From contig JABHRC010000034.1 of NCBI GenBank assembly GCA_018670435.1, positions 1 to 41,055 of the forward strand: a stretch of 41,055 nt of DNA. The letters run 5' to 3'. The notes below the pieces were generated by a model. It worked only from the letters and a program-made list of their open reading frames with translations, ran no database searches and was not told the origin of the DNA. The position numbers and the translations under genes were made by a program. Numbering within the stretch: the first letter of the stretch is position 1; each line of letters opens with the position of its first letter. This DNA is from Gammaproteobacteria bacterium (GTDB taxonomy: Bacteria > Pseudomonadota > Gammaproteobacteria > GCA-002705445 > GCA-002716945). Below are positions 1 to 41,055 of the stretch, piece by piece.

Positions 1-311
1 AGGGCTAATTTATTTTCTTTATTTTCCCACTCTTTCGCATCTTTTGGTGCATCTTTGATAACTGATATCACGGGCCACTTTTGTGATAGGCGATCATTTA
101 TTTCTAAGAAATGACTGTCTTTATCAGTTAGATCATCATCTGATTTAATTGCATCAATTGGGCATTCTGGCTCACACATACTACAGTCTATGCATTCTTC
201 TGGATTGATTACTAAAAAATTTGGCCCTTCATGAAAACAGTCCACAGGGCATACTTCGACACAATCTGTGTATTTACATTTAATGCAGTTTTCTGTAATT
301 ACATATGTCAT
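1..311 (-). CDS. fdxA: 7Fe ferredoxin FdxA, 3' end cut by window edge
   Basis: This small soluble electron carrier binds one [3Fe-4S] and one [4Fe-4S] cluster. It reads from an ATG at 311 leftwards and is still open at base 1, about 103 residues; the family is about 107, so only a few residues are missing. Cysteines at 9, 12, 17, 21, 40, 43, 46 and 50 follow the FdxA pattern: 9, 17 and 50 would hold the 3Fe cluster and 21, 40, 43 and 46 the 4Fe cluster. The C-terminal tail with an acidic DAKEW segment is also typical of FdxA rather than of a short 2[4Fe-4S] ferredoxin. The redox partner cannot be told from here. rpmE2 lies 29 bases upstream on the same strand. Confidence 0.92.
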
Positions 312-340
312 TTTTTTATAATTAAGATTCTATGAAAGGT

Positions 341-586
341 TTATTTAGAGGTATATTTTTTTCTAAATTTAGCAATTCTACCTTCATTTGTCTCTATTCG
401 ACCTTTACCTGTATAAAATGGATGTGACTCAGACGAAGTCTCTACTTTGTAGACTGGATATTTATTGCCATCCTCGTATTCCATAGTCTCTTTTGGATTT
501 AATGTTGAAGATATAAGAAAGCTCTTATTACATGTTACATCATGAAATATAATCGGCTGATATTTTGGGTGAGTATCTTTTTTCAT
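341..586 (-). CDS. rpmE2: 50S ribosomal protein L31 type B
   Basis: This is a large-subunit ribosomal protein of the zinc-independent L31B (YkgM) type. It has 81 residues, the L31B length. It opens with the family pattern KKDTHPKYQPIIFHD, carries a STLNPKET block, and ends with a basic segment after HPFYTGKGR. It lacks the CxxC zinc ligands of L31 type A. In other gammaproteobacteria the B paralogue is often Zur-repressed and replaces the zinc form under zinc limitation. I looked upstream (587-698) for a Zur palindrome and saw no convincing one. Whether a type A copy exists elsewhere is unknown. Confidence 0.92.
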   Translation of the reverse strand: MKKDTHPKYQPIIFHDVTCNKSFLISSTLNPKETMEYEDGNKYPVYKVETSSESHPFYTGKGRIETNEGRIAKFRKKYTSK

Positions 587-698
587 ATTTTTGGTAATAT
601 ATCACAGTTTTTGAAGTGTAAAAACATTTTATGATGGTAATTCTTAATTATCATGTAATTATTACTAATTAACGAACATTTATATAGGCATATATCAA

Positions 699-1454
699 TT
701 GACCATTAATATCATACAAATTACAGATTTACATTTATATGCTGATAAAAACACAATTGCGCATAAAATAAATACATTTGATTCAGCTCAACTGGTACTT
801 CAGACAATTCAAAATAACGAGAAGTATCTTGATATGCTTATTTTAACTGGTGATTTATCTGATGATGGGTCTGTTGCATCATACGAAAACTTAAAATATT
901 TATTAAGGAATTTTGATTGCCCCATATATCTAATGCCTGGGAATCATGATTCGCTAGAAAAGATTAAGTCTATTTCTAACATAAATAATCTACATAACCA
1001 AAATTATAAGGATATGGGGAAGTGGGGAATTTTCATGTTTAATACCAAAAAAGATGACTCTCCTAATGGGATTTTACATACAAATGAATTAACTTATTTT
1101 GACAAAATCATGGATAGCAAACAAAATAATTTTCTACTCGTGATGCTTCACCACCATCCCGTCCTAATAGGATCAGAATCAATGGATCAAATGATAATAG
1201 AAAATTCTAGTGAATTACTAAATAGAATTACTAATAATAAAATTAAAGGCGTAGCATGGGGTCATATACATAATGAAATATCTATCAATTATAATGGGGC
1301 TCATCTTTTTTCTACCCCATCAACTTGTTATCAAGCAAAACCTAAATCAAAAAAATTTACAATAGACACGTCACAATCTCCAGGATATAGAGTTATACGT
1401 CTCAATGATAACGGGATTATTAATACGGAGGTAACCAGGGTACATTTGAAATAA
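699..1454 (+). CDS. cpdA: Metallophosphoesterase, CpdA-like (3',5'-cyclic-nucleotide phosphodiesterase family)
   Basis: This is a class III cyclic nucleotide phosphodiesterase-like metallophosphoesterase of 251 residues. The two-metal motifs appear in order: D-x-H in QITDLHL near residue 10, GD in TGDLSDDG near 50, GNHD near 80, HHHP near 150 and GHIH near 187. By family it would hydrolyse cAMP in the cytoplasm, but family members also act on other phosphodiesters. The start is TTG at 699, because no in-frame ATG or GTG lies upstream and the next methionine would remove the first metal motif. The ribosome site is weak (AGG about ten bases upstream). It is convergent with amtB with a 57-base gap. 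Confidence 0.82.
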   Translation: MTINIIQITDLHLYADKNTIAHKINTFDSAQLVLQTIQNNEKYLDMLILTGDLSDDGSVASYENLKYLLRNFDCPIYLMPGNHDSLEKIKSISNINNLHNQNYKDMGKWGIFMFNTKKDDSPNGILHTNELTYFDKIMDSKQNNFLLVMLHHHPVLIGSESMDQMIIENSSELLNRITNNKIKGVAWGHIHNEISINYNGAHLFSTPSTCYQAKPKSKKFTIDTSQSPGYRVIRLNDNGIINTEVTRVHLK

Positions 1455-1511
1455 AATCACTATCCTAAAAGATAATATTTCCAACAGAGAATCCTGGCTT
1501 ACTTCAAATAC

Positions 1512-2819
1512 TTAATTACTATTATAACTACTCTCACCATGCTCAGATAGATCTATACCAACCTGCTCATCATCTTCAGTTATTCTTAGTCCAAAAATAT
1601 TGTCCACGAATCTTAATATTATGAATGTGAAGAATCCACACCATATGATCGTAAACAAAATTCCTATAATCTGAATACTAATTTGTGTAGAAATAGAGTT
1701 ATCCATACCCATTCCACCAAGACTAGCTGATGCAAATACACCAGTTAATAGGGTGCCTAAAATACCACCTATACCATGAACCGGAAATACATCCAGAGAG
1801 TCATCAATTTTAAGAACCTTCTTGATATATTGTGTAGCTTCATAACATACAAGACCAGCTGATATACCGATAAATAGGGCACCTATTGGTCCAACAAAAC
1901 CAGATGCTGGTGTTATTGTCCCTAAGCCTGCTACCATGCCGGTTACAATCCCTAGGACACTTGCTTTGCCTTGTTTATACCATTCCCTAGCCATCCATGA
2001 CAAAGAACCAGCAGCAGCTCCAATATGGGTAACCAACATAGCCATTCCAGCTGATTGATCAGCAGCCAGTGCTGAGCCAGCATTGAAACCAAACCAGCCA
2101 ACCCATAGCATAGATGCGCCGGCAACAGTCATAGATAAATTATGTGGAGGCATTGGTGTTGATGGGAAACCTTTTCTTTCTTTCAACATAATTGCTGCTA
2201 CTAGTGCTGCTACACCAGCATTTATATGAACAACTGCTCCACCCGCAAAATCCATAAAACCCATTTCGCCTAACCAACCGCCACCCCATACCATATGAGC
2301 AATAGGTGCATAAACAAGAACCATCCATATAGTACTGAATAAAAGCATTGAAGAGAATTTCATTCGCTCGGCAAACCCACCTACAATCAGTGCAGGCGTG
2401 ATGATAGCAAAAGTTAATTGAAACATTGCGAAAACTGTTTCTGGTATATCACCAACAAGGCTCCCATTTGTAACACCAGACATAAAGAATTTATCAAATC
2501 CTCCAATAACAGAATTCATAGAACCCCCATCACCAAAAACTAGACCATATAGGACAACAATCCATAATATAGAGACCATACAAGTTAAGGCAAAACACTG
2601 CATAAGCACTGAAAGGACATTTTTACTACGAACTAAACCTCCATAAAAAAAAGCCAGTCCTGGAATTGTCATAAATAAGACAAGTGCTGTTGAGGTTAAA
2701 ATCCAGGCTGTATTTGCACCAGAAAGTTGTGTTTCAGCAGCATAGAGATTCTCTGGAAGTATTCCAAATATGCCCAAAATTCCTGCAATAGTTAATATTC
2801 TTTTAATTCTTATATTCAT
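1512..2819 (-). CDS. amtB: Ammonium transporter AmtB
   Basis: This inner-membrane ammonium/ammonia channel has about 435 residues, an N-terminal signal-peptide-like segment and roughly eleven hydrophobic helices. The twin pore histidines are visible (HMVWGGGW and FPVHGIGG), as are the conserved MTIPGLAFFYGG and FQLTFAIITPAL segments. The cytoplasmic tail keeps the conserved GIDLSEHGES element that contacts PII. The reading frame extends to 2861, but the start at 2819 is chosen: AAAGGAG sits six bases upstream, and a sigma54 promoter overlaps the longer version. No glnK is adjacent, whereas many proteobacteria have a glnK-amtB pair, so its PII partner must be encoded elsewhere. Expression is expected under nitrogen limitation. 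Confidence 0.95.
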   Translation of the reverse strand: MNIRIKRILTIAGILGIFGILPENLYAAETQLSGANTAWILTSTALVLFMTIPGLAFFYGGLVRSKNVLSVLMQCFALTCMVSILWIVVLYGLVFGDGGSMNSVIGGFDKFFMSGVTNGSLVGDIPETVFAMFQLTFAIITPALIVGGFAERMKFSSMLLFSTIWMVLVYAPIAHMVWGGGWLGEMGFMDFAGGAVVHINAGVAALVAAIMLKERKGFPSTPMPPHNLSMTVAGASMLWVGWFGFNAGSALAADQSAGMAMLVTHIGAAAGSLSWMAREWYKQGKASVLGIVTGMVAGLGTITPASGFVGPIGALFIGISAGLVCYEATQYIKKVLKIDDSLDVFPVHGIGGILGTLLTGVFASASLGGMGMDNSISTQISIQIIGILFTIIWCGFFTFIILRFVDNIFGLRITEDDEQVGIDLSEHGESSYNSN

Positions 2820-2844
2820 ATTTATCTCCTTTGGTATTAATACA

Positions 2845-2860
2845 TGCACAAACTGTGCCA
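2845..2860 (-). promoter_or_regulatory. Sigma54 (RpoN) promoter of amtB
   Basis: Read on the minus strand the sequence is TGGCACAGTTTGTGCA. The sigma54 consensus is TGGCACG-N4-TTGCA; the match has the -24 GG and -12 GC at the required spacing, with position 7 A instead of G and position 12 G instead of T. The start of transcription would fall near 2834, leaving a leader of about 15 bases that still contains the AAAGGAG ribosome site of amtB. Confidence 0.82.
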
Positions 2861-2987
2861 AAATGAAGCACGCAAGTTATTCAGGTAAAAGTCTTTGATA
2901 TATATCTAAAAAAATGAAATCATTAGTTGGGAGATTTTATTTAAGAAAGAAATTATATTTTTTTTTGCCCTGATAATAAACATAATA

Positions 2988-3004
2988 TGCACCGATATGG
3001 AACA
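2988..3004 (-). promoter_or_regulatory. Possible NtrC binding site upstream of amtB
   Basis: The sequence TGCACC-N5-GGAACA matches the NtrC dyad TGCACC-N5-GGTGCA at 10 of 12 conserved positions. It lies about 155-165 bases upstream of the predicted amtB transcription start, an enhancer-like distance for NtrC. It overlaps the start codon of the divergent flavoprotein gene, so it could also affect that gene. Only one site is evident, whereas NtrC usually binds a pair. Confidence 0.5.
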
Positions 3005-4100
3005 AATAGATAATCACTATGACGTCATTATTGTAGGAGGAGGCCCAGCTGGCTGTAGTTGTGCCCATGAACTCTTAACAAATGATAAAAAAGTTTTAAT
3101 TCTAGATAGAACTCAATTTCCTAGACATAAACCATGTGCTGGTGGTATCACAATGAAAACCTTAAAGCATCTTCCTATTGATATAAGTCATTTGGTTCAA
3201 CATAAAGCACAAAATATGGTATTTAGTTTTAGTGACAAAAGAAAAGTTAAACTGTCTCATGAAAATGGTTCTTGTGTAATGGTAATAAGAGATAAATTTG
3301 ATGAGTATTTTTTTAATGAGACAATAAAGATAGGCGCAGAATTCAAACAAATTAATAAAATTAACTCAATTAAATCTAATGAGGAAAAGGTATCGATTGA
3401 TGTTGATGATGAAATATATTCATGCGATTATCTGATTGGTGCTGATGGCGCAAATAGTGTCGTCAGAAAACTAACATCTAATCTTGACTATAAAAACCCG
3501 GTATTTGCATATGAAGGTTTGGTTAAAAAAGATGGCTCAGACTATCCTACAGAATTTATTTTCAACAAGCATGGTTATGCTTGGATATTTCCTAAAGATC
3601 AACATTACAATGTAGGAATTGGTAATCTTGTTCATTCATCTAAATCTAAAAAAATTACAAAAAAAGATTTGTATTCCTTTGTCTTAGATAGGTTTGGATC
3701 AAATAAAATAGAAAATATTACTGCCTTCCCTATTGGAACTGAAGGTGATAATTATAGAGCTCAAAATAATATATTTTTAGTTGGTGATGCAGCTGGACTT
3801 GCTGAATCATTACTTGGCGAAGGTATATATAATGCGGTACTGTCTGGTAAATTTGCTGGGCTATCAATAATTGATTCCTACTCAAACAATGTTTCGGCAA
3901 AATTAAATTATAATAAATTTTTATTACACCTAACTAATGAGTTAAAGCTATATAGAAAAGGGGCTAAAATTCTTTATGGGTTTCCAAGAATAAGTTACTG
4001 GGTAATGAGATTAGGACTAGGTAAAAAATTTATGAATGGCTATTCTGAAGGAAAAACATTGTCAGAAATAATAGGAAAGAAGAGTATATTTGCTAACTAG
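2997..4100 (+). CDS. FAD-dependent oxidoreductase, geranylgeranyl reductase family
   Basis: This 367-residue flavoprotein of the geranylgeranyl-reductase (GGR)/p-hydroxybenzoate-hydroxylase-like group has an N-terminal dinucleotide-binding motif (IIVGGGPAGCSCA). It then has the GGR family CAGGIT segment near residue 47, a GADGANS motif and the second FAD motif GDAAGLAESLLGEG near 265. GGR-family enzymes reduce double bonds of prenyl chains; close relatives are annotated only as NAD(P)/FAD-dependent oxidoreductases. It is convergent with the polyprenyl diphosphate synthase gene and overlaps its end by 8 bases, which fits a prenyl-lipid role but does not prove it. The start codon lies inside a possible NtrC site. 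Confidence 0.8.
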   Translation: MEQIDNHYDVIIVGGGPAGCSCAHELLTNDKKVLILDRTQFPRHKPCAGGITMKTLKHLPIDISHLVQHKAQNMVFSFSDKRKVKLSHENGSCVMVIRDKFDEYFFNETIKIGAEFKQINKINSIKSNEEKVSIDVDDEIYSCDYLIGADGANSVVRKLTSNLDYKNPVFAYEGLVKKDGSDYPTEFIFNKHGYAWIFPKDQHYNVGIGNLVHSSKSKKITKKDLYSFVLDRFGSNKIENITAFPIGTEGDNYRAQNNIFLVGDAAGLAESLLGEGIYNAVLSGKFAGLSIIDSYSNNVSAKLNYNKFLLHLTNELKLYRKGAKILYGFPRISYWVMRLGLGKKFMNGYSEGKTLSEIIGKKSIFAN

Positions 4101-5079
4101 TTCTTTTCATGCAGTAAATTGCTAATTCTTTCAACTCATCTTTGTACTTGCTATTCTCTATTCGATCCAAAGCATTAATTGCATTCTCAGTGTGCTCTTC
4201 TATCATAGTGTCCATATAGATATGAGATTTGCATTTTTTAAGTATTTTTATAATTTGCTCCTCTGCACCTTGATCAGATTTTTTGAATGCATTTCTAATA
4301 ATTTTTTCATCAACTTCACTTGAATTCTGCATTGCATGAATAATAGGGAGAGTAGCCTTCCCTTCGACTAAATCTTCAATTATATTTTTACCAGTAGACT
4401 CGGAAGTTCCAAAGTAATCTAAATAATCATTTCTCATTTGATAAGCATTACCAAAATTTAGACCAAATAGTGATAATGAGTCAGTTTCGTCGTCTGTACC
4501 TTTATTGAGAATCGAACCTATCTTCATTGAAGCCTCGAAGAGTATTGCTGTTTTGCTATAAATTATATCCTCATAAAGTTTTTCATTAATATCAATATTC
4601 CCAATATTCATTAGTTGTATGACTTCGCCTTGCGCAATGATATTTGTCGTCTGAGCTAGAATTTCATAAACAAGTTTACTATTTATCTCTACAATAATTT
4701 CAAATGCTCTAGAGTATAAAAAATCACCAACTAAAACTGCTCCTTTATTACCCCAGATAGTATTTGCTGTATCTATATTATGTCTAATATGAGACATATC
4801 AACGACATCATCATGGAGCAGAGTTGCCGCATGAATAAATTCTACTACTACTGCTGAATCAATAATTACACTATTTAATGGGTCTAAATTATTTTCAATA
4901 TTCACGCAATGTGCGGATAATAAGAGAATGGTTGGTCTGAGTCGTTTACCTCCACTAGAAATAATATGATCGCTCATAAGGTTAATCATCTCAACTTCTG
5001 TTTGGGATCTTTTCTTGAGCTTCCCGTCCAGACTCTTCAAATCATGATTTAATAGCTTATTCAATGATAATATTGTCAT
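4093..5079 (-). CDS. ispB: Octaprenyl/polyprenyl diphosphate synthase
   Basis: This trans-polyprenyl diphosphate synthase (328 residues) elongates isopentenyl units to make the side chain of ubiquinone and related quinones. The first aspartate-rich motif is LLHDDVVD, preceded by GGKRLRPTI. The second is the variant MRNDYLDYFG near residue 215 (family DDxxD, here NDYLD), which is common in IspB. The gene sits directly upstream of and divergent from rplU, as in E. coli. It is tail-to-tail with the GGR-like flavoprotein gene. Confidence 0.92.
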   Translation of the reverse strand: MTILSLNKLLNHDLKSLDGKLKKRSQTEVEMINLMSDHIISSGGKRLRPTILLLSAHCVNIENNLDPLNSVIIDSAVVVEFIHAATLLHDDVVDMSHIRHNIDTANTIWGNKGAVLVGDFLYSRAFEIIVEINSKLVYEILAQTTNIIAQGEVIQLMNIGNIDINEKLYEDIIYSKTAILFEASMKIGSILNKGTDDETDSLSLFGLNFGNAYQMRNDYLDYFGTSESTGKNIIEDLVEGKATLPIIHAMQNSSEVDEKIIRNAFKKSDQGAEEQIIKILKKCKSHIYMDTMIEEHTENAINALDRIENSKYKDELKELAIYCMKRTS

Positions 5080-5210
5080 TCCCTTATATTACATACTGAT
5101 CAGATAAATCTCCAGCTATACTAAAAACGTAAAAATAACCAATATAATTAATAAAAGTATTTATTAAATGGACAATACACGATAGAATCATTGGTTTTAC
5201 AGGTAAACAG

Positions 5211-5519
5211 ATGTACGCAATTATTAAAAATGGCTGTCAACAATATAAAGTAGCAGAAGGAGACTCAATAAAAATCGATCTTATTGCTTCACCTGAAGGC
5301 AGTTCTATCGCGTTTGATGACATCTTAATGGCATTTGATGAAAAAAATGCTCTTATTTCTGGGCCAAAGCTATCTGACATTAAAGTTACTGGTACAATTA
5401 AAAAACATGGTAGATATAAGAAAATTCGTGTAGTAAAATTCAAGAGAAGAAAACACTATATGAGAACTCAAGGTCACAGACAAGATTTTACTGAAGTAAA
5501 AATAGAATCAATTAAGTAG
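5211..5519 (+). CDS. rplU: 50S ribosomal protein L21
   Basis: This 102-residue ribosomal protein begins MYAIIKNGCQQYKV and ends with the basic RRKHYMRTQGHRQ segment diagnostic for L21. It heads the rplU-rpmA-obgE run, the standard order. The 130 bases between it and ispB presumably hold the divergent promoters; I see no clear leader structure there. Confidence 0.97.
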   Translation: MYAIIKNGCQQYKVAEGDSIKIDLIASPEGSSIAFDDILMAFDEKNALISGPKLSDIKVTGTIKKHGRYKKIRVVKFKRRKHYMRTQGHRQDFTEVKIESIK

Positions 5520-5532
5520 ATAAGGTAATAAA

Positions 5533-5799
5533 ATGGCTCACAAGAAGGCAGGCGGAAGTACTAAGAACGGAAGAGATTCGGAGTCCAAAAGACTTGGGGT
5601 TAAAAAGTATGGTAGTGAGTTTGTAAAATCAGGAAATATACTTGTCCGTCAACGCGGTACACCAGTTAAAGCTGGCCTTAATGTAGGCTGTGGAAAGGAT
5701 CATACTTTATTTGCTACAGCAGATGGTTATGTTACATTTCAAAGAAAAGGTCTCGGCAAACATAAGTTTGTCAGCGTCTTACCCACAAAGAATATCTAA
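5533..5799 (+). CDS. rpmA: 50S ribosomal protein L27
   Basis: This 88-residue ribosomal protein starts [16 protein letters not shown], the near-invariant L27 N-terminus that reaches the peptidyl-transferase centre. It continues with RLGVKKYG and an IRQRGT-like block ([12 protein letters not shown]). It starts directly with MAHKKAGG and has no cleavable pre-sequence of the Firmicutes type. It lies 13 bases after rplU and 16 before obgE. Confidence 0.97.
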
Positions 5800-5815
5800 A
5801 TTCTAAATTAATCAT

Positions 5816-6820
5816 ATGAAATTTATAGATGAAACCATAATCTTGGTTAAAGCTGGCAATGGCGGTAGTGGCTGTTTAAGTTTTAGAAGAGAAAAATATA
5901 TCCCTTTTGGAGGACCTGATGGAGGTGACGGAGGTCATGGAGGTTCGATAATTATTGAGGCTAAGGATGGCTTAAATACTTTAGCTGATTTCAGAAATAG
6001 GAGTAAATTTATTGCACCTAATGGCAAAACAGGTGGTGGAAGAAACAAGAAAGGGAGATCAGGAGAGGATTTAGTAATAAAGTTACCATCTGGAAGTGTT
6101 ATCTATGATCTAGAAACAGAAGAGCTTATATGTGATTTGGAACGAGATGGTCAAGCAATCACAATAGCTTCCGGTGGGGAATATGGATTAGGTAATGCTA
6201 GATTTAAAACATCTACGAATAGAGCTCCACGAAAGACAACTGATGGAACTCCGGGCGAAGAAAGGCAGCTCAAAATAATCCTTAAAGTACTAGCTGATGT
6301 TGGTTTAGTTGGATCACCAAATGTTGGTAAAAGTTCAATATTAGCTGCTATAAGCATGGCTAAACCAAAAATTGCTAATTATGCTTTTACTACTATTCAT
6401 CCGAATCTCGGCGTAGTACTCATAAGTGATTATGAAAAATTTGTAGTCGCAGATCTGCCGGGACTGATAGTTGGGGCATCTACTGGTGCAGGCCTGGGCA
6501 TACAATTTCTTAAACATATTTCCAGAACAAAACTATTATTAAATGTCATTGATATATCAAAAAATAACTTAGAAATAGCTCTTAAAGATGTTGATGTAAT
6601 AGCCAAAGAATTAAAAGATTATGATGAAGAGCTAGGCAGAAAAGATAAATGGTATATTTTTAACAAGATTGACATGTTGAGTGAAAAAGAGTTAGAAATA
6701 TTAAAAAAATCTGTTAATAATAAAATTACAAAGAATGTATTTTTTGTATCAGCAAAAGAAAAAGTAGGTTTAGATGACTTATGTGAGAATATTATTGAAT
6801 ATTTAAGAGATTTACAATGA
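5816..6820 (+). CDS. obgE: GTPase ObgE/CgtA
   Basis: This 334-residue GTPase takes part in 50S subunit assembly and stress control. The N-terminal glycine-rich Obg fold is visible (GGPDGGDGGHGG near residue 35). The G domain follows with GSPNVGKSS (P-loop), DLPGLIVGAS (switch II), NKID (G4) and SAKE (G5). The acidic C-terminal tail found in E. coli ObgE is absent, which is common in shorter homologues. Its stop overlaps the proB start by four bases (ATGA), so the two are translationally coupled. Confidence 0.95.
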   Translation: MKFIDETIILVKAGNGGSGCLSFRREKYIPFGGPDGGDGGHGGSIIIEAKDGLNTLADFRNRSKFIAPNGKTGGGRNKKGRSGEDLVIKLPSGSVIYDLETEELICDLERDGQAITIASGGEYGLGNARFKTSTNRAPRKTTDGTPGEERQLKIILKVLADVGLVGSPNVGKSSILAAISMAKPKIANYAFTTIHPNLGVVLISDYEKFVVADLPGLIVGASTGAGLGIQFLKHISRTKLLLNVIDISKNNLEIALKDVDVIAKELKDYDEELGRKDKWYIFNKIDMLSEKELEILKKSVNNKITKNVFFVSAKEKVGLDDLCENIIEYLRDLQ

Positions 6821-7590
6821 AAGATTATAAAATAATAATTATAAAAATTGGTAGTGCTCTAATCAGCAGTGATGCAAATAAGTCTAATAACCTAATACAG
6901 TCCATAGCTAGTCAGGTTAATACTTATATAAAAAAAGGGATAAATTTTGTAATAGTCACGTCTGGTGCCATAAGCCAAGGGCAAAAGATTTTGAATGTTA
7001 CTCATAAGCCAGATGAGCTAGAATCTCTCCAAGCTTTAGCGGCAATAGGACAGCAACAATTAATGGGTATGTATGAACGTTCATTTCAAAAATATAATTT
7101 ACTAACTGCTCAAGTTCTTTTAACGCATGATGATATGAATGATATGCAGAGATATTCGAATTCAAAAGCAACAATAAAAAAAATATTATCACTAAATGTG
7201 ATTCCTATAATAAATGAGAATGATGTAGTTGCAACTGATGAAATTAAGCTTGGCGATAATGACACATTAGCAGCTATGGTATCCAATTTAATAGATGCGG
7301 ACTTAATGGTTATTCTAACAAATCAGAAGGGGCTATATGATAAAAATCCAGATATACATAGTGATGCGACACTAATAAAAAAATGTGATATTAAAAATAT
7401 AGATATTAATGAATATGACTCAAATTCTAAAAGTAATTTCGGTACAGGTGGATTCAAGACAAAACTTCAGGCTGTAAAAATAGCGTCTACATCTGGAACA
7501 GACACAATTGTAGCATCTGGGTTTGAATCAGATGTTATAACAAAAATTTTTAATGGGGACGATGTAGGTACTTATTTTGAGTCAGATTAA
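6817..7590 (+). CDS. proB: Glutamate 5-kinase, short form without PUA domain
   Basis: This enzyme catalyses the first step of proline synthesis, ATP-dependent phosphorylation of glutamate. The amino-acid-kinase fold is clear: IIKIGSALIS at the N-terminus, FVIVTSGAISQG, LAAIGQQQLM, NENDVVATDE and GTGGFKTKLQAV near the end. At 257 residues it lacks the C-terminal PUA domain of the 367-residue E. coli enzyme. The reading frame ends cleanly, so this is a natural short form and not a frameshift. It is coupled to obgE by an ATGA overlap. Confidence 0.93.
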   Translation: MKDYKIIIIKIGSALISSDANKSNNLIQSIASQVNTYIKKGINFVIVTSGAISQGQKILNVTHKPDELESLQALAAIGQQQLMGMYERSFQKYNLLTAQVLLTHDDMNDMQRYSNSKATIKKILSLNVIPIINENDVVATDEIKLGDNDTLAAMVSNLIDADLMVILTNQKGLYDKNPDIHSDATLIKKCDIKNIDINEYDSNSKSNFGTGGFKTKLQAVKIASTSGTDTIVASGFESDVITKIFNGDDVGTYFESD

Positions 7591-7597
7591 GTACTTT

Positions 7598-7876
7598 TTA
7601 AACTAACGCTTTGATATGAGCATTGAGACGTGATTTATGTCTAGCTGCTTTATTTTTATGAATTAGGCCTTTAGTCACAAGCTTATCCATTACTGACATA
7701 GCTTCTTTGAAGTTTGCATTTGATTCTTCTTTATTCTTATCCGCAAGCGATTTTAGGACCTTTTTTATACAAGTTCTAAAATTTGATTTTTGAGCTACAT
7801 TCCTATCTCTAGCTTTAATCGCTTGTCTAACTCTTTTTCTAGCTTGTGCTGTATTTGCCAATGTATTCTTCTCCAA
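7598..7876 (-). CDS. rpsT: 30S ribosomal protein S20
   Basis: This 92-residue, highly basic helical ribosomal protein has the S20 signature: ANTAQARKRVRQA near the start, the SNFRTCIKKVLK helix, and the C-terminal GLIHKNKAARHKSRL block. It stands alone on the minus strand between proB and murJ, divergent from murJ; the rpsT / ribF-ileS arrangement is widespread in gammaproteobacteria. Confidence 0.97.
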   Translation of the reverse strand: MEKNTLANTAQARKRVRQAIKARDRNVAQKSNFRTCIKKVLKSLADKNKEESNANFKEAMSVMDKLVTKGLIHKNKAARHKSRLNAHIKALV

Positions 7877-7933
7877 TTAAAGGTAAAATAAAACAAGATT
7901 ATCTCAGTGAAGATGATTACTGTCAACACATAG

Positions 7934-9514
7934 ATGCCCATGATCGATCAAAATGGCAAGAATAAAGAGCATTCTCTAGCTAAATCTTCTTATATTGTAG
8001 GTGGAATGACATTTATATCAAGAATCTCGGGATTTATCAGAGATATACTATTTGCAAATATATTTGGTGCCTCTGCTAATACAGATGCCTTTTTTGTTGC
8101 ATTTAAAATACCAAATTTTTTTAGAAGGTTATTTGCAGAAGGCGCGTTTATTCAATCTTTTATTCCTGTTTTAAATGATTATAAAACCAATAACCCTATC
8201 GAATTAAAAAAGTTTATTAGCTATGTCCAGGGTAATTTAGCATTGATTCTGTTTATAATAACTTTTTTTGGAATTATTTTTTCAGAAAGCATTATAAATC
8301 TTTTTGCACCTGGGTTTGTAATGGGATCTGAGCAATACATATTGGCCTCAGATATGCTTAAAGTAACTTTTCCATATCTTTTTTTTATTGCATTGACCGC
8401 CATGGCAGCTGGAATCTTTAATACATTTGATAAGTTTTTATTACCAGCAATAACACCTGTTTTACTCAACGTATCATTGATATTTTCAGCTTTATATCTG
8501 ACAAATATGTTTTCAACTCCTATAATGGCACTAGCTTATGGAGTGCTCATAGCAGGATTACTGCAATATATAATACAAATACCTTTTCTTTATAAATTAG
8601 ATCTATTAGTTGCGCCAAAAATTAGTTTTAGATTTTCTGGTGTCAATAAAGTAATCAAATTAATGTTACCCGCAATACTTGGTACGGCTATTGTTCAGAT
8701 AAATTTAATAATAGATTCAGTTGTGGCATCACTTTTAGCGAGTGGAAGTATAAGCTGGCTATATTATTCAGATAGACTTGTAGAATTACCGCTAGGAGTT
8801 TTTGGTATAGCAATAGCGACAGTTATTCTCCCTTCTTTATCAGCGAAATACTCAAAAAAAGATATGGCTGCATATAAGTCTACGCTTGGGAATGCCTTAA
8901 ATATTGCCGTTGTTTTCAGTCTACCAGCAATGTTTGGATTGGTAATCCTGTCAAATCATATAATTATTAGCTTATTTCAATATGGCAGCTTCACTATTAA
9001 TGATACCTTGATGAGTTCAATGAGTTTAGTAGCCTACTCTATTGGCTTACCTGCTTTTATTTTAATGAAAGTTCTATTGACTGGGTTTTTTTCTCGCCAA
9101 GATACTAAAACTCCAGTTCGATATGGCATTATAGCAGTAGCATTCAATGTGGCAATGAATCTATCAGTCTTGGCTTACTATTTACACAATCCTTTTAATG
9201 GCGCACATGCTTTTTTAGCCTTGGCAACATCATTATCTGCTTGGCTACAGGTTTTTTTATTGTACAAAAATTTAAGACAAAATGATTATATATCTAAAAG
9301 TATATTTAAGACCAAACCAAGTTATCAGTCATTGCTTAGCTGTATTATTATGACCATAATTCTTAGCTATACACTATTAGATGTCTTAGAATGGTCACAA
9401 AATGCATATTACGTTAGGGGGGCGCTACTACTGATATATATAATAATGGGCGCTATAATATATACTTCTACCATGTACATACTAGGTTATAAAATTAAAA
9501 AAAATTATATATGA
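7934..9514 (+). CDS. murJ: Lipid II flippase MurJ
   Basis: This inner-membrane lipid II flippase for peptidoglycan synthesis has 526 residues and about fourteen hydrophobic helices. The N-terminal ISRISGFIRDILFA segment and the AFFVAFKIPNFFRRLFAEGAF segment are hallmarks of the MurJ/MviN family. The first ATG at 7934 lacks a clear ribosome site, and an ATG two codons later is equally possible. Its stop overlaps the ribF start by four bases, so the pair is probably translationally coupled. Confidence 0.95.
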   Translation: MPMIDQNGKNKEHSLAKSSYIVGGMTFISRISGFIRDILFANIFGASANTDAFFVAFKIPNFFRRLFAEGAFIQSFIPVLNDYKTNNPIELKKFISYVQGNLALILFIITFFGIIFSESIINLFAPGFVMGSEQYILASDMLKVTFPYLFFIALTAMAAGIFNTFDKFLLPAITPVLLNVSLIFSALYLTNMFSTPIMALAYGVLIAGLLQYIIQIPFLYKLDLLVAPKISFRFSGVNKVIKLMLPAILGTAIVQINLIIDSVVASLLASGSISWLYYSDRLVELPLGVFGIAIATVILPSLSAKYSKKDMAAYKSTLGNALNIAVVFSLPAMFGLVILSNHIIISLFQYGSFTINDTLMSSMSLVAYSIGLPAFILMKVLLTGFFSRQDTKTPVRYGIIAVAFNVAMNLSVLAYYLHNPFNGAHAFLALATSLSAWLQVFLLYKNLRQNDYISKSIFKTKPSYQSLLSCIIMTIILSYTLLDVLEWSQNAYYVRGALLLIYIIMGAIIYTSTMYILGYKIKKNYI

Positions 9515-10443
9515 AGATATTTAATAATCTTAATGACATTCCTATAAATCATAAAAATTCCTCTGTAACTATTGGCAATTTTGATGGGATGCATATGGGT
9601 CATATCAAGCTCCTTGAGAAGACTATCGAGCTTGCAAAAAAATATAATACCATACCAGTAGTAATGACTTTCAGTCCTATGCCTGAAGAGTATTTCCAGA
9701 AGAAAGATTTCTTTAGGTTAATGAGTAATGCTGATAAGATGGATTTTTTTAAAAATTATGGAATACTAGAAATAATTTTAATACCTTTCAATCTAGAATT
9801 TTCTAAGATTAGTGCAAGTAGCTTTATTGATAATATTCTTATAAAGAAGCTTAATGCAAAACATATTGTTGTAGGCAATGACTTTAGGTTTGGAAATAAG
9901 CGAGAGGGTGATGTTGAACTTTTAAAATCATTTAATAGTAATCATGATTTTGAAGTAAAAATGATCAATTTAGTAGAAATATCTGGCAAAAAAATAAGTA
10001 GCACAAGTATACGTAAATTACTAACATCAGGTAAAATTTCAGAAGCTAATGCTCATCTTAATAAACCTTTTGCAATCACTGGTCCTGTAGTCCATGGTGA
10101 AAAACTTGGTAGAGAACTCGGATATCCAACAGCTAATATTGAAATATATAAATCTTACCCAATAAATGGTATATTTTTAGTAGAAATATTACGCAAGAAT
10201 AGTAAAAAATTATACGGCCTAGCCAGCATAGGTAATAAGCCTACATTTTCTGGAATCAGTGATATTCTAGAGGTATTTATATTTAACTTTGATTTAGATA
10301 TATATGGGGAAACTATTAAAGTAATATTTTTAGAAAAAATTAGAGATCAGATTAAGTTTAATACTAAAGATGAATTAATTGATCAAATGAAAAATGATCA
10401 TATTTTAGCTTTAGATATTTTGAGAAAAAAAAATGAATTATAA
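9511..10443 (+). CDS. ribF: Bifunctional riboflavin kinase / FAD synthetase
   Basis: This enzyme converts riboflavin to FMN and FAD. The N-terminal nucleotidyltransferase half has [12 protein letters not shown] and VVGNDFRFG, and SSTSIRKLL near residue 170. The C-terminal flavokinase half has [12 protein letters not shown] and GIFLVEI. The length of 310 residues is normal. It overlaps ileS by 11 bases, the conserved ribF-ileS-lspA order. Confidence 0.95.
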
Positions 10444-13192
10444 AGACACTTTAAACCTTCCATCAACAGATTTTCCCATGAAAGCTAATCTTCCTAATAA
10501 AGAACCTGAAATAATGGGTCATTGGGATGATATTAAATTATATGAAGAAATAAGAAAAAAAAGCAAAGGTTCAAAAAAGTTTATTTTGCATGATGGGCCG
10601 CCATATGCAAATGGTGATATCCATATAGGCCATGCTGTAAATAAAATATTGAAAGATATTGTAGTTAAAAGCAAAACAATCTCAGGATATGATGCTCCCT
10701 TCATCCCTGGATGGGATTGTCATGGCCTTCCCATTGAACTAGTGATTGAAAAAAAATATGGGAAATCTAAGTTTCGAGATGATAAAAATGCATTCAGAAA
10801 AGCTTGTAGAGAATATGCCTCTAAGCAAGTAAATAATCAAAAATTAGACTTCATAAGACTTGGTGTGTCGGCTGACTGGAATAATTCATATAGCAGCATG
10901 GATAAAACTTTTGAGGCTTCGGCTGTACGTAGTTTAGCTACTATTATTAAAAATAATCATATATATTTTGGTTCAAAACCTGTCCATTGGTGCATAGAAT
11001 CAGAATCTGCTCTGGCAGAAGCAGAAGTAGAATATCAAGATATAGTATCGGATGCAGTTAATGTATTGTTTCGTCTATCCAAACAGGAAGATTTTTTAAA
11101 GAGAATTGAAATCAAAACTACCAACGATATCTATTTTATAATATGGACGACAACGCCATGGACATTGCCCGCAAATCAGGCAATCGCCATTGGCGAAGAA
11201 ATTGAATATGTTTTAGCTGACATTGGTGATAAGTCTGTTGTTATTGCGAAAGACCTAATGGAATCTTTGTCAGTCAAAGCTGGTTTAAAATTTATAAGAG
11301 TTTTAGGGAACTTCCAAGGAAAAGAATTATTAGGGCTGAAAGCTGAACATCCCTTTTATGAAAAAGAAGTTCCAATAATTAGCGCTGAACATGTTACAAC
11401 AGAAAATGGCACAGGCCTTGTTCATATAGCACCTGGTCATGGCCAAGATGACTATATAGCAGGTTTAAAAAATGACCTAGAAGTTTTTAACCCTGTTAAT
11501 GACAAAGGTGTGTTCGTAGAGTCCTTAGAATTATTTGGAGGAATGCATGTCAGAAAGGCTAACGTTCCTATTATTGAAGAATTAACTAAAAACAATAAAT
11601 TATTTCATCATGAAAAGTACTCACATAGCTATCCACATTGCTGGAGATTTAAAACACCTCTTATATTCAGAGCAACACCCCAATGGTTTATTAGTATGGA
11701 TCAGAATAAATTGAGAGATAATATTCTAGGCACACTCGAAGATGTAAGTTGGATTCCAAGTTGGGGCAATGAAAGAATAAAGAATATGATTAAAAATAGA
11801 CCAGACTGGTGCATCTCGAGACAAAGGTTTTGGGGAGTGCCAATACCTTTGTTTATACATAAAGAAACAAATCAATTACATCATAAAACTAGCATAATTC
11901 TTGAAAAAGCAGCTGAAATTATAGAAAAAAATAATATAGAAGCGTGGTTTGAATACGATAAAAGTCAGCTCCTAGGTGATGACAAAGAAAACTATCATAT
12001 GGTGACTGATACTCTCGATGTATGGTTTGATTCAGGAATATCACATTTCTCTGTAATGAAGCAGAGAGAATTGGGTGATGCTGCTGACTTATACCTCGAA
12101 GGTTCAGATCAACATAGAGGTTGGTTCCAGTCATCTTTGATAACAGCTCATGCAACCATGGGTAAGCCTCCATACAAAACAGTTTTAACACATGGTTTTG
12201 TTGTGGATGCTGATGGTCAAAAAATGTCTAAATCACAAGGTAATGTAATTGCGCCACAATCTATCATTAAAGATAAAGGATCTGATATATTAAGATTGTG
12301 GGTTGCTAATACAGACTATACAAAAGAGATGAACATATCTCCAGAAATAATAAAACGTACTACAGAATCTTATAGAAGAATAAGAAATACTATTAAATTC
12401 TTATTATCAAATGTTAATGATTTTAATGAATCAAAAGAAAAAATAAATTTCTCACAAATGATGCTCATAGATAAATGGATTATCTCGTCTGCCCTAGATT
12501 TACAAAAATCAATTAAAGATAATTTTGATAATTATAAGTTTCATCAAATCGCACAGGATATACAAAATTTTTGTACTACCCAACTAGGTGGTTACTATCT
12601 TGATATAGTAAAAGATAGATTATATACATCACATAAAACTGGATTAGCTAGAAAATCTTGTCAAACTGTATGCTTAAAATTATTAAAGATGATTAACTTA
12701 TGGATAGCTCCAATTCTGTCATTTACTGCGGAAGAAATGTATAGGCATGTAGGGGGGGTAAAACTTAAATCTATATTTTTAGAAGAATGGATTCAGTATG
12801 ATATAGAAATCAGTGATGAAGAAAAAGAATTAGGCGACATCCTATTTTCTTTAAAACAAGCTATTTCGAAAAAACTAGAAGAATCTAGAAATAATGGAGT
12901 TATTGGCTCTTCACTTGATGCAACAATAAAACTTGGGGTTAATGAAAAGATTTACCTAAAACTATTAGATAAGAGTGATGAATTAAAGTTTATTTTTATT
13001 ACCTCTGAATGTCACCTAGAAAAAGTACTTGGAGATGAGACAAACATATTTATTGAGAAAAATAATAATGATAAATGTGATAGATGTTGGCATAGAAATG
13101 AATCAGTAGGATCTATACCTGATCATGAAAACTTATGCTCAAGATGTCATCAGAATATTTTTGATTCTGGCGAAACAAGAAAACTAGGCTAA
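10433..13192 (+). CDS. ileS: Isoleucyl-tRNA synthetase
   Basis: This class I aminoacyl-tRNA synthetase of 919 residues charges tRNA-Ile. The HIGH motif appears in [12 protein letters not shown] near residue 60 and the KMSKS loop in [11 protein letters not shown] near 600. The editing domain contains [12 protein letters not shown]. The C-terminal zinc site is present as CDRCWHR and CSRCHQN, the bacterial form of the enzyme. Its stop shares one base with the lspA start. Confidence 0.97.
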
Positions 13193-13683
13193 TGGATCGT
13201 TTATCTATACTCTTCATTTCTTTGTTAGTGTTGACAGATTATATGTCAAAACTTTTTATAAAAAGTATTATTCTAGAGGCGAACCAGTTCATAGAAAAAT
13301 CTGTTGTTGTGAATGATTATATTATATTATCGATTTACTATAATAAGGGGATAGCCTTTAGTTTTCTAGATTCTGATTCATTAGCTATAAACTATTTTGT
13401 TATATTTCTAGTGGCAGTAATAATATTATATTTATTATCAATATTTATCAAAAATAATAAAAATTTCAATAAGCTCGAATACTCTTCGTATATTCTTATC
13501 TTAGGTGGAGCACTAGGTAATTTTATAGACAGGCTATTCAATCAGTCTGTTTTAGATTTTATAATAATTCATTATGATGATATTTATTTTCCAGGTATAT
13601 TCAACTTTGCAGATATGTTCATTACAATAGGTGTATTGCTGATTATAATTTCATATTTAACAGGTAGAAAAAAGTATGATTAA
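13192..13683 (+). CDS. lspA: Lipoprotein signal peptidase (signal peptidase II)
   Basis: This inner-membrane aspartyl protease cleaves prolipoproteins after lipidation. It has 163 residues and four hydrophobic helices. The two catalytic aspartates lie in GNFIDRL and FNFADMFI. It starts within the ileS stop (one-base overlap) and overlaps fkpB by 8 bases, as expected in the ileS-lspA-fkpB-ispH operon. Confidence 0.94.
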   Translation: MDRLSILFISLLVLTDYMSKLFIKSIILEANQFIEKSVVVNDYIILSIYYNKGIAFSFLDSDSLAINYFVIFLVAVIILYLLSIFIKNNKNFNKLEYSSYILILGGALGNFIDRLFNQSVLDFIIIHYDDIYFPGIFNFADMFITIGVLLIIISYLTGRKKYD

Positions 13684-14113
13684 GTTTAATTCTTTAGTTA
13701 AATTACATTACTCAATATCTAATGTAGATAAGATAATATTTGAATCTACCTTCAGTTCTGAACCTGTTACCGTGAGAATTGGAGATGGTACATTACCCAG
13801 AAAACTAGAAATGACGCTATATGGCTTGGTTGTTGACAGTAATCAATCAATGACACTAGAACCTAAAGATGCATTTGGTCTTAGAGATAAATCTAAAACT
13901 CAAACCTTAGATATAAATATGTTCCCTAATAAAAAAATGATAAAAGTAGATAATATAATAGAAATTGATGTTAAAGAAAAAGATGGTACAGTTCATCCAT
14001 CATTTGCTATGATAAAACAAGTTAATGGAAAAGATGTATTACTAGATTTGAATCACCCATTAGCAGGGCATACAATTATATTTAAGGTAAAAATTGTCGA
14101 TATTAATGAATAA
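13676..14113 (+). CDS. fkpB: FKBP-type peptidyl-prolyl isomerase, SlpA/FkpB-like
   Basis: This is a cytoplasmic prolyl isomerase/chaperone of 145 residues. It has the SlyD/SlpA-type arrangement, with an N-terminal FKBP strand (LVKLHYSI), GDGTLPRKLE, an inserted-flap segment around DAFGLRDKS, and the C-terminal DLNHPLAGHTIIFKVKI signature. It lacks the His-rich tail of SlyD, so SlpA/FkpB is the better name. Its place between lspA and ispH supports this. Confidence 0.9.
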   Translation: MIKFNSLVKLHYSISNVDKIIFESTFSSEPVTVRIGDGTLPRKLEMTLYGLVVDSNQSMTLEPKDAFGLRDKSKTQTLDINMFPNKKMIKVDNIIEIDVKEKDGTVHPSFAMIKQVNGKDVLLDLNHPLAGHTIIFKVKIVDINE

Positions 14114-15062
14114 TACTTTTATAGATACTAAACTTATATTAGCTACACCCAGAGGCTTTTGCGCTGGAGTTGAGAGAGCTGTTGATATAGTTAATAAGGC
14201 TATAGATGTCTTTGGTTCACCAATATATGTAAAACATGAAGTTGTTCATAATAAATATGTTATAGAGGACCTTGAGAAAAAAGGTGTTTCATTTATAGAG
14301 GATATCAACGAGGTTCCAAAAAATTCAATCTTAATTTATAGCGCTCACGGTGTATCGATTGAAGTTAAAAATGATGCTAAAAAAAGAAATCTAAAAATAT
14401 TTGATGCTACGTGTCCATTAGTGACAAAAGTTCATTTAGAAGTCCATAAATACTCAAGGCTAAATACTGATGTAATATTAATTGGTCATAAAGGTCATCC
14501 AGAAATAGAAGGCACTATGGGTCAATATAAATCATCAAGAGGAAAGATACATCTAATAGAAAATCTCGGTGATATAAAAAAACTCCGAATAAATAATAAT
14601 CATGTTGCTTATGTAACTCAAACGACACTATCTATAGATGACACAAAAGGAATAATACTTAAATTATTAGAAAAATATCCTCATATACAATCACCAGTTA
14701 AAAGTGATATTTGCTATGCAACTCAAAATAGACAAGATGCTGTCAAAGCAATACTCAAATATTGTGACTATTTACTTGTGATTGGATCAGTTAATAGCTC
14801 AAACTCAAGAAGATTGGTAGAGTTAGCATTAAAAAATAATATTTCTTCTAAACTTATTGATAGCAAAAATGATATCAGCCTTAAAGAACTAAAACATAAA
14901 AAAAATATTGGTATTACCGCCGGTGCTTCTGCTCCTCAAGTACTACTAGACCAAGTAGTAAATTACTTAGTAGAGAATGGAGCAACCATGGATAGTGTAA
15001 AACAAGATATTATAATTGAAGATATAACTTTTAGCATTCCCAAAGAGTTAAGAGAACTATAA
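14106..15062 (+). CDS. ispH: 4-hydroxy-3-methylbut-2-enyl diphosphate reductase
   Basis: This [4Fe-4S] enzyme performs the last step of the MEP pathway, producing isopentenyl and dimethylallyl diphosphate. Three cluster cysteines are visible in PRGFCAGVERAV, DATCPLVTKVH and DICYATQNRQDA. The frame opens at a TTG at 14094, but the ATG at 14106 gives the usual short N-terminus and overlaps the fkpB stop by 8 bases, so it is preferred (318 residues). The 3' end overlaps the convergent dsrR by 6 bases. Confidence 0.95.
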   Translation: MNNTFIDTKLILATPRGFCAGVERAVDIVNKAIDVFGSPIYVKHEVVHNKYVIEDLEKKGVSFIEDINEVPKNSILIYSAHGVSIEVKNDAKKRNLKIFDATCPLVTKVHLEVHKYSRLNTDVILIGHKGHPEIEGTMGQYKSSRGKIHLIENLGDIKKLRINNNHVAYVTQTTLSIDDTKGIILKLLEKYPHIQSPVKSDICYATQNRQDAVKAILKYCDYLLVIGSVNSSNSRRLVELALKNNISSKLIDSKNDISLKELKHKKNIGITAGASAPQVLLDQVVNYLVENGATMDSVKQDIIIEDITFSIPKELREL

Positions 15063-15413
15063 ATCATGAGTGATATTCTTATCCAGGCTCTCATCAGGAG
15101 GAGAAAAAGATGGATCATTTGGATTTAAGAAAATAAACTCATATTTACCATCTTCCAGTTCTACATAATCTAATTTACAATTTTTTAAATTCAGCATTGA
15201 TCCAGGTGATATAATAATTTCAACTTTATTAATTTTCAATCGCAAATCTTCTTCTTTTGATTGATCAAATCCCATCATGTAATTATATTTGCCATCATTG
15301 GCGACATTAACCGCTATTCTTAGTGGCCAATCCGTAGAATCAGTATCTTCTGCAGATTTGATTATCTGAGCAGCTGCTGAATCTGTAATTTCAAATATCT
15401 TTTTTTGTTTCAT
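15057..15413 (-). CDS. dsrR: DsrR, A-type-scaffold-like protein of the dsr operon
   Basis: This 118-residue protein has an IscA/HesB-like fold. The N-terminal FEITDSAAAQIIKSA helix resembles A-type Fe-S carriers, but the three cysteines that bind Fe-S in IscA are missing; the one Cys in the protein lies in an unrelated place. That is the known DsrR pattern. In Allochromatium vinosum DsrR is needed for efficient sulfur-globule oxidation and was proposed to act post-transcriptionally. The gene overlaps the end of dsrN by 23 bases and is the last gene of the operon. dsrS, which follows in A. vinosum, is absent here. Confidence 0.88.
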   Translation of the reverse strand: MKQKKIFEITDSAAAQIIKSAEDTDSTDWPLRIAVNVANDGKYNYMMGFDQSKEEDLRLKINKVEIIISPGSMLNLKNCKLDYVELEDGKYEFIFLNPNDPSFSPPDESLDKNITHDL

Positions 15414-16770
15414 TATTTTTTATATTATTAACAAAGTTTAAAAAATTCGCAACCCATCTAGATTGGGATGTATCTCTTAAATGGCTATAAGAAGCTATAA
15501 GGTTTTTATATAATATACCATCATGCTTGCCATTGGTACCATATCCACGCATGACCTTAAAACCATAAGAATATGAACTGTTTTTTAATTTAATATCAGA
15601 ATAATGAAATTCATGGCATTTTATCAGGTCTTTGTTTAACATCCAGGGATGCTTATTAGTAACCATTAGCTCAACATAGCCACGACCAATAGGTTTATCT
15701 AACATTTTAATATCTGCATTGATAATTCCAGTCATTTTAAACTTATTTGTCTTTGTTATTATTGAATTACATAAATACATTAAGCCGCCACACTCAGCAT
15801 AAACAGGCATTTCAGATTCAATATAATTAGAAATTGACTTAATCATTCTAGTATTTTTAGTTAATTTATCAGCAACACGTTCAGGAAATCCACCTCCAAT
15901 AAATAATCCATCCACCTTAGGTAAAACTTTGTCTTTTAAAGTGTCAAAATAAATAATTTTAGCACCGAGTCTTTTAAACTCATTGATATCATCAGGATAA
16001 TAGAAGCCAAAAGCGCTGTCAAAGGCTACACCTATTCTTAAATTAGAGTATATATGTTTTTTTAAAACCACTTTTGGAATTTTATTATCCTTATTATTAG
16101 TTTTTTTATTAATTAAATATTTCATATCAACAGATTTTTTTATAACTGATGATATGTTTTTAATGATATTTTTAGTATAAGGGTTTTGAAATACTGGCTC
16201 TAACCCAAGCTTCTTTTCCATAATAGTTAGTTGTTTATTTTTATGAATGGAACCAATAACTTTTAGTTTTGTGAATTCGTTTATAGCATTAATTACCTTA
16301 TTCTCATGTCTATCATTTGCAATATTATTGAGTATGATACCTTTATATTTAATTTTTTTATCAAATTCTTGATAACCCTTAAGTAAAGGGGCTACTCCTC
16401 TTGTCATGCCAACGCAGTCAATAACCAGAATGACCTCAAGTTTTAAAAGATGCGCTAATGATGCATTACTATCGCCACCATCTAAACTAATACCGTCAAA
16501 TAAGCCCTTATTTCCTTCGATAATTGATATATTTTTCTCATAGGACATCTGCTTGTATAACTTTTTAATTTCAGAATTACTCATAGTGAAAAAATCTAAA
16601 TTATAACAGTTAACTTTAGATGCAAGACTAAGCCAATAGGGATCTATATAATCAGGACCTTTTTTAAATACAGCTAAAGAATCAGTTCTGCTTAATATAG
16701 AACTTATACCAGTAGCAATAATAGTTTTTCCAGATGATTTTTTGGTAGATGATATAAGATATGACTTCAC
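15391..16770 (-). CDS. dsrN: DsrN, cobyrinate a,c-diamide synthase-like siroheme amidase
   Basis: This 459-residue CbiA-like glutamine amidotransferase, by analogy with A. vinosum, amidates siroheme to siroamide, the prosthetic group of DsrAB. The N-terminal half is a dethiobiotin-synthetase-like P-loop domain (SSTKKSSGKTIIATG, GLFDGI). The C-terminal half is a class I amidotransferase with the nucleophile in PVYAECGGLMYL and the FIGGGFPERVA segment. The gene follows dsrP by 6 bases. It could be mistaken for a cobalamin gene, but no other cobalamin genes are present and the dsr context decides. Confidence 0.9.
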   Translation of the reverse strand: MKSYLISSTKKSSGKTIIATGISSILSRTDSLAVFKKGPDYIDPYWLSLASKVNCYNLDFFTMSNSEIKKLYKQMSYEKNISIIEGNKGLFDGISLDGGDSNASLAHLLKLEVILVIDCVGMTRGVAPLLKGYQEFDKKIKYKGIILNNIANDRHENKVINAINEFTKLKVIGSIHKNKQLTIMEKKLGLEPVFQNPYTKNIIKNISSVIKKSVDMKYLINKKTNNKDNKIPKVVLKKHIYSNLRIGVAFDSAFGFYYPDDINEFKRLGAKIIYFDTLKDKVLPKVDGLFIGGGFPERVADKLTKNTRMIKSISNYIESEMPVYAECGGLMYLCNSIITKTNKFKMTGIINADIKMLDKPIGRGYVELMVTNKHPWMLNKDLIKCHEFHYSDIKLKNSSYSYGFKVMRGYGTNGKHDGILYKNLIASYSHLRDTSQSRWVANFLNFVNNIKNNETKKDI

Positions 16771-16776
16771 GATATA

Positions 16777-17997
16777 TTAGCTATCAGAAGATTTTTCGGC
16801 AGCTTCTTTTTTGTGTAGTGAAGAAATCATAGTAGGTAGAAATTTAAAATTAGCAATGCCAACTAGGACAATAATTAATGCTAATGCTATCCCGCCTATG
16901 CCTAATCCAAATTCATATACTGAAGGTATATAGGAGTGGACAACATTATCAAAAAAAGAAGAGTCTATGATAATATGATCAGGAAAGATTGTTAATGGGT
17001 ATGCTTGACCGCCAATTATAATAACATACATAGCTATAAAACTACCTATAAGAATTAGAATCGATGATATTGTTAATGCAAGATGTGTACATAACTTATT
17101 TGATGATAGGATTATAATAGGCAGTATAATACCAATAAAAACTTGTCCAACCCAAAAAGAGATTGTATAGATTCCACCTGAAGATAATATAAAAATTTCA
17201 AAATCTAAATGCTTAGCTATGTACATATTTGTAACATGGTACAAGCCGAGAAAATATAAATTGGCAAATAAAAACATAACGCTTAATTTTTTAAGATTAT
17301 CCAGAATATCTGTGGTGATATATGTATCGTGAAACTTACTAATTAACCTCAATATTAGGTAATACACCGCTGTACCATATAGTAGAGACATAACAATGAA
17401 AAGTGGGGCTAATATTGCTGTGGAGTAAGCTTCTCGTGCTACAAGAAAACCAAAAATTGAACCGGTACCAGTTGTAAGTATAATTCTCCAACCAAATGCA
17501 AATGTACCCATAAATTTAGAATACTTATTAACTTCGCGATCTAACATCGTCCACATATAAGCTGCAAGCACAACTGTAAATCCAGAGTATAAAAATATAT
17601 TCCAAGAGAATATTGATTTAAAGTTATAAGTTGTCATAGCGACAATTAATCTATTTGGACGTCCTAAATCTAATACTAATATTACAAGACCTGCTATCAA
17701 AAAGGATATCGCCAATAAGGCAGATAAGGGAGCTAAAGGTTTATATAATTTCTTGTCGAAAACTGATGATATAGATGCAATATTTAAAACTCCTGAAGCA
17801 ATAACAATTAGGAGTACAGCAAATATATGGGGAAGACCCCAAACAATCTGATTATTCATTCCAGTGACATAGTGTCCTTCTAATTCCATATAATGAGAAC
17901 ATGCAAATCCCAGAAGGATAAAAAATCCTAAAAGGAAAAAATTAGACCAAAACATTTTTGGATTGATAATAAATTTAGTAAAGGTAATTTTATCCAT
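16777..17997 (-). CDS. dsrP: DsrP, NrfD-like membrane subunit of DsrMKJOP
   Basis: This integral inner-membrane protein (406 residues, about ten hydrophobic helices) belongs to the NrfD/PsrC family. It exchanges electrons between the quinone pool and the periplasmic DsrJ/DsrO subunits. Conserved features include the polar GLPHIFAVLL segment in the second helix and the LDLGRPNRL loop, both usual in NrfD-type quinone-interacting subunits. It follows dsrO by 5 bases. Confidence 0.93.
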   Translation of the reverse strand: MDKITFTKFIINPKMFWSNFFLLGFFILLGFACSHYMELEGHYVTGMNNQIVWGLPHIFAVLLIVIASGVLNIASISSVFDKKLYKPLAPLSALLAISFLIAGLVILVLDLGRPNRLIVAMTTYNFKSIFSWNIFLYSGFTVVLAAYMWTMLDREVNKYSKFMGTFAFGWRIILTTGTGSIFGFLVAREAYSTAILAPLFIVMSLLYGTAVYYLILRLISKFHDTYITTDILDNLKKLSVMFLFANLYFLGLYHVTNMYIAKHLDFEIFILSSGGIYTISFWVGQVFIGIILPIIILSSNKLCTHLALTISSILILIGSFIAMYVIIIGGQAYPLTIFPDHIIIDSSFFDNVVHSYIPSVYEFGLGIGGIALALIIVLVGIANFKFLPTMISSLHKKEAAEKSSDS

Positions 17998-18002
17998 GAT
18001 AA

Positions 18003-18749
18003 TTAAAATCCAGAGTAAGTAACTCTTTGCTTAAGTTTCAAGTCTTCTCTTAAGCGTCTGCTTGGTTTTGTTTTTATAGCTAAACTGACACGACTATCAG
18101 GATTAGCTAAATCACCAAACGTTATTGCGTTATGACCTTCTTTCATACACGCTTCTTCGCAGGCAGTAGTCTCAGAACCATGGTCTATTCTATTGACACA
18201 AAGGTTACAACTTTCAACACAGCCTTTTCCTCTTGGGGAACTTGTAACTTGTTCTGTTAAATTTTCATGTACAAAAGATCTAGCTTTAAATGGACAAGCC
18301 ATCATGCAATATCTACATCCAATGCATGTATGCTGATTTACCATAACAATACCGTCTTCTCGTCTAAAAGACGCTCCAGTGGGACAAACATCTACGCATG
18401 GAGGATTTTCGCAATGTTGGCACATCATAGGAAGAGTTGTAACTTGTTCCGTCCTAATATCTTTAATCTGAAGCTTTCTTATCCACTGTGAATCAGTTTC
18501 AGGTCTATCAAAACCATAAAGACCATTCTCATCTACACAGGCATCTACACATGCGGTACATCCATCCACACATTTTGTAACATCAACATTAATGGCCCAT
18601 TCTGTTTTAGCGCTCACCTCTGCATCCAAAGGTTTTGAAGCAACTGCTTTAGGAATTAAATCAGGAATTATATATACAGTAGATATTGCTGTAAAAGATT
18701 TTACCATGAATTCTCGTCTTGTTAGTCTAGCACTATCTTTCATATTCAT
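18003..18749 (-). CDS. dsrO: DsrO, periplasmic ferredoxin-like subunit with Tat signal
   Basis: This 248-residue iron-sulfur subunit of the DsrMKJOP transmembrane complex has a twin-arginine signal (LTRREFMVKSF, Arg 11-12) that sends it folded to the periplasm. Several 4Fe ligand sets are visible: CVDGCTACVDAC, CQHCENPPCVDVCP and CIGCRYCMMACP, with more cysteines in CVESCNLC. The start overlaps the dsrJ end by 17 bases. An ATG at 18743 would shorten it by two residues without affecting the Tat motif. Confidence 0.93.
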   Translation of the reverse strand: MNMKDSARLTRREFMVKSFTAISTVYIIPDLIPKAVASKPLDAEVSAKTEWAINVDVTKCVDGCTACVDACVDENGLYGFDRPETDSQWIRKLQIKDIRTEQVTTLPMMCQHCENPPCVDVCPTGASFRREDGIVMVNQHTCIGCRYCMMACPFKARSFVHENLTEQVTSSPRGKGCVESCNLCVNRIDHGSETTACEEACMKEGHNAITFGDLANPDSRVSLAIKTKPSRRLREDLKLKQRVTYSGF

Positions 18750-19212
18750 TCTCTTTATAATATTTTACCAAGTTATGAGCTGCAGACTCAATATGTATAT
18801 TTTTATTATAACCTGTAGATTTAATTTTTGATGCGCTATCCCGAGGAACAGTTGCATGGCATGTAAAGCAATCTATATTTACCGCTGTCTTTACGTGACA
18901 AGTTTGACAAAACTGACCTTCTGCATTTACAGGAATTGCCTCACCCTTTTCATCATGAGAAACATGACAGTCTATACAATTTGCTAAGCTGTGATTTTTA
19001 GTTCTTATACCTTTTTCAACTGTGTTGTCACGCTGATGGTATAAAAACTCAAAATGTTTTTTTTGCATAACCTCGGTAGGTTCTACACACTGATCTAATT
19101 TGTCAGCTTTAGATTCGCCAATCAGAGAGTGTTTTTCATTATCATGTGAATAGGAAGAAATAGGAATGAATACCATTATTGCAATAGCTAATATTTTAGT
19201 AAGTTGGGGCAC
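18733..19212 (-). CDS. dsrJ: DsrJ, periplasmic triheme cytochrome c
   Basis: This 159-residue cytochrome begins with an N-terminal Sec-type signal or anchor (about residues 1-22). It has three CxxCH haem-binding motifs at about residues 79-83, 102-106 and 115-119. A cysteine at about 42 in CVEPTEVM matches the position of the unusual Cys haem ligand described for A. vinosum DsrJ. The protein hands electrons between periplasmic donors and DsrO/DsrP. It follows dsrL by 42 bases. Confidence 0.93.
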   Translation of the reverse strand: MPQLTKILAIAIMVFIPISSYSHDNEKHSLIGESKADKLDQCVEPTEVMQKKHFEFLYHQRDNTVEKGIRTKNHSLANCIDCHVSHDEKGEAIPVNAEGQFCQTCHVKTAVNIDCFTCHATVPRDSASKIKSTGYNKNIHIESAAHNLVKYYKENEYER

Positions 19213-19254
19213 AATCTCTCTCCTCAGTTGCTGCCAATTAATTAGCTATACTAA

Positions 19255-21228
19255 TTATTCACCTAGACCCATTTTAATATATCCAGTAGGACAAACATCA
19301 GCACAAATATGACACCCAATGCATTTATCGTAATCGGTATCAACGTATCTACCCATTGTAGACTCATCTTTTTTAACACGAAAAACTGCATCTTGAGGAC
19401 AGTAAATCACACAATTATCACACTCAAAACACATTCCACAGCTCATGCATCTAGAAGCTTCTTTTATTGCATCTTCTTCAGTGAGACCGATTATTCTGTC
19501 TTCATAATGATCTATAACATCATCGCCAGTAGGGACGGCTTCGCCTCTTTTTAGACGATCTTCATGCTTAAAGTGTCCTAAAAATAATTCTGTTGAAGGT
19601 ATTACTTCTTGAGATGAACGATCTTCATAATTATGAACAACAGCATTGCTATTATCAGTGCCTCTCAATAGATCTGGATCTTCAACCATTGGTTTATATT
19701 CTTCAGGTTGTTGATCTGTTTCTCTTAACTTATCTAACAAACTAAAGTGATGGACATCAACTTTAGGTCTACGTTTGAAATCTTTATTTTCAAAGAAACT
19801 TTTTATTGACTGTGATGCAATTGATCCCTGCCCAATTGCAGTTGTTAATAAATGCGGTCTTACTATGTCACCCGCAACAAAATGTCCTTCTTTAGTTTTA
19901 TGTCTATAAAAGTCATCGACATCGAAAAATCCATGCTCATTACCAAGTGCTTCTAATCCTTCAATATCGGGTGATTGACCAATTGCAGAAACAATTAAGT
20001 CTGCCTCAATCCTTTGTTCAGAACCTTCGATAGCTACGGGTTTATTATCTTCAAAAGCACATTTAGCAATAACTATTGCAACAGCTCTGTTATTTTCATC
20101 TTTTTCTATTCTTACAGGTATAACACCATTTATTATAGTTACCCCTTCGTGAATAGCATCATTAACTTCTTGTTCCGCTGCAGTCATCTCTTCTTTTTGA
20201 AATAGGGATGTTAGAGTGACTTCTGCTCCTTCTTTAATAGCTGACTCTGAAACATCTTGTGCAACATAGCCGTGTACGATAGCTTCCGGGCTTTCCTGAT
20301 CATTCATTGTTGAAATATGACCGAGTCTTCTAGCAACAGATACTACATCTATTGAGGTATCACCACCACCAACACAGACAACTTTTTTAGACCCAACTTT
20401 TAATCTACCTTGGCAAAATGCCTCCAGAAATGCCACACCACTTAAGCAGTTTTCTGCATCACTACCCTCAATCGGAAGCGCTTTACCATTCCAGCAACCA
20501 ATAGTCCATAGTACCGCATCATATGCGTTCTCAACTTCTTCCAATGGTATGTCTTTACCGACTCTCTTATTTAAAATAACTTCTATATCACCCAAATCAA
20601 GAATACGTTTGATTTCAGCATCTAATATATCTCGTGGTGTTCTATAATTAGGAATTCCATAACGCATCATTCCTCCTAAATCTTCACGTTCTTCAAAGAT
20701 AGTAGATGCATAGCCCATCTTTCTTAATTGAAATGCTGCTGATAGTCCAGCTGGACCTCCGCCAATAATCGCAACTCTTTCCTTCAATAGTTCTGGAGCA
20801 GAATCGAATTTATAGTTCTCTTTAAAAGCTTTGTCGCCTATAAATTGTTCGACAGCATTAATACCAACGTAATCATCTACTTCATTCCTATTACATCCAC
20901 TTTGACAAGGTGCCGGGCAAACTCTTCCCATTTGTGATGGGAATGGATTAGCTGTAGTAGAGCGTCTAAAAGCATACTCAGACATACTCATTCCTTCGGG
21001 AGCTTTCTCAATCCCTCTTACAATTTGCAACCATCCACGAATATCTTCACCTGATGGACAACTGCCCTGGCAAGGTGGTGTTTTATGGATATATGTTGGA
21101 CATTTATGTGACGTATCTTCATTAAAAATTTGTTTTGAGAAGTCAGAATACGTATGCTCTCCCTCTTCGTATCTTCGGAAGGTGCTCTCCTCTTTCATAG
21201 CATTTACAGTCTTTTCTAGCTTAGTCAT
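19255..21228 (-). CDS. dsrL: DsrL, iron-sulfur flavoprotein NAD(P)H oxidoreductase
   Basis: This 657-residue GltD-like protein is tightly linked to sulfur-oxidising DsrAB and is thought to pass electrons from sulfite reductase to NAD(P)+. An N-terminal Cys cluster (CQGSCPSGED, CPAPCQSGC) precedes the FAD motif IIGGGPAGLSAA near residue 153 and the second nucleotide motif CVGGGDTSIDV near 285. The C-terminus carries 2x[4Fe-4S] ligands (CMSCGMCFECDNCVIYCP and CIGCHICADVCP). The YRTPR motif near residue 195 is present. DsrL together with DsrEFH, and no DsrD, marks the operon as oxidative. Confidence 0.95.
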   Translation of the reverse strand: MTKLEKTVNAMKEESTFRRYEEGEHTYSDFSKQIFNEDTSHKCPTYIHKTPPCQGSCPSGEDIRGWLQIVRGIEKAPEGMSMSEYAFRRSTTANPFPSQMGRVCPAPCQSGCNRNEVDDYVGINAVEQFIGDKAFKENYKFDSAPELLKERVAIIGGGPAGLSAAFQLRKMGYASTIFEEREDLGGMMRYGIPNYRTPRDILDAEIKRILDLGDIEVILNKRVGKDIPLEEVENAYDAVLWTIGCWNGKALPIEGSDAENCLSGVAFLEAFCQGRLKVGSKKVVCVGGGDTSIDVVSVARRLGHISTMNDQESPEAIVHGYVAQDVSESAIKEGAEVTLTSLFQKEEMTAAEQEVNDAIHEGVTIINGVIPVRIEKDENNRAVAIVIAKCAFEDNKPVAIEGSEQRIEADLIVSAIGQSPDIEGLEALGNEHGFFDVDDFYRHKTKEGHFVAGDIVRPHLLTTAIGQGSIASQSIKSFFENKDFKRRPKVDVHHFSLLDKLRETDQQPEEYKPMVEDPDLLRGTDNSNAVVHNYEDRSSQEVIPSTELFLGHFKHEDRLKRGEAVPTGDDVIDHYEDRIIGLTEEDAIKEASRCMSCGMCFECDNCVIYCPQDAVFRVKKDESTMGRYVDTDYDKCIGCHICADVCPTGYIKMGLGE

Positions 21229-21301
21229 GATAATCTCACACTTTATATAAGTTTATTATTCTTCTCTAATATTGAATAATTATAGCATAAGAACATTTGC
21301 T

Positions 21302-22801
21302 CTAAAGCTCTTTTTTATTCATTATCAATGCATCTCCAACAAGCTGATGAAGACTTATAATTTGATCTAATTCAAAGCCATAATACTGAAATGCCTTTGA
21401 AAACTGGCTCTTACAAATTGCGCATATCGCTGCCATATGAGTCACCCCATGATCCTCTACAACTCTTTTCAGGGCTTCCATTCTAGGCTGGGCGCCTTTC
21501 ATCCTAAGTTCTATTAAATCATCTGTTAATAGGCCGCCGCCGCCGCCGCAACAGAATGTTTTCTCCATAATTGTCTCATCATCCATGTCATAAAAATTAT
21601 TAGTAGTAGCTTTTATAATATCCCTAGGAAGACTAAACTGACCTCCGATGATATCACCCATATTTGATGCCCTTGCTACATTACATGAATCATGGAATGT
21701 TATAATTTTCCCATCATTAGCTGATTTATCAAATTGTAAAACATTTTTATTAATAAGATCATGCGTAACCTCACAGATATGCTGAGGGACAGGATATCTA
21801 GGATCAAGGAAATCAAATGGGCCAGCTAATGTATTTAAGAAGCTATAGGCAACTCTCCAAGCATGCCCACATTCACCAAATACAATTCTCTTAACACCTA
21901 GATCTAAAGCTGCTTCACGGATCCTAAGTGCTAATTTTCTCATGTTATCATAGCTTCCAATAAACATACCAAAGTTAGCTGCTTCACTCGCATGAGAGCT
22001 CAAAGTCCAACTTATTCCAGCTTGATGAAAAACTTTCGCATACCCTATCAAGCCATCAACATGCGGCTCAGCAAAAAAATCCGCTGATGGGGTGATAAGT
22101 AATACATCTGCGCCCTTAACATCTAAGGGGAATTTAACATCAACTCCTATATCTTCTTCTACGTCTTCTTCTAAACCTTCCAAGGTATCTGCTAAAGCAG
22201 GTTTAGGTAAACCTAAATTATTACCAATTTTATGCACCTTACCAATAATCTCATTACAATATTTTTGTCCTACACCAACAGAATCCATTATTTCTCTAGC
22301 TGCCATGGATATTTCAGCTGTATCAATTCCAATTGGACAAAAAACTGCACACCTACGACATTGAGAGCATTGATGATAATAAGAGTACCAATCATCCAAA
22401 ACTTCTTTTGTCAAATCCACCGCGCCTACTAACTTTGGGAAGAATTTCCCAGGCAATGTAAAATGTTTACGATAAACACCACGCATTAAATTTTGTCTAC
22501 CAACTGGCATATTATTTGGGTCTTTAGTTCCAAGGTAATAATGACATTTATCAGTACACGCCCCACACTGAATGCATGAGTCCATGTACACTCTAAGAGA
22601 GCGATATTTTTTTAGTAAATCACCCATTTTCCCAAGAGCAACTTCTTGCCAATTATCAACTAATTCACCAGGGTACCCGAGAGATTTTTGAAAATCTTCT
22701 TTAGATTTAAATGGGGCTAAATGTGAAGTAGCTTGCTCTACTAATTTAGGGATCGGCGAGTATTCCTTAAGTATAGGTTTTTCAAATTCTTTTACTGCCA
22801 T
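21302..22801 (-). CDS. dsrK: DsrK, heterodisulfide-reductase-like Fe-S subunit
   Basis: This 499-residue cytoplasmic catalytic subunit of DsrMKJOP is related to HdrD and proposed to handle the DsrC trisulfide/disulfide. Two ferredoxin-type motifs lie near residues 76-90 (CIQCGACTDKCH) and 145-160 (CSQCRRCAVFCP). A single CCG-domain signature, TFCCGGGGGLL, lies near residue 410, with ICAICK after it. The run of glycines is encoded by a GC-rich trinucleotide stretch around 21532-21551 that stands out in this AT-rich DNA. It follows dsrM by 8 bases. Confidence 0.95.
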   Translation of the reverse strand: MAVKEFEKPILKEYSPIPKLVEQATSHLAPFKSKEDFQKSLGYPGELVDNWQEVALGKMGDLLKKYRSLRVYMDSCIQCGACTDKCHYYLGTKDPNNMPVGRQNLMRGVYRKHFTLPGKFFPKLVGAVDLTKEVLDDWYSYYHQCSQCRRCAVFCPIGIDTAEISMAAREIMDSVGVGQKYCNEIIGKVHKIGNNLGLPKPALADTLEGLEEDVEEDIGVDVKFPLDVKGADVLLITPSADFFAEPHVDGLIGYAKVFHQAGISWTLSSHASEAANFGMFIGSYDNMRKLALRIREAALDLGVKRIVFGECGHAWRVAYSFLNTLAGPFDFLDPRYPVPQHICEVTHDLINKNVLQFDKSANDGKIITFHDSCNVARASNMGDIIGGQFSLPRDIIKATTNNFYDMDDETIMEKTFCCGGGGGLLTDDLIELRMKGAQPRMEALKRVVEDHGVTHMAAICAICKSQFSKAFQYYGFELDQIISLHQLVGDALIMNKKEL

Positions 22802-22809
22802 AATGTAAC

Positions 22810-23547
22810 CTATTTTTTAGATTCTAATTTTTTTGCCCAATCAGATATATGTCTCTGATCACGGGCATTATCTGGTTGATTTCTAGTAGGACTAAAAAAT
22901 AGTCCTGGCGCATGTAACAATTTACTATAAGGAAATATTATCATCAAAAGCAATACAAGAGAAAGGTGTAATAGTAATATAAAATCACTTGGTAGCTCAG
23001 ACCATTGAAAATACATCAGACCAACAAAGAACATTTTTACAGCATAAATGTCTGTATGAAACCATTTCATTAATAATCCAGTGAGTGCGATAGAAATGAT
23101 TAGTATTAACATTAGATAATCTGATGGATTAGAGATATATCGGACTCTGTCTACAAAAATTCTTCTACCTAACAAACCAATTAATCCAAATACCATCATG
23201 TATCCAGCATAATGACCAGCAGCTTGTACAATTTCCCATGAAACCCAAAACCAAACTGGATCAGTAAAATATCTTAAATGTCTTAGTGCAGCTAATAATA
23301 GTGCGAAATGAAAAAGCCAGCCAAACAACCAAGTCCATTTAGTTGCAGAAAATAAGCTTTCAAAAAATACAACTTCACGGAATAACCTTACAGCTACCCC
23401 TTTTTTAGTCTTAGGTGCCGGAGGTGTTGGTATCTTTAATGGTGCTGGAATTATAGAATACTCATAGATTCTATATGCTAAGCCTATGAAGAGAATTAAG
23501 GTAGCCACATAGAATGATATTCCATAGAATATTGTCACAAATGACAT
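22810..23547 (-). CDS. dsrM: DsrM, membrane cytochrome b subunit
   Basis: This 245-residue membrane protein is similar to the gamma subunit of respiratory nitrate reductase (NarI) and has about five or six hydrophobic helices. Histidines within helices (for example WLFHFALLLAALRH and AAGHYAGYM) are candidates for two b-type haems. It links the quinone pool to DsrK. Its start lies 30 bases after dsrC. Confidence 0.92.
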   Translation of the reverse strand: MSFVTIFYGISFYVATLILFIGLAYRIYEYSIIPAPLKIPTPPAPKTKKGVAVRLFREVVFFESLFSATKWTWLFGWLFHFALLLAALRHLRYFTDPVWFWVSWEIVQAAGHYAGYMMVFGLIGLLGRRIFVDRVRYISNPSDYLMLILIISIALTGLLMKWFHTDIYAVKMFFVGLMYFQWSELPSDFILLLHLSLVLLLMIIFPYSKLLHAPGLFFSPTRNQPDNARDQRHISDWAKKLESKK

Positions 23548-23577
23548 ACCTTATCTCTCCTTATTTCGGTATAAAGT

Positions 23578-23910
23578 TTATACGCAACCGGTTGGTTTTG
23601 GTAATCCTGCAAACTTACAAGCTTGCTTACCTGGACCATATGGAAATAACTCATAAAGATATTTACTATTACCTTTATCTTTACCTAGTTTTTTCCCAAC
23701 TGCTTTAGTTAATACTCTAACAGCCGGCGCAATTTGATATTCTTCATAATATTCACGTAGAAAATTAATAATTTCCCAGTGATCATCACCAAGATCAATA
23801 TCATCTTCTTTAGCCATTGCTGTAGCTAAATCTTTTTCCCAAAGGCTAAGATCAGCTAAGTATCCTTCTTCATCAGTCTCAAAAGACTTCCCATTTACTT
23901 CTATTGGCAT
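23578..23910 (-). CDS. dsrC: DsrC, sulfur-carrier protein with two C-terminal cysteines
   Basis: This 110-residue substrate-carrying protein of dissimilatory sulfur metabolism begins IEVNGKSFETDEEG, has the helix-turn core DDHWEIINFLREYY, and ends in the flexible arm KQACKFAGLPKPTGCV. Both redox cysteines are present: CysB at 98 and the penultimate CysA at 109, as needed to form the DsrC trisulfide. This separates it from TusE (CysA only) and from the two further paralogues in this window that lack CysA. Confidence 0.96.
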   Translation of the reverse strand: MPIEVNGKSFETDEEGYLADLSLWEKDLATAMAKEDDIDLGDDHWEIINFLREYYEEYQIAPAVRVLTKAVGKKLGKDKGNSKYLYELFPYGPGKQACKFAGLPKPTGCV

Positions 23911-23926
23911 AATTTACTCCTCTAAT

Positions 23927-24229
23927 TTATAACCAGTTTTGAATTTTCTCATTCTCTACAGTCAGATTGACAAAACCTTTGTAATCTATTACCTCTATAT
24001 TAGAGATTAGAGAGCTTTTATCAAGCCCTCTTGCTTTTAAATCTGGACCTAATACATAGATTTTTGTTATTTTTTGTGCATCTATAACAGTCTCAGAGAT
24101 ACTAGTATTTTTAAGAGCACCGTAAACACCATCTTCAATAAGAAGAATTGCTGAATTATCGTCAATTAGTCTTAGACATGTTTCTAAACTATTTTTTTCA
24201 AATGGAGATTTATTAACTGTATGTAACAT
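23927..24229 (-). CDS. dsrH: DsrH, sulfurtransferase subunit
   Basis: This 100-residue TusB-like subunit of the DsrE2F2H2 hexamer carries sulfur towards DsrC. It starts MLHTVNKSPF as TusB/DsrH do and has one cysteine at 18 (SLETCLRL), near the conserved Cys20 of A. vinosum DsrH. It overlaps the dsrF stop by one base. Confidence 0.92.
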   Translation of the reverse strand: MLHTVNKSPFEKNSLETCLRLIDDNSAILLIEDGVYGALKNTSISETVIDAQKITKIYVLGPDLKARGLDKSSLISNIEVIDYKGFVNLTVENEKIQNWL

Positions 24230-24612
24230 TAGAAATTAAATATAACCTCACTATCTGTAATAAGTTTTTTCATTTCAGAACTGTCAATAACTTTAACATC
24301 AACGGATAAATCATCTTCTTTCAGTCCTCTAGACTCCAGTGATTCTCTTTCTACATACAATTTTTCTACATCGTACATTTCTAGAGCTGCAAAAATTTTA
24401 GAAAAGTTTTTAGTATTTATTTCTGAAGTATCTTGATCCTTTTTTAACTGGAAAACTCCATCATCTATAAAAGCCAGACTAACATCTTGTTCAAATGCAG
24501 CACCTATTAATACAACTTCTAAGGCTTCATGCGCATAAACTGTTCCATGAGGAGCTCTTCTATTTATGTATAGAAACTTTTTAACTACTCCGCTTTCTAA
24601 TTCTTCTTCCAT
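24229..24612 (-). CDS. dsrF: DsrF, sulfurtransferase subunit
   Basis: This 127-residue TusC-like subunit of DsrEFH has the family features RRAPHGTVYAHEALEV near residue 18 and VSLAFIDDGVFQL near 45. It contains no cysteine and so plays a structural role, with the sulfur held by DsrE. Its start follows the dsrE stop directly. Confidence 0.92.
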   Translation of the reverse strand: MEEELESGVVKKFLYINRRAPHGTVYAHEALEVVLIGAAFEQDVSLAFIDDGVFQLKKDQDTSEINTKNFSKIFAALEMYDVEKLYVERESLESRGLKEDDLSVDVKVIDSSEMKKLITDSEVIFNF

Positions 24613-25005
24613 TTAATCACCAAATGTTATTAAGCGTTCAGCTTGAACGCCAGCTTCTATTAACTGTCCTAATCCAGATATTCTGAATTTCTCAGCAATA
24701 TTATCTGCATCTTTTTTATTCCTTTTCATTTCGTCTGGATCCACCATTCCACGTCTTTGCGCAGCTGCAACACATAATACAAGGTCAATATTATGTTCAT
24801 TAGCAAGTTCAGACCATCTATTAGGGATGTGTCTATCATCTTGTGGTGGTGTGGCAAGTCTTGTTCCATTATTTACACCATCATGATAAAAAAATACACG
24901 AAAGATAGTATGTCCTTCTTCTATCGCTGCTTTTGCAAATAAGTAAGCACTGTCTGATGCTTGGTGTTGATAAGGGCCTTCGTTAACTAATATACCAAAT
25001 ATCAT
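24613..25005 (-). CDS. dsrE: DsrE, sulfur-binding subunit of DsrEFH
   Basis: This TusD-like subunit is about 130 residues long. The frame opens at a TTG at 25011, but the ATG at 25005 is preferred: AAGGA lies about six bases upstream, and this start puts the conserved cysteine (VLCVAAAQRRG) at residue 78, the number of the active Cys78 in A. vinosum DsrE. DsrEFH is present in sulfur oxidisers and generally absent from sulfate reducers. Confidence 0.93.
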   Translation of the reverse strand: MIFGILVNEGPYQHQASDSAYLFAKAAIEEGHTIFRVFFYHDGVNNGTRLATPPQDDRHIPNRWSELANEHNIDLVLCVAAAQRRGMVDPDEMKRNKKDADNIAEKFRISGLGQLIEAGVQAERLITFGD

Positions 25006-25018
25006 AAACAATCCTTGT

Positions 25019-26107
25019 TTAAAATCTAATGTATGTGGAAGAATTTAGAGTTTTCCTTCCACCACGCCAGTTATCAATATGATACTTAGTAAATGGAAGT
25101 TCTGTTAATTCAAAAAATCTTGGCCAACCTATCCTTTCAATCCAATCGTTGATGCGTTCCCAGTCTTTTGCATCTTCTTTGTATTTCGAAAGAATTCTTT
25201 TAACAATTGCTGTGGCTTCTGGCCATCTAGGTGGATTATTAGGTATTCCTGCTGCTACTAATTTCTGGAATGTTGGTTTACTACGTGCATTTGAATGGTT
25301 ACCGCCAACCCATATAGCAAGTTTACTATGCTCTGGATCGTTGATTTGCATCGGAGGACATGGAGGAAAACAAGCACCACAACAGATACATTTTTTTTCG
25401 TCAACTTCTAGAGAAGCTTTACCATTTACCATAGCTGGTCTAATCGCGGCTACAGGACACCTTGCTACAACCGATGGTCTTTCACATACATTTGATACCA
25501 AGTCATGATTAATTTTTGGCGGTTTAGTATGCTGAATATTGATTGCAATATCTCCTTGGCCACCACAATTAATCTGGCAACAAGATGTTGTCATGTGAAC
25601 TCTATTAGGCATGTCATTGTTTTTAAATTCATCTATTAACTCATCCATCATAGCTTTTACTACACCAGATGCATCAGTTCCTGGTATGTCACAATGTAAC
25701 CACCCTTGTGTGTGAGAGATCATGGCAACACTATTTTTTGTTCCTCCGACTATAAAACCTTCACTCTCAAGCGCCTCTATTAAAGGATCTACTTTTGAGG
25801 CATCATTAACCATATATTCAATGTTACTTCTAATGGTAAACCTTACAAATCCATCAGCAAATTTATCACCTATGTCGCATAGTGTGCGTAAAGTAAATAC
25901 GTCTAAGATTCTTTGGGTACCTGCTCTAACCGTCCATATTTCATCACCGCTATTAGAAGCATGTCTTAATACTCCTGGCTTGGGATGATCGTGCCATTTC
26001 CATTGGCCGAAATTTTTACGCATCGTCGGATGCATATATTGGAAACCGTCTGGTGCTCCAGTCTCTATAGGTGCTCTTTGTTGTTTTTTTTCTTTTGCTT
26101 CTGCCAT
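25019..26107 (-). CDS. dsrB: Dissimilatory sulfite reductase beta subunit DsrB
   Basis: This 362-residue subunit forms the alpha2beta2 siroheme sulfite reductase with DsrA. The siroheme/[4Fe-4S] binding region shows TTSCCQINCGGQGDIAI and a nearby cysteine in CERPSVVARCPV. A ferredoxin insertion has CICCGACFPPCPPM near residue 240. The N-terminal sulfite-reductase half contains the repeat with FVRFTIRSN. It works here in the oxidative direction, judged from dsrEFH and dsrL beside it. Confidence 0.97.
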   Translation of the reverse strand: MAEAKEKKQQRAPIETGAPDGFQYMHPTMRKNFGQWKWHDHPKPGVLRHASNSGDEIWTVRAGTQRILDVFTLRTLCDIGDKFADGFVRFTIRSNIEYMVNDASKVDPLIEALESEGFIVGGTKNSVAMISHTQGWLHCDIPGTDASGVVKAMMDELIDEFKNNDMPNRVHMTTSCCQINCGGQGDIAINIQHTKPPKINHDLVSNVCERPSVVARCPVAAIRPAMVNGKASLEVDEKKCICCGACFPPCPPMQINDPEHSKLAIWVGGNHSNARSKPTFQKLVAAGIPNNPPRWPEATAIVKRILSKYKEDAKDWERINDWIERIGWPRFFELTELPFTKYHIDNWRGGRKTLNSSTYIRF

Positions 26108-26121
26108 AATATTATTTCTCG

Positions 26122-27378
26122 TTAAGCTGTGCCTTTATCAGCAGCATCTGCTCTTTCATACCATTTAACTGCTTCTCCATCCCATCCATCACCTCTGAAG
26201 TAACTAGATTCTCTAGGATTTCCAACCATATTAGGGTCTACTTCAATTCCTATTCCTTCTAAGAAATTCACAAGACCAATTCTTTCAATCATCTCACCGC
26301 ATCTTTCATGCTCAAGAGCATTATCTGCCCAGAAATCTATTGATTCTTCAGCAATCTCAACGAGCTTATCCCAATCTTCTTGAGTTTCAAGCTTCATGAA
26401 AGGAACTATTACTGTTCCCATAAGGTCACCAATTTTTAGTGTTCTTTTCCCGCCCATAAGAACGGTTGCGCCTTTGTCATCTCCTGGATGTAATGCTTTT
26501 GGTACAACATTCAGACAGTGCATACATTTCACGCAATTCTGATTATCAATTGTTACAGAATCATCATCATTTAGGGAAATAGCATTTGTAGGACATCTTG
26601 TAACTATATTATCAATTACATATTTTCTTCCCTTCAAATCTACATATGCTTTAAATTCAGCTTGATCAATTTTAATGTCATCTCTCCATGTCCCAATTAT
26701 TGACATATCTGCCCTTTCTATTGAGTTCATACAATCATTTGCACATCCGGAAACCTTAAATTTGAATTTGTATGGTAATGCCGGTCTATGCATATCATCT
26801 ATAAAATTATTAACTAGTAATCTATGAGCTTTATGCTCATTTATGTTTGACATCTCACATCTACCTGCGCCAACACATGACATTGCTGTCCTAACACAAG
26901 GTCCGGCGCCACCTAAGTCAAAACCATATTCATTAATCTCATCAAAGAAATGTTGAGTAGCATCTGAAGTGGATCCAATAAACATTATATTTCCGGTCTG
27001 CCCATGAAATGTAACCAGCCCTGAGCCATATTTTTCCCAGCTATCAGCCATTTTTCTCAATATATCTGTTGTATAAAAATTTCCTGCTGGTGGCTGCACA
27101 CGTAATGTATGAAATTCCTTAGATTTAGGGAAAGCGTCTCCAACTTCAGAGAAACGAGGGATTATTCCTCCACCATAACCATATACACTTACAGTTCCGC
27201 CTTTCCAGTAGCCTTTTCTTGTCTCATATGAGTGCTCAAGTTGACCTAATAGATCATTAGTCATCTCATTAATTCTTTCTTCAGGGTGCTTATCTCTTAA
27301 TCTCTTAATACCGCTAATAAAACTAGGCCACGGTCCGTTTTCTAACTCATCAAGCATTGGTGTGTCATGTTTTTTCAA
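26122..27378 (-). CDS. dsrA: Dissimilatory sulfite reductase alpha subunit DsrA
   Basis: This 418-residue catalytic subunit matches oxidative DsrA in length. Fe-S/siroheme ligands appear as CVGAGRC (C-x5-C) near residue 167 and GCANDCMNS (C-x3-C) near 212. A ferredoxin domain has CVKCMHCLNV near 285. It begins at a TTG, supported by GGGAG seven bases upstream and by the homologous N-terminus KHDTPMLDELENGPWP; the first in-frame ATG would cut this conserved part. It is the first gene of the operon, with an inverted repeat in the upstream region. Confidence 0.97.
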   Translation of the reverse strand: MKKHDTPMLDELENGPWPSFISGIKRLRDKHPEERINEMTNDLLGQLEHSYETRKGYWKGGTVSVYGYGGGIIPRFSEVGDAFPKSKEFHTLRVQPPAGNFYTTDILRKMADSWEKYGSGLVTFHGQTGNIMFIGSTSDATQHFFDEINEYGFDLGGAGPCVRTAMSCVGAGRCEMSNINEHKAHRLLVNNFIDDMHRPALPYKFKFKVSGCANDCMNSIERADMSIIGTWRDDIKIDQAEFKAYVDLKGRKYVIDNIVTRCPTNAISLNDDDSVTIDNQNCVKCMHCLNVVPKALHPGDDKGATVLMGGKRTLKIGDLMGTVIVPFMKLETQEDWDKLVEIAEESIDFWADNALEHERCGEMIERIGLVNFLEGIGIEVDPNMVGNPRESSYFRGDGWDGEAVKWYERADAADKGTA

Positions 27379-27440
27379 TGTCTAACTCCCGTTTATCTAA
27401 GATATAATCTTTATTATATTATCATTATTTACTAATATAA

Positions 27441-27454
27441 GTCTATGGATAGAC
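27441..27454. promoter_or_regulatory. Perfect inverted repeat in the dsrA / TauD-like intergenic region
   Basis: GTCTAT-GG-ATAGAC is a perfect 6-2-6 palindrome in the 128-base divergent spacer. A possible dsrA -10 (TATAAT on the minus strand at 27413-27418) lies 22 bases closer to dsrA, so the palindrome would sit at or just upstream of a weak -35 region. That is a plausible operator position for a dsr regulator. No regulator gene is nearby and chance cannot be excluded. Confidence 0.4.
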
Positions 27455-27506
27455 AATATAGCATTTATTTAAAATAACTTACAAGTACTAAATAGGCATA
27501 AATCTA

Positions 27507-28355
27507 ATGAATATACTTGAAAATAATAAAACTAATTATAAACTCTGGGCTGACAAAAAACTACAAGGATTTTCCAATAAATTAGATGATTTAATTGTGG
27601 AAATAGACAATCCTAATTCTCTTAGTAAGTCAGAAAAAGCCATGATGCATAGAATTATTAATCAACATAATATTGTCTTTTTCCAAATCAATAAGGGTGT
27701 TGATGACGTAAAATCATCTATTAAGATGTTGGCGTCTCAGGTTGGTCTTGGTAATTATGAGATAGACTCAAAATCGGACAGCGATGGTCTAACCGAGATA
27801 AAGATTCATGACAATATCAAGACAGATGCAGAGTATATACCTTATACAGATAAACAGCTAAAATGGCACACAGATGGATATTATAATGATGATGATAATC
27901 TTATATTGACTTGGTTGCTATTTTGTAAGAATCAATCTGAAAATGGTGGATTGAATAAATACATGGATCATGAAATCGCATATATTCTATTTAATGAAAA
28001 TTTCGATAATATTGATGACCTAATGCTCAATAATGCTTATAGAATACCAAAAAATGAATTAAATGGCAGGGAAGCTATTGATAACCCGATATTTTCATTT
28101 GTTGAAAATAAATTACATATGAAATTTAGTATGAGAGAGAAAAATATTATATGGAATGATAAATCTAAAGAAGCTTCAAAAAATCTAAAAAATATTATTA
28201 ATGATTCTGATATGTATCACATATCACATAAATTCACAGAAGGACAAGGAGTGATAACAAATAATATCATCCATATGCGCACATCATTTACAAATTTAGA
28301 AAAAAAGAATAGGCTCCTATATAGATTAAGATCTAAACAAAGGATGAGGGCCTAA
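27507..28355 (+). CDS. TauD/TfdA-family Fe(II)/2-oxoglutarate dioxygenase-like protein
   Basis: This 282-residue protein has the TauD-type iron facial triad. The first pair is the HxD motif in KWHTDGYYN (His121, Asp123), the distal His is at about 256 in NNIIHMRTSF, and arginines at about 269-275 could bind the 2-oxoglutarate carboxylate. TauD releases sulfite from taurine, but family members act on many substrates, and no taurine transporter is present, so the substrate is unknown. The gene is divergent from dsrA and shares one base with the next gene (TAATG), so it heads a coupled three-gene block ending with the Cas6-like gene. Confidence 0.78.
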   Translation: MNILENNKTNYKLWADKKLQGFSNKLDDLIVEIDNPNSLSKSEKAMMHRIINQHNIVFFQINKGVDDVKSSIKMLASQVGLGNYEIDSKSDSDGLTEIKIHDNIKTDAEYIPYTDKQLKWHTDGYYNDDDNLILTWLLFCKNQSENGGLNKYMDHEIAYILFNENFDNIDDLMLNNAYRIPKNELNGREAIDNPIFSFVENKLHMKFSMREKNIIWNDKSKEASKNLKNIINDSDMYHISHKFTEGQGVITNNIIHMRTSFTNLEKKNRLLYRLRSKQRMRA

Positions 28356-28546
28356 TGTTATATCTAAGTAGCGTATTAATAGATGAAAAAGATATTGAAA
28401 CTTTTAAAGAATTGCTTGAGGTAATAAAAGTTAGAGCTAGAGATGGTGAAATATTTATAAAGATTGATTTAAAACCGCCATTTCCTGATACACCTGATAA
28501 TTGGGAAGATAAAATTGAATCAGCTTTCAGTAGCTATATTAAATAG
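28355..28546 (+). CDS. Small protein of unknown function between TauD-like and Cas6-like genes
   Basis: This 63-residue acidic protein is not recognised. It has an amphipathic first half (DEKDIETFKELLEVIKVRARDGEIFIKIDL) and a conserved-looking PPFPDTPDNWED segment. It has no cysteine, signal or membrane segment. It starts on the stop codon of the dioxygenase gene (one-base overlap), and its stop is one base before the ATG of the Cas6-like gene. It is therefore almost certainly translated as part of the same message and may work with either neighbour. Confidence 0.7.
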   Translation: MLYLSSVLIDEKDIETFKELLEVIKVRARDGEIFIKIDLKPPFPDTPDNWEDKIESAFSSYIK

Positions 28547-28547
28547 T

Positions 28548-29216
28548 ATGTGGGAAGAAGAAGAAAAGCTTGAAGAGAAATCAACTATGATCGATGTTGC
28601 ATTTAAAATAAAATGTAAAACATTGCCTTACGATCATATCTCAGAATTATCTAATGCTATAACCAAACTAGCTCCATGGATGTTAGAGGATAATCTAATT
28701 GGAGTTCATACACTGCATGGTCCAGATTTTGGAAATGGCTGGGTCAGATCTGAAAATGATGAAATTTTTTTATCTAAGCGAACAAGATTAATATTAAGAA
28801 TTCCTAAAATTAATATCGATAAAATAAGATCGTTGGAGGGCTCAACTATAAATGTTTTAAGTAATGATATACAGATCGGAAAATCTATTGTAAAACCATT
28901 TCTTGTTGTAAGAGACTTAATTTGCAGATCTGTATTATGTAATCCAAATCAAACAGAAGAAGATTTCTTATTTGAAATCAAAGAACAATTGATTGCGCAT
29001 GGAATATTTATCAAAAAAGCTATTTGCGGTAAAGCTAAAAGTATGCAGCTTGAAGGAAAAAATCAATTTACAAGGAGCCTCATGATTGCTGGTTTACCTA
29101 AAGATCAGTCTATACTATTGCAAGATTTAGGTATTGGGGATGGCAGGATATATGGGTGTGGCATCCTATTACCCCATAAATCTATAGATGCAGTTGCAAA
29201 CTTCAAAGAAGACTAA
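28548..29216 (+). CDS. Cas6/Cmx6-like protein (Cas6 subtype MYXAN family) outside any CRISPR locus
   Basis: This 222-residue protein has the features I associate with the Cas6/Cmx6 family. They are IDVAFKIKCKTLPYDH near the N-terminus, GIHTLHGPDFGNGWVR, SKRTRLILRIPK, a central VVRDLICRSVLC block, and a C-terminal glycine-rich loop GIGDGRIYGCGILLPHK preceded by RSLMIAGL. Cas6 proteins are RAMP-fold RNA-binding endoribonucleases that process CRISPR RNA. Here there is no repeat array and no other cas gene. The start at 28548 is chosen because it directly follows the upstream stop and keeps the acidic MWEEEE leader; a TTG at 28515 is less likely, and an ATG at 28587 also has a purine-rich site. 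The catalytic state cannot be read from the sequence. Confidence 0.72.
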   Translation: MWEEEEKLEEKSTMIDVAFKIKCKTLPYDHISELSNAITKLAPWMLEDNLIGVHTLHGPDFGNGWVRSENDEIFLSKRTRLILRIPKINIDKIRSLEGSTINVLSNDIQIGKSIVKPFLVVRDLICRSVLCNPNQTEEDFLFEIKEQLIAHGIFIKKAICGKAKSMQLEGKNQFTRSLMIAGLPKDQSILLQDLGIGDGRIYGCGILLPHKSIDAVANFKED

Positions 29217-29301
29217 CTATTAGTTAAAATCGATATGGACATATTTCGTTGAGTATATTAGAATTTTCAAATATACAAACAAGGATTAGATGGAGTCTCA
29301 A

Positions 29302-29640
29302 ATGAAAGTAGAGGTAAATGGTCAGGTAATCGAAACAACTGAAACAGGTTTTCTTACCAAGCTAGAGGACTGGACTGAAGATATAGCTAAAGTAATTGCA
29401 CTTCAAGAAGAGATAGAATTAACCGAGAGACACTGGGATGTAATTAAGTATCTTAGAGATGAATTTATAAATAATAAAGAAAATCAGCCCAATACTAGGA
29501 ATATGGTTAAAGATCTAGGAAAACTATGGGGTGAAAAAATAGATACTAAAACATTATTTGATTTATTCCCTGGCAATCCTAGCAAACAAGCTGGTAGAAT
29601 AGGTGGCTTACCAGAAAGTAGGAGAAAAGGTGGATATTAA
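29302..29640 (+). CDS. DsrC/TusE-family paralogue lacking all cysteines (RspA-like)
   Basis: This 112-residue protein aligns along its whole length with DsrC: VEVNGQVIETTETGFL at the start, TERHWDVIKYLRDEF in the core, and the C-terminal LFPGNPSKQAGRIGGLPESR arm. Both carrier cysteines are gone (CysB is replaced by Gly, CysA lies within RRKGG), and the protein contains no cysteine at all. It therefore cannot carry sulfur by the DsrC/TusE chemistry. Such homologues have been grouped as RspA, with a suggested regulatory role. The ATG at 29302 has GGAG six bases upstream and gives the family N-terminus; an ATG at 29290 is an alternative. It is coupled to the next gene by a TAATG overlap. Confidence 0.85.
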   Translation: MKVEVNGQVIETTETGFLTKLEDWTEDIAKVIALQEEIELTERHWDVIKYLRDEFINNKENQPNTRNMVKDLGKLWGEKIDTKTLFDLFPGNPSKQAGRIGGLPESRRKGGY

Positions 29641-29864
29641 TGAGTGATATTAAAAAACTAGAAGAAGAAAGAAAAACTATAATTGCAACATTATTAAGAA
29701 TTCAAAAAGAATTCATGGAGCTTGAAAGAAAAAGTGGGGTAACGGAAAAAGATATTCACTTGAATCCAACAGGCATAATAAAAGAATACAAAGAAGAACA
29801 TGAAAAATTAGCTAACCGTTTGGTAGATATTGCTCATGAACTAAAGGGGTCTATAAGAACATAA
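29640..29864 (+). CDS. Small coiled-coil protein of unknown function
   Basis: This 74-residue highly charged protein is predicted to be mostly helical. Heptad-like runs of Leu/Ile between Glu/Lys (KKLEEERKTIIATLLRIQKEF) suggest a short coiled coil, interrupted by GVTEKDIHLNPTG and followed by a second helix with EEHEKLANRL. I do not recognise the family. It overlaps the preceding DsrC-like stop and the next gene's start by one base each, so the three are one translational unit. Confidence 0.68.
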   Translation: MSDIKKLEEERKTIIATLLRIQKEFMELERKSGVTEKDIHLNPTGIIKEYKEEHEKLANRLVDIAHELKGSIRT

Positions 29865-30058
29865 TGAATAATGAATATTTCACTAAAGTAACAGAGTTAG
29901 AAGAAATGAATGTCTCTGATGAATATATTATAGGGTGGCAAGAAGGATATCAGAACAGCCCCAAAGTTGAAGAACAAAGGCTCACTGATGCTTATGAAGC
30001 TGGCTATGAAGATGGTGAAAATAAAAATATAGATAATGCAGCTAACTTCAAAAAATAA
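29864..30058 (+). CDS. Small protein with two GW/GY..G repeats, resembling ribosome modulation factor
   Basis: This 64-residue acidic protein contains two similar units, YIIGWQEGYQNSP and AYEAGYEDGENK, separated by EEQRLT. The aromatic-glycine spacing recalls ribosome modulation factor (RMF), which has a GYQAG unit and a GWREG unit, but the present protein is acidic whereas RMF is basic. The likeness may therefore be only local. It is the last gene of the cysteine-less DsrC block and lies 2 bases from the convergent next gene. Confidence 0.6.
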   Translation: MNNEYFTKVTELEEMNVSDEYIIGWQEGYQNSPKVEEQRLTDAYEAGYEDGENKNIDNAANFKK

Positions 30059-30060
30059 TT

Positions 30061-30624
30061 CTATTTTCTATTTAATGACTCGTAAACTTCTATAAACTTC
30101 TTACAAATTTCAACAGCATCTATATCAACTATTTGGTCCATAACCCATTTATTTGTTTGGCTAGAACCCATGGCATCTTGAATTTTTTGCGCCAAGTGTC
30201 TAAAAATTGAATAATTACCAGATGATTTAGTAAACTCATATTGTGAATATTCTTCTGATCGGATATTAAGGGTGTTAATATAACCTTCTCTATAATTCCC
30301 ACCCCCAAATAAATCTTCGCAATTTTCCTGCATTATTCTGGCTGACTGTTGGCCTAAATTATTCATCACTGATATTCTATAATCATCCGTTTTTTTATCT
30401 TGGTATAAAAGGCGGTCAGCTAAATGTATCTGGAAAGACATAAATTCAACAATGACTGTTATACGCTGATGATCTGAAGAGTAATCAAAATCATCTCCAT
30501 GAAGATTACGAGCTTTATCAAGTGATAATTTCCATCCAATATATGATAATGCGCTTGCAATATCTTCACTGGTTTTTTCACGTTTGACAGTCTTAGACCA
30601 ATTACTTTTAATTCTTATAGCCAT
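30061..30624 (-). CDS. Conserved-looking hypothetical protein, 187 aa
   Basis: This soluble protein of mixed charge has no signal peptide and no membrane segment. It starts MAIRIKSNW and contains ITVIVEFMSFQIHLADRLLYQ, a segment RSEEYSQYEF near residue 125, and a C-terminal helix with WVMDQIVDIDAVE. I have a weak recollection of similar proteins in other sulfur oxidisers but cannot name a family. It is the only minus-strand gene inside the accessory block and is divergent from the second 2OG oxygenase gene (69-base spacer). Confidence 0.7.
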   Translation of the reverse strand: MAIRIKSNWSKTVKREKTSEDIASALSYIGWKLSLDKARNLHGDDFDYSSDHQRITVIVEFMSFQIHLADRLLYQDKKTDDYRISVMNNLGQQSARIMQENCEDLFGGGNYREGYINTLNIRSEEYSQYEFTKSSGNYSIFRHLAQKIQDAMGSSQTNKWVMDQIVDIDAVEICKKFIEVYESLNRK

Positions 30625-30693
30625 ATCTAAATTATCTTCATTATATATAGGTTATATTTTATACTATACACTCAACGTGTAAGAATATAAATA

Positions 30694-31302
30694 ATGGAGA
30701 ACTTGCAATTGGATATTCAACTAGATAAGAGGCTCATAGAATCAAAACCCGGAAGTTTTATTTTTGAATTCACCAATAGTATTTCTAATAAGGACTGCCA
30801 AGACATAATTAAAAGATTTGAGGAATCAGAAGCTGAACACTACCAAGGAAGGGTTGGCCAAACATTTGAAGAGAACACTGATATCAAAAAATCTACTGAT
30901 ATGGTTATAAGCGGTAAAGATAATTGGAAAGATATTGATACCTTATTATTTACAAGTTTAGCAAAAGCATTAAGCGGTGTTAAAAAACAATTCGATTTTT
31001 TTACTGGACCATTTAAGGATATAGGTTATGCAGTTCAAAGAACAAAACCTGGGGAATTTTTTCACTGGCATATAGATAGCGGAAGTCATCAATTTAGTGA
31101 CAGGCAATTAGTTGCCATTTGGTATCTTAATGATGTGGAGGGGCCGGGCGGCGAAACTGAGTTCTTATATCAGGATGTTAAGATTAAACCAGAAACTGGC
31201 AAACTTATCTTATTTCCTCCTTTTTGGACTCATGAACATCGTGGTGTTACACTGCAAAAAGGAGTTAAATACATTGCAACAACCTGGATAGTTTTCAAAT
31301 AA
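30694..31302 (+). CDS. 2OG-Fe(II) oxygenase, prolyl-4-hydroxylase/PiuC-like
   Basis: This 202-residue double-stranded beta-helix oxygenase has the HxD motif in HWHIDSG (His126, Asp128). The distal His is near 180-182 in FPPFWTHEHRGV, and the 2-oxoglutarate-binding basic residue is a lysine in GVKYIATTW (about 192). This H-x-D...H...K arrangement is that of the prolyl 4-hydroxylase/PKHD branch, different from the TauD-like enzyme 3 kb upstream. The substrate is unknown; relatives hydroxylate proteins, including ribosomal and translation factors. Its stop overlaps the start of the YbiB-like gene by one base. Confidence 0.82.
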   Translation: MENLQLDIQLDKRLIESKPGSFIFEFTNSISNKDCQDIIKRFEESEAEHYQGRVGQTFEENTDIKKSTDMVISGKDNWKDIDTLLFTSLAKALSGVKKQFDFFTGPFKDIGYAVQRTKPGEFFHWHIDSGSHQFSDRQLVAIWYLNDVEGPGGETEFLYQDVKIKPETGKLILFPPFWTHEHRGVTLQKGVKYIATTWIVFK

Positions 31303-32417
31303 TGCCATCAAAAAATAACTTAACAAAATCTGAGCTTATGAAATCAGTTATTCAAAGAATAGCTACTGGTCCTGACCTAAGTAAAAATATATCACGTGAA
31401 GAAGCAAAGGCAGCCATGGCAGCCATACTAGATGGAGATATCAGTGATGTCCGCTCAGCTATATTTCTAATTGCCCTAAGAATGAAAAGGGAAACACATG
31501 ATGAAAACTTAGGCGTCCATGATGCTATGATTGATTCAGTTAAAAAAATAAATGTTAATACTGATAACCTTGTAAACATTGCTGACCCATACGATGGTTT
31601 TACGAGAAATATTCCGTCATCTGCATATATTTTACCTGTGCTTGCAGAACTTGGAATCTCAGCTATCTCTCAAGGGGTAAACACAGTTGGCCCAAAGTTT
31701 GGCTGTACACATCATGCTATATTTAATCTATTAGGATTAGATGTCTATGCATCACATGAGACAGTGGCTGAAAGATTAGAAAATAAAAATATTGGATGGG
31801 GATACATAGATCAGAAAGTTTATTCTCCTAAACTTAATAATTTAATGGCCTTAAGAACTGAAATAATTAAAAGACCTGTTATCACAACAATTGAGGTTTT
31901 AGCAAACCCATTAATATCAAAAAAGAATCACTTTGTGACCGGCTATGTACATAAACCATATCCTCCTATTTATTTAATGCTTGCTAGAAATGCAAATTTT
32001 GACACTGCTATTGTTATTAGAGGTACAGAAGGAGGGGTAGTACCTTCTCTTAGGCAAAAAGGAAATGCTCATTATTATAAAAATATATCAAGTGAAAATG
32101 AGTTGATTGAAATAAATCCAGAAATAGATTTAGATATCAGTCAAGATGTTAGAGCTGTTAAAATTCCGGATACTATTGTAAAACATACATCTAGCGATAA
32201 AATTGAAACAAAAGTAAACCCAATTGATTTAGCGAAAGAATCACTGAAAATGGGAATGGATGCATTATCAGGTTCTGAGGGAACTATGAGCGACTGTATT
32301 TTATATGGTGCAACAATTATTCTAAGTCATGTGACAAACAATAGTATTAAGTCATGCTCAAAAGAAATTAAACAAGTATTGAATTCAGGTAGCGCATTAA
32401 AACGTATTAAAAAATAA
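31302..32417 (+). CDS. YbiB/TrpD2-like glycosyl transferase family 3 fold protein
   Basis: This 371-residue protein resembles anthranilate phosphoribosyltransferase. It has an N-terminal helical domain (LMKSVIQRIATG, ISREEAKAAMAAILDGDIS) and then an alpha/beta domain with NIADPYDGFTRNIPSS and QGVNTVGPKFGCTHHAIF. TrpD's PRPP-binding GTGGD loop is not seen, so it should not be called TrpD. The YbiB/TrpD2 group in E. coli has been shown to bind nucleic acids rather than act in tryptophan synthesis. It is flanked by the oxygenase (one-base overlap) and a Rieske gene (one-base spacer). Confidence 0.78.
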   Translation: MPSKNNLTKSELMKSVIQRIATGPDLSKNISREEAKAAMAAILDGDISDVRSAIFLIALRMKRETHDENLGVHDAMIDSVKKINVNTDNLVNIADPYDGFTRNIPSSAYILPVLAELGISAISQGVNTVGPKFGCTHHAIFNLLGLDVYASHETVAERLENKNIGWGYIDQKVYSPKLNNLMALRTEIIKRPVITTIEVLANPLISKKNHFVTGYVHKPYPPIYLMLARNANFDTAIVIRGTEGGVVPSLRQKGNAHYYKNISSENELIEINPEIDLDISQDVRAVKIPDTIVKHTSSDKIETKVNPIDLAKESLKMGMDALSGSEGTMSDCILYGATIILSHVTNNSIKSCSKEIKQVLNSGSALKRIKK

Positions 32418-32418
32418 G

Positions 32419-32724
32419 ATGACTAAACTAAAGATTGGTAATATTAATGATGTAGTAAATGGTGAAATGATCCAATCCACTATTAATAATAAAAATTATT
32501 TAATCGCTAAAATTGATGATGAGATATATGTCACATCTGACATGTGCACTCATGAAGATGCAGAGCTTACCATGGGGTGTCTAAGTGGTAAAAAAGTTAA
32601 ATGTCCTCTCCATGGCAGTTATTTTGATCTAATTACTGGTGAAGCGCAGAATGAGCCTGCTGAGGAACCAATCACAGTATATGAAATTAAAATTAAAAAT
32701 GGACAAATATTTATAGATGACTAA
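32419..32724 (+). CDS. Rieske-type [2Fe-2S] ferredoxin
   Basis: This 101-residue soluble Rieske protein has cluster ligands Cys43 and His45 in MCTHED and Cys62 and His65 in CPLHG, followed by SYFDLITG. There is no transmembrane segment or signal, so it resembles dioxygenase-type ferredoxins (BphF, NirD-like) rather than cytochrome bc1 subunits. It may supply electrons to a local oxygenase, though 2OG oxygenases do not normally need one. It overlaps the next gene by 8 bases. Confidence 0.9.
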   Translation: MTKLKIGNINDVVNGEMIQSTINNKNYLIAKIDDEIYVTSDMCTHEDAELTMGCLSGKKVKCPLHGSYFDLITGEAQNEPAEEPITVYEIKIKNGQIFIDD

Positions 32725-33049
32725 CCTAACTAATCTAAGAAAAGATAGTGGCGGCTTCCTATTAGATCCTTCTGACTGGTGCTTACCTCTCGCAGAGATG
32801 ATTGCAAAGGAATTTGATGAGGAACTCACAAAACAACACTGGATTGTAATATATTATATTAGGGAATATTTTGATATACACCAAAAAGTACCAGAGCTTA
32901 GAGAGTTATTAAAAACTTTTAAAAATAAGTATGGAGAGGCTAACTCAACAAGAAAATATATTTATAAATTATTCCCTTATGGATATGGTCAACAAGCATG
33001 TAAAATTGCAGGTATGAGGCAACCTAAAAAACTTTGGTTAGATATGTGA
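32717..33049 (+). CDS. DsrC/TusE-family paralogue with only the inner cysteine
   Basis: This 110-residue DsrC homologue lacks the first beta-hairpin IEVNGK segment but keeps GGFLLDPSDW, KQHWIVIYYIREYF, RKYIYKLFPYGYGQQACKIAG and a longer final tail. The inner cysteine (CysB) is retained, whereas the CysA position holds leucine and the tail ends KKLWLDM. A further Cys is at 22. It can therefore be neither a normal DsrC nor a TusE sulfur acceptor; a single-thiol or regulatory role is possible. Its gene overlaps the Rieske gene by 8 bases and is 2 bases from the DUF4396 gene. Confidence 0.85.
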   Translation: MTNLTNLRKDSGGFLLDPSDWCLPLAEMIAKEFDEELTKQHWIVIYYIREYFDIHQKVPELRELLKTFKNKYGEANSTRKYIYKLFPYGYGQQACKIAGMRQPKKLWLDM

Positions 33050-33051
33050 CA

Positions 33052-33498
33052 ATGAATACAAATATAAAAAATACATTTGATTGGAATTGTAAACATACAT
33101 GGAAACAATCCGCTATAAATACAATGTGGTGTCTAATAGGATGTAGTTTTGGCGACATGATGACAATATATTATTTTCAAGTAAATGAAATTCCATGGTC
33201 TATGCTATCTATTATGGCATTAGCAATGTTGAATGGAATAATATCAAGTATCATACTCGAGACATTCATCCTGCTGAAGCAAATGAAACTTATGGCTGCA
33301 CTTAAAACAGCATTTGGAATGAGTCTAATTTCCATGATAAGTATGGAGCTAGCCATGAATCTTACAGATATTTTAATTACCGGGGGAGCTAAAATAAACC
33401 TCTACGTAATTCCATTTATGTTGGTTGCAGGTTTTTTAACTCCCTGGCCATATAATTATTGGAGATTAAAAAAATATGGAATGGGTTGTTGCGGTTAA
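33052..33498 (+). CDS. DUF4396-family membrane protein
   Basis: This 148-residue protein has about three or four hydrophobic helices. It shows the features I associate with DUF4396: a W-x4-AINTMWCLIGCSFGD start, a glycine- and serine-rich helix ending SSIILETF, and GMSLISMISMELAMN. The paired CxxxC in CLIGC, the methionine-rich helices and the C-terminal MGCCG suggest possible metal (copper?) or redox binding, which is inference. The frame extends to a TTG at 33034, but the ATG at 33052 directly follows the preceding stop. It overlaps the convergent exbB by 4 bases. Confidence 0.8.
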   Translation: MNTNIKNTFDWNCKHTWKQSAINTMWCLIGCSFGDMMTIYYFQVNEIPWSMLSIMALAMLNGIISSIILETFILLKQMKLMAALKTAFGMSLISMISMELAMNLTDILITGGAKINLYVIPFMLVAGFLTPWPYNYWRLKKYGMGCCG

Positions 33499-34124
33499 TT
33501 AATTTGTGATGTTAAAACTTTTGTCACAGAGTTTTCAATATTGTTTTTGAAAGTGTCAATTAGGTTTCTAAAATAAGATTCAAAAACAACTATAGGTATT
33601 GCAACTGACAAGCCGGCTGCAGTGGTAAGCAATGCTTCCCAGATACCACCTGATAAAATAGATGGATCAACATTCTTTCCAGCCATTTCCATTTGCTGAA
33701 ACGCTTCAATCATACCAAAAACAGTTCCAAGCAATCCGAGCAAAGGAGCGATAGTTGCTATGACTTGCAAACTATTAAGATTTGAACTGTAGCTATTTAT
33801 CCTCTCATCTGAAAGTCTAGTAATTTCTTCACGTATATCATTATCTGTTTTTGTTGTTAATTTTTTATGTTTGAGTAATTGATACATTGCGAAAGATACA
33901 ACCTCTGCTTGGGGGTCATTAATATCATTAATTAATTCATAAGCATCATTATGGTTATTTGAGAGCCATAAATTAATGCTCTTAGCTGTCTGATCAGATT
34001 TAAAAAATTGAACTTTATAAAAAATATGTAATTTATATAATATGACAGCAGTTGCATATATAGACAACACCAGCAATATATATACTATTGGCCCGCCAAG
34101 ATTTAAAAGTGAATTAACTTCCAT
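33495..34124 (-). CDS. exbB: ExbB-like proton channel subunit (MotA/TolQ/ExbB family)
   Basis: This 209-residue inner-membrane protein energises TonB together with ExbD. The first helix is near residues 12-32, and the conserved TolQ/ExbB core follows: VIATIAPLLGLLGTVFGMIEAF and GGIWEALLTTAAGLSVAIPIVVF. The receptor gene lies upstream on the same strand, separated by 253 bases that hold a predicted sRNA. The partner exbD genes are on the other side of the receptor on the plus strand. TolQ is excluded by the TonB context. Confidence 0.9.
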   Translation of the reverse strand: MEVNSLLNLGGPIVYILLVLSIYATAVILYKLHIFYKVQFFKSDQTAKSINLWLSNNHNDAYELINDINDPQAEVVSFAMYQLLKHKKLTTKTDNDIREEITRLSDERINSYSSNLNSLQVIATIAPLLGLLGTVFGMIEAFQQMEMAGKNVDPSILSGGIWEALLTTAAGLSVAIPIVVFESYFRNLIDTFKNNIENSVTKVLTSQIN

Positions 34125-34196
34125 AATTATTTTCCGTTTGGTTATATTTTAGAGTAATTAAATTTAATATCATCCTCTAAATCATATAATTTGAAG

Positions 34197-34358
34197 ATAG
34201 CTGCTGCTTATGAGAGAGGGTTAATGATACTAAATGTGTGAAAGCCCATAAATGTGTATATGAGCTCTCAACGAGGTTATGAAACCTTGGTGAGGACATC
34301 TTCCTTAAGGGAGAGATTAAGAATAGTTCTCTTAAGTCTAATGTCCTCTTTTATTTTT
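34197..34358 (+). ncRNA. Predicted standalone small RNA between exbB and the receptor gene
   Basis: A TATAAT (34185-34190) precedes a possible start near 34197. About 160 bases later a long hairpin with a T-run ends the transcript. Upstream of it, TGAGAG (34211-34216) can pair with CTCTCA (34265-34270), and AGGTT with AACCT around 34275-34288. No credible gene is read: a 68-codon frame here runs into antisense of the receptor gene and lacks a ribosome site. The -35 region is weak. It matches no RNA family I know. It would be antisense to the exbB leader region and sits in an iron-uptake locus. Confidence 0.5.
34292..34358 (+). terminator. Strong rho-independent terminator, plus-strand direction
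   Basis: GAGGACAT (34292-34299) pairs perfectly with ATGTCCTC (34341-34348). Inside it CTTAAGGGAG (34304-34313) pairs with TTCTCTTAAG (34327-34336), with two G-U pairs. TTTTATTTTT follows at 34349-34358. The T-run is on the plus strand, so the terminator faces rightward although no plus-strand protein gene precedes it; the minus-strand receptor message could use the hairpin only without a U-tract. Confidence 0.75.
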
Positions 34359-34377
34359 CACCGGAGAATGATGAAAA

Positions 34378-36618
34378 TTAAAAATCAAATTTTATTCCAG
34401 CCATTACAGATAATGGTTTATTTGGACGTTTACCATACTCATGCTCTGAAGCCACGATGACTTTGTCGAATAAGTTGTCTACGTTGAAAAATAATCTTGC
34501 ATTTTTAATACCATTTGAATTCACAGGAATATTCATACCAGTGTGTAAGTCAAATATAAATGCTTTACCAGTACGGAAAGTATTTAGATCATCAGTAAAA
34601 GTATCATCATGGTACTTAGCCCCTAGAGCAATGCTCCAGTCATTAGTTTCCATACCAATTGATGTATACAGTTGGAAATCAGGTACATAAGCAATTGAAT
34701 TGCCGCTGAAATTAGTTTCACCACCTGTATATTCAGAACTCTGTAACATACCAGTAATCATTAATGGATATCTTACTGTACTATGTGCAGCCATTCCTTT
34801 CATTTGAGGAGTAGCAAACATATTGTTAAGTCTGTATTGGAATTCAATACCTTCAACTTCTGCAGCACCTTTGTTAGTTGTTGATCCCGAATCAGCGGAA
34901 GCACAACCATTTGCTTCTAAGCATGAGTCAATTAATTGACTGTAGTCATTATAGAAACCAATAATTTCAAAGAAACTGTTGTTTGTTTGTTTTCTGTAAC
35001 CAATTTCATAATTATCAGATTCTTCAGGCTCAATTGAAGCTGCTGATCCTGCGTCTACAGGACTGTGACCTTGATTGTAACCAACGAACATAGTTGCACC
35101 GCCACCCATATTATAAATAGTGGATGCAGCTATCATGGTTGCTGAATCAGATACATCTTTCTTAGAGTTACCTGGGTTAGCATTGGTACCGTCATTTTTT
35201 TCAGTATCTTCATGACGAATACCCAAAGTATGAGTAAATGCGCCTGCTGAGATAACGTCTTTTAAATGCCAAGACGATGCATCAGTATCTTTAAGTTCAG
35301 CATCATCAAACCTAGTCTGATCATTACCGTGTTCAGATAATAATGTCATAGTGCCATTAGCATCCTTAGTATATCTTTGACTGAAACCATCATCAGCTCT
35401 AGCCCTATAATCTTTATGACGTCTGTATCCATACTCAATAGCATGGTTACCAATATCTTGATTAATTACAAATTGATACCCATACATACCGTAATCACGA
35501 TGTCCCATCGATCTTTTGATATACTCGCCAGCAACCATTGCCGTATCATTTGTTAAGATATTACATGCTCTTAATTCTATACCTGTATCACCAGCACAGT
35601 TACCTTTCAAATCAAGTGCTGAATATTTAACTGTAGTTAACGGACCACTATTAGTCCCGTCAGCAGTTATCTTCATTTCACCGCTTTTACCCCAGATACG
35701 GCTGTATTTAGTTTTATAAACTTTTGATGTGATCTTCATGTTAGCTGAAGGTTGCATAGTATGAGTAAAGATATATCTGTGATAATCATTATCCATTTGA
35801 TCAACTGATGAAGCTCCATATCTTTGGTATGGATCAGCTGCAAAATCTACACCTGTTAAACCAATATATGTTTCGTTAGATGTTTCACTAGTATTTGAAC
35901 TTGTTATTTCAAAAGTCTGATTCCATGGACTAGTTGATGGTGCAAAGCTAAATTTAACTAAATCCGTTTGCTTATCAAATCCAGCATCTTTATTACCAGA
36001 GCCTTTTATGTTTTTATAACCATCGGCTCTGTAATCATGATATTCAAAAACATAACCAAATGATCCGATATTCCCACCATAGTATGTGTGATTTCTTGAG
36101 AAACCATCAGCGCCCATAGTTGCAGAATAATGTCCTTCTGAAGCCACAGTTGGGATCGAACGTGATAAAAAGTTAATTGTACCAGCAGTTGTTCTTGGTC
36201 CATTGCCAATAGCTGCCGCACCTTTTAATACTTCTACACCTTCCATACGACCAACATCCGGGAAGAAGTACATGCTTCCATTAGAATAAATAGCAGGACC
36301 TTGTGGTACGCCATCTTCTAGAATATTAATCTTTGTTGTTCTTAGGGCGCTTGTTCCACGCATACCTAAGTTTGTTCTGAGACCGTAACCGTCCTCAGTC
36401 TGAGAATATACGCCCGGAATACGTCTTAAGACTCTTTCCGCATCGGTATAACCCATCTCCTTCATTTCATCATCACCGATAAAATGGGCTGAACCAGCTT
36501 GTTGTGTTTCGTCTTGTGAACCAAATACACTAACTGGACTCATTTCTTCTGCATAGATTGGAGCACTGATAACCATCAGTGACGCAATCATATATGCTTT
36601 AAAATGTGCATTTTTCAT
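34378..36618 (-). CDS. TonB-dependent outer-membrane receptor, FecA-like
   Basis: This outer-membrane receptor is about 746 residues long. It has a signal peptide ending near SAPIYA, a Ton-box-like SPVSVFG at the mature N-terminus, and a plug domain with VLRRIPGVY, NLGMRGT, NILEDGVPQGPAIY and RMEGVEVLKGAAAIGNGPRT-type segments. A 22-strand-type barrel follows, ending in phenylalanine. The plug resembles FecA-type ferric receptors but has no N-terminal signalling domain. The frame opens at 36633; the ATG at 36618 is chosen because GAGGAA lies eight bases before it. Fur-box control indicates an iron-chelate substrate, of unknown identity. Confidence 0.9.
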   Translation of the reverse strand: MKNAHFKAYMIASLMVISAPIYAEEMSPVSVFGSQDETQQAGSAHFIGDDEMKEMGYTDAERVLRRIPGVYSQTEDGYGLRTNLGMRGTSALRTTKINILEDGVPQGPAIYSNGSMYFFPDVGRMEGVEVLKGAAAIGNGPRTTAGTINFLSRSIPTVASEGHYSATMGADGFSRNHTYYGGNIGSFGYVFEYHDYRADGYKNIKGSGNKDAGFDKQTDLVKFSFAPSTSPWNQTFEITSSNTSETSNETYIGLTGVDFAADPYQRYGASSVDQMDNDYHRYIFTHTMQPSANMKITSKVYKTKYSRIWGKSGEMKITADGTNSGPLTTVKYSALDLKGNCAGDTGIELRACNILTNDTAMVAGEYIKRSMGHRDYGMYGYQFVINQDIGNHAIEYGYRRHKDYRARADDGFSQRYTKDANGTMTLLSEHGNDQTRFDDAELKDTDASSWHLKDVISAGAFTHTLGIRHEDTEKNDGTNANPGNSKKDVSDSATMIAASTIYNMGGGATMFVGYNQGHSPVDAGSAASIEPEESDNYEIGYRKQTNNSFFEIIGFYNDYSQLIDSCLEANGCASADSGSTTNKGAAEVEGIEFQYRLNNMFATPQMKGMAAHSTVRYPLMITGMLQSSEYTGGETNFSGNSIAYVPDFQLYTSIGMETNDWSIALGAKYHDDTFTDDLNTFRTGKAFIFDLHTGMNIPVNSNGIKNARLFFNVDNLFDKVIVASEHEYGKRPNKPLSVMAGIKFDF

Positions 36619-36695
36619 TATTATGTTCCTCATTTATATATCAATAACGTTTAATTTTAGTGCTTAAAACAACCATAGATTTAAACATTTGAGTC

Positions 36696-36724
36696 ATTAT
36701 ATGCGAATGATTCTCATTTGTAAA
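36696..36724 (-). promoter_or_regulatory. Sigma70 promoter of the receptor gene
   Basis: On the minus strand TTTACA (-35, 36719-36724) and TATAAT (-10, 36696-36701) are separated by exactly 17 bases. The start would fall near 36689, giving a leader of about 70 bases. The Fur box fills the spacer, an ideal position for repression by iron-loaded Fur. Confidence 0.75.
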
Positions 36725-36745
36725 CACGAATGCTTCTTATTTACA
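36703..36745. promoter_or_regulatory. Tandem Fur boxes between the receptor and exbD-tonB genes
   Basis: AATGATTCTCATT at 36706-36718 is a near-consensus Fur core (the reverse strand reads AATGAGAATCATT). A second, weaker copy at 36727-36742 repeats the same CGAATG..TTCT.ATTT pattern 23 bases further on, about two helical turns. The pair lies between divergent iron genes, so one Fur-bound region could silence both directions. Confidence 0.78.
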
Positions 36746-36815
36746 TTAAAAAAAATGCTAAAATATGACATAGGAGAAGATTTTATATAGACTTACTGCT
36801 TAAAAGAGAGAAGAT

Positions 36816-37253
36816 ATGACTAAAATAAGCTTAACACCGATAATAGACGTAGTATTCATACTTCTGATATTCTTTATGCTTGCGACAAATTTCCAATCAT
36901 TTAATAAAACTGAAATACAAATATCTAATGAATCAGCCAGTGTTTCTCAAAGTGATAAAAAAATTTTCTTAATCGAATTTAATAAAGAAAGTGAATTCAA
37001 GTTAAATGGGACAGTAGCTAGCTTGGACTCTATTAAATCTGATATTATTTCTAGTAAAAACAAGAATGATGAGTTTTTAGTTATAGCTAAACCATCAAAA
37101 GGGGCAAACGTTCAGCTCTTACTGGGTGTATTAGCTAGTTTAAAATCTAGTAACATCGATAATGTTACTCTAGGTGTAATCAAGAGTAATGCTAATGATC
37201 CAGAGGTTAAAACAAAGAAATCTGTAAACTTACCACTACTAAAAAAGCAATAA
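36816..37253 (+). CDS. exbD: ExbD/TolR-family protein, first copy
   Basis: This 145-residue single-pass inner-membrane protein has a very short cytoplasmic N-terminus. The key membrane aspartate lies in LTPIIDVVFILLIFFMLATNF, followed by a periplasmic domain with LIEFNKESEFKLNG and LLGVLASLKSSNIDNVTLG. The pore aspartate is present, so it should work with ExbB in proton-driven energisation. It is the first of three tightly spaced plus-strand genes and is probably Fur-regulated from the shared intergenic region. Confidence 0.9.
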   Translation: MTKISLTPIIDVVFILLIFFMLATNFQSFNKTEIQISNESASVSQSDKKIFLIEFNKESEFKLNGTVASLDSIKSDIISSKNKNDEFLVIAKPSKGANVQLLLGVLASLKSSNIDNVTLGVIKSNANDPEVKTKKSVNLPLLKKQ

Positions 37254-37259
37254 ATCATT

Positions 37260-37655
37260 ATGAGAATAAAAGCTAAAAAAAAGATTTTGAATAATGAGGA
37301 TAATTTATTACCTCTAGTTAATATTATATTTCTATTGTTAATATTTTTTATGTTAGCTGGAGTCATAGCAAAACAAAAAGAACTTCATAATGTAAATCTC
37401 GCATCTGCAACTATTGAGGAATATAATGAAGATAATAAAAATACTCTATTTATTAATGTTGATGGATCTTTAACTTTAAATGATCAGCCTATAACAGAAT
37501 CTACACTTCAAGCTCAATTAGTCTCTCTAAAAACAGAAGATATAATAATAGCTGCAGATGGATCGCTAGATTCTAGCTCGCTGAACAAAATTCTTTTAAT
37601 ATTAAGTGCTAGTCAGATAAAAAATGTTACCTTACTCTCTAATGCAAATGAATGA
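37260..37655 (+). CDS. ExbD/TolR-family protein, second copy (membrane Asp replaced by Asn)
   Basis: This 131-residue homologue of the preceding gene begins MRIKAKKK, has the helix LLPLVNIIFLLLIFFMLAGV, and then a periplasmic domain with LFINVDGSLTLNDQPI and DGSLDSSSLNKILLIL. The residue aligned with the essential proton-carrying aspartate of ExbD (PIID in copy one) is asparagine (PLVN). Taken at face value this copy could not protonate, and would be structural in a mixed ExbD dimer. It lies 6 bases after the first copy and overlaps tonB by 8 bases. Confidence 0.87.
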   Translation: MRIKAKKKILNNEDNLLPLVNIIFLLLIFFMLAGVIAKQKELHNVNLASATIEEYNEDNKNTLFINVDGSLTLNDQPITESTLQAQLVSLKTEDIIIAADGSLDSSSLNKILLILSASQIKNVTLLSNANE

Positions 37656-38211
37656 ATCATCAAAGTTAAATAAATATTTATTAATAGCATTTATTATGCA
37701 TTCGTTTTTTTTATTCTCATTTAGTCTTCCTAGAACAGTCAATGATATCACCACTATTGGTGAAACAGGAATGCAAATACAGATGATGGTCCTAAAGAAA
37801 AGCGATGAAGTCTATGAAAAAAGTTTGGCGTCTGAAGAAATAAGAAATAAAACAGAAGATTCTGAAAAAGACCAAGAATTATTAATGGATAACAGAAAGG
37901 TTGGAGAAGAGTCAGTCTATACTTACGATACTTATTTTGGAAAAATTAGACAGATAATAGATGCTAATAAGAAATATCCTTTGTTATCTCGCCAAAGACA
38001 ACAAGAAGGGACTCCTACAGTAACATTCACAATACTAAAAAATGGTATTGTTGATGACTTGAGCATTAAGTCATCCGGATATCGATCTTTAGATAGAGAA
38101 GCAAGAAGAATGATCATGATATCATCACCGTTTCCAAGAATTCCAGATTCTGTCAATAAAAAATCTATCACCCTCACAATCCCAATTAATTTTAGATTAA
38201 CTAATAACTAA
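37648..38211 (+). CDS. tonB: Short TonB-like energy transducer without proline-rich spacer
   Basis: This protein of about 187 residues has one N-terminal membrane helix (YLLIAFIMHSFFLFSF) carrying the conserved histidine that TonB uses to interact with ExbB/ExbD. A charged middle region follows, then a C-terminal TonB domain: YFGKIRQIIDANKKYP, GTPTVTFTILKNGIV, SSGYRSLDREARRMI and PFPRIPDS. The usual Pro-Glu/Pro-Lys spacer that spans the periplasm is absent, replaced by a Glu/Lys-rich stretch of about 60 residues. The ATG at 37648 is chosen over two upstream in-frame ATGs as giving the normal short cytoplasmic end. It is convergent with cysG (4-base overlap). Confidence 0.88.
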   Translation: MNESSKLNKYLLIAFIMHSFFLFSFSLPRTVNDITTIGETGMQIQMMVLKKSDEVYEKSLASEEIRNKTEDSEKDQELLMDNRKVGEESVYTYDTYFGKIRQIIDANKKYPLLSRQRQQEGTPTVTFTILKNGIVDDLSIKSSGYRSLDREARRMIMISSPFPRIPDSVNKKSITLTIPINFRLTNN

Positions 38212-39602
38212 TCAGATTTATACCAATTTAGTTTATCTCTTAGTGTTACAACATGCCCTATAATAAAGATCGTTGGCGCACTAGGTTTTTCTTGTTCTAC
38301 TAAGTTATTCATTTCGTCAACTGTAGATGTATATACTTTTTGATTTCGGGTAGTCCCTTGTTCTACTAGAGCGCATGGTGTTTTTGGATCTAATCCAAAT
38401 TTTATAAGTTGTGAGCAAATAATATCAATAGAAACAAGTCCCATATAAAAAACAATAGTTTGATTGGGTTGTATTAACTTTTCCCAGTTTAAATCTAATT
38501 TTCCTTCCTTTAGATGACCGGTTACAAATATACATGATTGCGCATGATCTCTATGCGTAAGAGGAATACCACTATATGCTGAACATCCGCTTGCACTTGT
38601 TATGCCTGGAACAACTTGAAAGGAAATATTATTATCTACTAATGAATCAATCTCTTCACCGCCCCTCCCAAAAATAAAAGGGTCTCCCCCTTTTAATCTT
38701 AGAACTCTTTTGCCTTCTTTAGCATATTTAACAAGTAATTCATTAATCTCTTCTTGTCTGATGGTATGATTATCTCTCTGTTTTCCCACATATATTTTTT
38801 CTGCATCTCTTCTAATTAAATCAATTATTGACGGGTGAACCAATCTATCATACAGGGCAACATCTGCTTGTTGCATTAAACGAAGCGCCCTAAAAGTTAA
38901 TAAATCTGGATCTCCAGGTCCCGCTCCAACCAAGTAAACTTCTCCTTCGCCTTTTTTCTGTTCATCAAAATTATCAATTTCTATGTTTAAAAATTTTACA
39001 GCTTCTTCATCTTGGCCGCTTAAAACTAATTCTAAAAATTTACCATTTAGCATTTGTTCCCAAAAGATTCCATTGGACTTAGAATTAACTAATTTTTTTC
39101 TTACAGGTATTCTATTTTCAGATACAATTTTTGCTAGTCTACCATAAGCACCGGGTATCATTGTCTCAAGCTTAGTTCTTAACATACGCGCGAGCACAGG
39201 TGAAGACCCTCCGGTAGATACAGCTACAGTTATTGGCCCTCTTTCTAAAATAGATGGGAATATAAAGTCACATATTTTTGGCTTATCAACTACATTAACA
39301 AGTATTTTATTATCATTAGCATCTTTAGCGACCTGCTCATTCAAAGATTCATCATTAGTTGCGGCAATTACAAACGCAAATGAAGAACTAGTTAGATACT
39401 TAATATTATAATAATCTTTTATTGGGTTTATATTTTTATTAACAAATAACTCTTCTATGTAAGATGTAAATTCTGGTGAAACAATAGTTACACTTGCATT
39501 TGCTTTTAACAAAAGATCTAGTTTACGTTCAGCAACTTCACCGCCACCTATCAGCAAGACTGACTGTTTACTGAGCTCCATAAAAAAAGGGAAATATTTC
39601 AT
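38208..39602 (-). CDS. cysG: Siroheme synthase CysG (trifunctional)
   Basis: This 464-residue fusion has an N-terminal precorrin-2 dehydrogenase/ferrochelatase (LLIGGGEVAERKLDLLL; STGGSSPVLARMLR near residue 130). The C-terminal uroporphyrinogen-III methyltransferase half has VYLVGAGPGDPDLLTFRALRL near 222, RLKGGDPFIFGRGGEE and GITSASGCSAYSGIPLTHRD. It makes siroheme from uroporphyrinogen III. Siroheme is the cofactor (amidated by DsrN) of the DsrAB encoded 11 kb away, so this gene probably supplies that enzyme; assimilatory sulfite or nitrite reductases could also use it. It overlaps the preceding Sel1-protein gene by 4 bases. Confidence 0.96.
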   Translation of the reverse strand: MKYFPFFMELSKQSVLLIGGGEVAERKLDLLLKANASVTIVSPEFTSYIEELFVNKNINPIKDYYNIKYLTSSSFAFVIAATNDESLNEQVAKDANDNKILVNVVDKPKICDFIFPSILERGPITVAVSTGGSSPVLARMLRTKLETMIPGAYGRLAKIVSENRIPVRKKLVNSKSNGIFWEQMLNGKFLELVLSGQDEEAVKFLNIEIDNFDEQKKGEGEVYLVGAGPGDPDLLTFRALRLMQQADVALYDRLVHPSIIDLIRRDAEKIYVGKQRDNHTIRQEEINELLVKYAKEGKRVLRLKGGDPFIFGRGGEEIDSLVDNNISFQVVPGITSASGCSAYSGIPLTHRDHAQSCIFVTGHLKEGKLDLNWEKLIQPNQTIVFYMGLVSIDIICSQLIKFGLDPKTPCALVEQGTTRNQKVYTSTVDEMNNLVEQEKPSAPTIFIIGHVVTLRDKLNWYKSD

Positions 39603-40042
39603 TGAGGTTTTTCAATTCCCGCTTTCTTATACCAGTGTTGTGCTTTGTCTAAATCTTGTGGAACAAGTTTTCCTTCTTCATAAATCATGGCCAGCGTTGT
39701 TGCGGATCCCATTAAACCTTGATCTGCGGCTTTGGTAAACCATTCTATGCTCTTCTCTATATCTTTATCTGTGCACTCACCTTCAAAAAACATAAAGCCG
39801 AAAGCATGTTGAGCCAGAGGGTAGCCCTTTTCTGCAGCACTGCCCATATAATCAAAAGCTTTTTGTGTACTTGCTTGACAGCCCAGTCCATTCTGCAACA
39901 TTATTGCCATTCTATACATGGCTTCGACGTTACCTTCATCCGCAATAGGTGATAATAATTTTATAGCATGAGCAAAACTTTTTGTTTCAAAAGCAGCTAT
40001 ACCACTTTCTAATTCCATTGCTCTATTTTCATATTTATCCAT
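39599..40042 (-). CDS. Sel1-like repeat protein
   Basis: This 147-residue soluble protein is built of about three Sel1-type (TPR-like) repeats of 36 residues: NVEAMYRMAIMLQNGLG, YPLAQHAFGFMFFEGE and MGSATTLAMIYEEGK. Each is followed by a helix with the KAxxWxxKAA pattern. No signal peptide is seen, so it is probably a cytoplasmic protein-protein adaptor of unknown partner. It is overlapped by cysG and follows grx by one base, so a grx-sel1-cysG transcript is likely. Confidence 0.85.
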   Translation of the reverse strand: MDKYENRAMELESGIAAFETKSFAHAIKLLSPIADEGNVEAMYRMAIMLQNGLGCQASTQKAFDYMGSAAEKGYPLAQHAFGFMFFEGECTDKDIEKSIEWFTKAADQGLMGSATTLAMIYEEGKLVPQDLDKAQHWYKKAGIEKPQ

Positions 40043-40043
40043 A

Positions 40044-40298
40044 TTAATCCTTTAATAAATCCTCTAGTTTACCGTCCATATCATGCTCAATTAAATCATC
40101 AAATCCACCCACATGATAATCACCAATAAAGATTTGTGGTACAGATTGCCTTTTAGATCTTTCCATCATAATTTTTATTTCTTCAGGGTTTTGATCGATC
40201 ATAATGTCTTCGTATGGAATATCTTTTTTGGTAAAGAAATTTTTAGCTCTAACACAATACGGGCATATTCTCGTACTATATATAACAACTTTTTTCAT
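40044..40298 (-). CDS. grxC: Glutaredoxin 3 (GrxC-like)
   Basis: This 84-residue dithiol glutaredoxin has the active site CPYC at about residues 12-15, the TVPQ-type cis-proline loop (RQSVPQIFIGDYHVGGFDDL) and the glycine pair before the last helix. It reduces disulfides with glutathione in the cytoplasm. It is followed immediately by the Sel1-repeat gene and preceded by the S24-like gene on the same strand. Confidence 0.94.
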   Translation of the reverse strand: MKKVVIYSTRICPYCVRAKNFFTKKDIPYEDIMIDQNPEEIKIMMERSKRQSVPQIFIGDYHVGGFDDLIEHDMDGKLEDLLKD

Positions 40299-40321
40299 CT
40301 TAACTCTCCAGTCTGTATCTT

Positions 40322-40651
40322 TTACTTATAGTGTGTGATTTTTCTCTTATGGTTTTTTTGAATTATTACCCCTAGGATATCATAAGAATTATCTAATAAA
40401 ATTTCTGGATACATATCATTTAAAGCTATTAAATATTTTTTATCACCTTCTTTGACGAACTTTCGAAACCACCTGACTCCCTCATATTCTATAAAAATAT
40501 ATTGACCATCCGTGCATTGGCCAACAGGATCTATAATAACTATGCAGTCTTTATTAAATTCTGGCTCCATACTGTTATCTGTTACTTGTAGAGCAAATGC
40601 TTCTGATGCACCACAATTAGATTCAATATTATTAAGGTTTTCTTCACTCAT
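40322..40651 (-). CDS. S24/LexA-like peptidase-fold protein without DNA-binding domain
   Basis: This protein of about 109 residues consists only of the S24 (LexA C-terminal) fold. The nucleophile-type motif is DNSMEPEF near residue 27, followed by CIVIIDPVGQCTDGQYIFIEYEG and WFRKFV, where a lysine could serve as general base. It lacks a helix-turn-helix, so it is not a LexA repressor by itself; UmuD-like or phage-repressor-remnant roles are possible. The ATG at 40651 is preferred over a TTG two codons upstream; neither has a good ribosome site. It is divergent from the partial gene at the right edge. Confidence 0.72.
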   Translation of the reverse strand: MSEENLNNIESNCGASEAFALQVTDNSMEPEFNKDCIVIIDPVGQCTDGQYIFIEYEGVRWFRKFVKEGDKKYLIALNDMYPEILLDNSYDILGVIIQKNHKRKITHYK

Positions 40652-40738
40652 AGGCAAATTATAGTTGAATTACTATTGTTATCTACTAAAAAGTATATTT
40701 AAATCAATATATTGATAGTAATTAGGGGTATTCAAGAA

Positions 40739-41055
40739 ATGATAGATATTTTGGGAAAAATTATTCCACAAGAGCTAAACATAGGCGATGAGTATACAAA
40801 AAAAGACTTAGCTGAGATCTTTAAAACATCTGATGTGGAGAATATTATTGGTGGTATTGGTTTAGTTAAAAACTGTATGCTGCTCCTTATAACGCTTGAT
40901 AAAACATTCTTTGCTGAATTACCTAATGACCTTGATAAAATGAATAGAGAAGAATTTGAAGAACATAGTTATCGCCATTTAGATTATTTTGATATTAATG
41001 AAAAAGTGTTTGGATGGGATGGGCCAACTACCATGAACATTGAAAGTCCTCTTAT
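40739..41055 (+). CDS. Unknown protein, N-terminal 105 residues, cut by window edge
   Basis: An open frame starts at an ATG at 40739 (AGGGG about ten bases upstream) and runs off the right edge after about 105 codons without a stop. The translation begins MIDILGKIIPQELNIG and contains DEYTKKDLAEIFKT, then IGLVKNCMLLLITLD and an acidic EFEEHSYRHLDYFD segment. The DEYTKKDLAEIF pattern recalls the N-terminus of McrA-type SRA domains of modification-dependent restriction enzymes, but this is weak and the diagnostic part is outside the window. The divergent S24-like gene would be consistent with a defence or phage-related unit. Confidence 0.55.
   Translation, partial: MIDILGKIIPQELNIGDEYTKKDLAEIFKTSDVENIIGGIGLVKNCMLLLITLDKTFFAELPNDLDKMNREEFEEHSYRHLDYFDINEKVFGWDGPTTMNIESPL

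Follow-up and report, generated by a model that had tools for sequence, protein, structure and literature searches.

A cysteine-free DsrC subfamily beside dsrA and its Cas6-like neighbour in gammaproteobacterial sulfur oxidisers

Divergent from dsrA in a SUP05-like gammaproteobacterium lies the gene for a DsrC paralogue without a single cysteine, which by its sequence is a member of an ancient DsrC subfamily. The locus was studied in a stretch of 41,055 nucleotides (the window) from a 0.97-Mb MAG that is 84% complete. Three DsrC-family copies are present in the window: canonical DsrC, the cysteine-free product of 29302-29640 (plus strand), named DsrC0 here, and the product of 32717-33049 (plus strand), a CysB-only paralogue named DsrC-B.

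A sequence-only reading had seen in these copies a graded loss of the sulfur-carrying cysteines. All three open reading frames exist and code for members of PF04358 and TIGR03342 (111.5 and 104 bits against a curated cut-off of 24.9, and 96.6 and 98 against 53.5, respectively). The canonical DsrC (23578-23910, C-terminus ..KQACKFAGLPKPTGCV) does have both C-terminal cysteines and is encoded on the minus strand, as are dsrB (25019-26107) and dsrA (26122-27378). DsrC0, a 112-residue product with a further in-frame ATG at 29290, has indeed no cysteine at all. DsrC-B (tail CKIAGMRQPKKLWLDM; the product reads ..QQACKIAGMRQPKKLWLDM) keeps CysB as described, while the leucine assigned to its CysA position depends on the alignment, because the DsrC-B tail is longer; conservation among orthologues does not extend to its second cysteine, Cys22. 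A search of the genome revealed two more copies outside the window. One (C26:6279-6596, tail GLPMPQADS) has only CysB. The other (C34:2484-2780, tail GLPKPTGCV) has only CysA and, alone among the copies compared, combines CysA with a replaced CysB, making it the separate true TusE. DsrC0, DsrC-B and the C26 copy belong to the same Pfam family as TusE, the protein of the tRNA thiolation relay, but TusE retains CysA and all three lack it; the earlier statement that neither extra window copy is TusE was thus correct. Nor is any of them DsrC proper, with CysB and a penultimate CysA, since DsrC0 has neither cysteine and the other two only CysB.

What has to be given up is the view of these copies as degenerate. 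The non-canonical copies are instead distinct, old subfamilies, each with its own conserved replacement tail and each under purifying selection (dN/dS 0.02-0.10). DsrC0 is monophyletic with a support of 100/99 in a tree whose alignment had its tail columns removed, and its dN/dS is 0.02-0.08. The tail RKGGY ends the protein in 80/80 named loci, and 77 of the 80 orthologues are free of cysteine, the remaining three having one each, outside the tail. As these 77 come from other genomes, the missing cysteines are not a sequencing error. DsrC0 retains the arm motif around CysB (FPxxPSKQ..I.GLP). The CysB position itself usually holds a small or polar residue such as glycine, and a fixed basic tail, (E)SRRKGGY, stands in place of the CysA segment. 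Because of these two replacements, DsrC0 cannot carry sulfur.

The predicted structure of DsrC0 has the DsrC fold (mean pLDDT 85), and its best match is Allochromatium vinosum DsrC (PDB 1yx3; TM 0.77, 39% identity). Residues 108-112, the tail, have a pLDDT below 50, so the model is silent on tail insertion into DsrAB. DsrC0 is therefore like DsrC in its fold, in its PF04358 membership and in the placement of its gene beside dsrAB, but differs from it in the loss of CysA and CysB, in its fixed RKGGY tail and in belonging to a divergent module of its own. RspA is reportedly the name given in a 2014 review to cysteine-poor, "regulatory sulfur-related" DsrC homologues. Compared by this definition only, DsrC0 is likewise a DsrC-family protein lacking the carrier cysteines and agrees with the RspA type, a match of which regulatory activity is not part.

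The module that is head-to-head with dsrA lies entirely on the plus strand. It begins with a TauD-like 2OG/Fe(II) dioxygenase (27507-28355), followed by a conserved 63-residue protein of no known family (c10, 28355-28546), a Cas6/Cmx6-like RAMP protein (PF09559, 28548-29216, with a conserved MW start at 28548 in a reading frame that opens at 28515) directly 5' of DsrC0, DsrC0 itself, and two conserved proteins of 74 and 64 residues (c11, 29640-29864; c13, 29864-30058, without a Pfam match). The start of c11 overlaps the DsrC0 stop (TAATG), and the stop of a Rieske gene overlaps the DsrC-B start, so that both extra copies do lie in coupled gene sets, as had been proposed. Just upstream of DsrC0, a putative sigma-70-like promoter (TGGACA-17-TAGAAT, 29236-29264, plus strand), recognised by consensus match only, is one of the top two sites by scan score, and its layout is common to family members. 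The link to dsr extends well beyond this genome. The PF09559 Cas6-like gene occurs in 122/125 dsrA-bearing gammaproteobacterial genomes as opposed to 6/245 others, and it is head-to-head with dsrA in all 91 of the 91 genomes that have both on one contig within 10 kb. DsrC0 and Cas6 are immediate same-strand neighbours in 68 of the 80 named loci. This tight adjacency fits a joint function equally well. DsrC0 adjoins the dsr operon and Cas6 is elsewhere in the genome at five loci, of which two carry the name Porisulfidus; DsrC0 without Cas6 is found in four near-complete non-gammaproteobacterial genomes, plus G208, and its sites in non-gammaproteobacteria differ from the dsrA-divergent placement. 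The literature searched, whose coverage stopped short of the 2014 DsrC review, gave no description of the dsr-Cas6 linkage and nothing relevant pairing DsrC with RspA, Cas6 or Cmx6.

The Cas6-like protein scores 165.9 bits with PF09559 (cut-off 26.7) and 94.8 with TIGR02807 (cut-off 98.85). According to predicted structure and sequence, it has a RAMP fold with a G-rich loop and the general-base histidine position. It is similar in both sequence and fold to the Cas6/Cmx6 of type I-MYXAN CRISPR and the Cas6 of type I-B CAST (PDB 8fcj, 8fcu), and it has the G-rich loop and a DH motif (invariant D29-H30) in common with Cmx6. It differs from CRISPR Cas6/Cmx6 in having extra conserved HGxxSGNGWxRP and PHKxI segments, and its gene in the window is adjoined by dsr genes, not cas genes. 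A search for cas1 in the source genome (84% complete) found none, and across the class the Cas6-like gene shows no association with cas1 (60/128 vs 89/242, p=0.07). Together with the lack of cas neighbours, this led us to reject a CRISPR context for it.

DsrC-B and the C26 copy are, again going by their sequences, two further ancient subfamilies, in which CysB is invariant and CysA absent (A3, A4). Their spread is patchy, at about 20 and 9 of 232 genomes. In the window, DsrC-B follows a TrpD2/YbiB-like glycosyl transferase-family protein (31302-32417) and a Rieske-type ferredoxin (32419-32724), and it precedes a DUF4396 membrane protein (33034-33498), all on the plus strand; the linkage of DsrC-B with the Rieske and DUF4396 genes is seen within the family and was not seen outside it. 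Class-wide, neither subfamily has a constant gene context, the neighbours varying from locus to locus, and no linkage at this level backs the decoy or effector role that had been suggested for DsrC-B. DsrC auxiliary genes are known from phages (PMC4164917, PMC8190135), and phage DsrC proteins without one or both cysteines have already been counted, five of them with neither (PMC8190135). Here, three viral contigs are assigned specifically to the KGGY (DsrC0) subfamily. On one of them, a 219-kb phage contig, DsrC0 is in tandem with canonical dsrC, 13 bp apart, and Cas6 is absent from the 6.3 kb scanned. No viral copies of the DsrC-B or C26 subfamily were found.

We tentatively prefer to explain these data by a non-carrier DsrC0 subfamily dedicated to the reverse Dsr pathway, next to a Cas6-like protein that would be a separate component of the same neighbourhood. 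DsrC0 would dock where DsrC docks, probably on DsrAB among the Dsr partners, and once docked it would act as a non-carrier subunit: a plug, an assembly factor or a brake that competes with DsrC. It is possible that DsrC0 serves as a decoy or effector reading the Dsr state, as the sequence-only reading suggested. The Cas6-like protein, with its Cas6 RNA-binding loop and catalytic-position histidine, would form the second, RNA-level component of the dsr-flanking cluster. A bolder form of this account, which we hold to be doubtful, places reverse Dsr in gammaproteobacterial sulfur oxidisers under a near-universal, hitherto undescribed module of two parts: a DsrC mimic devoid of cysteine, by which DsrAB is either blocked or loaded, and an RNA endonuclease derived from Cas6 but cut off from CRISPR, which adjusts dsr RNA. 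Phages would acquire the mimic as a means of steering sulfur oxidation in the host. On balance we find it unlikely that the two proteins make up one ribonucleoprotein-type regulator, in which the Cas6-like protein would bind or cut an RNA hairpin of the dsr region, and DsrC0 would sense the occupancy of Dsr sulfur-transfer partners and act as the gate. The same-strand adjacency, the head-to-head position with dsrA, a fold best matched by CRISPR Cas6 and the DH and G-rich loop held in common with Cmx6 all speak for such a complex, but when the spacers between Cas6 and DsrC0 were folded for all fetched loci there was no consistent hairpin, and the conserved family motif found there fits a -35/-10 promoter. 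Co-evolution does not support it either: in a rank-based mirror-tree, a crude measure that ignores rate and HGT effects, DsrC0 distances follow those of DsrB (partial correlation 0.44) and not those of Cas6 (0.01), and the protein with which Cas6 does covary is the TauD-like one. DsrC0 also occurs without Cas6 in other proteobacterial classes and in phages.

A. vinosum DsrC is reported to bind DNA upstream of dsr. This precedent, the divergent position beside dsrA and the conserved basic tail would suit a DNA-binding regulator of the divergent dsr promoter, acting through the tail and that part of the DsrC fold which resembles a helix-turn-helix; we think this distinctly improbable, as no operator has been identified, DsrC0 is at other sites in non-gammaproteobacteria, and one phage pairs it with dsrC. 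A view of the extra copies as young, functionless duplicates in decay would agree with their lost functional cysteines, but the tree, the conserved tails and the low dN/dS rule this out for practical purposes, and the near-universal co-occurrence of the Cas6-like neighbour of DsrC0 with dsr and the capture of DsrC0 by phages also stand against it. For DsrC-B and the C26 copy, a role in redox or mixed-disulfide chemistry can only be guessed at. As redox adaptors, they would use their single, invariant CysB to bond by mixed disulfide to a partner, such as the Rieske protein or the membrane protein coupled to DsrC-B within the family, and would signal redox state without delivering sulfur to DsrAB; this is rather unlikely in view of the shifting neighbours outside the family, the patchy presence and the lack of a known partner.

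SUP05 and its relatives drive much of marine sulfide oxidation via reverse Dsr. The presence beside dsrAB, across gammaproteobacterial sulfur oxidisers, of a DsrC0 for which carrier chemistry is impossible suggests that a control or assembly step of this much-studied pathway has been overlooked. In the linked Cas6-like gene, the fold of a CRISPR RNA nuclease would clearly have found a new use outside CRISPR. Finally, metagenomic and phage genes labelled dsrC or tusE comprise several non-equivalent subfamilies, which can be distinguished by their tails.

The genome behind the window (971,885 bases, 84% complete) carries a reverse dsr operon, in which dsrAB (27378-25019), dsrEFH (25011-23927) and the canonical dsrC (23910-23578) lie on the minus strand, with more dsr genes beyond. 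A sequence-only reading had counted three DsrC-family members here; all are real, and a whole-genome search brings the number to five. The products of the two extra ORFs it proposed, at 29302-29640 and 32717-33049, match the PF04358 and TIGR03342 profiles well above the cut-offs. As it had stated, the first (DsrC0) is without any cysteine, and the second (DsrC-B) retains CysB, with the C-terminal end MRQPKKLWLDM. A copy on contig 26 has CysB only (tail CKLAGLPMPQADS), and one on contig 34 has CysA only (tail GLPKPTGCV) and is the separate true TusE whose existence had been left to be checked. One reduced genome holds all four possible cysteine states of the DsrC family.

The idea of degenerate copies with graded cysteine loss is contradicted by tails, tree and selection. 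The DsrC0 tail, typically GLPESRRKGGY, recurs in Cas6-neighbour loci of the window organism's family and of the wider class, as well as at 80 loci of named genomes; 77 of these 80 orthologues have no cysteine and three have a single one outside the tail. R108, K109, G110 and G111 are invariant in a 26-row alignment, and likewise Y112 in a 51-row alignment. DsrC-B falls in a distinct set whose tail is CKIAGMRKPxKLMLDV, another set with tail CKLAGLPMPxPDT includes the contig 26 copy, and at least two additional paralogue tails exist (RAWSTG and AGAVDKGFGSV). Paralogues with the RxWSTG tail (L025, L250, L256, L258) have CysB only, and most of those ending in ..GAVDKGFGSVA (L147, L149, L158, L216, L268) keep the first cysteine alone. 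In a tree computed without the tail columns, which keeps the trait from defining the groups, the KGGY proteins form a single clade (support 100/99), as do the PMPxPD proteins (100/100), and the LMLD and WSTG proteins group together (98/86), the deeper branching order being unsupported. Compared pairwise with relatives from the same genus, DsrC0 has a dN/dS of 0.02-0.08, DsrC-B of 0.10 and the contig 26 copy of 0.04. Shared tails, tail-free clades and low dN/dS together remove the scenario of recent, decayed, strain-specific duplicates; judged by their sequences, the non-canonical copies are old subfamilies and not decay products. In a 2014 review, cysteine-poor DsrC-family members were reportedly given the name RspA.

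From its residues, DsrC-B is neither DsrC nor TusE because CysA is absent, and the earlier denial of a TusE identity stands. Its distribution is patchy, with LMLD-type-tail matches in about 20 other genomes of the class (232-genome search). The coupled gene set attributed to it exists within the window's family, where its coupled neighbours are genes for a Rieske protein and for a membrane protein with DUF4396; outside that family its neighbours vary. A role as redox adaptor is a guess. An ExbB/ExbD/TonB-like set (36816-38211), along with 33495-34124 and 34378-36633, including a TonB-dependent receptor, adjoins the module, and its gene order is kept in several family members.

The gene set around DsrC0 is also present, its most telling member having gone unnamed: the gene immediately upstream (28548-29216) encodes a PF09559 protein (165.9 bits), from the family that comprises Cas6/Cmx6 of CRISPR systems; its TIGR02807 score is slightly under the cut-off. 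The structure predicted for it, with a mean pLDDT of 86.6, matches the Cas6 of a type I-B CAST (8fcu_B, E 1e-15) and Pyrococcus Cas6. It shares an Asp-His opening the first helix and a glycine-rich loop with four Cmx6 proteins from CRISPR loci, all with cas3 directly next, and the Asp-His is conserved without exception in 38/38 dsr-linked proteins. Its dN/dS is 0.06-0.09. In a survey of 370 genomes of the class, made up of the window's own and of others drawn at a completeness of at least 90%, the gene occurs in 122 of 125 dsrA-bearing genomes, a count that includes fragmentary dsrA hits, versus 6 of 245 without dsrA. It is head-to-head with dsrA in all 91 genomes having both on one contig within 10 kb (median gap 1.7 kb). 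There is no tie to cas1 (60/128 genomes with the gene, 89/242 without; p = 0.07), and no cas1 was found in the window's 84% complete genome. Of the six genomes that have the gene but no dsrA, G376 carries it 6.5 kb from cas1 on a shared contig, which is where a true CRISPR Cas6 might sit. Judging by titles and single mentions, those of the papers searched that mention DsrC or dissimilatory sulfite reductase plus Cas6 apparently do not treat this dsr linkage.

The Cas6-like gene lies immediately 5' of DsrC0 on the same strand in 68 of 80 named loci. Three small conserved proteins of 63, 74 and 64 aa, with no significant Pfam match, flank the pair (28355-28546 and 29640-30058), and the first two are found again in most gammaproteobacterial dsr loci. 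Among 61 loci outside the family, some with incomplete flanks, a TauD-like dioxygenase is near the pair in 44, a 63-aa protein in 41 and a ~70-aa protein in 45. Many dsr loci have, 3' of DsrC0, the family at 30061-30624 (minus strand; no Pfam or NCBIfam match) and the 2OG-Fe(II) oxygenase at 30694-31302, often accompanied by a PKHD-type hydroxylase and a 106-120 aa protein lacking an assigned family.

Such adjacency could mean that DsrC0 and the Cas6-like protein form a joint RNA regulator, which we consider unlikely; four lines of evidence favour DsrC0 as a partner of Dsr rather than of Cas6. In five named loci (L165, L167, L191, L193, L197; two of them Porisulfidus), DsrC0 lies a short distance upstream of the dsr operon and the Cas6-like gene is elsewhere in the genome. 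Four non-gammaproteobacterial genomes of ~100% completeness and the dsrA-bearing G208 have DsrC0 and no PF09559 match. The third line is viral: one contig, described below, encodes DsrC0 next to a canonical dsrC, and no Cas6 turned up in the part scanned. Fourth, in a crude rank-based test over 48 loci, DsrC0 distances track those of DsrB (partial 0.44) and not those of Cas6 (partial 0.01), and Cas6-like distances track the TauD-like protein (0.81). Between the Cas6-like gene and DsrC0, at 29236-29264, lies a promoter-like site, TGGACA-17-TAGAAT, which has one of the scan's two highest scores and is arranged alike in family members; DsrC0 is thus probably also expressed independently.

Viruses carry the protein too. 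On a 219,676-base viral contig (L301, 9676-10339), a canonical dsrC and a KGGY DsrC0 are in tandem, 13 bases apart, among GroES, endolysin, MazG-like, nuclease, PstS-like and Dps-like families; the scanned stretch contained no Cas6. The KGGY protein is on two more viral contigs. On the 13.9-kb viral contig L282 it lies at 2971-3312 among phage-like genes (phrog_452 endonuclease, phrog_480), and the 6.3 kb read showed no further dsr genes. Earlier work had already noted phage DsrC proteins that lack the two cysteines (PMC4164917, PMC8190135). Among cellular organisms, A. vinosum encodes, besides dsrC, four DsrC homologues that are still unexplained, of which Alvin_1508 declines on pyrite together with most dsr genes (PMC3368242, PMC11267869). 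RNA-seq of Ca. Thiodiazotropha places three dsrC/tusE genes among the most expressed, including peg.3252, whose number is eleven above that of peg.3241, the dsrC of the dsr operon (PMC13137333); peg.3252 may be DsrC0.

The predicted fold of DsrC0 (mean pLDDT 85, final five residues unresolved) is that of DsrC, closest to the A. vinosum protein. The FPxxPSKQ and I.GLP arm segments are retained, but RKGGY replaces the cysteine-bearing end. In established DsrC chemistry, the penultimate cysteine accepts the persulfide (PMC3397948); lacking it, DsrC0 cannot carry sulfur, and docking without transfer is therefore inferred. We tentatively suggest, at somewhat less than even confidence, that it docks in this way, most likely on DsrAB. 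The Cas6-like protein would bind RNA and perhaps cut it; DsrC0 docked on DsrAB would be a plug, an assembly factor or a competitor of DsrC.
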